Below the pieces are notes generated by a model. The model was given only the letters and a program-made list of their open reading frames with translations, did no database searches and was not told where the DNA came from. The position numbers and the translations under genes are program-made. DNA of 45,602 nucleotides from Oscillospiraceae bacterium (GTDB lineage: Bacteria > Bacillota > Clostridia > Oscillospirales > Ruminococcaceae), in the NCBI GenBank assembly GCA_022508965.1, contig JAFLUD010000006.1, positions 1 through 45,602 of the forward strand. The letters run 5' to 3'. Shown piece by piece: positions 1 through 45,602 of the stretch (positions are counted from its first letter, which is position 1; each line of letters opens with the position of its first letter).

Positions 1-67
1 AAATGACGGAAAATTTGCAAGTAGATGCCGTGCAAAGCCGTCAGGCGGTCTTTGTGCGGTGTTGGCT
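1..67 (-). repeat. MITE-like element, copy 1 (cut by window start)
   Basis: Read on the minus strand, this segment closely follows the left ~70 bp of the element at 32089-32261: the same terminal AGGC(C/A)AACACCGCACAAAGAC, the same subterminal small hairpin (AAAG..CCG / CGG..TTT), and the same TTTTCCGTCATTT block. The outermost terminus has one mismatch. The rest of the element lies outside the window. It sits directly upstream of ylmC in the opposite orientation to the two full copies. Confidence 0.75.
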
Positions 68-87
68 CAGTACAAGGGGGTATTCTT

Positions 88-378
88 ATGGTATACAGCT
101 TTAACGATCTGAAGTGCAAAGAGATAATCAACGTAAAAACGGGCGCACGCCTCGGCTACCCCGACGACATCGAGTTTGAGAATTGCACCGCGAAGATATG
201 CCGCATGATCGTGTACGGACGCGCGAAGTTTTTCGGACTGTTCGGGCGCGAGGAGGACTTGTTCATAAAGTGGTGCGATATTGAGGTAATAGGGGAAGAC
301 ACGATCCTTGTGTCCTGCGAAATGCCGTCAAGTTACACAAATCACAGAGGAAAAGGCATAGGAAGTTTGTTCAAATAG
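88..378 (+). CDS. ylmC: YlmC/YmxH family sporulation protein (PRC-barrel)
   Basis: A 96-residue protein beginning MVYSFNDLKCKEIINV with a GxRLGYPDDIEF segment, the pattern I know from the small PRC-barrel-like YlmC/YmxH proteins of spore-forming Firmicutes. No signal peptide or membrane segment is visible. The start at 88 is chosen over an in-frame ATG at 25 because AAGGGGG lies 8 bases upstream of it and because family members begin here; the longer version would read into the repeat at 1-67. It is a single gene upstream of rpsB. The precise biochemical role of the family is not known to me. Confidence 0.75.
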   Translation: MVYSFNDLKCKEIINVKTGARLGYPDDIEFENCTAKICRMIVYGRAKFFGLFGREEDLFIKWCDIEVIGEDTILVSCEMPSSYTNHRGKGIGSLFK

Positions 379-393
379 ACGAATTAATTTCCC

Positions 394-422
394 TTGAAAT
401 AAAATGCCAAAAGTGGTATAAT
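394..422 (+). promoter_or_regulatory. Promoter of rpsB-tsf
   Basis: TTGAAA (394-399), a 17-base spacer, and a perfect TATAAT (417-422). It lies ~135 bases before the rpsB start, so the transcript carries a long leader. Confidence 0.8.
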
Positions 423-429
423 ATTATGG

Positions 430-558
430 TAGTTGCGGTTAGAGAAACATCTGACCGAGAATACACACACTGCGACAGCCCGCCCATGGTGCGCTCAATG
501 CGTTAGGCGCGGTGGTTTTCAGTGGAGGAAAAAACAACCGAAACAGGAGGAAAAGAAC
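430..558 (+). other. Long 5' leader of rpsB-tsf
   Basis: About 130 untranslated bases between the promoter and rpsB, with GC-rich complementary stretches around 483-520. Long leaders before rpsB are autoregulated by S2 in some bacteria. I do not recognise a named leader motif here, so regulation is only a possibility. It ends with the strong AGGAGG at 545-550. Confidence 0.35.
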
Positions 559-1287
559 ATGGCAGTAGTATCAATGAAACAGCTTCTGGAGGCAGGAGTA
601 CACTTCGGACACCAGACAAGACGCTGGAACCCGAAGATGGCGCCGTACATCTTTACCGAGAGGAACGGCATCTACATCATCGACCTTCAGAAAACGGTAA
701 AGAAGCTGGACGAGGCGTACAACTTCGTACACGAGACCGCGGCAAACGGCGGCGAGATCTTGTTTGTAGGAACCAAGAAGCAGGCAGCGGATTCCATCAA
801 GGAGGAAGCGGTACGCGCAGGCGCACATTTCGTAAACGCGAGATGGCTGGGCGGCATGATGACCAACTTCAAGACCATCCAGAGAAGAATTGCCCGTCTT
901 GAGCAGCTCCACCAGATGGAGACTGACGGCACCTTCGATCTGCTCCCCAAGAAGGAAGTAATCAAGCTCAACCTCGAGATCGAAAAGCTCGAGAAGTTTT
1001 TGGGCGGAATCAAGAATATGAAGAAGCTCCCCGGCGCGCTGTTCGTAGTAGACCCGCGCAAGGAGAAGATCGCGGTAGCCGAGGCAAAGAAGCTCGGGAT
1101 CCCCGTAGTTGCGATCGTAGACACCAACTGCGATCCCGATGAGATCGACTATGTGATCCCCGGCAACGACGACGCTATCCGCGCAGTAAAGCTGATCGCG
1201 GGCGCAATGGCGGACGCCGTAATTTCCGCAAACCAGGGAACCGCCGCGGCAGCTCCCGAGCAGGCTGTTGAAGAAGCAGCAGAATAA
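559..1287 (+). CDS. rpsB: 30S ribosomal protein S2
   Basis: S2 of the small ribosomal subunit, 242 residues, full length for the family. The N-terminus [19 protein letters not shown] followed by RRWNPKM is the S2 signature, and the segment around FVDPRKE and [14 protein letters not shown] is the conserved second signature. The C-terminal tail is Ala/Glu rich. ATG 559 is preceded by AGGAGG at 545-550; an upstream in-frame start at 433 would add a non-homologous tail and is rejected. Valine is coded almost only by GTA (17 of 20), unlike genes later in the window. It forms an operon with tsf 25 bases downstream. Confidence 0.97.
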
Positions 1288-1312
1288 AAACGAAAAATAA
1301 GGAGAAAACGAA

Positions 1313-2218
1313 ATGGCTAATATAACTGCACAGGAAGTTAAAGAGCTGCGCGAAATGACCGGCTGCGGCATGATGGACTGCAAGCGTGCGCTCGTAGAAG
1401 CTGACGGAAACCGCGACGAAGCGGTAAAGATACTGCGTGAAAAGGGACTCGCCAAGGCAGCGAAGAAGGCAGGCAGAATTGCCGCTGAGGGCGTTGTAAA
1501 GGCGAAGACCAAGGGCAACATCGGCGTAATCGCCGAGATCAACTGCGAGACCGACTTCTGCGCGAAGTCCGACAAGTTCTTAGAGCTTGTAGAGATCATC
1601 GCCGACACCATTCTTGATAATGATGTTGCTGATGTAGAAGCTCTCGCAAACTGCACCGCTTCCGGCGCGAATATGCCCGTATCCGAGCTTCTCACCGAGA
1701 AGATCGCGACCATCGGCGAGAACATCCAGATCCGCCGCTTCACCAAGATGGAGGGCGTTCTGGTGCCGTATATGCACGACGGCGGCAGACTCGGAACCAT
1801 GGTAAAGATCGCCACCGACAAGCCCGACGACGCGGAGGTGCTCACCTGCGCCAAGAACGTAGCGCTTCAGATCACCGCTCTCAACGCGCAGTATATCTGC
1901 AAGGAGTGCGTACCCGCTGACGTTCTCGCAAACGAGAAGGAAGTTCAGACCAAGCTCGTAGAGCAGGAGGGCAAGCCCGCAAACGTTGCCGAGAAGATCG
2001 TCGAGGGAAGGATCAGAAAGTTCTACGAGGAGGTTTGCCTGCTCGATCAGAAATACTTCAAGGACGACACCATGAGCGTAGGCAAGTACGTTGAAAGCGT
2101 TGCAAAGGCACAGGGCGCGTCGATCAAGATCGAGGAATTCGTGCGTTACGAGCGCGGCGAGGGAATCGAGAAGAAGGAAGACAATTTCGCTGATGAAGTA
2201 GCTTCCATGATAAAGTAA
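1313..2218 (+). CDS. tsf: Translation elongation factor Ts
   Basis: EF-Ts regenerates EF-Tu-GTP by nucleotide exchange. The 301-residue protein opens with an N-terminal UBA-like domain (ITAQEVKELREMTGCGMMDC, residues 3-22, then KRAL and GLAKAAKKAGR), followed by the core with NIGVIAEINCETDFCAK (TDF contacts EF-Tu), and a C-terminal RYERGEGIEKKEDNFADEV segment typical of the family. The Shine-Dalgarno AAGGAG is at ~1300. It is co-transcribed with rpsB and ends before a strong terminator. Its product acts on EF-Tu, which is the known target of Doc toxins such as the one at 6364, but nothing here shows a direct link. Confidence 0.97.
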   Translation: MANITAQEVKELREMTGCGMMDCKRALVEADGNRDEAVKILREKGLAKAAKKAGRIAAEGVVKAKTKGNIGVIAEINCETDFCAKSDKFLELVEIIADTILDNDVADVEALANCTASGANMPVSELLTEKIATIGENIQIRRFTKMEGVLVPYMHDGGRLGTMVKIATDKPDDAEVLTCAKNVALQITALNAQYICKECVPADVLANEKEVQTKLVEQEGKPANVAEKIVEGRIRKFYEEVCLLDQKYFKDDTMSVGKYVESVAKAQGASIKIEEFVRYERGEGIEKKEDNFADEVASMIK

Positions 2219-2231
2219 TCAAACAAAGTTC

Positions 2232-2261
2232 AAAGGCTCCCCATTTTGGGGAGCCTTTTAT
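2232..2261. terminator. Terminator after tsf, probably bidirectional
   Basis: AAAGGCTCCCC / GGGGAGCCTTT form an 11-bp perfect stem with an ATTTT loop, with T-rich flanks on both strands. It lies between tsf (+) and spoIIID (-), so it can serve both. Confidence 0.9.
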
Positions 2262-2264
2262 TGC

Positions 2265-2543
2265 TTATGTACCTATTTTCTTTTGCGACAATTCTTTGTA
2301 TTTGCGTTTAGTAGCCTCTCCTCCGCGGATATGGCGTTCCTGTTTGTTTTTGTCGAGAACCGCCTTGACCTCGTCGTGAAGCGATTTGTTAGCCTTCTCG
2401 AGCTTTACGGTGATATCCTGATGAACGGTGCTTTTGCTGATTCCGAACTGTCGCGCGGTAGCCCTGACAGTCGCGTTGTTTTCGACAATATATTTTCCAA
2501 GTATAACACATCTTTCCTGATTACTTTCAGTGCGCTGTTTCAA
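2265..2543 (-). CDS. spoIIID: Sporulation transcriptional regulator SpoIIID
   Basis: SpoIIID is a small DNA-binding regulator of mother-cell gene expression. The 92-residue product has the family pattern: CVILGKYIVENNATVRATA, then a helix-turn-helix QFGISKSTVHQDIT, and the C-terminal basic RHIRGGEATKRKYKE. The start is a TTG at 2543 preceded by AGGGGGGAA. The open frame extends upstream to 2666, but those extra residues are hydrophobic and unlike the family, and the likely promoter at 2575-2606 lies inside that extension. It is monocistronic and convergent with tsf. Confidence 0.93.
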   Translation of the reverse strand: MKQRTESNQERCVILGKYIVENNATVRATARQFGISKSTVHQDITVKLEKANKSLHDEVKAVLDKNKQERHIRGGEATKRKYKELSQKKIGT

Positions 2544-2574
2544 AGATAATTCCCCCCTAACGTAATCTAACAGT

Positions 2575-2606
2575 AAATAGTATGTTGACAAGAACTCATT
2601 TATGAT
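2575..2606 (-). promoter_or_regulatory. Possible sigma-E-type promoter of spoIIID
   Basis: Reading the minus strand: ATCATAA (2606-2600), 15 bases, then CATACTATTT (2584-2575). This resembles the mother-cell sigma-E consensus (ATA-rich -35, CATACAAT-like -10), and would start transcription ~25 bases before the TTG start. spoIIID is a sigma-E target in Bacillus subtilis. Confidence 0.4.
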
Positions 2607-2670
2607 AGCGGACAAATTTAATAGAAGTAAGAATTTTAGAGGTAAGATGTAAGAGAAAAAACGCATATAA

Positions 2671-2699
2671 TTGACAAGCCGCCGGATTTGTGATATAAT
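2671..2699 (+). promoter_or_regulatory. Promoter of the 2733-6048 operon
   Basis: Perfect TTGACA (2671-2676), 17-base spacer, perfect TATAAT (2694-2699). Confidence 0.85.
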
Positions 2700-2732
2700 T
2701 TAAATGGAATAATTTTTGAAATGAGGAATATA

Positions 2733-3983
2733 ATGTCTGTTTTTGAATACAGTGAAAGAATCGCATCGGCGGCGGCTTCCGCTCTGGAAAAATGCCGTTA
2801 CCGTTTTGAGGAATTAAACGCCCTCGCCGAGTTAAACGGCGAGCGGGTGCTTAAGGCGTTTATCGACAATAAAGTCAGCGAAGCGCACTTAAAGGGAACC
2901 ACAGGCTACGGCTACGGCGACGACGGCAGAGACAGGCTTGACGCGGTGTTCGCGCAGGTGCTGGGCGCCGAGGACGCGTTAGTGCGCCACAATTTCGTAA
3001 ACGGCACCCACGCGCTGACAGTAGCGCTGTTCGGCGTATTGCGAACGGGCGACACGCTCTTGTCGCTGACGGGCGCGCTTTACGACACGCTCCAAGACGT
3101 CGTCTCGGGAATCGGCTGCGGCTCCTTGTCGGAATTCGGCGTAAAGTATAAGCAGGCGGAGCTGCTCCCCGACGGCACGCCCGATTATGAGAAGATAACC
3201 GAAATGGCAAAGGAGTGCCGCGTGGCGTATATCCAGCGCTCGCGCGGGTATTCGCTCCGACCCTCTTTCGATGTGGGAACGATAGAGAAAATTATCAAGA
3301 CCGTGCGCTCGGTAAATAAGAGCTGCATAATAATGGTGGACAACTGTTACGGCGAGTTGGCGGAGGACATAGAACCCACCGCCGTCGGAGCCGACCTGAT
3401 AGTTGGGAGTCTGATAAAGAATTTAGGCGGCGGAATAGCCGAAACGGGCGGCTATATAGCGGGAAAACACGAGCTTGTAGAGCAGTGTGCATACCGCCTC
3501 ACCTGTCCCGGCTCGGGCCGCGAGGTGGGATGTTCGCTTGGTCAGCTCCGCGGAATGTACATGGGGCTGTTCCACGCGCCGGAAGCGGTGTGTGCGGCGC
3601 TGAAAACCTCGGTATTCGCGGCGGCGTTTTTCGGAGAATTGGGCTTCGAAGCGTTCCCAAAATACGACGAAAAGCGCACCGACATAATAGCCGCATTGAA
3701 GCTCGGCACCCCCGAGCGCCTGATAGCGTTCTGCGAGGGGATCCAGAGCGGCTCACCGGTAGACAGCTTTGTCACCCCCGAGCCGTGGGATATGCCCGGC
3801 TATGACAGCAAGGTGATAATGGCGGCGGGCGCGTTCACAATGGGCTCGTCGATAGAGCTATCGGCGGACGCGCCGCTCAGAGAGCCGTACGCGGTATGGC
3901 TTCAAGGCGGGCTGACCTTCCCGACGGGAAAAACGGGACTGATGCTCGCGGCGCAGAGAATGGAGGAAAAGGGATTATTATGA
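2733..3983 (+). CDS. Methionine gamma-lyase family (aluminium-resistance type) PLP enzyme
   Basis: A 416-residue fold-type I PLP-dependent protein of the Met_gamma_lyase family, also annotated as aluminium resistance protein (YnbB-like). Visible family marks are GTTGYGYGDDGRDRLDAVFA near residue 60, HNFVNGTHALTVALFGVLR, the DNCYGE segment with a probable PLP-contacting Asp, and SLIKNLGGGIAETGGYI holding the likely PLP-binding lysine. The start at 2733 has GAGGA 6 bases upstream; the in-frame ATG at 2721 overlaps that site. It is first in an operon and overlaps the next gene by ATGA. The true substrate of this family is unsettled; a carbon-sulphur lyase role is inferred from the name only. Confidence 0.88.
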   Translation: MSVFEYSERIASAAASALEKCRYRFEELNALAELNGERVLKAFIDNKVSEAHLKGTTGYGYGDDGRDRLDAVFAQVLGAEDALVRHNFVNGTHALTVALFGVLRTGDTLLSLTGALYDTLQDVVSGIGCGSLSEFGVKYKQAELLPDGTPDYEKITEMAKECRVAYIQRSRGYSLRPSFDVGTIEKIIKTVRSVNKSCIIMVDNCYGELAEDIEPTAVGADLIVGSLIKNLGGGIAETGGYIAGKHELVEQCAYRLTCPGSGREVGCSLGQLRGMYMGLFHAPEAVCAALKTSVFAAAFFGELGFEAFPKYDEKRTDIIAALKLGTPERLIAFCEGIQSGSPVDSFVTPEPWDMPGYDSKVIMAAGAFTMGSSIELSADAPLREPYAVWLQGGLTFPTGKTGLMLAAQRMEEKGLL

Positions 3984-4684
3984 GCAGTTCAAAGCAAACC
4001 ATGTATATAGTAGCCGCGGCAAGCCTCGCGCTGATGTTTGTTTTTCTGGGACTTTTCGTCAAGGAAAAGACCGACGCGTTCCTGGTGATCGGCGTACTGG
4101 CAATGATAGTAAGCTATCATATCATAGTGAGACTGGTGATAGAAATGGCGTGCGAAGCCGCAATGAAAAACGGGGTAGATCCCTCCGCCGAGTGGTACGA
4201 AACCAGCGACGCCGAGCAGAGCTTTTATAAAGCGGTGGGAATGCGCCGCATAAAGAGCCGCCTTCCCAAGCTCGACGAAACGGATTTCACATTGAGAAAG
4301 CAGTCCGTCGAGGACATAATCGACGCTACCTGTCGGGTCGAGGTGCGCCACGAGGTGAATATGATAGCGAGCTTTCTGGTGATGTTTGCTACGATATTTT
4401 TCGGAAACGTCTGGCTGTATCTGCTCACTTCACTGGCAGCGGCACTGTTTGATTTTTCGTTTGTTGCGGTACAGCGGTATAATCGCCCGCGGCTTGTGAG
4501 AGTCGCGAAGAAGCAGCGCCAGCGCTTTTTCGAGAAATTGAAGGACGAGCAAGCCCCCGAGGGATCCGAAGAATCCACAGAGAAACCCGCAGAGCAAGCC
4601 TCCGAGGAATCCGAGGAAGAATCTCCCGAGGAATCCGAAGAACCCACAGAGCAATCCCCCGAGGAAACAAGCGAAGATGTATGA
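3980..4684 (+). CDS. Membrane protein with acidic Glu/Ser/Pro tail, unknown function
   Basis: A 234-residue protein I cannot assign to a family. Two hydrophobic segments lie at the N-terminus (about residues 8-27 and 33-52), a soluble stretch follows, then a hydrophobic block at about 126-165 that could hold one or two more membrane segments, then a basic stretch (KKQRQRFFEK). The last ~45 residues are low complexity, built from repeated (E/P)EESEE and EQ/EP units. ATG 3980 overlaps the previous stop (ATGA), so translation is probably coupled, and the 3' end overlaps the GNAT gene by 8 bases. A longer in-frame version from 3896 lies inside the upstream gene and is rejected. Confidence 0.75.
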   Translation: MSSSKQTMYIVAAASLALMFVFLGLFVKEKTDAFLVIGVLAMIVSYHIIVRLVIEMACEAAMKNGVDPSAEWYETSDAEQSFYKAVGMRRIKSRLPKLDETDFTLRKQSVEDIIDATCRVEVRHEVNMIASFLVMFATIFFGNVWLYLLTSLAAALFDFSFVAVQRYNRPRLVRVAKKQRQRFFEKLKDEQAPEGSEESTEKPAEQASEESEEESPEESEEPTEQSPEETSEDV

Positions 4685-5165
4685 AATAACGAAAGCCAAA
4701 GTATCGGACGCGGAGGAAATAGCGGAGATATACCGTTCGCTGATAGGCGAGCCGGGCTGCACCTGGGACGGTCACTATCCGACGCTCGAGCACGTCCGCG
4801 CCGACATAGCGGCAAGCTCCCTGTATAAAGTGACCGAAAACGGCGTTATAATCGCATCCGCCTACCTCGGTGAATACGAGGAGATATCCCGCCCCGATTT
4901 TCTGGACGGCACGGTAAAGAATCTCGGCGAGCTGGGACGCGTTGGAGTGCGCCGCGAATACCACCGAAAGGGGATAGCCTCGGCGCTGTTGGAATTCCTC
5001 AAAACAGAAGCGAAAAACCGCGGCTATGACGGAATAGTGCTGCTTGTAGGCACGGAGAATAACGCCGCCGCGGCGCTGTATGAAAAGAGCGGCTTCAGAC
5101 GCTTGGGCGAAGCGTATTTGTACGAAACTCACTGGTATTTTTATTATATTGAATTGAAGGAGTAA
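4677..5165 (+). CDS. GNAT family N-acetyltransferase
   Basis: A 162-residue GCN5-related acetyltransferase. The acetyl-CoA binding motif A is visible as GVRREYHRKGIASALLEF (R-x-x-G-x-A pattern) near residues 92-110, preceded by the beta-strand GELGRV and followed by ENNAAAALYEKSGFRRLG, the usual motif B. The N-terminus IRxAxxxDAxxIAxIY-like (KAKVSDAEEIAEIY) also fits. The substrate cannot be told from sequence. It overlaps the upstream membrane gene by 8 bases and ends 4 bases before yicC, so it belongs to the same operon. Confidence 0.9.
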   Translation: MYEITKAKVSDAEEIAEIYRSLIGEPGCTWDGHYPTLEHVRADIAASSLYKVTENGVIIASAYLGEYEEISRPDFLDGTVKNLGELGRVGVRREYHRKGIASALLEFLKTEAKNRGYDGIVLLVGTENNAAAALYEKSGFRRLGEAYLYETHWYFYYIELKE

Positions 5166-5169
5166 AGAA

Positions 5170-6048
5170 ATGATCAAAAGCATGACAGGCTTCGGCAGGG
5201 GACACGAGGTGTTGAACGGCAGAGACATAACGGTGGAGATACGCTCGGTAAATCACCGTTATTACGAGTTTTCAAGCAGACTTCCGCGCGCGTATTCGTT
5301 CGCCGAGGAGAGGCTCAAATCGCTGCTCCAGGGGAAGATATCGCGCGGCAAGGTGGAGGTGTCGGTTCAGGTCCAGAACGTCACCGCGCTCAGCGAGAAG
5401 ATAACCGCGAATAAAGAAGTAATACGGGAATACGTAGAGGCATTGCGCGAGATAAAGGACGAGCTGGGGTTGACGGACGATCTGTCGCTGGCGTCGGTAA
5501 TGCGCCTGCCGGATGCGTTCACGGTGGTGAAAGCGGAGGCTGACGAAGAGCAGCTCTGGGAGGACTTGAAAACGGTAGCCGAGCAGGCGCTTGTGAATTT
5601 CATAAGAATGAGGGAAACCGAGGGCGCGCGGATGAAAGCGGACATTTCCTCGCGGCTTTCGGTCATTGAAAATAACGTTAATTTTGTTGAGGAACGCTCT
5701 CCGAAAATTGTCGAGGAATACAGAAAACGCCTGTACGATAAGATGTGCGAGGTGTTGGAGGGCAAGATCGCGGACGAGAACCGAATCCTTCTCGAAGCGG
5801 GAATATTCTCCGAAAAAACCGCCGTCGATGAAGAGACTGTTCGGCTTCGCAGCCATATAGCGCAGTTCCGCGAAATGCTCGACAGCGAGGAGCCGATAGG
5901 CAGAAAGCTGGATTTTCTCGTACAGGAAATGAACCGCGAGACCAACACCATAGGCTCCAAGGTGCAGGACATCGAGGTCACGAAGATAGTAGTCGATCAG
6001 AAGAGCGAGATCGAAAAGATCCGCGAGCAGATACAGAATATAGAATGA
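5170..6048 (+). CDS. yicC: YicC/YloC family endoribonuclease
   Basis: A 292-residue member of the YicC family, whose characterised members are endoribonucleases. The N-terminus MIKSMTGFGRG and EIRSVNHRYYEFSSRLPR are diagnostic, as is the C-terminal EMNRETNTIGSKVQDIE with RFLD-like KLDFLVQEM. Full length for the family. The Shine-Dalgarno AAGGAG overlaps the end of the GNAT gene. In many Firmicutes yicC is followed by remA, gmk and rpoZ; here it is the last gene of its operon and is followed by a toxin-antitoxin pair with its own promoter. Confidence 0.93.
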   Translation: MIKSMTGFGRGHEVLNGRDITVEIRSVNHRYYEFSSRLPRAYSFAEERLKSLLQGKISRGKVEVSVQVQNVTALSEKITANKEVIREYVEALREIKDELGLTDDLSLASVMRLPDAFTVVKAEADEEQLWEDLKTVAEQALVNFIRMRETEGARMKADISSRLSVIENNVNFVEERSPKIVEEYRKRLYDKMCEVLEGKIADENRILLEAGIFSEKTAVDEETVRLRSHIAQFREMLDSEEPIGRKLDFLVQEMNRETNTIGSKVQDIEVTKIVVDQKSEIEKIREQIQNIE

Positions 6049-6072
6049 ATAAAAAACAAATTTTAAAATATG

Positions 6073-6107
6073 TTGAATTTCTTGTGGATTCGGAGTATAC
6101 TGTATAC
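6073..6107 (+). promoter_or_regulatory. Phd-Doc promoter with overlapping palindromic operator
   Basis: TTGAAT (6073-6078), 17-base spacer, TATACT (6096-6101). The -10 is embedded in GTATACTGTATAC (6095-6107), two GTATAC half-sites around a central base. Phd antitoxins repress their own operons by binding palindromes over the promoter, so this is the likely operator; that part is inference. Confidence 0.7.
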
Positions 6108-6124
6108 AGAGAGGAGTGATCTCG

Positions 6125-6367
6125 ATGATGATCGACATTAATACAATGATCTCAATAACCGAGGCAAGCAGTGATTTTTCCAAAGTGACAAGACTTGTTG
6201 ACGAAAACGGTGCGGCGATCATATTGGAGAACAACGCGCCCAGGTATGTTATTATGGAGCTTCCCAACACCGACAAGCTTAAATTTGTTTCAGACGATGA
6301 AGCGGCTCGTATCTCCGATCGGCTTATCGGTAAACATATTGAGGCATATAAGGAGCTTGCCAAATGA
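6125..6367 (+). CDS. phd: Phd/YefM-type antitoxin
   Basis: An 80-residue antitoxin of the Phd/YefM type: a compact N-terminal domain (INTMISITEASSDFSKVTRLVDENGAAIILENNAPRYVIM), which is the DNA-binding and dimer part, and a C-terminal helix that would wrap the toxin. GAGGAG at 6111-6116 best serves ATG 6125; ATG 6128 and a GTG at 6116 are alternatives. It overlaps the toxin start by ATGA. It probably represses its own promoter through the palindrome at 6095-6107 and neutralises the Doc toxin encoded next. Confidence 0.88.
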   Translation: MMIDINTMISITEASSDFSKVTRLVDENGAAIILENNAPRYVIMELPNTDKLKFVSDDEAARISDRLIGKHIEAYKELAK

Positions 6368-6741
6368 ACGGACTGACCGAACAACAAGTTGTATCGGCAC
6401 ATTCCAGAATGATTGAAATGACCGGTGGAATTGACGGAATAAGGGACAAGGGAATGTTGAATTCTGCGTTAAATTCCCCTTTCCAGACGTTTGGCGGCAA
6501 AGACCTGTACCCCACGCTTCTTGAAAAGGCTGCCGTAATATGTCACTCGATCATTGCCGACCACCCGTTTGTTGACGGCAACAAGCGCACAGGAATACAT
6601 GTGATGCTGATTTTTCTGGAGTTGAATGGTATTGAACTTCAATGCACTGAAAATGAGCTTGTTGAGTTAGGGCTTGGGGCAGCGTCGGGGAAGTTGAGCT
6701 ATAATGATATTCTGACCTGGCTTACCGAGCATATTATTTAG
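6364..6741 (+). CDS. doc: Doc-type Fic toxin (death-on-curing)
   Basis: A 125-residue Fic/Doc protein. The catalytic motif HPFVDGNKRTG is at residues 67-77 and matches the HxFx(D/N)GNKRxG pattern, with the catalytic His67 and the anion-binding loop intact. The short size and N-terminal EQQVVSAHSRMIEMTGGIDGIRDKGMLNSAL are typical of the Doc branch, whose P1 phage member phosphorylates EF-Tu and halts translation. It is translated coupled to phd (ATGA). All key residues appear intact, so an active toxin is likely. I cannot tell whether it phosphorylates, AMPylates or does something else. Confidence 0.9.
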   Translation: MNGLTEQQVVSAHSRMIEMTGGIDGIRDKGMLNSALNSPFQTFGGKDLYPTLLEKAAVICHSIIADHPFVDGNKRTGIHVMLIFLELNGIELQCTENELVELGLGAASGKLSYNDILTWLTEHII

Positions 6742-6750
6742 AAAAAACTA

Positions 6751-6779
6751 TTGACAAATCGGAATAAAAGTAATATAAT
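6751..6779 (+). promoter_or_regulatory. Promoter of the FMN-riboswitch/ribU unit
   Basis: Perfect TTGACA (6751-6756), 17-base spacer, perfect TATAAT (6774-6779). An imperfect 11-bp hairpin (6787-6814, TAAGGA..TGCAG / CTGCA..TCCTTA) follows at the predicted 5' end of the transcript. Confidence 0.88.
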
Positions 6780-6824
6780 AACATAGTAAGGACTGCAGAT
6801 GACTGCAATCCTTAGAATAAATTA

Positions 6825-7149
6825 TCTGTTTCGGGGCGGGGTGAGATTCCCCACCGGCGGTGACAGTCCGCGAGCGAAATGCGCTGCAAAAGGAAACGGA
6901 TCTTTGCGGTTTTTTATCGAGAATTTCCAGATTATCACAAAAGCTCCCAAAACCGTAGAAAATTTCCAAAATTGTCAGAAAACAGAAAGACGATTTCGGT
7001 CATTTTCGGGGAATAAACGGGCGTTTTCGGGTGTTTTTCGAGGAGTTCCAAAAACTGTAAACCGCAAAAACCGTCAATTTCCATGCAAGCATTGAGTTGA
7101 ATCGGTGCAATTCCGATACCGACGGTATAGTCCGGATGAAAGAATCAGA
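6825..7149 (+). promoter_or_regulatory. FMN riboswitch aptamer with a ~210-nt extended variable arm
   Basis: Both conserved halves of the RFN element are present: TCGGGGCGGGGTGAGATTCC then CACCGGCGGTGACAGTCCGCGAGC (6831-6875), and ATCGGTGCAATTCCGATACC then GACGGTATAGTCCGGATGAAAG (7101-7142). P1 closes as TCTG-t-TTC (6825-6832) with GAA-t-CAGA (7142-7149). Between the halves, where the variable stem normally spans tens of bases, there are ~210. The base of this arm pairs over long range: ATGC 6879-6882 with GCAT 7089-7092, TGCA 6885-6888 with TGCA 7084-7087, GGAAA 6892-6896 with TTTCC 7078-7082, CGG 6897-6899 with CCG 7071-7073, TTGCGGTTT 6904-6912 with AAACCGCAA 7059-7067. FMN binding should lower ribU expression. 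Confidence 0.95.
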
Positions 7150-7175
7150 GGCGAGCTAAAATACTCACTCAGCGT

Positions 7176-7231
7176 CCCGCTTGAGCGGTCTGAAACGGCT
7201 TCAGACTGCGGCAAAGCGGGCTTTCTGTTTT
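7176..7231 (+). terminator. Riboswitch-controlled terminator before ribU
   Basis: CCCGCTT (7176-7182) pairs with AAGCGGG (7214-7220), and GCGGTCTGAA (7185-7194) with TTCAGACTGC (one G-U pair), followed by CTTTCTGTTTT. This is the expected FMN-ON off-switch, 27 bases after the aptamer. Confidence 0.88.
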
Positions 7232-7256
7232 CCCCCGAGGAAAAGGAGTACCACAA

Positions 7257-7901
7257 ATGGAAAACAATGGTAAAAAGTCGAAGAAATTTGACGTGCGCAG
7301 ACTGGTGTTCACTGCGCTGATGGGAGCGCTGTCCATAGTGCTTTCGGAGGTGCCGAAGTTCTCGGTGCCGATGATGCCGAGCTATATCAGGTTCGAGTTC
7401 TCGGACGTGCCGGCGATGCTGGCGGCGCTTACGATGGGGCCGGTGTCGGGCGTGTTCGTAGTCCTTCTGAAGAACTTCTGGGGCTTGTTTACCACAAGCA
7501 CGGCGGGCGTCGGCGAGCTGTCGAACTTCATTCTCAGTACGGCTCTGGTGTTGCCTGCGGGGTTTATCGCCCACAAGACGCCCAAGATCTCGAGGGCGGT
7601 TATCGGGTGCCTGTCGGGCGCGGTTCTGATGGCTCTGGTGAGCTTCCCGTCGAACTATTTCATCGTCTACCCGGCGTACATGAAGGCAATGTCGCTTGAC
7701 ACGATCATCGGGAAGTATCAGGATATTGTCCCTGGTGTGAGCGGGCTTGCTCAGTGTCTGGTGATCTTCAATATGCCGTTTACCTTCGTAAAGGGCTTGG
7801 TTGCCGCGATCGTCGCGGTAGTCCTCTACAAAAAGCTCCGACCGATCTTTAACGGTATGTACCGCCCTCAAGGCGGAGAATCCCCAAAGTCCGCTGTTTG
7901 A
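7257..7901 (+). CDS. ribU: Riboflavin ECF transporter substrate-binding subunit RibU
   Basis: A 214-residue integral membrane protein with about six hydrophobic segments, the S component of an energy-coupling-factor transporter that captures riboflavin. The preceding FMN riboswitch, together with the KNFWGLFTTSTAGVGELSNF segment typical of RibU, supports the substrate. The ATPase and T subunits are not in this window and are presumably shared and encoded elsewhere. AAAGGAG lies 8 bases before ATG 7257. The last ~15 residues (GMYRPQGGESPKSAV) are encoded inside the palindrome-rich tract that starts near 7862, so the native C-terminus has probably been replaced or extended by repeat sequence. 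Confidence 0.93.
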   Translation: MENNGKKSKKFDVRRLVFTALMGALSIVLSEVPKFSVPMMPSYIRFEFSDVPAMLAALTMGPVSGVFVVLLKNFWGLFTTSTAGVGELSNFILSTALVLPAGFIAHKTPKISRAVIGCLSGAVLMALVSFPSNYFIVYPAYMKAMSLDTIIGKYQDIVPGVSGLAQCLVIFNMPFTFVKGLVAAIVAVVLYKKLRPIFNGMYRPQGGESPKSAV

Positions 7902-8120
7902 CGCGGTTTCGCGGCGCTTGGGGGCGCTCGGCGAGCGAAGCAAGTGAGCCAAAGCCACGAATGCGGTGAACGCCCCCACCGCACGCAGCCGTGTTCCGTG
8001 ACGCAGACGGCGCGGGCGCGCAATTCGCAAAGCGAATTCCCACTGCAACGCAGTGGGGTTTTCCGCGAAGCGGAAAACGCGCGCCCGCTCCACGCTGCCA
8101 TGCGCAGCCGTGTTCCGGGG
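7862..8120. repeat. Palindrome-rich repeat tract after ribU
   Basis: A run of nested inverted repeats. CCGCC/GGCGG (7862-7876), CCCCAA (7882-7887) with TTGGGG (7918-7923), GGGGGCG (7920-7926) with CGCCCCC (7971-7977), CGCTC/GAGCG (7925-7937), TGCGGTG (7962-7968) with CACCGCA (7977-7983), then the four-way junction at 8012-8088. A 15-bp direct repeat, CGCAGCCGTGTTCCG, flanks the junction at 7984-7998 and 8103-8117. No gene is evident. From ~8120 to 8305 I see nothing identifiable. Confidence 0.7.
8012..8088. repeat. Gap-free four-way-junction (cloverleaf) element
   Basis: An outer stem GCGGGCGCGC (8012-8021) pairs perfectly with GCGCGCCCGC (8079-8088). Inside it, with no unpaired base between arms, are three perfect hairpins with three-base loops: AATTCGC-AAA-GCGAATT (8022-8038), CCCACTGC-AAC-GCAGTGGG (8039-8057) and GTTTTCCGC-GAA-GCGGAAAAC (8058-8078). 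All 34 base pairs are Watson-Crick. The last loop is GCGAAGC, known as an unusually stable DNA mini-hairpin. Confidence 0.85.
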
Positions 8121-8305
8121 GTCGGGAGCGTTTCCCTCTAGAGACGTTTTGCGATTGACGGCGTGTCCGCAGGCGGATCGCGGCGCGTTTAGGGTGATGC
8201 GGTTCCTAGAAAAAACAAGCCGCGCACTGAGCCGCAGCCCACAGGTATTCCCCGAAAATTCCCACCAAAAAACAAACGGCAGTCCGTATCTGAGAAAGGA
8301 TCGTT

Positions 8306-8851
8306 ATGTCCCTGAAATCGGCATTCCTTCACTTTAAAACAATAACGCGCCACCGCCACCGGGTCATCGCGCACTGCGCCAAGGCCGGAATACTGCGGCA
8401 GGGCTTGCTTCACGATCTGTCGAAATACTCGCCGTCGGAGTTTTTGCCGGGAGCCAGGTTCTATGTCGGAACGCGTTCTCCGAATGAGGCGGAACGCGAG
8501 GAATACGGCTACTCGCTCGCGTGGATGCACCACAAGGGCAGAAACCGCCACCACTTCGAATACTGGACCGACTATAATCCCAAAACAAAACAGCCAGAAC
8601 CCGTTAAAATGCCGCTGCGATATGTCGCGGAGATGTTCTGCGACAGGGTCGCCGCAAGCAAGATATATCAGGGCAAGGACTACAAGCCCGATTCCGCGCT
8701 TAAGTATTTTATGCGGGGAAAGGCTCGCCGCAAGATCCACCCGGAGACCTCCGCGCTTCTGGAAAAGCTGCTGAAGATCCTCGCGGTCAAGGGCGAGGAC
8801 GCCGCGTTCGCGTATCTGCGGTATCTGCTCAGGCGGAACAAGGAATACTGA
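8306..8851 (+). CDS. DUF5662 family protein
   Basis: A 181-residue soluble protein that matches my memory of DUF5662: HDLSKYSPSEFLPGARFY near residue 36, GTRSPNEAEREEYGYS, AWMHHKGRNRHHFEYW, then MFCDRVAASKIYQGKDY. The many conserved His and Asp residues, including HDLSK and HHKGRNRHH, suggest a metal-dependent, HD-like hydrolase, but this is inference. Function is unknown. GAAAGGA precedes ATG 8306. It stands alone, downstream of the palindromic tract. Confidence 0.8.
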   Translation: MSLKSAFLHFKTITRHRHRVIAHCAKAGILRQGLLHDLSKYSPSEFLPGARFYVGTRSPNEAEREEYGYSLAWMHHKGRNRHHFEYWTDYNPKTKQPEPVKMPLRYVAEMFCDRVAASKIYQGKDYKPDSALKYFMRGKARRKIHPETSALLEKLLKILAVKGEDAAFAYLRYLLRRNKEY

Positions 8852-8947
8852 GAACTTCTTCCTTGCTTGTGAAGGCAGAAGAGTTTGATATTTTATGGTT
8901 TTTTATGGTATATTTTTAATTATATAAATTAAATTTGAGAGGGTATT

Positions 8948-9517
8948 ATGAGTTCAGATAATAATAGAGAATCTAGGTTAATATGCGAAAGCTGTGGCGG
9001 TATACTTGAGGTTGATCCCACAAAAACAATTGCAAGATGTCCATTTTGTGGGACCTGCTATTCCGTTTCGGGTTTGCTTAACGAAAGCGACGAGGTTAAA
9101 ATTGCGAAAATACAATTTCAAGCATATCGTGATGTTGAACTAGGAAGACAGCAAGTAGATATTCTGAAAGAGAAGAATGAAGCGGAGAGATTGCGACAAC
9201 AGTCAGAAAGAGATAAACGCCAAGAACAAATGGAACGTGCTAAAGCGTTTAGAAACGGTGATGTGGGGAAGGTGCTTGTAATTCTGGCGATAATAGGATT
9301 GTTTCATTTTATTTTTTATTTTACTATCAAAAACATTTGGGGATGTTTCCTTGCAGTAGCTATGATAATTCTACTGTTCTTTTCGTTTGTTTTAGGCTAC
9401 ATAGGTAAAAGACTTTATATTATTCCGGCAATATTGGGCGTAGCTTTATTAATTCCATTGTGGACAACCTGTATTAACACAACAGACTGCATGCCTAAAT
9501 TTTATGGATTAAATTAA
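8948..9517 (+). CDS. Zinc-ribbon membrane protein, AT-rich, probably acquired
   Basis: A 189-residue protein with an N-terminal zinc ribbon (CESCGG at residues 14-19 and CPFCGTCY from 31), a charged Glu/Arg/Gln-rich probable coiled coil (about 60-98), and three C-terminal hydrophobic segments (about 109-127, 131-153, 160-176). No function can be assigned. The gene and its upstream 96 bases are much more AT-rich than the neighbours and use A/T-ending codons such as ATA, TTA and AGA, which suggests recent acquisition. It is transcribed alone: promoter-like AT-rich DNA lies upstream and a terminator lies downstream at 9530-9556. Confidence 0.8.
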   Translation: MSSDNNRESRLICESCGGILEVDPTKTIARCPFCGTCYSVSGLLNESDEVKIAKIQFQAYRDVELGRQQVDILKEKNEAERLRQQSERDKRQEQMERAKAFRNGDVGKVLVILAIIGLFHFIFYFTIKNIWGCFLAVAMIILLFFSFVLGYIGKRLYIIPAILGVALLIPLWTTCINTTDCMPKFYGLN

Positions 9518-9529
9518 TATAAATCCTCT

Positions 9530-9556
9530 GCCCGACAATGACCGGGCGGTTTTTTC
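9530..9556 (+). terminator. Terminator after the zinc-ribbon gene
   Basis: GCCCG (9530-9534) pairs with CGGGC (9543-9547), followed by GG and seven T. Short stem but a good T tract. Confidence 0.65.
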
Positions 9557-9578
9557 CTTAAACTATTCCCCGGGGGTA

Positions 9579-9607
9579 TTGACAACGGGGTGTTTCTCGA
9601 CTATAAT
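9579..9607 (+). promoter_or_regulatory. Promoter of the Ser-rich lipoprotein gene
   Basis: Perfect TTGACA (9579-9584), 17-base spacer, perfect TATAAT (9602-9607). Confidence 0.88.
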
Positions 9608-9641
9608 ATTATTAACAAATATTTTTCGGGAGGTATACATA

Positions 9642-10325
9642 ATGAAAAAAATTACGGCGATTTTTCTTGCGGCTGTCATGACTCTGTCGCTGGCAGGGTG
9701 CGCTACCAAAGAAGGAACGAGCAGCGATCTGTCCGATTCTTCTTCCTCGACTACCTCGTCTAGCAAATCAAGCAGCAAGTCTTCGAGCTCTTCCGAGTTC
9801 CCCGAGGAACCTGCGGAAAGCTCCACTGTGAGCACTCCGGAGGAGTCTTCGAGCAGCAGTTCGAGCACAAGCTCCGAAGCTCCCAAGCCCGCGGAGCAAA
9901 GCACGACCACATCGTCGTCGGTTCCCGAAAGCAGCAGCAAACAGTCAAGCTCGACTGTTCCAAAAGATCCGCAGAGCAGTTCTCAGTCGACTGCAAGCAG
10001 CACGAAGTCAAGCTCCAGTGTTCCCGCAAAAGATCCCGAGCCTGCTGTAAGCGACGACACCGTTCGCCCGGAGGTAAAGTTACTTACGGAGCAGTACATA
10101 AAGGTCGTTGAGAAGATGATCGAGTTCTCGGAGAAATACGAGGGCTATGAAGCCGATGATATCCCCGAGGAGGCTAAGCAGGAGGCGGAAAAGCTCGCGG
10201 GACAGTTTTTGGGCGTTGTATTTGGACTTGCGTCGCTTGGCGAAGTGACTCCCGCCGAAGAAGAATACATGAATAAGGCTCTCGAGCCGTATAAGGATAA
10301 GCTGGAACAAATGGAAAACACATAA
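9642..10325 (+). CDS. Ser-rich lipoprotein of unknown function
   Basis: A 227-residue secreted lipoprotein. The signal sequence MKKITAIFLAAVMTLSLAGC ends in a lipobox (LAGC, Cys20). A ~110-residue linker of Ser, Thr, Glu and Pro runs to about residue 135, followed by a small mostly helical acidic domain (about 140-227) that I do not recognise. ATG 9642 has GGGAGG at 9628-9633; an upstream in-frame start at 9579 would lie on the promoter and is rejected. The linker would hold the C-terminal domain away from the membrane, through the wall. It is followed at once by structured element copy 1 and a terminator. Confidence 0.85.
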   Translation: MKKITAIFLAAVMTLSLAGCATKEGTSSDLSDSSSSTTSSSKSSSKSSSSSEFPEEPAESSTVSTPEESSSSSSSTSSEAPKPAEQSTTTSSSVPESSSKQSSSTVPKDPQSSSQSTASSTKSSSSVPAKDPEPAVSDDTVRPEVKLLTEQYIKVVEKMIEFSEKYEGYEADDIPEEAKQEAEKLAGQFLGVVFGLASLGEVTPAEEEYMNKALEPYKDKLEQMENT

Positions 10326-10431
10326 AAGACTTCCGATAAGCCCTCATCTACTTCGTCAGCCGCATCTCGGCAGCCACAACGGCTAGCCGAGACGCGGCTT
10401 CCTTGTATCTGAGGGCTTCTCGGAAGTCTTT
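10325..10431 (+). ncRNA. Structured element, copy 1 (candidate RNA)
   Basis: A long bulged hairpin. P1 AAAGACTTCCGA (10325-10336) with TCGGAAGTCTTT (10420-10431), a T/C mismatch, P2 AAGCCCTCA (10338-10346) with TGAGGGCTT (10410-10418), an 11/10-base internal loop, then P3 AGCCGC (10358-10363) with GCGGCT (10394-10399), TCTCGGC (10365-10371) with GCCGAGA (10386-10392), AGCC with GGCT, and an ACAAC loop. Copy 2 at 37528-37632 keeps the shape with compensatory changes. It starts at the stop codon of the lipoprotein gene and is followed by a terminator, so it would be part of that mRNA's 3' end. The orientation of function is not proven. Confidence 0.7.
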
Positions 10432-10442
10432 AAAGTGACTGT

Positions 10443-10471
10443 GACCGCTCGACTTTTGTCGGGCGGTTTTT
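10443..10471 (+). terminator. Terminator after structured element copy 1
   Basis: ACCGCTCGAC (10444-10453) pairs with GTCGGGCGGT (10458-10467), one G-U pair, TTTT loop, then a T run. It ends the lipoprotein transcript. Confidence 0.85.
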
Positions 10472-10482
10472 ACTGTTAACTG

Positions 10483-11361
10483 TCAACTGCTAAGTTCGGC
10501 GTTCGGGTAGAATACCTCGAGTATCTCCTCGGCGGTGCTGCCGGAGTTTGCGAGAAATATCGCGGCGTTGACGCTCATGCCGCGGTTTTCGCCCCAGCCC
10601 TTGCAGGTGAAATAGAACTTATCCTCGCGGTATTCCACATATATCGCGGTGCTCCTCAAAGAAAGCAGGCGGCGAAGCTCCGCGCCTGTGAGCCGAGTGC
10701 CGCAGCAGTCTATAAACAAGAGCGTTCCCGTGTCGGCGTAGACGGGGTCGGAAAACCACTCGCCGAAATTCCCCGAGACCTTGGAAAAGCCCATCGCGCG
10801 GCGCACCTCCTCGGGCGTATACGCGCTGCTGCTTTCGTAGCCCTTGGCGTTCATGTCGTTAAGCAGCGCGATCGACTCGGATACGGGCGGGGCGGCGTCG
10901 GTTTTGCCTGCCGAGATCTTGCACATCTGCGCGTTGAACGGCTCGCCTTCGTATGTCAGCCTCGGAAGCTCCTTTACAGCGGCGGTTATTTCCTTGGGAA
11001 CGGTCTTGTCCGGGTCGTAGGGGAAGTCCTCGCCCGCGGCGAAATCCGTGCCGTAATTCTCGACGGACTTTTTATTCTTCAGAGAATACATCGCGCGGCT
11101 GTGTTCGGCTATCGCTACCGCGCGAATCGCCTCGGGGTGCGGCTCGGCGCCGCTTGGCAAAAGTCCGCGGACGCAGCCCGCGAGAAATTCCTCGTAGCTT
11201 ACGATCAGTATTTCGTTCTTCTCGGGGAACAGCACGCTTACGCTTTGCGGCGGCTCTTCGTCGGGCAATTTTTTCATGCTTGTGACCTTCAGCATCACAA
11301 ACACCGTTATCAGCAGCAGCACCAACGCTGCCGCAGACACGATCGTTATCTTTTTGGGCAT
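10483..11361 (-). CDS. SpoIID/LytB-domain protein, divergent
   Basis: A 292-residue protein with an N-terminal membrane anchor (about residues 5-25) and a SpoIID/LytB-like domain. Recognisable pieces are SYEEFLAGCVRGLL and HPEAIRAVAIAEHSRAMYS (about 55-92), LTGAELRRLLSLRSTAI near 225, and the terminal GWGENRGMSVNAAIFLANSG and EILEVFYPNAEL. SpoIID is a lytic transglycosylase used in engulfment. The usual AAEMP stretch with the catalytic Glu reads LPSGAEP here, and the usual GHGxGMSQ reads GENRGMSVN, so activity may be changed or lost. AAGGAG precedes the ATG. The stop codon lies inside a short TGACAGT-type repeat. Confidence 0.78.
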   Translation of the reverse strand: MPKKITIVSAAALVLLLITVFVMLKVTSMKKLPDEEPPQSVSVLFPEKNEILIVSYEEFLAGCVRGLLPSGAEPHPEAIRAVAIAEHSRAMYSLKNKKSVENYGTDFAAGEDFPYDPDKTVPKEITAAVKELPRLTYEGEPFNAQMCKISAGKTDAAPPVSESIALLNDMNAKGYESSSAYTPEEVRRAMGFSKVSGNFGEWFSDPVYADTGTLLFIDCCGTRLTGAELRRLLSLRSTAIYVEYREDKFYFTCKGWGENRGMSVNAAIFLANSGSTAEEILEVFYPNAELSS

Positions 11362-11467
11362 TAAGATTTCTCCTTATACTTTAGGATGTATGCTCCTTGT
11401 CGGAGGCGCGGATAATTCTCAGATGTGCGTTTTGCAATATCCGAGCGGCGATTATTCATAAATGCAC

Positions 11468-11496
11468 TTGACTTTATCGGAAAAATATAGTATAAT
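11468..11496 (+). promoter_or_regulatory. Promoter of citrate synthase
   Basis: TTGACT (11468-11473), 17-base spacer, TATAAT (11491-11496). Confidence 0.82.
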
Positions 11497-11537
11497 GGAA
11501 TTTATAGATGGATAATTTGAATAAAGGGTGTGCGTTT

Positions 11538-12914
11538 ATGGACAAAATTTTAGACAAGATCGAAGAACTGAAGGATACCGACAAGTTCCGCCGGATGTGC
11601 GAGGATTTCGTTGACAACAGCGTTATCGACGGCTCGCTTTACAACAAGTTCAACGTAAAGCGCGGGCTTCGTAACGCCGACGGCTCGGGCGTTGTGGCGG
11701 GCATCACTAACGTCTGCTGCGTTCACGGTTACGTTATCAGCGAGGGCGACAAACTGCCTATCGAGGGCGAGCTTATCTACCGCGGCTACAACGTGCGCGA
11801 CCTTGTAAAGGGCGTTATAAACGAAAAGCGCTTCGGTTATGAGGAAGTGGCTTATCTGCTGCTGCTGGGAGTTCTTCCGAACAGGGAGGAGCTGGCGGGC
11901 TTTTCTAAGCTGATCGCAGAATACCGCGAGCTTCCGCCGTATTTTGCCGAGGACGTGATAATGAGAAATCCCTCGCCGAATATCATGAACAAAATGCAGC
12001 AGTCGGTGCTGACTCTTTACAGCTATGACAGCGATCCCGAAAACAATTCCCCGGAAATAGAGATGCTTCAGGCGATCTCGGTCATCTCCAAGCTCCCCGC
12101 TATTATGGTGGCGTCTTATCAGGCGGTGAGAAGATTCTATCACAAAGAATCTATGGTAATGCACCAGATCAACAAGGAAGAGAGCCTGGCGGAGAGTATT
12201 CTTTCGACGCTGCGCGACGACCGCGCTTATACTCCCGAGGAGGCGAGGTTGCTGGATCTGTGTCTCATGCTTCACGCGGAGCACGGCGGCGGTAACAACT
12301 CCACCTTTACCTGCCGCACCGTTTCTTCGTCGGGAACGGATGCGTATTCGGCGTATGCGGCGGCTATCGGTTCGCTTAAAGGTCCCCGTCACGGCGGTGC
12401 GAACATCAAGGTCATGGAGATGCTCGACTATGTTAAATCGGGCGTTAAGAACTGGGAGGACGACGACGAGGTTCGCGCGTATCTGCGCAGTATTCTCAGA
12501 AAAGAAGCTGCCGACAGGTCCGGGCTTATCTACGGCATGGGTCACGCGGTCTACACGCTGTCCGACCCGCGCGCGGTAATCCTCAAAGCAAACGCTATGG
12601 AGCTTGCGAAGGGAACCGATTTTGAGCGTGAATTTAAGCTGCTGGACAGCATCGAGCGCCTTACTCCCGAGGTCTTTAAAGAGGAACGCGGGGACATAAA
12701 AAATATATGCGCGAATGTTGATATGTATTCGGGGCTTGTTTACAAAATGCTGAAGATACCCGTGGAGATGTATACGGCGCTGTTCGCGTGCGCGAGAATG
12801 GCGGGCTGGTGCGCTCACAGAATGGAAGAGATGATCAACGGCAAGCGCATTATCCGCCCCGCTTACAAGGCGATCGCGGAGAACAAGGACTATGTTCCTC
12901 TCGGCGAACGCTGA
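11538..12914 (+). CDS. gltA: Citrate synthase
   Basis: Condenses oxaloacetate and acetyl-CoA to citrate. The 458-residue product has the catalytic signatures HAEHGGGNNSTFTCR, GPRHGGANIKVMEML (active-site His) and YGMGHAVYTLSDPRA (second His), followed by the catalytic-Asp region and an Arg near RMAGWCAHRMEE. It carries ~50 extra N-terminal residues compared with short enzymes, as in other Clostridia. The start at 11538 is chosen because GGGTG lies ~8 bases upstream; ATG 11508 would sit only ~12 bases after the -10. It is monocistronic; no aconitase or isocitrate dehydrogenase is next to it, so its pathway use (glutamate synthesis versus cycle) cannot be read here. Confidence 0.94.
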   Translation: MDKILDKIEELKDTDKFRRMCEDFVDNSVIDGSLYNKFNVKRGLRNADGSGVVAGITNVCCVHGYVISEGDKLPIEGELIYRGYNVRDLVKGVINEKRFGYEEVAYLLLLGVLPNREELAGFSKLIAEYRELPPYFAEDVIMRNPSPNIMNKMQQSVLTLYSYDSDPENNSPEIEMLQAISVISKLPAIMVASYQAVRRFYHKESMVMHQINKEESLAESILSTLRDDRAYTPEEARLLDLCLMLHAEHGGGNNSTFTCRTVSSSGTDAYSAYAAAIGSLKGPRHGGANIKVMEMLDYVKSGVKNWEDDDEVRAYLRSILRKEAADRSGLIYGMGHAVYTLSDPRAVILKANAMELAKGTDFEREFKLLDSIERLTPEVFKEERGDIKNICANVDMYSGLVYKMLKIPVEMYTALFACARMAGWCAHRMEEMINGKRIIRPAYKAIAENKDYVPLGER

Positions 12915-12928
12915 GCTTATTATTCCCC

Positions 12929-12957
12929 TTGACAAATACATTGATTTGTTATATAAT
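12929..12957 (+). promoter_or_regulatory. Promoter of the 13003 membrane-protein gene
   Basis: Perfect TTGACA (12929-12934), 17-base spacer, perfect TATAAT (12952-12957). Confidence 0.87.
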
Positions 12958-13002
12958 TATCTTATAATTTCTTAGTTTTATTGCTTGCAAGGGAGTTTTA
13001 CT

Positions 13003-13908
13003 ATGAGAAAAAGCGGCATAATGTTGCCTATTATAACGGCTGCGGGGGTCGTACTCGGCACCGCGGCGAGAATGCTCGGGATCGCTCGGACGGACATGAA
13101 AACGGGTCTGCTGAACCACGACAGCACGCTTTTATGCAATCTGCTGTACTACGGCGCGATTTTGCTGACGGCGGTCTGCGCGGTTTTGGCGGCGGGCTTC
13201 GGCGAGAACGGCGGGCTTCGTAGGGCAAAGGCTTCGGACATCGTGGACGGCAAGGCGATCGCTTTCGGCGCGGGGCTATTGCTCATCGCGCTGTGCGCGG
13301 CGTATGAGGGAATTTCTCAATTCGATCAATTAGGCGGGAACGGCTCCGGAGGAGGACTGAATCCGTCGGTATTCCTCATGATCATTGACCTCGCGTTTGC
13401 GCTGATATTGGGGATCATCGCGTTTGTGACGCTCTACAAAAAGGAATTTAAGCCGGGGCTTGGGTTCTCATACGCGTTCGGCGGGCTTTATTTCGTCGCG
13501 CGCGGAATTTACTGCTTTATGAACCGCATGGCTATCGCGACTTTCCCCGAATACCTCATCGAGGCGCTGAGCGTGGTTCTGGGAGCGCTGTTCTTCGTTA
13601 TGGCGGGGAAGCTGCTCTCGGGGAACGAGGGGCGGCTTACCAAGAACTTTTTCTGCGGCTGGGGCGCGGCGGTTTCGGCTATGACGCTTTCCTCCGCTAT
13701 CGCAACGGGGCTTGCGAAGCTGTTCTTTTCGGAGGAGATCTCCTTGCGGATCGTATTCTCGGCGGCAGAGGCAGAGAGGAATTTCCAGTTTTTGCACGGG
13801 ATCGACGCTTACTACCTCGCGTTTCCGCCGTTAGTTCACATTGCGGTTGGCGTTTTCGCTTTTGCGGGGATCTGCGCGCTTTGTTCTGCGGGTTCCCAAA
13901 ACGATTGA
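13003..13908 (+). CDS. Polytopic membrane protein of unknown function
   Basis: A 301-residue protein with about seven hydrophobic segments (near residues 5-24, 47-70, 85-105, 122-145, 153-175, 185-205 and 275-297) and a longer outward or inward loop around 225-270. No enzyme or transporter motif is visible and I do not recognise the family. AAGGGAG lies 8 bases before ATG 13003; an earlier in-frame start (12985) overlaps this site. It has its own promoter and its own terminator, so it is monocistronic. Confidence 0.75.
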   Translation: MRKSGIMLPIITAAGVVLGTAARMLGIARTDMKTGLLNHDSTLLCNLLYYGAILLTAVCAVLAAGFGENGGLRRAKASDIVDGKAIAFGAGLLLIALCAAYEGISQFDQLGGNGSGGGLNPSVFLMIIDLAFALILGIIAFVTLYKKEFKPGLGFSYAFGGLYFVARGIYCFMNRMAIATFPEYLIEALSVVLGALFFVMAGKLLSGNEGRLTKNFFCGWGAAVSAMTLSSAIATGLAKLFFSEEISLRIVFSAAEAERNFQFLHGIDAYYLAFPPLVHIAVGVFAFAGICALCSAGSQND

Positions 13909-13916
13909 CACGATTT

Positions 13917-13948
13917 AAACGGACTGTTTTAGTCCGTTTTTCTTTTTT
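13917..13948 (+). terminator. Terminator after the 13003 gene
   Basis: AAACGGACT (13917-13925) pairs with AGTCCGTTT (13931-13939), GTTTT loop, then TTCTTTTTT. Confidence 0.9.
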
Positions 13949-13970
13949 GTCGGTTGTTTGTAAAAAAGTA

Positions 13971-13999
13971 TTGCAATTTGTGTTCGATTGTGGTATAAT
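13971..13999 (+). promoter_or_regulatory. Promoter of the lipoprotein/two-component operon
   Basis: TTGCAA (13971-13976), 17-base spacer, perfect TATAAT (13994-13999). Confidence 0.78.
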
Positions 14000-14037
14000 A
14001 TGTATATATTGTGGTTCCTTAAAAAATGGAGGATTTC

Positions 14038-15375
14038 GTGAAGTTAAAAATATTCCTTGTTTGCCTGATCTGCCTTGCTTTGTGCGGGTGTCAGGCGGCG
14101 GGTTCGGTGGAGAACCTGCTTACTCCCCCTAAGCTGACCGAAGAACAAACCGAGATCTACCGCGAGCTTATCGGCAGCGTCGGGCAAAACGTAAAGCTCA
14201 AATACCCGAAAAGCGGCGATTATCGCTCGGCGTTCGTTATCGAGAACATCGACGACGAGCCGGGGACGGAAGCTATGGTATTCTATGAGAGCAAAAACGT
14301 TCAGTCGGGTGAAAGCGCGCTGAGGCTCAAAATTCTCGATAAAAACGATGGCAAGTGGGAGGCGGTCTACGACCTCGCGTGCGCGGGAAACGAAGTTGAC
14401 AGCATCAGCTTCGCTAAGCTCGGAAGCGTGGAGGTCACGGATATCATCATCTGCTACACGCTGTTCAATCAGACGGAAAAGGCTTTTTCGGTGCTGAACT
14501 ACGACGGGACTACGCCGAGGCAGCTGTACTATTCGTCCTACTCGATATTGCAGGTTTACGACCTCGATATGGACGGGCAGAGCGAGCTGTTGGCGGTGAC
14601 TACCGATAAGATAAACCAGGTCTCTACGGCTATGCTGTTTACCGACGGCGAAAACGGGTTTGAGAAGATCTCGGAGACCGAGCTGTACGGCGGCGCTGTC
14701 GACTATATCCGCGTTACTTCGGGAGCACTTTCGGAGAACATCACGGCGCTGTTTCTCGACTATTCGAAGGGCGGCGGGCAATCGGGCACGGACGTTTTGT
14801 ACTGTTACGGAAACAGTCTGTACTGCCCGGACAGCGTGGGGCAAAATCCCGCGGCTGCCACTATTTCGCGCTTAGTAAACGACTATATGGCGGAGATATA
14901 CTGCTATGACATCGACGGCGACGGGTTTGTGGAAATTCCTTCGACCACGCCGCTTCCCGGGTATGAGACGCGAACGCTTCCCGAGCAGCTTTGCGCGGTG
15001 ATGTGGTATACGGTCGCTGACGACAAGTTTTCCGCAAAGCATTACAGCTATTTCTCGGGGAAATACCGATTCGCGCTGCTGTTCCCAAACCGATGGCGGG
15101 GAGTGGTCTCGGCGGTGCCGGATTTCCCGAACAACGAGATCGTCTTTATTTCCTACAACGAGGAAACGGGGCTGGAGATCTCGGAGGAGACCGAGCTTAT
15201 GAGGATACGCTCGGTGGACAAGGACGACCCCGAGGCGATGGAGGCGGCGAAGTCGCTGAAGGTCCTCGGAGAGAGCGAGGACACGCTTTTTTGCCTTATT
15301 GAATCGGCAAGTTATAAGACCTGGAATATGGCGCTTACCGAAAGCGAGCTTTCTAACAGCTTTATTGTTTTGTAA
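14038..15375 (+). CDS. Lipoprotein with FG-GAP/VCBS-like repeats
   Basis: A 445-residue secreted lipoprotein. A short signal (VKLKIFLVCLICLALCGC) ends in a lipobox cysteine. The body shows at least two Ca-binding-like DxDxDG motifs, YDLDMDGQSELLAV near residue 178 and YDIDGDGFVEIPST near 294, in the pattern of FG-GAP/VCBS beta-propeller repeats. The start is GTG 14038, 5 bases after TGGAGG; the in-frame ATG at 14026 overlaps the Shine-Dalgarno site. It is the first gene before a response regulator and sensor kinase, so an envelope-sensing role with them is possible but inferred from position only. Confidence 0.82.
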   Translation: MKLKIFLVCLICLALCGCQAAGSVENLLTPPKLTEEQTEIYRELIGSVGQNVKLKYPKSGDYRSAFVIENIDDEPGTEAMVFYESKNVQSGESALRLKILDKNDGKWEAVYDLACAGNEVDSISFAKLGSVEVTDIIICYTLFNQTEKAFSVLNYDGTTPRQLYYSSYSILQVYDLDMDGQSELLAVTTDKINQVSTAMLFTDGENGFEKISETELYGGAVDYIRVTSGALSENITALFLDYSKGGGQSGTDVLYCYGNSLYCPDSVGQNPAAATISRLVNDYMAEIYCYDIDGDGFVEIPSTTPLPGYETRTLPEQLCAVMWYTVADDKFSAKHYSYFSGKYRFALLFPNRWRGVVSAVPDFPNNEIVFISYNEETGLEISEETELMRIRSVDKDDPEAMEAAKSLKVLGESEDTLFCLIESASYKTWNMALTESELSNSFIVL

Positions 15376-15405
15376 TTACTTTTAAGATGATTTTCAGAGG
15401 GAATT

Positions 15406-16101
15406 ATGAAGAGAATTTTGGTTGTCGAGGACGAAAACTCGATTCGCGATTTTGTGGTTATCAATCTTCGCAGGGCAGGCTATGACGTTACGGACGTAGC
15501 GAGCGGCGAGGAGGCTGTTTCCGAATACGAAAGGCAGGGCGGCAGCTTTGACGTCGCGCTGCTGGATATTATGATGCCGGGTATGGACGGGTTCGCGCTT
15601 TGCCGATGGATCAGAGAGCAGAGCACCGACATCGGCATTATCATGCTTTCGGCGAAGTCCCAGGAAATCGACAAGGTAAACTGCCTTATGATCGGCGCGG
15701 ACGACTATGTTACTAAGCCGTTTTCGCCGTCGGAGCTGGTGGCGCGCGTGGACGCTATCCACAGGCGCGTGAGCGTAAACCGCGCCCGCCGCGAGGAACC
15801 TAAAGTCATAAACTCCGGGCAGTTTACGCTGGATTATCAGAGCAGGATACTCTACAATCACGGAAAGCCCGTTGACCTTACTCAGATAGAATACCAGATA
15901 CTCGAATTGCTGATGAAGAACAGGAATTCCCCTATGGACAGACTTTCTATCCTGCGGCATATCTGGGGCGATTCTTACGTCGGCGAGGACAAGGTCATCG
16001 ACGTGAATATCAGAAGACTCAGAATGAAGATCGAGGAAGACCCCTCTACGCCGCGCTATATCCAGACGGTATGGGGCTTTGGTTATAAATGGAACGGCTG
16101 A
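15406..16101 (+). CDS. OmpR/PhoB-family response regulator
   Basis: A 231-residue two-domain regulator. The receiver domain (1-120) has the acidic pair E8-D9, the phospho-acceptor D54 in LLDIMMPGMDGF, a conserved Ser/Thr in MLSAKS and Lys in YVTKPFSPSELVARV. The C-terminal winged helix (about 130-230) has LTQIEYQILELLMKN and VDVNIRRLRMKIEE, followed by IQTVWGFGYKW. It is paired with the sensor kinase that overlaps its 3' end. The target genes cannot be read from this window. Confidence 0.95.
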   Translation: MKRILVVEDENSIRDFVVINLRRAGYDVTDVASGEEAVSEYERQGGSFDVALLDIMMPGMDGFALCRWIREQSTDIGIIMLSAKSQEIDKVNCLMIGADDYVTKPFSPSELVARVDAIHRRVSVNRARREEPKVINSGQFTLDYQSRILYNHGKPVDLTQIEYQILELLMKNRNSPMDRLSILRHIWGDSYVGEDKVIDVNIRRLRMKIEEDPSTPRYIQTVWGFGYKWNG

Positions 16102-17582
16102 TGGATACCAACAAGAAAATAAGCAAACAGCGCTTTAATCTCGGGAGCCGTTCTATCGCCATGCGGTGGATGGTGAATACGCTTTCGGTGGTGGGGATAC
16201 TGCTTATCATCGTGAACATTGCTATCTACTACTTCACGCGGCAGTTTTATTACGGCTCGGCGGAGAGCTATGTCATCTCCGAGGCGAACGCGGCGGAGAT
16301 GGTTCTCACGCGTCTTTACGAGGACCTTTCCTCGAGCTATTCTTCGGAGGTCCGCAGGATCATCGAGAACTTCGATAAGAAGGATCAGATGGAGCTTATG
16401 TCAGTAAACCGTGACGGGCAGGTGACGCTTTCGTCGAGCGGATTTTCACCGGACAAGACCTACTATATGCCCGACTATGAGACCGCCCTCGGGAGCGAGG
16501 ACGGGCTGGGCGTTTTTATGGGGCGAGTAAGCTCGGAGAACATTCTCGCGGTGACTATCATTATTGCGCGTCCGTCGAGCAGCATCAGCGCGCTGAGATT
16601 CGTCTGCTCGCTGGAGCTGGTGGACAATCAGATCTCGACTATTATGGCGGTGTCGCTGTCTATCAGCGCGTTCGTTTTATTGGTCGTTATACTGATGGGG
16701 GTTTATTTCGTAAAGTCTATCTGCGTTCCTTTATCGCAGATAAGCTCAACCGCAAAACGGCTTGCGACGGGGAATTTCTCGGAAAGAATCCCCGTTACAT
16801 CAAAGGACGAGATAGGGCAGCTTTCGAGCGCGTTTAACGATATGGCGAACGAGCTGGAGAATTCTGAGCAGATAAAAAACGATTTTATTAGCTCGGTGTC
16901 GCATGAGCTGAGAACCCCTCTGACGGCTATCAAGGGCTGGAGCGAGACGCTGGAATCGGGGTACGATCCGGAGACGTTCTCGAAAGGAATGAAGGTAATA
17001 TCGGGCGAAACGCGCAGACTGGAACGCATGGTGGAGGAGCTGCTGGATTTCTCGAGGATCCAGAGCGGGCATTTTTCGCTTATCTCCACGACGCTTGACG
17101 TTATCGCGGAGCTTGAGGACGCGCTGCTTATCTACAACGACAAGGCTAAAAAGCAGAATATCTCCATAAGCTACAACGAGCCGGAATTTATGTGCGCGGT
17201 CGTCGGCGACAAAAACCGCTTGCGGCAGGTGTTCATCAACATCATTGACAACGCGCTGAAATATACCGAGGCGGGCGGTTCTATCGAGATAATCGCCGAG
17301 AAGACGGAAAGCTCTGTTATCATTTCGATCGCGGATACGGGCGTGGGGATCGCGCCGCAGGATCTGCCTAAGGTAAAGCAGAAGTTCTACAAGGCAAACA
17401 GCACCAAGCACGGCTCGGGCATCGGGCTTGCGGTGGCGGATGAGATCATCTCGATGCACGGGGGGCTGCTGGAGGTCGAGAGCGAGCCGGGCGTTGGCAC
17501 TACGGTGACTATCACGCTGCCGTTGGCTCCCAAAAAAGAAAAATCGGAAGAGAGGTCGCCGGAAAGGCTGCAAGATGAGTAA
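16089..17582 (+). CDS. Membrane sensor histidine kinase
   Basis: A 497-residue kinase partner of the upstream regulator. Membrane segments at about residues 27-49 and 190-215 enclose an extracytoplasmic sensor region. A HAMP linker (about 215-265) is followed by HisKA with SVSHELRTPLTAIKGWSETL (phospho-acceptor H272), then the ATPase domain with N-box INIIDNALKYTEAGG, G1 IADTGVGI and G2 GSGIGLAVADEII. The start may be ATG 16089 (13-base overlap) or ATG 16101 (TGATG overlap); neither has a strong Shine-Dalgarno site and both imply coupling. It overlaps yqhQ by 8 bases. Confidence 0.93.
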   Translation: MERLMDTNKKISKQRFNLGSRSIAMRWMVNTLSVVGILLIIVNIAIYYFTRQFYYGSAESYVISEANAAEMVLTRLYEDLSSSYSSEVRRIIENFDKKDQMELMSVNRDGQVTLSSSGFSPDKTYYMPDYETALGSEDGLGVFMGRVSSENILAVTIIIARPSSSISALRFVCSLELVDNQISTIMAVSLSISAFVLLVVILMGVYFVKSICVPLSQISSTAKRLATGNFSERIPVTSKDEIGQLSSAFNDMANELENSEQIKNDFISSVSHELRTPLTAIKGWSETLESGYDPETFSKGMKVISGETRRLERMVEELLDFSRIQSGHFSLISTTLDVIAELEDALLIYNDKAKKQNISISYNEPEFMCAVVGDKNRLRQVFINIIDNALKYTEAGGSIEIIAEKTESSVIISIADTGVGIAPQDLPKVKQKFYKANSTKHGSGIGLAVADEIISMHGGLLEVESEPGVGTTVTITLPLAPKKEKSEERSPERLQDE

Positions 17583-18561
17583 TAAAGACACCGGTAAAAA
17601 AACTACCGTCGGCGGTCAGGCGCTGATCGAGGGGATCATGATGAAGGGGGTCTCCGTCGGAGCTATGGCTGTCCGAAAAAAGGACGGAGCGCTTCACATC
17701 GAGCAGTGGGAGCTTCCCGAGAAAAAATGGTACAACAAAGCCCCGTTTATCCGCGGCTGCTTTAATTTCGTTCAAACCTTAAGAGAGGGCTATTCCTGCA
17801 TAAATAAATCCGCCGAGATAAGCGGCATCGGCGAGGACGAGGAGCCGACCAAGTTCGATAAATGGCTGGTGAAGTGCTTTGGCGAAAAGGGCGCGGCGGC
17901 TGTCGGCGAGGCGATCGCGGGGCTGCTGGTGTTTCTTATGATCGCGGTGATGATCGTGGCGTTTTTGTTTATGCCGAGCTTTTTATTCTCGCTTATCGAA
18001 AACGCTGTCGAGGCGGATATTTCTATCTGGAAATCGGCGTTTGAGGGAGTTATGAAGCTGCTGCTTTTTGTGGGGTATATGGCTGTTGTGGCGCAGATGA
18101 GCACCATGAAGCGTATGTACGGCTATCACGGCGCGGAGCACAAGACCATCGCCTGCTATGAGGCGGGAAAAGAGCTTACGGTCGATAATATCCGTCCGAT
18201 GACGCGGTTTCATCCGCGCTGCGGCACCAGCTTCATTATCATAACACTGTTGGTTAGCATTATCGTATACTCGGTGATCCCGATAAATCCCGCGGAATGG
18301 TGGGGGATTGAAAATCTCGCGCTGGGGGCGGTTTTAAGAGTTGCAATTAAACTGCCGTTTTTGCCGATTATCGTGGGGATCTCTTACGAGCTTATCCGGC
18401 TTGCGGGGCGGTATGTCAACCCGTTCACCAAAATACTGAGCGCGCCGGGGCTGTTTATGCAGCGGCTTACAACGCGCGAGCCGGACGATTCTCAGATAGA
18501 AACGGCTATCGCGGCGGTGATCCCCTGCTTACCGAAAGAGGGCGAGGACGACAACTGGTGA
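17575..18561 (+). CDS. yqhQ: DUF1385 family membrane protein YqhQ
   Basis: A 328-residue member of DUF1385. The N-terminal GGQALIEGIMMKG and the central YGYHGAEHKTIACYEAG, with RFHPRCGTSFI, are diagnostic and rich in potential metal ligands. About four to five membrane segments are visible (near 115-140, 160-180, 213-235, 260-285). The biochemical role is not established. It lies directly before prmC, the usual order in Clostridia, with TGATG overlap at the prmC start, and overlaps the kinase gene by 8 bases. Confidence 0.92.
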   Translation: MSNKDTGKKTTVGGQALIEGIMMKGVSVGAMAVRKKDGALHIEQWELPEKKWYNKAPFIRGCFNFVQTLREGYSCINKSAEISGIGEDEEPTKFDKWLVKCFGEKGAAAVGEAIAGLLVFLMIAVMIVAFLFMPSFLFSLIENAVEADISIWKSAFEGVMKLLLFVGYMAVVAQMSTMKRMYGYHGAEHKTIACYEAGKELTVDNIRPMTRFHPRCGTSFIIITLLVSIIVYSVIPINPAEWWGIENLALGAVLRVAIKLPFLPIIVGISYELIRLAGRYVNPFTKILSAPGLFMQRLTTREPDDSQIETAIAAVIPCLPKEGEDDNW

Positions 18562-19412
18562 TGAGGATTCGCGAGCTTTTGGGAGAGACTGTCTGCGCGC
18601 TTGCCGACAACGGCTTTGAGAACGCGGGCTTTGAGGCGCGGCAAATTCTTATTGAGGCGGGGATCCCTCAGATAAAGCTGCTGTCGGAGCCGAACGCGGA
18701 GGTTTCGGAGAACATTGTAAGCGCCGCGCGGGAGATGCTTGAAAAGCGGCTGTCGGGTTATCCGCTGCAATATATTCTCGGGGAATGGGAATTTTACGGC
18801 TGTAATTTCAAGGTCGGCGAGGGCGTGCTTATTCCGCGCCAGGATACCGAGACGGCGGTGGAGCTTGCCGCAGAATTTCTCGGATCGCGGGGGTTCTCGG
18901 AGCGGAAGGTTCTCGACCTGTGCGCGGGGAGCGGCTGCATCGGCATTGCTCTCGCGAAGCTCTGCAAAGCGGAGGCTGTCTGCGTCGAAAAGTCGGAGGA
19001 GGCGTTCGAGTTCCTCAAAAAAAATATCGGACTCAATGCTGTGGGCGAGCTTGTAAAGCCGGTTTTGGGGGACATATTCGACGAGTGCGTTTTTGAGGAT
19101 CTGGGTGAATATGATCTGATAATTTCCAATCCGCCGTATCTTACCGAAGAGGACATGGGGCGGCTTCAAAGGGAGGTCTCCTACGAGCCGGAGGCGGCGC
19201 TGTTCGGCGGTCGGGATGGGCTGGAGTTCTACAAAAAAATTCTCGCAAATTACCCGAAAAAGCTGAAGCGGGGCGGGATGCTGGCGGTTGAGATCGGTAT
19301 CTCCCAACAAAATGACGTGATGGGAATTTTTCGCGAAAACGGTCTGGAGCCGTTCTCCGAGAGGGATCTGAACGGCATTGAACGCGTTATTTATTCTATA
19401 AAACAAAAATAA
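18561..19412 (+). CDS. prmC: Peptide chain release factor glutamine methyltransferase
   Basis: Methylates the GGQ glutamine of release factors RF1/RF2 using S-adenosylmethionine. The 283-residue protein has the N-terminal helical domain, GYPLQYILGEWEFYGCNF, LIPRQDTETAVE, the SAM-binding DLCAGSGCIGIALAKL (about residues 116-131) and the catalytic NPPYL motif near 192. ATG 18561 overlaps the yqhQ stop (TGATG); a GTG at 18558 is an alternative. prfA, often next to prmC, is not in the window. Confidence 0.95.
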   Translation: MRIRELLGETVCALADNGFENAGFEARQILIEAGIPQIKLLSEPNAEVSENIVSAAREMLEKRLSGYPLQYILGEWEFYGCNFKVGEGVLIPRQDTETAVELAAEFLGSRGFSERKVLDLCAGSGCIGIALAKLCKAEAVCVEKSEEAFEFLKKNIGLNAVGELVKPVLGDIFDECVFEDLGEYDLIISNPPYLTEEDMGRLQREVSYEPEAALFGGRDGLEFYKKILANYPKKLKRGGMLAVEIGISQQNDVMGIFRENGLEPFSERDLNGIERVIYSIKQK

Positions 19413-19430
19413 ATCCGGAGGTAATGTAAG

Positions 19431-20632
<1,202 letters not shown>

Positions 20633-20633
<1 letters not shown>

Positions 20634-21286
20634 TGACTGTTACCGAACTTCGTGAATACAAGGGCGATACCTGGGAGATCGTGTTGGACGGCGAGCGGAG
20701 GTTCTTCGTGAACGCCGAGATCGTCGGGGAATTCCACCTGAAAAAAGGGCAGGAGATCACCGCCGAGGCGCTTTCTCAAATCACGGGCGCGGATACTCTG
20801 CGTAAAGCGAAAAAGCGCGCGCTTTATCTGCTCGGGGAGCGGATGATGTGCAGGGGGGAGCTGTTCTCGAAGCTCAAAAAAACCTATGGCGAGGAGATCG
20901 CCGAGGAGGCAACGGAGTACGTCTGCGGGCTTGGCTACATAAACGACGAGGACTATGCGCCGCGGCTTGCGGATTATCTCGTAAGGCGCAAGCGCTGGGG
21001 GCTTCGCAGGGCGCGGCAGGAGATGCTGCGGCGGGGGCTTTCAAGAGAGCTTGTCGAAAACACGCTGGCGGAGTTTTCGGAGGAGGAGCTGGACGAGGAG
21101 CTTATCGCCCTCATCGAGAAAAAGTATTACGCGAAGATAGAGGATCTCGACGACCGCAGAAGAACAGTCGCCGCTCTGGCGCGGCGCGGTTATGATTTCG
21201 GGGCGATTAAACGCTGTATCGCGGCGGTTCTCGAAAATATGCCGGAGGAATTTGACGAATATAACGATTATGAGGATCAATTATGA
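20633..21286 (+). CDS. recX: Regulatory protein RecX
   Basis: RecX inhibits or tunes RecA filaments. The 217-residue protein has the tandem three-helix RecX repeats: ALYLLGERMMCRGELFSKL, INDEDYAPRLADYLVRRKRWGLRRARQEMLRRGLS, and DDRRRTVAALARRGYDFGAIKRCI. It overlaps recA (TAATG) and rimO (ATGA), so the three are translationally coupled. Confidence 0.93.
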
Positions 21287-22620
21287 GTGAGAAAATGAAA
21301 GTGGCTGTGGTGTCGCTGGGCTGCGCGAAAAATCAAGTCGACGCGGAGCTTATGATGGCGCGTCTCGCGGAGGCGGGCTATGCGTTCGTTGACGAGCCGG
21401 GAGTCTCGGATATCGTGCTGCTCAACACCTGCGGTTTCATTACCGCCGCCAAAGAAGAGGGCATTGAATGGCTGGGCGAGCTTATTACTCTCAAAAATGA
21501 GGGCAGAATAAAATACATAGCGGTGACGGGGTGTTTGTCCGAACGCTATCGCGAGGAATTCTCAAAGGAATATCCCGAGGTGGACGCTATTGTCGGAATT
21601 TCCGAATACGAGCACATTGCGGACATTTTCGCGGAAATGACTGGCGGCGCGCGGCTTTGCCGATTCGGGGCGAAGGAATCCCACTCGATGGAGGGAGACA
21701 GGATCCTCTCGACGCTTCCGCATTACGCGTATCTCCGCATTGCCGACGGCTGCGACAACCGGTGCAGCTACTGCGCTATTCCGCAGATACGCGGGCGGTT
21801 CAGGAGCCGTTCGATGGAGAATATCGTAAGGGAAGCCGAGGCGCTTGCAAAGGGCGGCGTTAAGGAGCTGGTAATTATCGCGCAGGACGTTACCAGATAC
21901 GGGTTTGATCTGTATAAGAAATTGGCACTCCCCGAGCTTCTGGACAGGCTGTGCGAGATCGAGGGGCTTAAATGGATAAGGCTGCTTTACTGTTACCCCG
22001 AAAGAATTACAGACGAGCTTATCGACTGCATCAAAAAGCAGGACAAGATCGTTAAATACCTCGATATCCCGCTTCAGCACTGTGACGGGGATATTCTCAA
22101 GAAAATGAACCGAAGGGGCGACGAGGCTTCTCTTCGCGAGCTTATCGCGAAGCTGCGGCGCGAGATACCCGGGATCACGCTCAGAACAACCTTTATCACG
22201 GGATTCCCCGGGGAGACGGAGGAGCAGTTCAACGCTCTGGGCGAATTCGCGCAGGATATGAGGTTTGAGCGCATGGGGTGCTTTGCGTATTCCGAAGAGG
22301 AGAACACTCCGGCGGCGGGATTTTCGGATATGCTCGACGAGGAGGTTCGCGAGCACCGCAAGGAAATTCTCGAAGAACAGCAGGACGCGCGCGTTGCGGA
22401 GCTTTATGAAGCTATGATTGGCTCGGAGGTCGAGGTCGTCGTGGAGGGCTTTGACCGCTATCTTGAGCACTATTTCGGCAGGAGTGCGATGTTCGCGCCC
22501 GAGATCGACGGCATGATCTATTTTACCGCGCCGTCGGAACGCGGGTTGCTTATCGGGGATTTTGTTCAAATAAAAATTGACAATGTTGTTGACAATAATC
22601 TCGTTGGCGAGGTTGTTTAG
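21283..22620 (+). CDS. rimO: Ribosomal protein S12 methylthiotransferase RimO
   Basis: A radical-SAM enzyme that adds a methylthio group to an Asp of ribosomal protein S12. The 445-residue protein has the N-terminal UPF0004 domain with Cys14, Cys50 and Cys84 for one 4Fe-4S cluster, the radical-SAM motif DGCDNRCSYCAIP (Cys157, Cys161, Cys164) for the other, and a C-terminal TRAM domain (about 380-445). SLGCAKNQVDAE and the RGRFRSRSMENI segment separate it from MiaB. It overlaps recX by ATGA and is followed by pgsA 13 bases later. Confidence 0.96.
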   Translation: MSEKMKVAVVSLGCAKNQVDAELMMARLAEAGYAFVDEPGVSDIVLLNTCGFITAAKEEGIEWLGELITLKNEGRIKYIAVTGCLSERYREEFSKEYPEVDAIVGISEYEHIADIFAEMTGGARLCRFGAKESHSMEGDRILSTLPHYAYLRIADGCDNRCSYCAIPQIRGRFRSRSMENIVREAEALAKGGVKELVIIAQDVTRYGFDLYKKLALPELLDRLCEIEGLKWIRLLYCYPERITDELIDCIKKQDKIVKYLDIPLQHCDGDILKKMNRRGDEASLRELIAKLRREIPGITLRTTFITGFPGETEEQFNALGEFAQDMRFERMGCFAYSEEENTPAAGFSDMLDEEVREHRKEILEEQQDARVAELYEAMIGSEVEVVVEGFDRYLEHYFGRSAMFAPEIDGMIYFTAPSERGLLIGDFVQIKIDNVVDNNLVGEVV

Positions 22621-22633
22621 GAAGTGATTTTTT

Positions 22634-23209
22634 GTGAATTTGGCGAATAAGCTGACGATGTTTCGCGTGATCATTGTGCCGTTTTTTGTGGTGTTTATGA
22701 GCGTTGCGGCTATTCCGTACAGGTTTTTGTGGGCGCTTGTTCTGTTCGCGCTGGCGAGCATTACAGACCTTTTGGACGGCAAGATCGCGCGGAAATTCAA
22801 TATGGTGACGGATTTCGGGAAGTTCCTCGACCCGCTTGCGGACAAGGTCCTTGTGGCGGCGGCGCTTATCTGCTTCGTCGAGCTGGGCTGGACTTACGCG
22901 TGGGTGGTGTTCGTGATCCTGACGCGGGAATTCCTCGTTTCGGGAATTCGGTTGGTGGCGGCTTCCTCCGACAAAAAAGCCGTTATCCCCGCGAGTATCT
23001 GGGGCAAGCTGAAGACCGCCGTTACCATGGCGGCGATGGTGGTTATTCTGATCTTCGGGGTGTTGATCGACGACTTTGGAATCATCGGGGGAGAGTTCCC
23101 GGCGCAGATAGTTCGGGATGTGCTGATGTATCTGTCGGCGCTGCTTACGGTTATTTCGGGAATCAAATATGTTTATGATTACCGTGCATATATTAATCCA
23201 AATAAGTAA
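22634..23209 (+). CDS. pgsA: CDP-diacylglycerol-glycerol-3-phosphate 3-phosphatidyltransferase
   Basis: Makes phosphatidylglycerol-phosphate in the membrane. The 191-residue protein has the CDP-alcohol phosphotransferase motif D-x2-D-G-x2-A-R-x8-G-x3-D-x3-D, seen as DLLDGKIARKF and MVTDFGKFLDPLADK (about residues 38-62), and four to five membrane segments. The start is a GTG at 22634 after GGAAGTG. The rimO-pgsA order is common in Clostridia. Confidence 0.94.
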   Translation: MNLANKLTMFRVIIVPFFVVFMSVAAIPYRFLWALVLFALASITDLLDGKIARKFNMVTDFGKFLDPLADKVLVAAALICFVELGWTYAWVVFVILTREFLVSGIRLVAASSDKKAVIPASIWGKLKTAVTMAAMVVILIFGVLIDDFGIIGGEFPAQIVRDVLMYLSALLTVISGIKYVYDYRAYINPNK

Positions 23210-23220
23210 GGAGAATTGCT

Positions 23221-24096
23221 ATGAGTGACAAGGTTTTGAATCAGGATTTGAACGACCGCGTTCCCGATCGCAACGTTATGATGATGGCGCAGCTACTGTT
23301 CCGCGAAAAGCCCAAGCAGGCGGATACAAACGCGCTTAAAGCCGCGCTGGAGGCTCTCATCGGCGAAGTCAACAACATCACCGACAAGCCCGAGATGCCG
23401 ATGTTCTCCACCTCGAAATTCAAGGCGGTTTTCTCGGACAAGCCCGAGGGCGTGCCCGTTTTGGCAAACTACATAGGTCCGCATGAGTTCTCTGCCGAAA
23501 AGCTCGACGAGATGACCAGAAGCCAGTTCTGGGATTTTCGCGACGGCTCTATTGACGACTTTAAATACTGCGTCGACGCGTTCGCTATGCTGGGGGCGGG
23601 GCTTCCCTACAAAGAACAGGCAGAGCTGTTTCTGGCGCAGGTGGACGCCGCGCTGAAATGCTATCCCGATTGTGAGGCTGTTTTCGTTATCCACAGCGGA
23701 AAGCTCACTACGCCCGCGGACTTTGAGCACTGCAAGCAATTCGCGCTTCCCGAGCGGTTTATAAGGCTTGCGGTCAACGCGCGGTTCTTCAATATTCAGA
23801 ATACCGACGATATGATCGTCGATACGCTGGGATTCTTCGCGTTCGGCGGCGCGGACGTGCAGCTGCACTTCCACGGTCTCGACCCCAATCACGCGATCGA
23901 GTATGTCTACAACATCGCGAGCTATCAATTCGCGAACGATTTCCCCGTTAAAACGGGCGACACCATCGACGGCATCGAAAACGGCGTCATCGTTCAGCAT
24001 ATCCAATGGGAGACACGCTATGAGGATTCCCTCATCCAGCCCGTCCGTCCCGTGCTGGATATCAACTGCGGAGAGTTCGCTTCGGGGAGGAGGTAA
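23221..24096 (+). CDS. DUF4261 domain protein
   Basis: A 291-residue soluble protein matching DUF4261 in its C-terminal part, FFAFGGADVQLHFHGLDPNHAIEYVYNIA and KTGDTIDGI (about residues 200-250). The N-terminus (NVMMMAQLLFREKPKQAD) is also typical. Function is unknown; the family is often found near immunity-like proteins. AAGGAGAATTGCT precedes ATG 23221. It follows pgsA by 11 bases. Its 3' end holds the Shine-Dalgarno site of the HNH gene. Confidence 0.8.
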   Translation: MSDKVLNQDLNDRVPDRNVMMMAQLLFREKPKQADTNALKAALEALIGEVNNITDKPEMPMFSTSKFKAVFSDKPEGVPVLANYIGPHEFSAEKLDEMTRSQFWDFRDGSIDDFKYCVDAFAMLGAGLPYKEQAELFLAQVDAALKCYPDCEAVFVIHSGKLTTPADFEHCKQFALPERFIRLAVNARFFNIQNTDDMIVDTLGFFAFGGADVQLHFHGLDPNHAIEYVYNIASYQFANDFPVKTGDTIDGIENGVIVQHIQWETRYEDSLIQPVRPVLDINCGEFASGRR

Positions 24097-24101
24097 TTGG
24101 T

Positions 24102-24926
24102 ATGGGGTCCTTGGCTGATTTAATAAAGGTATGTCCTTTAATTGTAATTGCTGTTTTTATACTTGTTTTCTTATCGTGCCAAATTAGGGATAGAAACAAA
24201 GTTGTTTCTACAAGTGTTCGATTAAAAAAGTTAAATGAATTGAATCAACAAACTTATTTTGAAATGGTACCAAAACAATTTGTTTTTAGGACGGCACTTG
24301 AAACAAAACAAAAATATGATAATTTTAATTTTGACAAGTATTTAGACGATAAAATTAAAAACAGTGAGGAACTAAGATCCTCTGCAGAAAAAATTCAAAA
24401 AAATAGGCAACTATATCAAGAATATAGGAATAACCTCTGCAATTTGGCATCTGTTATTACAGAAGAGGAAGCAAAGAAAATAAAACTCTCATATAATCGC
24501 TACTTAAAAATAGAGGCATCTCTTTTTGAAAAAAATCAATTAACTGAACCAACGTTAAATTGTAATATAGTATGTTATGCTACTTATTCAAGCCCTCAAA
24601 GGCGTAATCATTATTCCAAAAATAAAACTTTTTCAATTTTTGAAGTTCCGGAGCGTTATGAAAACCTTATGAAAATTGAGGAAGAGCGTAATTCCGAAGA
24701 ATACAGGAGGAAACGTGAACGATCAAAAATGTCAGATAAATTGAGGTATTCAATTATGAAGCGCGATGGCTTTAAATGTGTTATTTGTGGGCGCAGAGCG
24801 GATGACGGAATTAAACTTCACGTTGATCATATTATTCCAGTTGCAAAGGGCGGGACAACTATAGAAAGTAATTTACGTACTCTTTGTGAGAGTTGCAACT
24901 GGGGAAAATCCGATTCTATAGAGTGA
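24102..24926 (+). CDS. Membrane-anchored HNH endonuclease-like protein, AT-rich
   Basis: A 274-residue protein with one N-terminal membrane segment (about residues 8-26), a long charged, probably helical middle, and a C-terminal HNH nuclease domain (about 215-270): CVICGRRADDG, KLHVDHIIPVAKGG, then SNLRTLCESCNWGKS. The two Cys pairs and the DH of the HNH core are intact. Codon use is strongly A/T-ending, unlike pgsA before it and the topoisomerase genes after it, which points to recent acquisition. The GGGAGGAGG Shine-Dalgarno site lies in the last codons of the DUF4261 gene. A defence or nuclease effector role is possible but unproven. Confidence 0.82.
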   Translation: MGSLADLIKVCPLIVIAVFILVFLSCQIRDRNKVVSTSVRLKKLNELNQQTYFEMVPKQFVFRTALETKQKYDNFNFDKYLDDKIKNSEELRSSAEKIQKNRQLYQEYRNNLCNLASVITEEEAKKIKLSYNRYLKIEASLFEKNQLTEPTLNCNIVCYATYSSPQRRNHYSKNKTFSIFEVPERYENLMKIEEERNSEEYRRKRERSKMSDKLRYSIMKRDGFKCVICGRRADDGIKLHVDHIIPVAKGGTTIESNLRTLCESCNWGKSDSIE

Positions 24927-24976
24927 ATCGTTGCATATAAAATTAATCCCTATTGCAAAAAATATTGCGGTGGGGG

Positions 24977-25005
24977 TTGATTTTTATAACAAGATGTGGT
25001 ATAAT
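24977..25005 (+). promoter_or_regulatory. Promoter of the topoisomerase operon
   Basis: TTGATT (24977-24982), 17-base spacer, perfect TATAAT (25000-25005). Confidence 0.75.
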
Positions 25006-25053
25006 TAATCTATATTGGTTAATTGCAGAATAAAATAAAAGGTGATTTGAATA

Positions 25054-27036
25054 ATGGCAAAGGAAACTAACTATAACGATCTGAAGGCGCTTAAGGGTCC
25101 AGACCAAGTGCGGCTGCGTCCGGCGGTCATCTTCGGCTCGGACAGCGTGGAGGGCTGCCGACACTCGGTGTTTGAGATCATCTCAAACTCCATCGACGAG
25201 GCACGCGAGGGCTTCGGTAAGAAAATAATCATTACGCTGCACTCGGACAAGTCTATCACGGTTGAGGACTTCGGGCGCGGTATTCCCATCGACTTTAACA
25301 AGACCGAGGACAAATACAACTGGGAGCTGGCGTTCTGCACGCTTTACGCGGGCGGCAAGTATGACAACAATACCGGCGAGAACTACTCGTTTGCGCTGGG
25401 CTTGAACGGCCTGGGACTTTGCGCGACGCAGTTCGCTTCGGAATATATGGAGGTCGAGAGCTGCAACGGGACTTGGAAATACTCGCTGCGGTTTGAAAAG
25501 GGCTTTAACGTTACCGATAACGAAAAGGGCTTTGTGAAATCCAAGTCTGCGAATACGGGTACGAAGATACACTGGAAGCCCGATCTGGAAGTATTCACGG
25601 ACATTGACGTGGGGACGGAATACCTCGACGATATGCTGCGCAGGCAGGCGGTCGTAAACGGCGGGGTGGAGTTCCTGAGGATCGTTGAGGGTGAGGACGG
25701 TTCCTCGGACGAAAAAATATTCCGCTATGAAGACGGCATCTTCGACTATCTGAAGGAGGTTGCCGGAGAAAATCCGCTGACGGTTCCTCAATACTGGCAG
25801 ACGCAAAAGCAGGGGCGCGACCGCGAGGACAAGGAAGAATACAAGCTGAAAATGAACGTGGCGTTTGCGTTCTCTAAGGAAATTCACTTTATCGAGCACT
25901 ATCACAACTCATCCTGGCTGGAGCACGGGGGTTCTCCCGACGACGCTATGAAGCGCGCGTTCCTTTCGCAGATAGACAGCTATCTCAAAAACAACAACAA
26001 GTACAACAAGGGCGAGAAGTCGATAAAATGGGACGACGTTGCGGACTGTCTGGTGTTTATCTCGTCGAATTTTTCGACGCAGGCGAGCTATGCCAACCAG
26101 ACCAAAAAGGCGGTCACCAACGTTTTCATCAAGGACGCTATGACCGAATGGCTGAAGCATCAGCTGGAGGTTTATTTCCTCGAAAACCCGGACGAGGCGG
26201 TGAAGATCGGCGAGCGGGTTCTCGTCAACAAGCGTTCGCGCGAGAACGCCGAGAAGGTGCGGTCGTCGTCGATCGCGAGCCTTACCGCGAAGATCGACCT
26301 TACCAACCGCATCGACAAGTTTGTTGACTGCCGCAGCCGCGACGTTACGCGCCGCGAAGTCTACATCGTGGAGGGCGATTCGGCGCTGGGTTCGGTAAAG
26401 CTCGCGCGCGACGCGGAGTTTCAGGCGGTGATCCCGGTGCGCGGTAAGATCCTCAACTGTCTGAAAGCAAGCTACGACAAGATATTCAAGAGCGAGATCA
26501 TTACAAATCTCATTAAGGTGCTGGGCTGCGGGGTCGAGGTTAAATCAAAGGCGAACAAGAATCTCAATTCCTTTAATCTCGACAATCTGCGCTGGAACAA
26601 GGTGGTCATCTGCACCGATGCGGACTATGACGGGTTTCAGATACGCACGCTTATTCTCACTATGATACACCAGCTTTGCCCGACGCTTATCGAGCGCGGT
26701 TACGTCTATATCGCGGAATCTCCGCTGTATGAGATAAATACCAAGGACAAGACCTACTTTGCGTATACGGAATCGGAAAAATCCAAGATCCTGGGGATCA
26801 TCGGCGATAAAAAATACACGCTGCAGCGCTCTAAAGGTCTTGGTGAGAACGACCCGGATATGATGTCGCTTACCACCATGAATCCCGAAACGCGGCGGCT
26901 TATCAAGGTCACTCCCACAGACGCGGAACGTACTAAGACGATGTTTGAGGTGCTGCTGGGGAATGATCTTGACGGGCGAAAGGAATTCATCCGCGAGAAC
27001 GGGTCGAAGTATCTTGACGCTATCGACTTAATGTAA
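25054..27036 (+). CDS. Type IIA topoisomerase, ATPase subunit (GyrB/ParE type), divergent
   Basis: A 660-residue B subunit. The Bergerat ATPase fold shows EIISNSIDEA, VEDFGRGIP and ALGLNGLGL; the ATP-contacting QTK loop reads YANQTKKAV; the Toprim domain shows EGDSALGS, PVRGKILN, the metal-binding CTDADYDGFQIRTL and QRSKGLGEND. Several near-invariant spots differ from normal GyrB/ParE: RPAVIFGS for RPGMYIG, LNGLGLCAT for LHGVGASV, EGDSALGS for EGDSAGGS. It is therefore a diverged paralogue, possibly topoisomerase IV-like, rather than the housekeeping gyrase. It forms an operon with the A subunit 12 bases downstream. Confidence 0.88.
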   Translation: MAKETNYNDLKALKGPDQVRLRPAVIFGSDSVEGCRHSVFEIISNSIDEAREGFGKKIIITLHSDKSITVEDFGRGIPIDFNKTEDKYNWELAFCTLYAGGKYDNNTGENYSFALGLNGLGLCATQFASEYMEVESCNGTWKYSLRFEKGFNVTDNEKGFVKSKSANTGTKIHWKPDLEVFTDIDVGTEYLDDMLRRQAVVNGGVEFLRIVEGEDGSSDEKIFRYEDGIFDYLKEVAGENPLTVPQYWQTQKQGRDREDKEEYKLKMNVAFAFSKEIHFIEHYHNSSWLEHGGSPDDAMKRAFLSQIDSYLKNNNKYNKGEKSIKWDDVADCLVFISSNFSTQASYANQTKKAVTNVFIKDAMTEWLKHQLEVYFLENPDEAVKIGERVLVNKRSRENAEKVRSSSIASLTAKIDLTNRIDKFVDCRSRDVTRREVYIVEGDSALGSVKLARDAEFQAVIPVRGKILNCLKASYDKIFKSEIITNLIKVLGCGVEVKSKANKNLNSFNLDNLRWNKVVICTDADYDGFQIRTLILTMIHQLCPTLIERGYVYIAESPLYEINTKDKTYFAYTESEKSKILGIIGDKKYTLQRSKGLGENDPDMMSLTTMNPETRRLIKVTPTDAERTKTMFEVLLGNDLDGRKEFIRENGSKYLDAIDLM

Positions 27037-27048
27037 GAGGTTAGAAAA

Positions 27049-29274
27049 TTGAAGAAAAAGACAACTAAAAAAAGCGAGGGGAAGCTCTCGGATAACGTTT
27101 ATATTGAGGGGAGCGGAGCGGTCGTTGAGACGGACATCGTCCGCACTCTCGAGGACAACTATATGCCCTACGCTATGAGCGTTATCGTGTCGAGAGCGCT
27201 GCCCGAGATCGACGGCTTTAAGCCCTCGCACAGGAAGCTGCTTTACACCATGTATAAGATGGGCTTGCAAAACGGCGCGCGGACTAAATCCGCGAATATC
27301 GTCGGGCAGACTATGCGGCTTAATCCTCACGGCGACGCGGCTATTTATGAGACGATGGTGCGGTTGGCGCGCGGTAACGAGGCGCTGCTTCACCCATATG
27401 TTGACAGCAAGGGGAACTTCGGCAAGGCGTATTCGCGCGATATGGCTTATGCCGCTTCGCGTTACACCGAGGCGAAGCTCGAAAACATAAGCGCGGAGCT
27501 GTTCGCGGAGATCGACAAGGACGCGGTGGACATGGCTCCCAACTACGACAACACTACCGTGGAGCCGACGCTGTTTCCCGTGAGATTCCCGGCTATTCTC
27601 GTAAACTCCAACTTCGGACTGGCGGTTTCGATGGCGAGCAACATCTGCTCGTTCAACCTCGCCGAGGTCTGCGAGACGGCTATTGCTCTCATAAAAAATC
27701 CCGAGCACAACGCGCTTTCCACCTTAAAGGGCCCCGACTTCCCGGGAGGCGGATATATCGTTTACGACGAGGCGGAGATGGAGAAGATCTACCGCACTGG
27801 GCTGGGAGCTGTTAAAGTTCGCGCGAAGTACAGCTTCGACAAGGAATCACGGTGTATTGAGGTTACGCAAATACCGCCGACGACTACCGTGGAGGCGGTC
27901 ATCGACAAGGTGGTGGAGCTGGTCAAGGACGGCAAGCTGCGCGAAATTTCCGACGTTCGCGATGAGACGGATCTTTCGGGACTGAGGCTTGCGTTCGATC
28001 TCAAAAAGGGCTATGACCCCGACGCGCTTATGCAAAAGCTGTATCGGCTTACTCCTTTGCAGGAGAATTTCAACTGCAACTTTAACGTTCTCATTGCGGG
28101 AACGCCGCGCGTTATGGGAGTTTATGAGCTGCTTTCGGAATGGACGGATTTTCGCAGGGAATGCGTAAAGAGGAGGATCTTTTTTGATCTCAGCAAAAAG
28201 CGCGAGAAGCTGCATTTGCTGCTGGGTCTTAAGAAAATTCTTCTGGATATCGACTATGCTATTCAGCTTATCCGCGATACCGAGGAGGAGGCGGAGGTGG
28301 TTCCGAACCTTATGATCGGGTTCGGGATCGACGAGCCGCAGGCGGAATATGTTGCCGAAATAAAGCTGCGGCACATCAACCGAGAGTATATTCTAAAGCG
28401 CACAGAGGAGACGGAAAATCTCGAAAAAGAGATCGCGGAGATGGAGGACGTGCTCGGCAGTCCCAAGAAAATCGACAAGGTGATAATGGACGAGCTGAAG
28501 GAGGTCATCGCGAAGTATTCGCAGCCGAGACGGACGATGTTCCTTTACGACGTTTCGGAGGAGGCGGAGATCGAGGAGGAGCAGCCGGAGGGCTATCCCG
28601 TGAACATATTCTTCACCAGAGAGGGATATTTCAAGCAGATAACTCCGAAGTCCTTACGAATGTCCGGCGAACAGAAGCTAAAGGAAAACGACGAGATTAT
28701 CTACTCGGCGGAGGTGTCTAGCAACTCGGAGCTGCTGTTCTTTACAAACCGATTCCAGTGTTATAAATCGCGGTGCGCGGATTTCCCCGAGACAAAGGCG
28801 AGCGTTATGGGAGATTTTGTTTCCGCGAAGCTCGGCATGGACGACGGAGAGCTTCCCGTGTTTATGGCGGCTACGGAGAAATTCTCGGAGACGCTGGTGA
28901 TATTCTTCAAAAACGGAAAGTGCGCGAAGATCCCGCTTTCTTCCTACGAGACCAAGACCAAGCGCAAGAAGCTCCAGAACGCGTATTCGGAGCTGTCGCC
29001 GATGGTGGGTATGTTCGTGATAAGCGAGGACTGCGATTTTATTCTCAAATCAACCGCGGGGAAGGTCATCATGTTCAACACCGCGCTTGTGCTTTCCAAA
29101 TCCACTCGCGATACGCAGGGCGTGCAGGTGATGCGCCTGACCAAAGCGGAGCTTGCTTCCGTGCAGCGGGCGGACAACGTTCAGATAGACGACATCGAAC
29201 GCTTCAGGATCAAGACGGTTCCCGCGGCGGGCGTTGTTACGGAAGACGACATTGATCAGATCAAAATTATTTAG
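27049..29274 (+). CDS. Type IIA topoisomerase, cleavage subunit (GyrA/ParC type), divergent
   Basis: A 741-residue A subunit. The N-terminal [36 protein letters not shown] and the catalytic [10 protein letters not shown] (Tyr139) define the breakage-reunion domain; the C-terminal ~250 residues hold GyrA-type propeller blades ([38 protein letters not shown]). No GyrA box is visible. The quinolone-determining Ser is Ala97 and the usual Asp is Glu101. The start is a TTG at 27049 after GAGG. With the upstream subunit it would relax or decatenate DNA; which of these cannot be told from sequence. Confidence 0.88.
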
Positions 29275-29285
29275 GAGGTAATTTT

Positions 29286-30956
29286 ATGCTTACGGATATT
29301 GAAATTGCTCAGCAGGCGAAAATGCTTAAGATAGGACAGATCGCGGAGAAGCTCGGCATCTCCGAGGACGAGATCGAGCCTTACGGTCACTATAAGGCGA
29401 AGCTCTCGCAGGAATTATTTGAGAGGACTGCGAATAATCCCGACGGAAAGCTGATACTTGTTACCGCTATAAATCCCACTCCCGCGGGTGAGGGCAAGAC
29501 TACTACTTCGGTGGGGCTTTGCGAGGGTATGAACAAGATCGGCAAGAAGGCGTGCCTCGCGCTGCGCGAGCCGTCGCTCGGTCCGGTGTTCGGCGTTAAG
29601 GGCGGAGCCGCGGGCGGCGGTTATTCGCAGGTAGTTCCCATGGAGGATATCAATCTTCACTTCACGGGAGATATGCACGCTATCACGGCGGCGAACAACC
29701 TGCTGGCGGCGATGCTTGACAACCACCTGCATCAGGGGAATTCCCTCAACATAAACGTAAAGCGCATTCTCTTCAAGCGCTGCCTCGATATGAACGACCG
29801 CGCGCTTCGCGGGACTATCGTGGGGCTTGGCGGACGCATGGACGGCGTTCCGCGAGAGGACGGATTCCAGATCACGGTGGCGAGCGAGATCATGGCGATC
29901 CTTTGTCTGGCTTCCGATCTGGACGACCTTAAAAAGCGTCTGGGGAATATTCTCGTTGCTTATACTCATGACAACAAGCCCGTTTTCGCGCGCGATCTGG
30001 GCGCGGTGGGCGCTATGACGGCGCTGCTTCGCGACGCGCTGAACCCCAATCTGGTTCAGACCCTTGAAAACAATCCGGCTATCATTCACGGAGGTCCGTT
30101 TGCTAATATCGCGCACGGATGCAACTCCGTCCGCGCTACTAAGCTCGCTCTTAAGCTCGCGGATTACACCATCACCGAGGCGGGCTTCGGAAGCGATCTG
30201 GGCGCGGAGAAATTCTTCGATATAAAGTGTCGTTTTGCGGGACTTAAGCCTTCGTGCGTGGTTCTTGTCGCGACTATCAGGGCGCTGAAATACAACGGCG
30301 GCGTTGCTAAGGCTGACCTCGGCAGCGAGAACGTTGACGCGCTGAAAAAGGGCATCGTGAACCTCGGAGTTCACATTGAAAATATGCAGAAATACGGCGT
30401 GCCGGTTGTTGTGGCTATCAACCACTTCGCGGCGGACAGCGACGCGGAGATAGCTGTCGTTCGCGAATACTGCGAGGGCAAGGGCGTCAGAGTGGCGTTT
30501 TCGGACGTATTCCTCAAGGGCGGCGAGGGCGCGATCGAACTTGCGAACGAGGTGGTTTCCACTATCGAAAACGAGGAGAGTAATTTCGCTCCGCTTTATG
30601 ACGAGAAGCTGCCTATCAAGGAAAAGGTGGCTAAGATAGCAGCGGATATTTACCGCGCGGACGGCGTGGTTTACACCGCAAAGGCGGAAAAGGCTATCAA
30701 GGAGATCGAGGAGCTGGGGCTGGACAAGGTTCCCGTTTGCGTAGCGAAAACGCAATATTCGCTGTCGGACGATCCGGCGAAGCTGGGGCATCCGAAGGAC
30801 TTCAAGATCACCGTTTCGGACGTTCGCGTGAGCGCGGGCGCGGGCTTTGTTGTCGTATACACGGGCGATATCATGACTATGCCGGGTCTGCCTAAGGTGC
30901 CTGCGGCGGAAAAGATCGACGTGGATTCTCACGGAACTATTTCGGGCTTGTTCTGA
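29286..30956 (+). CDS. fhs: Formate-tetrahydrofolate ligase
   Basis: ATP-dependent formation of 10-formyltetrahydrofolate, feeding purine and formyl-Met synthesis and, in acetogens, the methyl branch. The 556-residue length is standard. The P-loop [11 protein letters not shown] is at residues 64-74, and [28 protein letters not shown] and [14 protein letters not shown] are family signatures. AGGAGG precedes ATG 29286, 11 bases after the topoisomerase gene, and tsaE begins 1 base after its stop, so it is embedded in this operon. Confidence 0.97.
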
Positions 30957-30957
30957 T

Positions 30958-31389
30958 ATGCCGGCGGAGTTTGTTTCAAATTCGGAGCAGGAGACGCGCG
31001 ACTTTGCAAAGCGGATAGCGGCAAAGCTCCGCGCGGGGGACGTTATCCTCTTTAACGGCGATATGGGCGCGGGGAAGACCGCGTTTACAAGAGGCTTGGC
31101 GGAATATCTCGGCGCGGACGGGGAGGTTTCAAGTCCGACGTTTGCGCTGGTTCACGAATATTATGGGAGGATTCCGCTGTTCCACTTTGATCTGTACCGT
31201 ATTTCGGGATTTGACGATCTTTATGCTGTGGGATTCTTCGACTATCTCGACAGGGGCGGCATCCTTGCCGTCGAATGGAGCGAGAATGTTCCCAACCTAG
31301 AAAACGAACTGGAAAATGTCGTGAGGGTGTCGATCAGGAAGTTATCCGAAAACGGGCGGAAAATTATTGTCTCGGGCGAGGCGTTTTGA
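30958..31389 (+). CDS. tsaE: tRNA t6A synthesis ATPase TsaE
   Basis: A 143-residue P-loop ATPase that supports t6A37 tRNA modification with TsaB and TsaD. Walker A is GDMGAGKTAFTRGLAE (about residues 34-49), followed by SSPTFALVHEYYG, HFDLYRISG and the AVEWSENVP motif. It follows fhs by 1 base and precedes tsaB by 13 bases. tsaD and rimI, often the next genes, are absent here. Confidence 0.95.
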   Translation: MPAEFVSNSEQETRDFAKRIAAKLRAGDVILFNGDMGAGKTAFTRGLAEYLGADGEVSSPTFALVHEYYGRIPLFHFDLYRISGFDDLYAVGFFDYLDRGGILAVEWSENVPNLENELENVVRVSIRKLSENGRKIIVSGEAF

Positions 31390-31402
31390 GGGCGGTGAAT
31401 TT

Positions 31403-32089
31403 ATGATCCTGGGAATAGACTCTTCGGCGATCTCGGCGGGCTGTGCGCTGGTTGACGGCGGCAAAATTGTCTCTGAGGGATTTTTGAACACCAGCCACAC
31501 GCACTCGGAAACGCTGCTGCCGATGGTGAAGGACGTCCTTAAAAACGCGGGCGCGGAGTTCTCCGATATCGAAAAAATTGCCGTGACGGTGGGTCCCGGG
31601 TCGTTTACGGGGCTTAGGATAGGCATTTCCGCTGTCAAGGGACTGTGCTTCGGGACGGGTGTGCCGTGCGTTTCGGTATCTACGCTTGAGGCTATCGCGT
31701 ACAATTTTCTCGGCATCGACGGAATTATTTGCGCGTGCATGGACGCGCGCGTGGGGCAGATCTACAACGCGCTGTTTCGTTCGGAAAACGGCGTTATAAC
31801 GCGGCTTTGCGAGGACAGGGCGTTGTCGCTTTCCGAGCTTTCGGCGGAGCTTGAAATTCTCTCGAAAGAGCATGAGCGGATATTCCTCGCGGGTGACGGC
31901 GCGGCTATTGTGGACGGTTTTACCGACGGAAAATACACACTCAGCCCTCCGGCGCTGAGGTTCCAGCGCGGCAGCGGAGTGTGCTTCGCGGCGGCGAATT
32001 CCCCGACCGTAGAAGCGGCGGCGCTTATGCCGAAATACCTGCGGCTTCCTCAGGCGGAACGGGAGAGATTGGCAAGGCAGGATTCTTAA
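31403..32089 (+). CDS. tsaB: tRNA t6A synthesis protein TsaB
   Basis: A 228-residue inactive ASKHA-fold partner of TsaD. The N-terminus MILGIDSSAISAGCAL, THSETLLPMVKDVL, and AVTVGPGSFTGLRIGIS with VSTLEAIAYN are family signatures. ATG 31403 is chosen because the 31367 in-frame alternative overlaps tsaE and lacks family similarity. The last nucleotide of its TAA stop is the first base of MITE-like copy 2. Confidence 0.94.
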   Translation: MILGIDSSAISAGCALVDGGKIVSEGFLNTSHTHSETLLPMVKDVLKNAGAEFSDIEKIAVTVGPGSFTGLRIGISAVKGLCFGTGVPCVSVSTLEAIAYNFLGIDGIICACMDARVGQIYNALFRSENGVITRLCEDRALSLSELSAELEILSKEHERIFLAGDGAAIVDGFTDGKYTLSPPALRFQRGSGVCFAAANSPTVEAAALMPKYLRLPQAERERLARQDS

Positions 32090-32261
32090 GGCAACACCGC
32101 ACAAAGACCGCCTTACGGCTTTGTACGCGTCTTGCTTGCATCTTTTCCGTCATTTTTGCCAAAAACTCCTTGAAATACGTCAGTATTACTTCGTCGTTTT
32201 TGGCAATCTGCCGAAAAATCTGATTGCGCAATACGCGCACAATCTTTGTGCGGTATTGCCT
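32089..32261 (+). repeat. MITE-like element, copy 2 (full, 173 bp)
   Basis: The terminal inverted repeat is AGGCAACACCGCACAAAGA on the left and the complement of AGGCAATACCGCACAAAGA on the right. Internally GCCAAAAAC pairs with GTTTTTGGC, so the whole unit can fold into one long hairpin. There is no coding capacity. It begins at the stop codon of tsaB and lies in the tsaB-rpiB gap. About 80-85% identical by eye to copy 3. Confidence 0.85.
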
Positions 32262-32281
32262 AAAAAATATGAGGTGAGATT

Positions 32282-32716
32282 ATGATTGCTATTGGCTGTG
32301 ACCACGGGGGCTATGCGCTGAAATGCGAGATCATCAGGCATCTGACCGAGCGCGGTTTTGAGACTGTCGATCTGGGCTGCGGCGGCGAGACCGTAGATTA
32401 TCCGGATATTGCAGAAAAGGTTTGCGCGAAGATCACGGACGGCTCCTGCGAGCGGGGGATCCTCATTTGCGGCACCGGCATCGGTATGTCGATGACTGCT
32501 AACAAGATAAAAGGAATACGCGCGGCGCTTTGCGGGGACTGGTTTTCCGCTAAATTCACGCGGCTGCACAACGACGCGAACGTTTTGTGCATGGGCGCGC
32601 GCGTCATTGGCGCGGGGCTTGCTTGCGAGATCGCCGACGTGTTCCTCGATACGGGATTCGAGGGCGGAAGGCACGTCGCGCGAGTTGAAAAAATGATGAA
32701 ATTGGAGGACAAGTAA
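32282..32716 (+). CDS. rpiB: Ribose-5-phosphate isomerase B
   Basis: Interconverts ribose-5-phosphate and ribulose-5-phosphate. The 144-residue protein begins MIAIGCDHGGYALK, has the DYPDIAE segment, the active-site Cys in RGILICGTGIGMSM and the FEGGRHVARV ending. The family is also written RpiB/LacA/LacB, so allose-phosphate use cannot be excluded. It is followed without a gap by upp, a sensible pairing because both concern the ribose/nucleotide supply. Confidence 0.94.
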   Translation: MIAIGCDHGGYALKCEIIRHLTERGFETVDLGCGGETVDYPDIAEKVCAKITDGSCERGILICGTGIGMSMTANKIKGIRAALCGDWFSAKFTRLHNDANVLCMGARVIGAGLACEIADVFLDTGFEGGRHVARVEKMMKLEDK

Positions 32717-33361
32717 ATGGAGAAGTTTGAGAACGTTATTCTTTGCGATCACCCGCTGGTTCAGCATAAGATCTCGCTTTTGCACGATAAGAACACGGGT
32801 TCTAAGGAATTCCGCGAGCTGGTTCACGAGGTCTCTATGTTTATGTGCTATGAAGCTACGCGCGACCTGCCGCTTAAGGACGTTACCATTCAGACACCGC
32901 TGGGGGAGCTTTCCAACTCCAAGATCATCAGCGGAAGAAAGATCGCGTTTGTTCCCATTATGCGCGCGGGACTGGGTATGGTAGACGGCGCGCTGGCACT
33001 CGTTCCTACCGCAAAGGTCGGGCACGTCGGCATTTACCGCGACAAGCAGAACGGCAACACCGCCGCGGACTATTACTGCAAGCTGCCGTTTGACATCGCA
33101 AACCGCGAGGTGGTTATTCTCGACCTGATGCTGGCGACGGGCGTTTCCGCCGTTAAGGCTGCCGAGATCGTTAAAAACGCGGGCGCGAAGACCGTGAAGT
33201 TTATGTGCGTTCTCGCGTGTCCCGAGGGCATCAACGCCCTCCATGCCGCGCATCCCGATGTTCAGATCGTTTGCGGAGCTATCGACGAGGGCTTGAACGA
33301 GGATCTGTACATAGTTCCCGGCATAGGAGACGGCGGGGACAGGCTGTTTGGTACTAAGTAA
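32717..33361 (+). CDS. upp: Uracil phosphoribosyltransferase
   Basis: Salvages uracil to UMP with PRPP. The 214-residue protein has IPIMRAGLGMVDG-type VPIMRAGLGMVDGAL, the PRPP loop DLMLATGVSAVKA (near residue 137) and the C-terminal YIVPGIGDGGDRLFGT. Full length. AAATGG start directly abuts the rpiB stop; the Shine-Dalgarno site is in the rpiB 3' end (GGAGG). Confidence 0.97.
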   Translation: MEKFENVILCDHPLVQHKISLLHDKNTGSKEFRELVHEVSMFMCYEATRDLPLKDVTIQTPLGELSNSKIISGRKIAFVPIMRAGLGMVDGALALVPTAKVGHVGIYRDKQNGNTAADYYCKLPFDIANREVVILDLMLATGVSAVKAAEIVKNAGAKTVKFMCVLACPEGINALHAAHPDVQIVCGAIDEGLNEDLYIVPGIGDGGDRLFGTK

Positions 33362-33378
33362 GTTTTTGAGGTGATCTT

Positions 33379-34269
33379 ATGGAAGTCACGCCCGAGGTTC
33401 AGGAAAAGCTGGACAGGCTCTATGAGAAAATTGATGAAATTATTCCTCCGAGAATGAGCGTGAGGCTTAAGCCCAAACGCGCAAAAACCACTGTTTTTGA
33501 CAGCAAATTGGGCGGGGTGCCGTATTTCCCTAAAAGCATGGAATACCCGACCGTTTGCGAGGGAGAATTTGCGGGGAAGCCGCTGTTTTTCCTGGCTCAG
33601 CTTAATTTCTCAAAGCTCCCGAAGATCGACGGGTTCCCGAGCGAGGGGATACTGCAATTCTTCGCGGGATGCGCGGACGATACCGTTTACGGAATGGATT
33701 TCGACGACGGCTGCAAGCAGAATGGCTTTCGCGTGATCTATCACGAGAATATTACCGATGACGGATCGCTGATCTATTCGGAGAGCGATATGCCCGATTT
33801 CGGTGACGGGGAGGAGTATCTGCCGTTTAAGGGCGAGTTTCTGCTGGAAGCGGAGACGGCGGCGCTCATGCATCTGACGGCTGCCGACTATCGGTTTGAT
33901 AAAGCGGTCGCTAAGGCGTATAACGGGCTTTTCGGCGGGAGCGTTTCGGGAATGTACGGCGGCGATGTGAGCGGGCTTTATAATGTTGATGAGCCGCTTG
34001 GAAAAGCCGTTTGGGAGCTGTCGGAGTGCGGCACGAGAATGGGAGGATTTCCGTTTTTCACACAGTATGATATCCGCGAGGAGGGCAACAGGTACGAGAG
34101 CTATGACATAATGCTCTTTCAATCGGACAGCGAGAACGGCGGCGAGAATGGCAGTTGGGACGACGAGATCTGCTGGGGCGACGCGGGCGTGGCGAATTTC
34201 TTTATCAGAGCGGAGGACCTTAAAAAGCGCGATTTCTCGAACGTTCTCTTTAACTGGGACTGCGGATGA
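33379..34269 (+). CDS. DUF1963 (YwqG-like) protein
   Basis: A 296-residue soluble protein of the YwqG/DUF1963 family: SKLGGVPYFPKSMEYP (about residues 45-60), PLFFLAQLNFSKLP, GILQFFAGCADD and HKMGGYP-like TRMGGFPFFTQYDIR, with a final WGDAGVANFFI. The family resembles proteins found beside polymorphic toxin genes, but its function is unknown and no toxin is next to it. AGGTGATCTT precedes ATG 33379. A TGACAGT-type short repeat lies just after its stop. Confidence 0.85.
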   Translation: MEVTPEVQEKLDRLYEKIDEIIPPRMSVRLKPKRAKTTVFDSKLGGVPYFPKSMEYPTVCEGEFAGKPLFFLAQLNFSKLPKIDGFPSEGILQFFAGCADDTVYGMDFDDGCKQNGFRVIYHENITDDGSLIYSESDMPDFGDGEEYLPFKGEFLLEAETAALMHLTAADYRFDKAVAKAYNGLFGGSVSGMYGGDVSGLYNVDEPLGKAVWELSECGTRMGGFPFFTQYDIREEGNRYESYDIMLFQSDSENGGENGSWDDEICWGDAGVANFFIRAEDLKKRDFSNVLFNWDCG

Positions 34270-34270
34270 T

Positions 34271-34297
34271 GGCAGTTGACAGTTGAAAGTTGACAGT
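34271..34297 (+). repeat. Short TGACAGT heptamer array after the DUF1963 gene
   Basis: GGCAGTTGACAGT, TGAAAGT and TGACAGT units in tandem, directly after the DUF1963 stop. It is the same unit family as in the glmS leader and at the end of the SpoIID-like gene. The rest of the 34298-34372 gap shows nothing else recognisable. Confidence 0.65.
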
Positions 34298-34372
34298 AAA
34301 AAGAAGATAGTTAAGACCGAGATTCGTTTTTGCGGGCGAGTCTCGGGATTATTTTTGAGACGGGGTTTTATT

Positions 34373-36187
34373 ATGACGAAACAAGAGGCGCTGCGGGAAT
34401 ATTTCGGGCACGGTTCCTTTCGCGAGGCGCAGGAGGGGCTGGTAGACTGTATTCTTTCGGGAAGAGACTGTGTGGGAGTTATGCCGACGGGCGCGGGGAA
34501 ATCGGTGTGCTTTCAGCTGCCGGCTATGCTTATGAGCGGCACGACCCTTGTCATCTCGCCGCTTATCTCGCTTATGAGAGATCAGGTGGACGCGCTGGTT
34601 CAAAACGGTATCAGCGCCGCTTGCATAAACAGCATGATCTCCGAGAAGGAATTTGCGGATATCTACCAAAGGGCGCTGCGCGGCGAGTTCAAGATACTGT
34701 ACGTCGCGCCCGAGAGACTGGAAACGCCGCGGTTTTCGGAGCTTGCGGGTTCCATCGAAATTCCGCTGGTCGCTATCGACAAGGCGCACTGCGTTTCGCA
34801 CTGGGGGCAGGATTTCCGACCGTCTTATCTGAAAATCACGGGGTTTGTGAAAAGCCTTAAAAAGCGCCCCGTTGTCGCGGCGTTTACTGCGACCGCAACG
34901 GAACGCGTTAAACATGATATCGTTGATATTCTTGAATTAAATGATCCCTTACAGGTCACTACGGGATTCGACAGACCGAACTTGTTCTTTGAAGTCCGAA
35001 AGCCGGAGGACAAGGACGCGGAGCTGGTCGGGATCCTCAAAAACGCGGCGGAGGGAAGCGTTATCGTTTACTGCGCTACTCGGAAAAACGTTGAGAGCGT
35101 TTGCAGGATGCTTCGCAGGAACGGATTTCGCGCGGGGGAATACCACGCGGGGTTCACTGCCGCTCAGCGAACAGAGGCGCAGGAGGATTTTATCTTCGAC
35201 AGGGTGGATGTTATGGTCGCTACGAACGCTTTCGGAATGGGAATCGACAAGTCGAACGTGCGGCTGGTGGTTCACTACAACTGTCCTAAGGACCTGGAGA
35301 GCTATTATCAGGAAGCGGGACGCGCGGGCAGAGACGGCAGCGCGGCGCGGTGTATTCTTCTTTACGGTCCCTCGGACAAGAGACTTGCGAGGTTTATGAT
35401 CGAGAGCGGCCACAGGGACTCGGGGCTGCCGGAAAAGGAGATAGACGAGCTTATAAAGCGCGATCTGGTGCGGCTGGACGCTATGAGCGGCTACTGCAAA
35501 ACCAAGGCTTGTCTGAGGCGGTATATTCTCAATTATTTCGGGGAAAACGCCGACAGCTCCTGCGGGTACTGCGGCAGCTGCACCAAGGACGACGAGGTTT
35601 GCGACGTTACGGTCGAGGCGCAGAAGATACTCTCCTGCGTTTTTCGGCTGAAGCAGCGGGGGGAGGCTCTGCCGTTGCAGGGCGTTTGCAGGATACTTAC
35701 CGGCGATTTTCCGAGCGGGGTGTTTGACACGCTGTCTACCTTTGGGATCATGCGCGGGGAGGACGGCAGGAGGGTCTTGCAGATCGCGGAATTCCTCGTT
35801 TCGGAGGGGTATATCGAGGAATTCGGCGAGCAGAAACGCTGCGCGCTTACTCCAAAGGCGGGCGAGTTCATAAAGTCGAAAAAGACGCTTGTGATGCGGT
35901 TCTCTAAGGGAAAGCGCACCGCGAGAAAGAACGTCGAGATCGCTGTTCCGGAGCTGTTTGAGGAGCTTCGCGCGCTTCGGAAAAAGCTCGCCGCGGCGCT
36001 TGGCGTGCCGCCGTATGTGGTTTTCTCGGACGCGACGCTCAACAGTATGTGCGTTATTCTTCCCAAAAATATCGAGGAATTTCTGACTGTTCCGGGGGTG
36101 GGAACTATGAAGGCGGAACGGTATGGGAGGAAATTCCTGGCTGTCATCAATAATTATATTAAGGCAAAACCGCGGGAGGGGAAGTAA
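34373..36187 (+). CDS. recQ: RecQ-family DNA helicase with altered Walker B box
   Basis: A 604-residue helicase with the full RecQ layout: Walker A MPTGAGKSVCFQLPAML (Lys43), motif III TATATERV, motif IV IVYCATRK, motif V ATNAFGMGIDKSNVR, motif VI YYQEAGRAGRDG, the zinc Cys cluster CLRRYILNYFG..CGYCGSC, a winged helix and a C-terminal HRDC domain. The Walker B/motif II box reads IDKAHCVSHWG (Asp136-Lys137-Ala138-His139) where RecQ normally has DEAH. That Glu is needed for ATP hydrolysis, so the protein may be inactive, or the base may be wrong. ATG 34373 is chosen because the helicase homology starts there. Confidence 0.93.
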   Translation: MTKQEALREYFGHGSFREAQEGLVDCILSGRDCVGVMPTGAGKSVCFQLPAMLMSGTTLVISPLISLMRDQVDALVQNGISAACINSMISEKEFADIYQRALRGEFKILYVAPERLETPRFSELAGSIEIPLVAIDKAHCVSHWGQDFRPSYLKITGFVKSLKKRPVVAAFTATATERVKHDIVDILELNDPLQVTTGFDRPNLFFEVRKPEDKDAELVGILKNAAEGSVIVYCATRKNVESVCRMLRRNGFRAGEYHAGFTAAQRTEAQEDFIFDRVDVMVATNAFGMGIDKSNVRLVVHYNCPKDLESYYQEAGRAGRDGSAARCILLYGPSDKRLARFMIESGHRDSGLPEKEIDELIKRDLVRLDAMSGYCKTKACLRRYILNYFGENADSSCGYCGSCTKDDEVCDVTVEAQKILSCVFRLKQRGEALPLQGVCRILTGDFPSGVFDTLSTFGIMRGEDGRRVLQIAEFLVSEGYIEEFGEQKRCALTPKAGEFIKSKKTLVMRFSKGKRTARKNVEIAVPELFEELRALRKKLAAALGVPPYVVFSDATLNSMCVILPKNIEEFLTVPGVGTMKAERYGRKFLAVINNYIKAKPREGK

Positions 36188-36223
36188 ATAATTTTGTGGA
36201 AATTGCCGAAAAATAAAAACCCC

Positions 36224-36252
36224 TTGACGAACACAAGAAAATGTGGTACAAT
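36224..36252 (+). promoter_or_regulatory. Promoter of the HD-SUKH operon
   Basis: TTGACG (36224-36229), 17-base spacer, TACAAT (36247-36252). Confidence 0.7.
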
Positions 36253-36299
36253 TATAATTGTAATACAATTTGTTGTGGGGTTTGTGTGAGGCGAGTTTT

Positions 36300-36872
36300 T
36301 TGCGGATCGAAAATTTTATTCACATAATGAACGTTCTGGAGGCTTTGAAGCGCAATACGCGGCACTCGTGGCTTTCAGACGGGCGGCGGGAGAGCGTTGC
36401 GGAACACTCGTGGAGGCTTTGCGTTATGGCGTATTTCGTCAAGGACGAGTTCCCGGAGATCGACGCGGACAGGCTGATGCTTATGTGCCTGTTCCACGAT
36501 ATCGGGGAGGCGTTTACCGGCGATATCCCGGCGTTCCTCAAAACCGACGAGGACGAGGTTGTCGAAAAGAACGCAGTTGAGAAATTTTTGGGGACGCTGG
36601 ATTCCCCGTATAAAGAGGAGCTGTCGGCGCTGTTTTCCGAGATGAACGGGCTTTTTACCGAGGAAGCGAAGCTGTATAAGGCCCTCGATAAGATGGAGAC
36701 GCTTATTCAGCATAACGAAGCGGATATCTCGACCTGGCTGCCGCTGGAATATGAGGAAAATCTCGTGTACGGCGAAAAGGAGACCGCTTTCTCGGAGTAT
36801 ACCGAGGCGCTGCGGCGGGAGATAAACCGAATGTCGCTTGAAAAGATGCGGGACGCGGGGGAGGAAGCATGA
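36300..36872 (+). CDS. HD-domain hydrolase (YfbR/HDDC2-like)
   Basis: A ~190-residue HD-superfamily phosphohydrolase. Metal ligands are visible in SVAEHSWRL, CLFHDIGEAFTGDIP (HD pair) and ALDKMETLIQHNEAD. This spacing matches YfbR/HDDC2-like 5'-deoxynucleotidases, so a nucleotide-monophosphate phosphatase role is likely but inferred. The start is uncertain: TTG 36300 (LRIENFIHIMNVLEAL) follows GAGGCGAG and restores the family N-terminus, while ATG 36327 is the fallback. It overlaps the next gene by 4 bases. Confidence 0.85.
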   Translation: MRIENFIHIMNVLEALKRNTRHSWLSDGRRESVAEHSWRLCVMAYFVKDEFPEIDADRLMLMCLFHDIGEAFTGDIPAFLKTDEDEVVEKNAVEKFLGTLDSPYKEELSALFSEMNGLFTEEAKLYKALDKMETLIQHNEADISTWLPLEYEENLVYGEKETAFSEYTEALRREINRMSLEKMRDAGEEA

Positions 36873-37354
36873 ACGGGCTTGCGGAGAAATTCTACGAATG
36901 GGCGAAAAATAACGGCTGGAACGTCGAGTTTTCCGATGAAAAGCGCGGGCTGCCCGAAGCGGTGAGGGAGCGTTATAAGTATATTCCGGCGGAGTGGGTG
37001 GATTTCATCGGGTGCTTTAACGTTTGCATAAACGGCGAGAACAACCTGTATTTTCAGCTTGCCGAGGATTTTGAGGAACAGGATAACGGCTTTCGGTGGA
37101 ATGAATTTGAGATGATATCTCTTGAGGCTGCAAAGGGCGATGAGGAATGGACGGCGAATATTCGAGAGTTCTGGGACAATTATCTCCCAATTGCCGTGAG
37201 CGTCGGCGGGGATTATCACTACTACGCTATCGGGATAAAGACCGGCGAGGTCTTTGACGGCTGGGAGCCTGAATTCGAGGAGCCGGAGATCGTTGCCGCG
37301 GGCTTTGGGGATTTTATCGGGAAGATAATCTCGGGCGAGATAGAACTGATTTAA
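36869..37354 (+). CDS. SMI1/KNR4 (SUKH) family protein
   Basis: A 161-residue acidic protein with the SUKH pattern: WVDFIGCFNVCINGENNLYFQL, FWDNYLPIAVSVGGDYHYYAIGI, GEVFDGWEPEFEEPEIVAAGFGDFI. SUKH proteins are often immunity proteins against polymorphic toxins, but stand-alone copies are common and no toxin is adjacent. ATG 36869 overlaps the HD gene (ATGA). A terminator was not clear in the 37355-37460 stretch, where only a weak GCGTTT/AAACGC hairpin is visible. Confidence 0.78.
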   Translation: MNGLAEKFYEWAKNNGWNVEFSDEKRGLPEAVRERYKYIPAEWVDFIGCFNVCINGENNLYFQLAEDFEEQDNGFRWNEFEMISLEAAKGDEEWTANIREFWDNYLPIAVSVGGDYHYYAIGIKTGEVFDGWEPEFEEPEIVAAGFGDFIGKIISGEIELI

Positions 37355-37461
37355 CGGAGCCAGCGGAGATCGTAATGCGTTATCGGCGTTTCAAAAACGC
37401 AGAGGCTTAAAAAAACGCGCTTTTTGACTGACGAAATTTACATTTTTTCCAAATTTTGTCA

Positions 37462-37490
37462 TTGACTTTTTGTGCGTTTAGTTTTATAAT
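37462..37490 (+). promoter_or_regulatory. Promoter of the tetR-type gene and its leader element
   Basis: TTGACT (37462-37467), 17-base spacer, perfect TATAAT (37485-37490). Transcription would start near 37497, so structured element copy 2 lies wholly in the 5' leader. Confidence 0.8.
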
Positions 37491-37527
37491 GTAAATGAGC
37501 GGTATTAATTCACAGTCGTGAAATTTC

Positions 37528-37632
37528 CGGACTGCCGATAAACCCTCATCTTCGTTGTCAGCCACACCACGGCAGTCAAATTGCCTAGCCGTGGCGCGGC
37601 TTCCCGGAATCTGAGGGCTTCTCGGCAGTCTG
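37528..37632 (+). ncRNA. Structured element, copy 2, in the TetR-gene leader
   Basis: Same architecture as 10325-10431. P1 CGGACTGCCGA (37528-37538) with TCGGCAGTCTG (37622-37632); T/C mismatch kept; P2 AAACCCTCA (37540-37548) with TGAGGGCTT (37612-37620), one A/C mismatch; internal loop of 11 and 10 bases as in copy 1; P3 AGCC with GGCT and CCACGGC (37567-37573) with GCCGTGG (37588-37594). Pair changes relative to copy 1 are compensatory at T-A to G-C in P1, and T-A to C-G and T-A to A-T in P3. It lies between the promoter and the regulator gene. Confidence 0.7.
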
Positions 37633-37674
37633 TGGACACATTAAAATACTTTTTTGAAAGGACGGGAATCTGTC

Positions 37675-38265
37675 ATGACCGAGACCACTTCTCGACACGA
37701 TTCCGATAAGAGAGTCATCCGAACAAAGAAGGCAATAAAGGCGGCTCTTTTCAGGATTTTGGAGGATAAGGACATTTCGTCGATCACCATCAGCGAGCTG
37801 ACGGCTAAGGCTAACGTCAACAGGCGTACCTTTTATACGCACTACCGCAATATCACCGATATTCTCAATGAGATAGAAAGCGATCTTGTTGAGGCGCTCA
37901 CGCAGCTGGTGGAGCACTTTGACGCGAGCGATTTCAAGGCGTCTACTTATAACCTGTTTATAGGGCTTAACGATCTTATCACCGTGGAATTCGATTACTA
38001 TTTCCATTTGGTGCGCGTGGATATGCGCGGTATGCTCGTTTCACGCCTGAAAAACGTCATCAAGAGCACCACAGACAAGCTGCTTGAGCAGATCTGCTCG
38101 CGGCGCGATAAGGATATGACGGTCATGTCGTCGTTTATCGTGGGAGGATTCTTCAATATCTACCTTGAATGGCACAACAATCCCAACGGTATGCCGCTCG
38201 AGCACGCCGCCGAGCTTGCGAGCGACCTGGTGGCTTACTGCGTGGATAATATAAGCGATAAGTAA
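37675..38265 (+). CDS. TetR/AcrR-family transcriptional regulator
   Basis: A 196-residue regulator. The N-terminal helix-turn-helix (about residues 17-60) reads RTKKAIKAALFRIL, then ITISELTAKANVNRRTFYTHYRNITDIL, the TetR signature. The all-helical C-terminal domain (VDMRGMLVSRLKNVI, SFIVGGFFNIYLEWHNN) resembles the DhaS-like subgroup. ATG 37675 follows GAAAGGA by 12 bases, a rather long spacing. It has no obvious divergent target gene. Its mRNA leader carries structured element copy 2, and MITE-like copy 3 starts 1 base after its stop. Confidence 0.92.
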   Translation: MTETTSRHDSDKRVIRTKKAIKAALFRILEDKDISSITISELTAKANVNRRTFYTHYRNITDILNEIESDLVEALTQLVEHFDASDFKASTYNLFIGLNDLITVEFDYYFHLVRVDMRGMLVSRLKNVIKSTTDKLLEQICSRRDKDMTVMSSFIVGGFFNIYLEWHNNPNGMPLEHAAELASDLVAYCVDNISDK

Positions 38266-38458
38266 AGGCAATACCGCACAAAGACCGTCCTACGGACTTT
38301 ATGCGCGTCTTGCTTGCATGTTTTCCGTCATTTTTGCCCAAAAACTCCTCGGGCACTAGTGTCCTTGAAATACATCAAGTATTCCTGCGTCGTTTTTGGA
38401 CAATCTGACGAAAAATCTGACTGCGCAATACGCGCATAATCTTTGTGCGGTATTGCCT
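38266..38458 (+). repeat. MITE-like element, copy 3 (full, 193 bp)
   Basis: Terminal inverted repeats AGGCAATACCGCACAAAGA are perfect at both ends. It matches copy 2 throughout but carries ~16-20 extra bases containing GGGCACTAGTGTCC, a near-perfect palindrome, at the hairpin tip. No coding capacity. It starts immediately after the TetR stop codon. Confidence 0.88.
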
Positions 38459-38520
38459 AAATTTTGTGTTTGTGAAGCCGCTTTAAGGAACGTGCGGTAT
38501 GAAGTATCATATAATTCGAG

Positions 38521-38574
38521 CGAGCCGTCTTTGACACCGTGCCACCTTTGGGACGGATTGCCAAAGGCGGCTCG
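38521..38574 (+). other. Strong hairpin upstream of nnr
   Basis: CGAGCCGTCTTTG (38521-38533) pairs with CAAAGGCGGCTCG (38562-38574), 13 bp with one G-U pair, around a 28-base loop that can itself form CCGT/ACGG. A T-rich run (TTTATTTTTT) follows at 38585-38594. A TATAAT (38510-38515) precedes it without a convincing -35. It may be a terminator for upstream transcription or a leader structure of nnr. Confidence 0.5.
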
Positions 38575-38618
38575 TCTTGAGCGGTTTATTTTTTAAGGCA
38601 GTTTTTTTGAGGTGAATT

Positions 38619-40127
38619 ATGAGATTTCTGGTGAACAACGCGCAGATGAGGGCGGCGGAGAAATACTGCGACGAGCGGTTTATCTCCTATTTTGAAATGA
38701 TGGAGAACGCGGGAAACGCTATGGCGGGGCGGATCATTGCGGAGTATAAGCCCTGCGCGGCGGCGGTTTTGTGCGGGTCGGGAAACAACGGCGGCGACGG
38801 CTTCGTTATCGCGCTTAGGCTGCTGGAACGCGGCTTTCGGGTTTACGTTATTCTGATGAACGGCGAGCCTAAGACTGACTGTGCGAGAGAGCATTTCTCT
38901 AAGCTGCCGCGGAATATCGTTTTCGAGTTCTCGGAGGATGAGAAAAAATGCGCGGCGTACGTTCAAAACGCGGAGATCGTGGTGGAATGCGTCTTTGGGA
39001 CGGGATTTCACGGGGAGCTTCCCGAAAACGCGGCGGAGTTATTCTCTGTCGCGAACGAACGCCCGGTGAGGATCGCGGCGGACGTTCCGGCGGGAGTGGA
39101 TTCCGACAGCGGGGAATTCGACGGGCGATGCTTTAAGCCGACGCGGACGTTTATGCTGGCGGCGATGAAAAGGTGCGTTACCGTGCCGGATTGCCGCGAT
39201 ATACTGGGCGAGCTGGAGCTGCTCGATATCGGGATAGCGGAGGAGTGTTTCTCGGAATACGAGGCGATACTCACCGACGAGAGCTTTCGGGAGTGTTTGC
39301 CGAAGCGTTCTCCGACTTCTCACAAGGGGACTTTCGGAAGGCTGCTGAACATTGCGGGGAGCCTTTGCTACTGCGGCGCGGCGGCTATGAGCACCAAGGC
39401 GGCTCTCAGAACGGGCGCGGGGATAGTTACTCTGGCGGCTCCTGTTTCCGTTGTGAGGACGCTTGGCGGTTCCGTTACGGAGAGCACGTTTTTGCCGCTT
39501 CCCGAAACGGATGAGGGCTTTGTCGGGGAGGATTCCCAAAAAAACATTATCGACGTTCTCAAAAAGGCGACGGCGGTCTGTGTCGGGTGCGGGCTGGGGA
39601 ACAGCGAAATTTCCCGAAAAATTACCGAATTTGTCATCGGAAACGCGGATTGTCCGATTATTATTGACGCGGACGGAATAAATTCGATTGCCGATAATAT
39701 AAATGTACTGAAGGGACGGGCAGGCGTGGCGGTCCTTACTCCGCATCCGATGGAATTCTCGCGGATAAGCGGGATATCGGTCTCGGAGATCCAAAAAGAC
39801 CGCGTGGGCGCCGCTAAGCGGTTTGCGCGCGAGTTTGGAGTGATCGTAGTCCTTAAGGGCGCGAATACCGTTGTGACCGACGGCGAACGCGTTTTCCTGA
39901 ACACCTCGGGCAACCCCGCGCTTGCTAAGGGCGGCAGCGGCGACGTGCTGTGCGGTATTATCGGCGGTCTGCTGGCGCAGGGCGCGGATCCGCTTCGCGC
40001 CGCGGTCTGCGGAGTGTACTGCCACGGGTATGCGGCGGATATTCTCGCCCGCGAAATGCCGCAGGCGTGCGTTCTCGCGGGGGATATTATCGGCGCGCTG
40101 CCGAGGGTGTTCTGTTCCTTCAAATAA
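38619..40127 (+). CDS. nnr: Bifunctional NAD(P)H-hydrate epimerase/dehydratase Nnr
   Basis: Repairs damaged NAD(P)H hydrates. The 502-residue protein fuses a YjeF_N epimerase domain (about 1-215, with CGSGNNGGDGFVIALRL and ADVPAGVDSDSG) to an ADP/ATP-dependent dehydratase of the ribokinase fold (about 225-502, with SHKGTFGRLLNIAGS, GCGLGN, LTPHPMEFSRI and NPALAKGGSGDVLCGIIGGLLAQG). GAGGTG precedes ATG 38619. A probable MITE remnant starts directly after its stop. Confidence 0.96.
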   Translation: MRFLVNNAQMRAAEKYCDERFISYFEMMENAGNAMAGRIIAEYKPCAAAVLCGSGNNGGDGFVIALRLLERGFRVYVILMNGEPKTDCAREHFSKLPRNIVFEFSEDEKKCAAYVQNAEIVVECVFGTGFHGELPENAAELFSVANERPVRIAADVPAGVDSDSGEFDGRCFKPTRTFMLAAMKRCVTVPDCRDILGELELLDIGIAEECFSEYEAILTDESFRECLPKRSPTSHKGTFGRLLNIAGSLCYCGAAAMSTKAALRTGAGIVTLAAPVSVVRTLGGSVTESTFLPLPETDEGFVGEDSQKNIIDVLKKATAVCVGCGLGNSEISRKITEFVIGNADCPIIIDADGINSIADNINVLKGRAGVAVLTPHPMEFSRISGISVSEIQKDRVGAAKRFAREFGVIVVLKGANTVVTDGERVFLNTSGNPALAKGGSGDVLCGIIGGLLAQGADPLRAAVCGVYCHGYAADILAREMPQACVLAGDIIGALPRVFCSFK

Positions 40128-40146
40128 AGGCAAGGCGGTATTGCCC
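40128..40146 (+). repeat. Possible collapsed remnant of the MITE-like element
   Basis: AGGCAA followed directly by GGCGGTATTGCC: the left terminus and the right terminus of the 32089/38266 element joined with the middle missing. It begins right after the nnr stop codon, the same placement as copies 2 and 3. Short, so chance cannot be excluded. Confidence 0.4.
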
Positions 40147-40179
40147 GAAAAATTGCCCGAAAAAATTGGAGGAATTGAT

Positions 40180-40788
40180 TTGTTTAACTGTACCCAAAAA
40201 ACAGCGGCGGGGGCTGCCGGTGCTTTCGCTTTGATCACGGCAATTACTATGACAGGCTGCTCGGCGAAGCTGCCGTTTAGCTCGAACCGTCTCGATTTTG
40301 ACAGGAGCTATGTCGTTTCGGCGGAGATCACCTGCGACAAGCTGGAGGCTAAGGCGGATATCACGCGTGTTTCCGGGAATGAATGGGAATTCGCGTTTAC
40401 CGAGCCTAAGGAGCTTAGCGGGATCACTTTATGTCTCGGGGAAAAGGGCTATACGGCGTCTTTGGGCGGGCTTTCGTTCAAGGCGGACGACAACGCGGTC
40501 TACACGATGCTTCCCGAGATCATAAGCGGCGCGGTAAACTCGCTGTCTGCCGTTTCGAGTGAGAATATCACGGCGAAGGACGGCATTATCACAATGGATC
40601 TTGAAGCGGACGGGAAAAAGGTCACCGTTACGGCGAACGAGAAAACGGGAGAGCTGATTACGCTTAAATGCCCGTATCATAAGCTGTCGGTGGCGTTTTC
40701 GGGGCAGAAGGCGTATGTTCCGCCCGAGCCGGAGCTTCCCGATGAGGGCGGGCTTCTGAAGCGCGATACTCAGTCTGTTTCGGAATAA
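40180..40788 (+). CDS. Small lipoprotein of unknown function
   Basis: A 202-residue secreted lipoprotein. The TTG start at 40180 follows GGAGGA by 6 bases; the signal segment AAGAAGAFALITAITMTGC ends in a lipobox-like cysteine. The mature part is mostly beta (VVSAEITCDKLEAKADITRV, EWEFAFTEPKEL, KKVTVTANEKTGELITLKC) and resembles outer-envelope LolA/lipoprotein-type beta sheets only loosely. A longer in-frame reading from 39922 overlaps nnr and is rejected. It probably shares the nnr transcript. Confidence 0.78.
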   Translation: MFNCTQKTAAGAAGAFALITAITMTGCSAKLPFSSNRLDFDRSYVVSAEITCDKLEAKADITRVSGNEWEFAFTEPKELSGITLCLGEKGYTASLGGLSFKADDNAVYTMLPEIISGAVNSLSAVSSENITAKDGIITMDLEADGKKVTVTANEKTGELITLKCPYHKLSVAFSGQKAYVPPEPELPDEGGLLKRDTQSVSE

Positions 40789-40833
40789 TTTGGTATTTTT
40801 TATCAAAAAATTCAAGAAAATGTGAAAAACCAC

Positions 40834-40862
40834 TTGAAATGATCTCGAAAATGTGTTACAAT
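40834..40862 (+). promoter_or_regulatory. Promoter of the AGCS symporter gene
   Basis: TTGAAA (40834-40839), 17-base spacer, TACAAT (40857-40862). Confidence 0.7.
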
Positions 40863-40892
40863 TATATAGATTTATTTTTTGGAGTGATTGTT

Positions 40893-42497
40893 ATGGATTT
40901 TTCGAGATTGATTTTTGCCGCTTCGGCGGCAGGAGGCTCCTCGTTCCTTGATAAGATCACCGAGGTGAACGACGCTATCAACGGCTTCGTCTGGACAAAT
41001 CTCGGCTTGGTTCTGCTTATCGGCGCGGGCATCATTCTGACCGCTTCTACTAAGTTCTTTCAGATCATTCATATTAAGGAATGGTGGATGAATACCGTAG
41101 GGGGTATGTTCTCTAGGAAAAGCAAGGTCCGCAAGAACAAGGAAAGCGGCTCGGTGTCGCAGTTCCAGGCGCTTTGTACGGCGCTTGCGGCTACTATCGG
41201 CACCGGCAACATCGCGGGCGTGGCTTCGGCTATTGTGGTCGGAGGTCCGGGAGCGGTGTTCTGGATGTGGATCGCGGCGTTCTTCGGAATGATGACGAAC
41301 TTTTCCGAGAACGTTCTCGGTATCTACTACCGCCGCAAGAATTCCGAGGGCGAATGGAGCGGCGGCGCGATGTACTATCTGCGCGACGGCTTAGGACGCT
41401 ATAAGGGCTGTAAGTATATCGGGCGGTTTTTCGCGGCGCTGTTCTCGGTGTTTGCGGTGCTGGCGAGCTTCGGCATCGGAAACATGGGGCAGATCAACAA
41501 GATCGTTATCAACCTTGATTCCGCTATTCTCAAAAACGTCAACCTCGGCTTCGCTTTCGGCGAGGTCAAGTGGACGAGCGTTATCATCGGCGTGCTGCTG
41601 ATGATCCTGGGCGGGCTTATCATCCTCGGCGGTCTGAAGCGCATTGCGTCGTTTGCCGAGAGAGTTGTGCCGTTTATGGCTGTCCTGTATGTTCTGGGCT
41701 GTCTTATCATCATTTTCGCGCACGTTACGGAGATCGGTACATATTTCGCGGCGATCTTTAAGTTCGCGTTCGGCATTAAGGCTGTTGCGGGCGGCGCTGT
41801 GGGCGTCACTATCAAAACTGTCATCACGCAGGGCTGCAAGCGCGGAGTGTTCTCAAACGAGGCGGGTCTCGGTTCGTCGGTTATGGTTCACAGCGCTTCC
41901 AACGTTCGCGAGCCTGTAAAGCAGGGTATGTGGGGAATCTTCGAGGTTTTTGCGGATACTATGGTTGTCTGCACTATGACCGCGCTGGTGGTTCTTGCCT
42001 CCGGAAAAATCGACCTTGAAACGGGTCTTGCGATGGAGGGCACTAACGACGCTACGCTGGTTGCGGATTCGTTCGGGAATCTGTTCGGTCCGGCGGGAAG
42101 CATCTTCGTTTCGCTGGCTATTCTGCTGTTTGCGTTTACGACGGTTGTCGGCTGGTCGCACTACGGCTCGAAGTCCTTTGAATATCTGTTCGGAGTTAAG
42201 GCGGCGAAGGGCTATAAGGTGTTCTTCGTGCTTATGATGATCTCGGGCGCTGTCATGACATCGTCGCTTGCCTGGGATATCTCGGATACCTTCAACGGGC
42301 TGATGATGGTTCCCAACCTTATAGGCGTGCTGTCGCTGCTGCCGATGGTCGTTAAGATCACGAACAACTACGTCAAGCGCCGCATCAAGCACGAGGACGT
42401 TGCTCCCATGCTCTCGTACAACAAGGCTACCGAAAAGAGCCACGCTGCCGATATCAAGCGCGAGGACGAGGAGCTTGCTCAAATTAGTTCCAAATAA
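40893..42497 (+). CDS. Sodium:alanine/glycine symporter (AGCS family)
   Basis: A 534-residue transporter with about eleven membrane segments. Family signatures are ATIGTGNIAGVASAIVVGGPGAVFWMW (the substrate/sodium-site region), the FSENVLGIYYR segment, GGAMYYL and FSNEAGLGSSVMVHSASN. It imports Ala or Gly with sodium; exact substrate unknown. GGAGTG lies 8 bases before ATG 40893. It is monocistronic: own promoter upstream and a strong terminator after its stop. Confidence 0.93.
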   Translation: MDFSRLIFAASAAGGSSFLDKITEVNDAINGFVWTNLGLVLLIGAGIILTASTKFFQIIHIKEWWMNTVGGMFSRKSKVRKNKESGSVSQFQALCTALAATIGTGNIAGVASAIVVGGPGAVFWMWIAAFFGMMTNFSENVLGIYYRRKNSEGEWSGGAMYYLRDGLGRYKGCKYIGRFFAALFSVFAVLASFGIGNMGQINKIVINLDSAILKNVNLGFAFGEVKWTSVIIGVLLMILGGLIILGGLKRIASFAERVVPFMAVLYVLGCLIIIFAHVTEIGTYFAAIFKFAFGIKAVAGGAVGVTIKTVITQGCKRGVFSNEAGLGSSVMVHSASNVREPVKQGMWGIFEVFADTMVVCTMTALVVLASGKIDLETGLAMEGTNDATLVADSFGNLFGPAGSIFVSLAILLFAFTTVVGWSHYGSKSFEYLFGVKAAKGYKVFFVLMMISGAVMTSSLAWDISDTFNGLMMVPNLIGVLSLLPMVVKITNNYVKRRIKHEDVAPMLSYNKATEKSHAADIKREDEELAQISSK

Positions 42498-42504
42498 AAT
42501 AAAC

Positions 42505-42546
42505 ATTGCGTTCAGAGAAATTTTTCTTTGGGCGCAATTTTTTTTG
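42505..42546 (+). terminator. Terminator after the AGCS gene
   Basis: ATTGCG (42505-42510) pairs with CGCAAT (42533-42538), and TTCAGAGAA continues the stem with TTCTTTGG including G-U pairs; eight or more T follow. Confidence 0.85.
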
Positions 42547-42624
42547 CAACAATTTTCATTCGCGGGTGTATATGCAAGTGAAAGGGTTCTTTCGGTTGCG
42601 CAACAACGGGCGATCTAACGCCCG
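42545..42624 (+). promoter_or_regulatory. Possible ECF-type promoter and leader hairpin before the sigma gene
   Basis: TGCAAC (42545-42550) and TGTATA (about 42568-42573) are spaced like an ECF sigma promoter, the usual autoregulation. A perfect palindrome GTTGCGCAAC (42595-42604) and a 6-bp GC hairpin CGGGCG/CGCCCG (42607-42624) lie just before the Shine-Dalgarno site. The assignments are tentative. Confidence 0.3.
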
Positions 42625-42642
42625 GTATCGGGGGGAATACTG

Positions 42643-43191
42643 TTGACGGAGAAGGATTTGACCGCCGAGCTGAAAAACGGCGGCGAGAGCGTTCTATATA
42701 AAATTGCCGAGGGGTATTCGGGGTATGTTTTAACGGTTATCCGCAATTTCGCGGGAGGGGCTTTGTCGGCGCAGGATATCGAGGAGCTTTGCTCGGACGT
42801 GTTCTGGCAGCTGTGGCTTCACCGCGATAATCTCGACGAGAGCTTCGGGCTTAAACCCTATCTTTCGGTGTGCGCGAAGAATGCCGTCAAAAACCGTCTT
42901 AGGTCACGGAGGGTTCCCTTTGAAAATATAGAGGATTTGGAGATCGCGTCGGGGCTTACGGTGGAGAAGACCGCAGAGCTTCACGAGATGATGGAGTGCC
43001 TTCAAAAGGCGCTTGCTGCGATCTCCGAGGACGAGCGCGAGGTGTTTTTGAGGTTCTTTTTTTACGGCGAGAAAACCGCCGACATCGCCCGGGCTATGGG
43101 AATAAACGAAAACACCGCGCGAAGCAAGCTGTCGCGTACCCGCGAAAAGCTGAAAGACTATCTCACGCAGAGGGGGTTTGATTATGTTTGA
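42643..43191 (+). CDS. ECF-type RNA polymerase sigma factor
   Basis: A 182-residue sigma-70 family ECF factor. Region 2 covers about 20-90 (FAGGALSAQDIEELCSDVFWQLWLH, LKPYLSVCAKNAVKNRLRSRR) and region 4 about 122-175 (LAAISEDEREVFLRFFFYGEKTADIARAMGINENTARSKLSRTREKL). The start is TTG 42643 after GGGGGG. It overlaps the next gene by 8 bases; that gene is a probable membrane partner, the usual ECF arrangement. Confidence 0.92.
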   Translation: MTEKDLTAELKNGGESVLYKIAEGYSGYVLTVIRNFAGGALSAQDIEELCSDVFWQLWLHRDNLDESFGLKPYLSVCAKNAVKNRLRSRRVPFENIEDLEIASGLTVEKTAELHEMMECLQKALAAISEDEREVFLRFFFYGEKTADIARAMGINENTARSKLSRTREKLKDYLTQRGFDYV

Positions 43192-43846
43192 GGAATTTTT
43201 TGACAAGTGCGAGCTTCAAGATCCCGAAATCATTTCAGCATCACAGTCCGAAAAAATTAAGTCCGCTCTGCAGAAAAGAGTTGCGGACAATTCGCCGCAA
43301 AAACATTCTAACAAGGAGGAAAATATTATGAAGACCAAAACTATACGCACTTTCATCATCGCTGCCGTGGCGGCGGTTGTCGGAACGGTGGGCGTTGTGG
43401 GGGCGGCAAGCACCATTCTCACAAGAGAGCAGATAAGAGACGAGCTGGCGGAGAAGAACAGCTATACCGAGGAGTTCCAAGAGATTCGCAATAACATTGC
43501 AGAGGCTCAGAGGGAAAATCCTTTCCTTAATCCCGAAAAGGGAGTTATCAGCGATCCCGAGGACGTTCACCTGTCGCCCGCTTATGAGGACGTTGTGGTT
43601 GAAGAGCTTATCGTTACCGAGTGGGATGCCGGAGACTATAAGATGGCAGGGCTTTCAGACTTGGACCACGGTGTTTTGCTGAGACACGACGACGCGTGGG
43701 GCGGAATCGGCACTATAATTCTGCCTGACGATAACGGCGGTTATGCGTATTATCCGAACGGCGAGAACATTACGGACGCGAAGCTCTTGTCGGCGCTTGC
43801 CGAGGGTGCTGAAAAATACGGCGATACCTTTACGATTTGGTATTGA
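43184..43846 (+). CDS. Single-pass membrane protein, probable anti-sigma partner
   Basis: A 220-residue protein. Residues 1-48 are soluble and charged (MFEEFFDKCELQDPEIIS), one membrane segment follows at about 53-75, and the remaining ~145 residues are extracytoplasmic, ending in a compact domain (GGIGTIILPDDNGGYAYYPNG). The 8-base overlap with the ECF sigma gene and the topology suggest a membrane anti-sigma factor, but no zinc-type (HxxxCxxC) motif is present. A second in-frame ATG at 43328 has its own AAGGAGG and would give a 172-residue form beginning just before the membrane segment. Confidence 0.7.
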   Translation: MFEEFFDKCELQDPEIISASQSEKIKSALQKRVADNSPQKHSNKEENIMKTKTIRTFIIAAVAAVVGTVGVVGAASTILTREQIRDELAEKNSYTEEFQEIRNNIAEAQRENPFLNPEKGVISDPEDVHLSPAYEDVVVEELIVTEWDAGDYKMAGLSDLDHGVLLRHDDAWGGIGTIILPDDNGGYAYYPNGENITDAKLLSALAEGAEKYGDTFTIWY

Positions 43847-43865
43847 TATACACTCCCCATTATTT

Positions 43866-43896
43866 TGCTCCCGGAGAAATCCGGGAGCATTTTTTA
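43866..43896 (+). terminator. Terminator after the sigma/anti-sigma pair
   Basis: TGCTCCCGGA (43866-43875) pairs perfectly with TCCGGGAGCA (43880-43889), GAAA loop, then six T. Confidence 0.92.
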
Positions 43897-43945
43897 GGCT
43901 TGCGATAAGCCGCCTAATTTCCGTATCGTTAATTCGCGGTTTTTG

Positions 43946-43974
43946 TTGACATTCCCAAAAAATTGTGGTATAAT
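43946..43974 (+). promoter_or_regulatory. Promoter of glmS
   Basis: Perfect TTGACA (43946-43951), 17-base spacer, perfect TATAAT (43969-43974). In the ~85-base leader, AGTGGAC (44000-44006) can pair with GTCCACT (44015-44021), followed by TGTCCACT-type short repeats. Confidence 0.87.
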
Positions 43975-44011
43975 CAAAATATAGGGGAATATACTTTTAA
44001 GTGGACTAAAT

Positions 44012-44045
44012 ACTGTCCACTTTCCACTGTCCACTGTCAACTGCC
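44012..44045 (-). repeat. Short TGACAGT/GGACAGT heptamer array in the glmS leader
   Basis: Read on the minus strand it is GGCAGTTGACAGT followed by GGACAGT, GGAAAGT and GGACAGT units. Related arrays lie at 34271-34297 (+) and 10472-10490 (-). Confidence 0.65.
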
Positions 44046-44062
44046 AAAAGGGGGATTTTGTT

Positions 44063-45602
44063 ATGTGCGGAATTGTCGGTTACATCGGAAAAAGAGACTG
44101 CTCGGACGTTTTAATGGACGGCTTGGAAAAGCTGGAATACCGCGGCTATGACAGCGCGGGGATCGCGGTTTTTGAAAATAACGAAATAAAAACCGTAAAA
44201 ACGCGCGGAAAGCTGAAGGCTATGACCGAAAAGCTCGCAAGAGACGGCAAGCCCCAGGGCTTTTGCGGTATCGGGCATACGCGCTGGGCTACGCACGGAG
44301 AGCCGTCGGATGTGAATTCGCACCCGCATTCTAACGGGCGGGTGACTATCGTTCACAACGGAATTATCGAAAACTACGCCCAGCTTAAGGAATTCCTCAC
44401 GGAAAAGGGGTATAATTTCTTAAGTCAGACCGACAGCGAGATCGTGGCGTGTCTGCTGGATTATTACTACTCGGAGCGCAATCCGCTGAGGGCTATCATG
44501 GAAACGGTGCGCGAGCTTCACGGGAGCTTTGCGCTGGGAATCCTCTTTAAAGATTTCCCCGACAGAGTTTACGCAGTCCGCAAGGGCTCGCCGCTTATTG
44601 TCGGAAAGGGCGAGGGAGAATATTTTATCGCGAGCGATATTCCCGCGTTCCTTAAATTCACCAAAAACTACATAATCCTCGACGACGACGAGATCGTCTG
44701 CATGGATAACTCCGGGGCGGAATTTTTTGACGTACACGGGATTCCCATAAAAAAAGAAGTTCAGACCGCGGAATGGGACGTCGAGCAGGCGCAGAAGTGC
44801 GGTTTTCCGCACTATATGCTCAAGGAGATCCACGAGCAGCCGACGGTAGTTCGCAAGACGCTGGACAGCATCGTGAAAAACGGCGTGCCGGATTTTGAGG
44901 ACATCGGGCTTTCGGACGAGATGATGCGCGGGTTTTCGAGGGTGTTTGTGGTGGCGTGCGGCACGGCTATGCACGCGGGGATCGTGGCGAGATACGCTAT
45001 CGAGAAGCTGGCGAGAGTGCCGGTTACGGTCGAGGTCGCGAGCGAATTCCGCTATATGGAGCCGATCGTCGGCGAGAACGATCTGGTTATCGTTGTTTCT
45101 CAATCGGGCGAGACCGCCGATACCAAGGCGGGGTTGGAGCTTGCGAAGTCGCGCGGCGCGAAGACCCTCGCTATCGTAAACGTGAAATACTCGGCTATCG
45201 CGCGCGAGGCGGATATGTGTATCCACACGCCTGCGGGTCCCGAGATCGCGGTGGCTTCCACAAAAGCGTATTCCGTGCAGGTGGCTTCGCTGTATCTGCT
45301 GGCGTTTCGGTTTGCGTTTGCGAGGGGGATCATTCTCGAGGACGAGATGAAGCGCCTTACCGAGCAGCTTTACAAGGCTCCCGCGGCTATTGAGGAAATT
45401 CTCAGAAACAAGGACGAGTGTCAATTCATCGCGTCGCAACTGGTAAACGTAGAGACGCTGTTCTTCATCGGCAGGGGCTTTGACTACGCGCTTTCGCTGG
45501 AGGCTTCGCTGAAGCTGAAGGAGATCACCTACATCCACTCGGAGGCATACGCGGCGGGCGAGCTTAAGCACGGGACTATCTCGCTTATTGAGGACAACGT
45601 TC
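44063..45602 (+). CDS. glmS: Glutamine-fructose-6-phosphate aminotransferase (3' end outside window)
   Basis: Makes glucosamine-6-phosphate, the entry to peptidoglycan amino sugars. About 513 of an expected ~600 residues are present and the frame is open to the window end. The start MCGIVGYIGKRDC exposes the catalytic Cys2 after Met removal; the glutaminase domain has YRGYDSAGIAV, HTRWATHGEP and HNGIIENY; the first SIS domain has VVACGTAMHAG, VASEFRY and VVSQSGETADT; the linker and part of the second SIS domain (FFIGRGFDYALSLEASLKLKEI) follow. AAAGGGGG precedes ATG 44063. No glmS ribozyme is visible in the leader. Confidence 0.97.
   Translation, partial: MCGIVGYIGKRDCSDVLMDGLEKLEYRGYDSAGIAVFENNEIKTVKTRGKLKAMTEKLARDGKPQGFCGIGHTRWATHGEPSDVNSHPHSNGRVTIVHNGIIENYAQLKEFLTEKGYNFLSQTDSEIVACLLDYYYSERNPLRAIMETVRELHGSFALGILFKDFPDRVYAVRKGSPLIVGKGEGEYFIASDIPAFLKFTKNYIILDDDEIVCMDNSGAEFFDVHGIPIKKEVQTAEWDVEQAQKCGFPHYMLKEIHEQPTVVRKTLDSIVKNGVPDFEDIGLSDEMMRGFSRVFVVACGTAMHAGIVARYAIEKLARVPVTVEVASEFRYMEPIVGENDLVIVVSQSGETADTKAGLELAKSRGAKTLAIVNVKYSAIAREADMCIHTPAGPEIAVASTKAYSVQVASLYLLAFRFAFARGIILEDEMKRLTEQLYKAPAAIEEILRNKDECQFIASQLVNVETLFFIGRGFDYALSLEASLKLKEITYIHSEAYAAGELKHGTISLIEDNV

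Follow-up and report, generated by a model that had tools for sequence, protein, structure and literature searches.

Two hairpin elements in the window and their surroundings

The window analysed here is a stretch of 45,602 nucleotides (contig JAFLUD010000006.1 of assembly GCA_022508965.1, from an Oscillospiraceae bacterium), and it contains two copies of a hairpin element. The minus-strand reading of the window elements is referred to below as F, and R1 denotes a covariance model made from 26 copies of the own genome (G000). The features of the two loci are as follows.

9579..10325, plus: ORF upstream of copy 1, without a Pfam match, reaching the edge of that copy with its stop codon
10324..10431, minus (F): copy 1, hairpin element, R1 match of 121.9 bits
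10420..10431, minus: copy 1, 5' arm of P1, partner 10325-10336
10325..10336, minus: copy 1, 3' arm of P1
10419/10337: copy 1, G.A mismatch between P1 and P2
10410..10418, minus: copy 1, 5' arm of P2, partner 10338-10346
10400..10409, minus: copy 1, conserved 5' strand of the internal loop, GATACAAGGA on F
10347..10357, minus: copy 1, conserved 3' strand of the internal loop, GACGAAGTAGA on F
10358..10399, minus: copy 1, P3 stem with a single-base bulge (10385) and apical P4
10443..10468, plus: terminator-like hairpin downstream of copy 1
37462..37490, plus: promoter-like TTGACT-17-TATAAT upstream of copy 2, which would place copy 2 in a 5' leader
37526..37633, minus: copy 2, hairpin element, R1 match of 106.4 bits
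37654..38265, plus: TetR-type regulator gene downstream of copy 2

Both copies, which a preliminary description had placed here with one shared architecture, were found again in the sequence and by folding. Inward of P1 each has a 1x1 mismatch, then a 9-bp P2 and an internal loop with strands of 10 and 11 nt. The loop lengths given in that description are therefore correct, but the loops contain pairs and are not fully open: on the minus strand they run through GA/GA, 3 bp, NN versus NNN, one G-C pair and again GA/GA before P3 begins. For P1, described there as 11-12 bp, the minus strand shows 12 bp in copy 1 and 9 contiguous bp in copy 2. The folding z-scores for the plus and minus strands were -11.6 and -12.0 in copy 1, and -6.9 and -9.3 in copy 2, with 0/200 shuffles as good in either case, and for both copies the lower folding energy is that of the minus strand. 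The strand read in the preliminary description was the wrong one, and it is on the minus strand that the conserved loops make sense as RNA. The element had not been recognised there and a comparison with Rfam was proposed; no family of Rfam 15 reached its gathering threshold, either in the window or in 20 cross-phylum loci. The best of the weak sub-threshold matches for copy 1 were mir-3937 (27.8/84 bits) and Hrs13 (25.3/52), and a further search at loose E-values gave none.

Copy 2 is located between a strong promoter-like sequence and the TetR gene, and, judging from the flanking features, transcription through either window copy would yield the complement of F. The transcription units next to them run in the opposite sense to F in both cases, and a dedicated regulatory role at these two sites is therefore improbable. 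Of 81 elements in a wider set (80 loci), 65 fall outside ORFs called mechanically with a minimum of 80 aa. The element is often found immediately at a gene end. Antisense gene ends at the 3' side of F number 27 versus 6 sense ends at its 5' side, but this is no clean orientation effect, because the 5' leader carried by some copies shifts the distance on the 5' side. There was no general orientation bias of the elements to genes in the 80 loci or in the five groups examined, and this lends no support to transcription of F.

Copy number, paired changes and strand selection in the genus

BLAST of the own genome yielded 33 matches, one of them being copy 1 against its own opposite strand, and R1 gave 79 two-strand matches that merge into 48 distinct places, 30 of which score at least 90 bits. 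A covariance-model search of related genomes, likewise suggested in the preliminary description, was productive: R1 had matches in 36 of 61 genomes, the own genome included. This count covers 37 genomes of the genus, of which 36 have a match (the exception being G035), and 24 genomes from other families of the order, none of which has one; six further genus genomes lie outside it. The elements are about 105-140 bp long. Since the genomes are mostly metagenome assemblies, the copy numbers are probably lower bounds and the absence of a gene from a genome is not certain.

The compensatory stem changes noted earlier between the two window copies are part of a very strong covariation, seen both in the own genome and across phyla (see below). 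In the own-genome alignment 94.0% of the cells are paired and two-sided changes occur in 23 of 43 pairs; the two-sided cells number 119 compared with 36.1 in shuffles, and 0/500 shuffles reached any of five measures.

If such a hairpin were decaying merely as double-stranded DNA, then GU and AC combinations should become equal in number. On F, however, the GU:AC ratio is 60:18 in the 26 own-genome copies from BLAST, and in 81 genus copies it is 60:4 in P2, 38:13 in P1 and 83:5 in P3, versus 57:79 in flanking control columns. The filter by which the 81 copies were obtained treats G-U and A-C alike, and an earlier filter favouring G-U had given 58:3, 36:7 and 81:3 for P2, P1 and P3, respectively; a relaxed pattern hit ordinary coding sequence 3 times in own-genome loci, and these hits are removed by the pairing filter. 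In pattern hits that were not chosen by pairing, the P2 ratio is 103:11 for the 69 loci that lie outside the genus and 23:1 for the 30 that are genus-like. The ratios outside the genus of 50:40 in P1 and 25:40 in P3 lend no support to a bias in these stems there, and that for P3 is given no weight, because P3 is not in gap-free register in these loci. The inequality of GU and AC indicates that, in the inner stems at least, F acts in single-stranded form. Further, a gap-free and model-free test identified covarying bases inside the internal loop (T/AAC and G/GAA). Both these bases and the fact that wobble pairs are tolerated favour RNA over single-stranded DNA, and we lean, by a modest degree, towards the folded F strand being RNA. 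The preliminary reading of the element as an RNA is upheld insofar as the strand-specific wobble signal fits RNA best; it does not extend to an RNA function as such, and single-stranded DNA keeps a considerable share of the probability.

A bias in replication strand was also considered, as it could point to single-stranded DNA. In the single-contig genomes G140, G178 and G317, F is on the lagging strand in 23 of 25 copies, or in 21 of 23 if the two copies placed by skew are left aside. However, this is not counted as evidence for replication coupling, because the two exceptions adjoin antisense gene ends and five groups are without bias.

A stand-alone structured RNA family (an sRNA or a cis-regulator) that merely happens to be multi-copy, the reading put forward in the preliminary description, would account for the very strong covariation, the one-strand wobble bias and the covarying bases in the internal loop. 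However, the insertion polymorphism and target duplications described in the next section speak against it, as do the lack of a fixed orientation to genes and the antisense position of both window copies, and we regard this explanation as improbable.

Empty sites, target duplications and the search for a mobilising enzyme

In one compared region of about 3.6-3.9 kb the genomes G002, G005, G007 and G010 share about 92% identity, and orthologous sites with and without the element can be compared among them. At one site in G005 (L228) the element lies between two copies of ATAGAATAG, whereas the same site in G002 and G010 (L231, L232) has a single ATAGAATAG and no element. At a second G005 site (L266) a terminator hairpin is present on both flanks of the element, and in G007, G010 and G002 (L289, L290 and L291) that hairpin is present once. 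Target duplications in the genus are either of 6-9 bp or consist of whole terminator-like hairpins of 16-29 bp. At a score of at least 7 they are seen in 23 of 79 genus copies (the window's own two copies not being among the 23) versus 13 of 231 mismatched pairings, and at a score of at least 10 in 7 of 36 genus loci from the species collection versus 0/143; these seven comprise five whole hairpins of 22-29 bp, one 16-bp palindrome and one non-palindromic duplication. Of 36 genus loci, 9 have a hairpin that starts exactly at the 3' boundary, versus 0/36 in the offset control. In the own genome a 9 bp duplication is present at L068, and at L083 (G000:C94, about 1316-1422) most of a 25-bp hairpin is, by eye, duplicated. 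The earlier reading against a repeat is not supported, the element being a dispersed mobile repeat which has empty sites and target-site duplications, and the choice then offered between a selected RNA and a mobile repeat fails, as the element is structured as well as mobile.

Around the orthologues of both window genes (29 other loci surveyed per gene, some broken at contig ends), R1 gave three weaker matches, viz. at the 5' side of the TetR gene on the opposite strand (L240), at the 3' side of the TetR gene (L237), and at the 5' side of the other window gene (L228). A same-strand copy at the window site was present in none of the surveyed orthologue loci.

We consider it quite probable that these sequences form a family of small non-autonomous mobile elements, each a near-complete hairpin with a conserved two-loop core, in which F is the selected strand and which are moved in trans. 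The enzyme acting in trans would make staggered cuts; where a cruciform can extrude from the target, the cut may fall at the base of the terminator hairpin, and the folded F strand may be recognised by the mobilising enzyme or by a cellular factor. The proposed mechanism reaches only as far as staggered cuts in trans, because none of the four enzyme families searched for, RVT_1, Y1_Tnp, DDE_Tnp_1 and Transposase_mut, was found in G000, G005, G007 and G010 (completeness 90% for G000 and 96-99% for the other three), while G002 was searched for DDE_Tnp_1 and Transposase_mut alone. None of the four tracks the element in its distribution. Glycine cleavage enzymes, a MatE transporter and D-Ala ligase are among the products of the eight ORFs around three clustered copies (G140, L671), all of which belong to ordinary families.

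If the element were an ordinary MITE, that is, a deletion relic of an insertion sequence on whose double-stranded terminal inverted repeats a normal transposase acts, then its hairpin would be incidental. With MITEs it shares its short length, no need for an ORF, dozens of copies mostly between genes, target-site duplications (of variable length, and in the genus only) and terminal inverted repeats, these being the P1 arms or, in the G002/G005/G007/G010 clade, inverted-repeat-like ends formed by a leader CAGACTGTATAAAAAGTC and the other end CAGACTGTATATAAAGCC. The 5' leader which completes these repeats is common in that clade, and in the own genome it is seen, by eye, in two copies only (L068 and L085). 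However, double-stranded recognition leaves the GU:AC bias unexplained, and likewise the constancy of the loops where arms differ between clades. The element further differs from MITEs in that its core loops are conserved across phyla while its arms are exchanged by paired changes, one strand is selected, and its variable-length duplications include whole terminator-like hairpins. No cognate transposase was found either, DDE_Tnp_1 and Transposase_mut having no match in the four genomes named above, and several element-rich genomes of the genus are without Transposase_mut. The matches to Transposase_mut and to the element number 20 and 1 in G021 and 9 and 3 in G016, but 6 and 16 in G004. An ordinary MITE is a possibility to be taken seriously, although the less likely one. 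The element, both structured and mobile, is a variant of the small palindromic mobile repeats, the nearest known kind being MITE/REP-like palindromic repeats, and its membership among MITEs is partial.

The palindromic, intergenic and dispersed nature of the copies and their single selected strand would also suit a REP-like element that is moved as single-stranded DNA by a Y1 (RAYT) transposase, and REP/BIME sequences are likewise extragenic imperfect hairpins of high copy number. However, the element is several times longer than a REP, and Y1_Tnp, which has one match each in G006 and G035, was not found in most of the element-rich genomes searched or in any of G000, G005, G007, G010, G034 and G014. 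REPs with a RAYT carry a GTAG/GGAG-type tetranucleotide at the foot of the hairpin, and staggered target duplications are not expected of Y1 chemistry. We regard this reading as very improbable. Integron attC sites are defined by RYYYAAC/GTTRRRY boxes and a nearby integrase, and the target duplications argue against this reading as well.

A SINE-like retroposon copied from F-strand RNA would be in keeping with target duplications of variable length and with an RNA-like selection of the strand. However, RVT_1 was not found in G006 and G034 either, though very diverged reverse transcriptases could be missed, and one match each was found in the element-rich G014 and in G035, which lacks the element. 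The same result bears on a group II or retron-type element, for which the cell would likewise have to supply a reverse transcriptase. No series of 5' truncations was noticed. A SINE-like origin appears improbable to us.

Occurrence beyond the genus and related repeats

Turning again to the element as a structured mobile repeat, a pattern of its loops alone was found in at least 114 stretches of a species-genome collection, where about 1 is expected by chance as estimated from pattern length and collection size. The records among the matches listed include Desulfobacterota-type bacteria, Melainabacteria, Negativicutes, Bdellovibrio, Peregrinibacteria and others, and most of them fold alike. Carriers named as isolates include Selenomonas sp. 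AE3005 and Anaerospora hongkongensis. Once hits whose flanks were short or whose flank pairs recurred had been dropped, 79 of 99 distinct hits have pairs at no fewer than 10 of the 15 arm positions compared without gaps, against 22.5% for shuffled arms. Gap-free pairing fails in the other 20 hits, of which 13 are Melainabacteria rows, and those inspected among the latter fold with a shifted register. The hits in Treponema (L170) and Alphaproteobacteria (L194), where gap-free pairing also fails, are probably chance matches of the pattern.

R1, although made from the own genome only, gave 73 matches at E<=1 (68 at <=0.01) in 72 of the 114 loci; these loci were pre-selected by the loop pattern, and the matches are nearly all outside the genus. 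L090, L095, L170, L179 and L192 are among the pattern loci without an R1 match. In the cross-phylum alignment 89.0% of the cells are paired and two-sided changes occur in 39 of 43 pairs, with a score of 0.581 versus 0.135, the alignment being fitted to the model. A second model, R2, matched in 16 of 398 own-phylum genomes and in 9 of 267 genera, at most 8 candidates being scored per genome. The distribution of the element is thus wide but patchy, and its outer arms vary by clade while the core loops are constant. The window element had no match in phages, three elements had none in plasmids, and the loop pattern gave 0 hits in viral contigs. Outside the genus the target duplications are weak (1/71 versus 2/280 at score 7 with no leader allowed, and 9/71 versus 11/210 with a leader allowed), and boundary hairpins occur there in 1/71 versus 4/71 in the control.

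Small palindromic repeats are usually treated as insertion-sequence debris confined to one lineage. In this case, gut Clostridia share with Desulfobacterota-type and Melainabacteria genomes one folded core, in which the loops are kept and the stems are swapped pairwise, and the empty sites indicate that it has moved recently in the genus. Such a pattern calls for a partner, cellular or mobile, that these genomes have in common, and it offers a direct route by which to look for one. Insertions that duplicate a terminator-like hairpin in its entirety follow an unusual target rule, which is open to testing at the bench. A bolder reading, viz. that of a cross-phylum, SINE-like class of bacterial elements in which a structured RNA of ~105 nt directs its own spread, targeting and duplicating whole terminator hairpins by a kind of enzyme not yet tied to small repeats, appears unlikely.

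No description of the element was found in the open-licence full text of PMC, and an earlier sighting is possible among multicopy Geobacter sequences. A widespread hairpin repeat, ATTGCGAGGAGC...GACGAAGCAAT (or ATTGCGAGGAGC...GACGAAGCAATC), matches the element by eye in how its inner loop is arranged (GC-GA-G-GA / GA-C-GAA-GC) and is present in at least 120 IMG/VR stretches (L455-L574) of viral-contig records. However, this repeat is much shorter than the element, R2 had no match to it at E<=1 in 12 loci scanned, and it had no Rfam match in 10 loci scanned. BOX, RUP and SPRITE, of which SPRITE is terminator-like, are described for Streptococcus pneumoniae as small intergenic repeats whose transcripts fold (PMC10969869), and by this description they resemble the element.

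Several minor observations concern individual loci. The element at L083 is flanked by near-identical terminator-like hairpins (ACCCCC..GGGGGTT), as in other species. At one terminator, the elements of L267 (G005 C15) and L292 (G010 C6) are in opposite orientation, which may reflect an inversion or more than one use of the site. In L300 and L301 (G007 and G010), compared with the orthologous L270 (G005), extra hairpin-like sequence is present inside both P3 arms, as if another repeat had inserted. A second dispersed repeat, GGGTTGCGGGGGCGGTAGCCCCC...CTACCCCC (query 2160-2316, from L275), is present in G002, G005, G007 and G010, with dozens of copies among the matches listed, most of them in G002.
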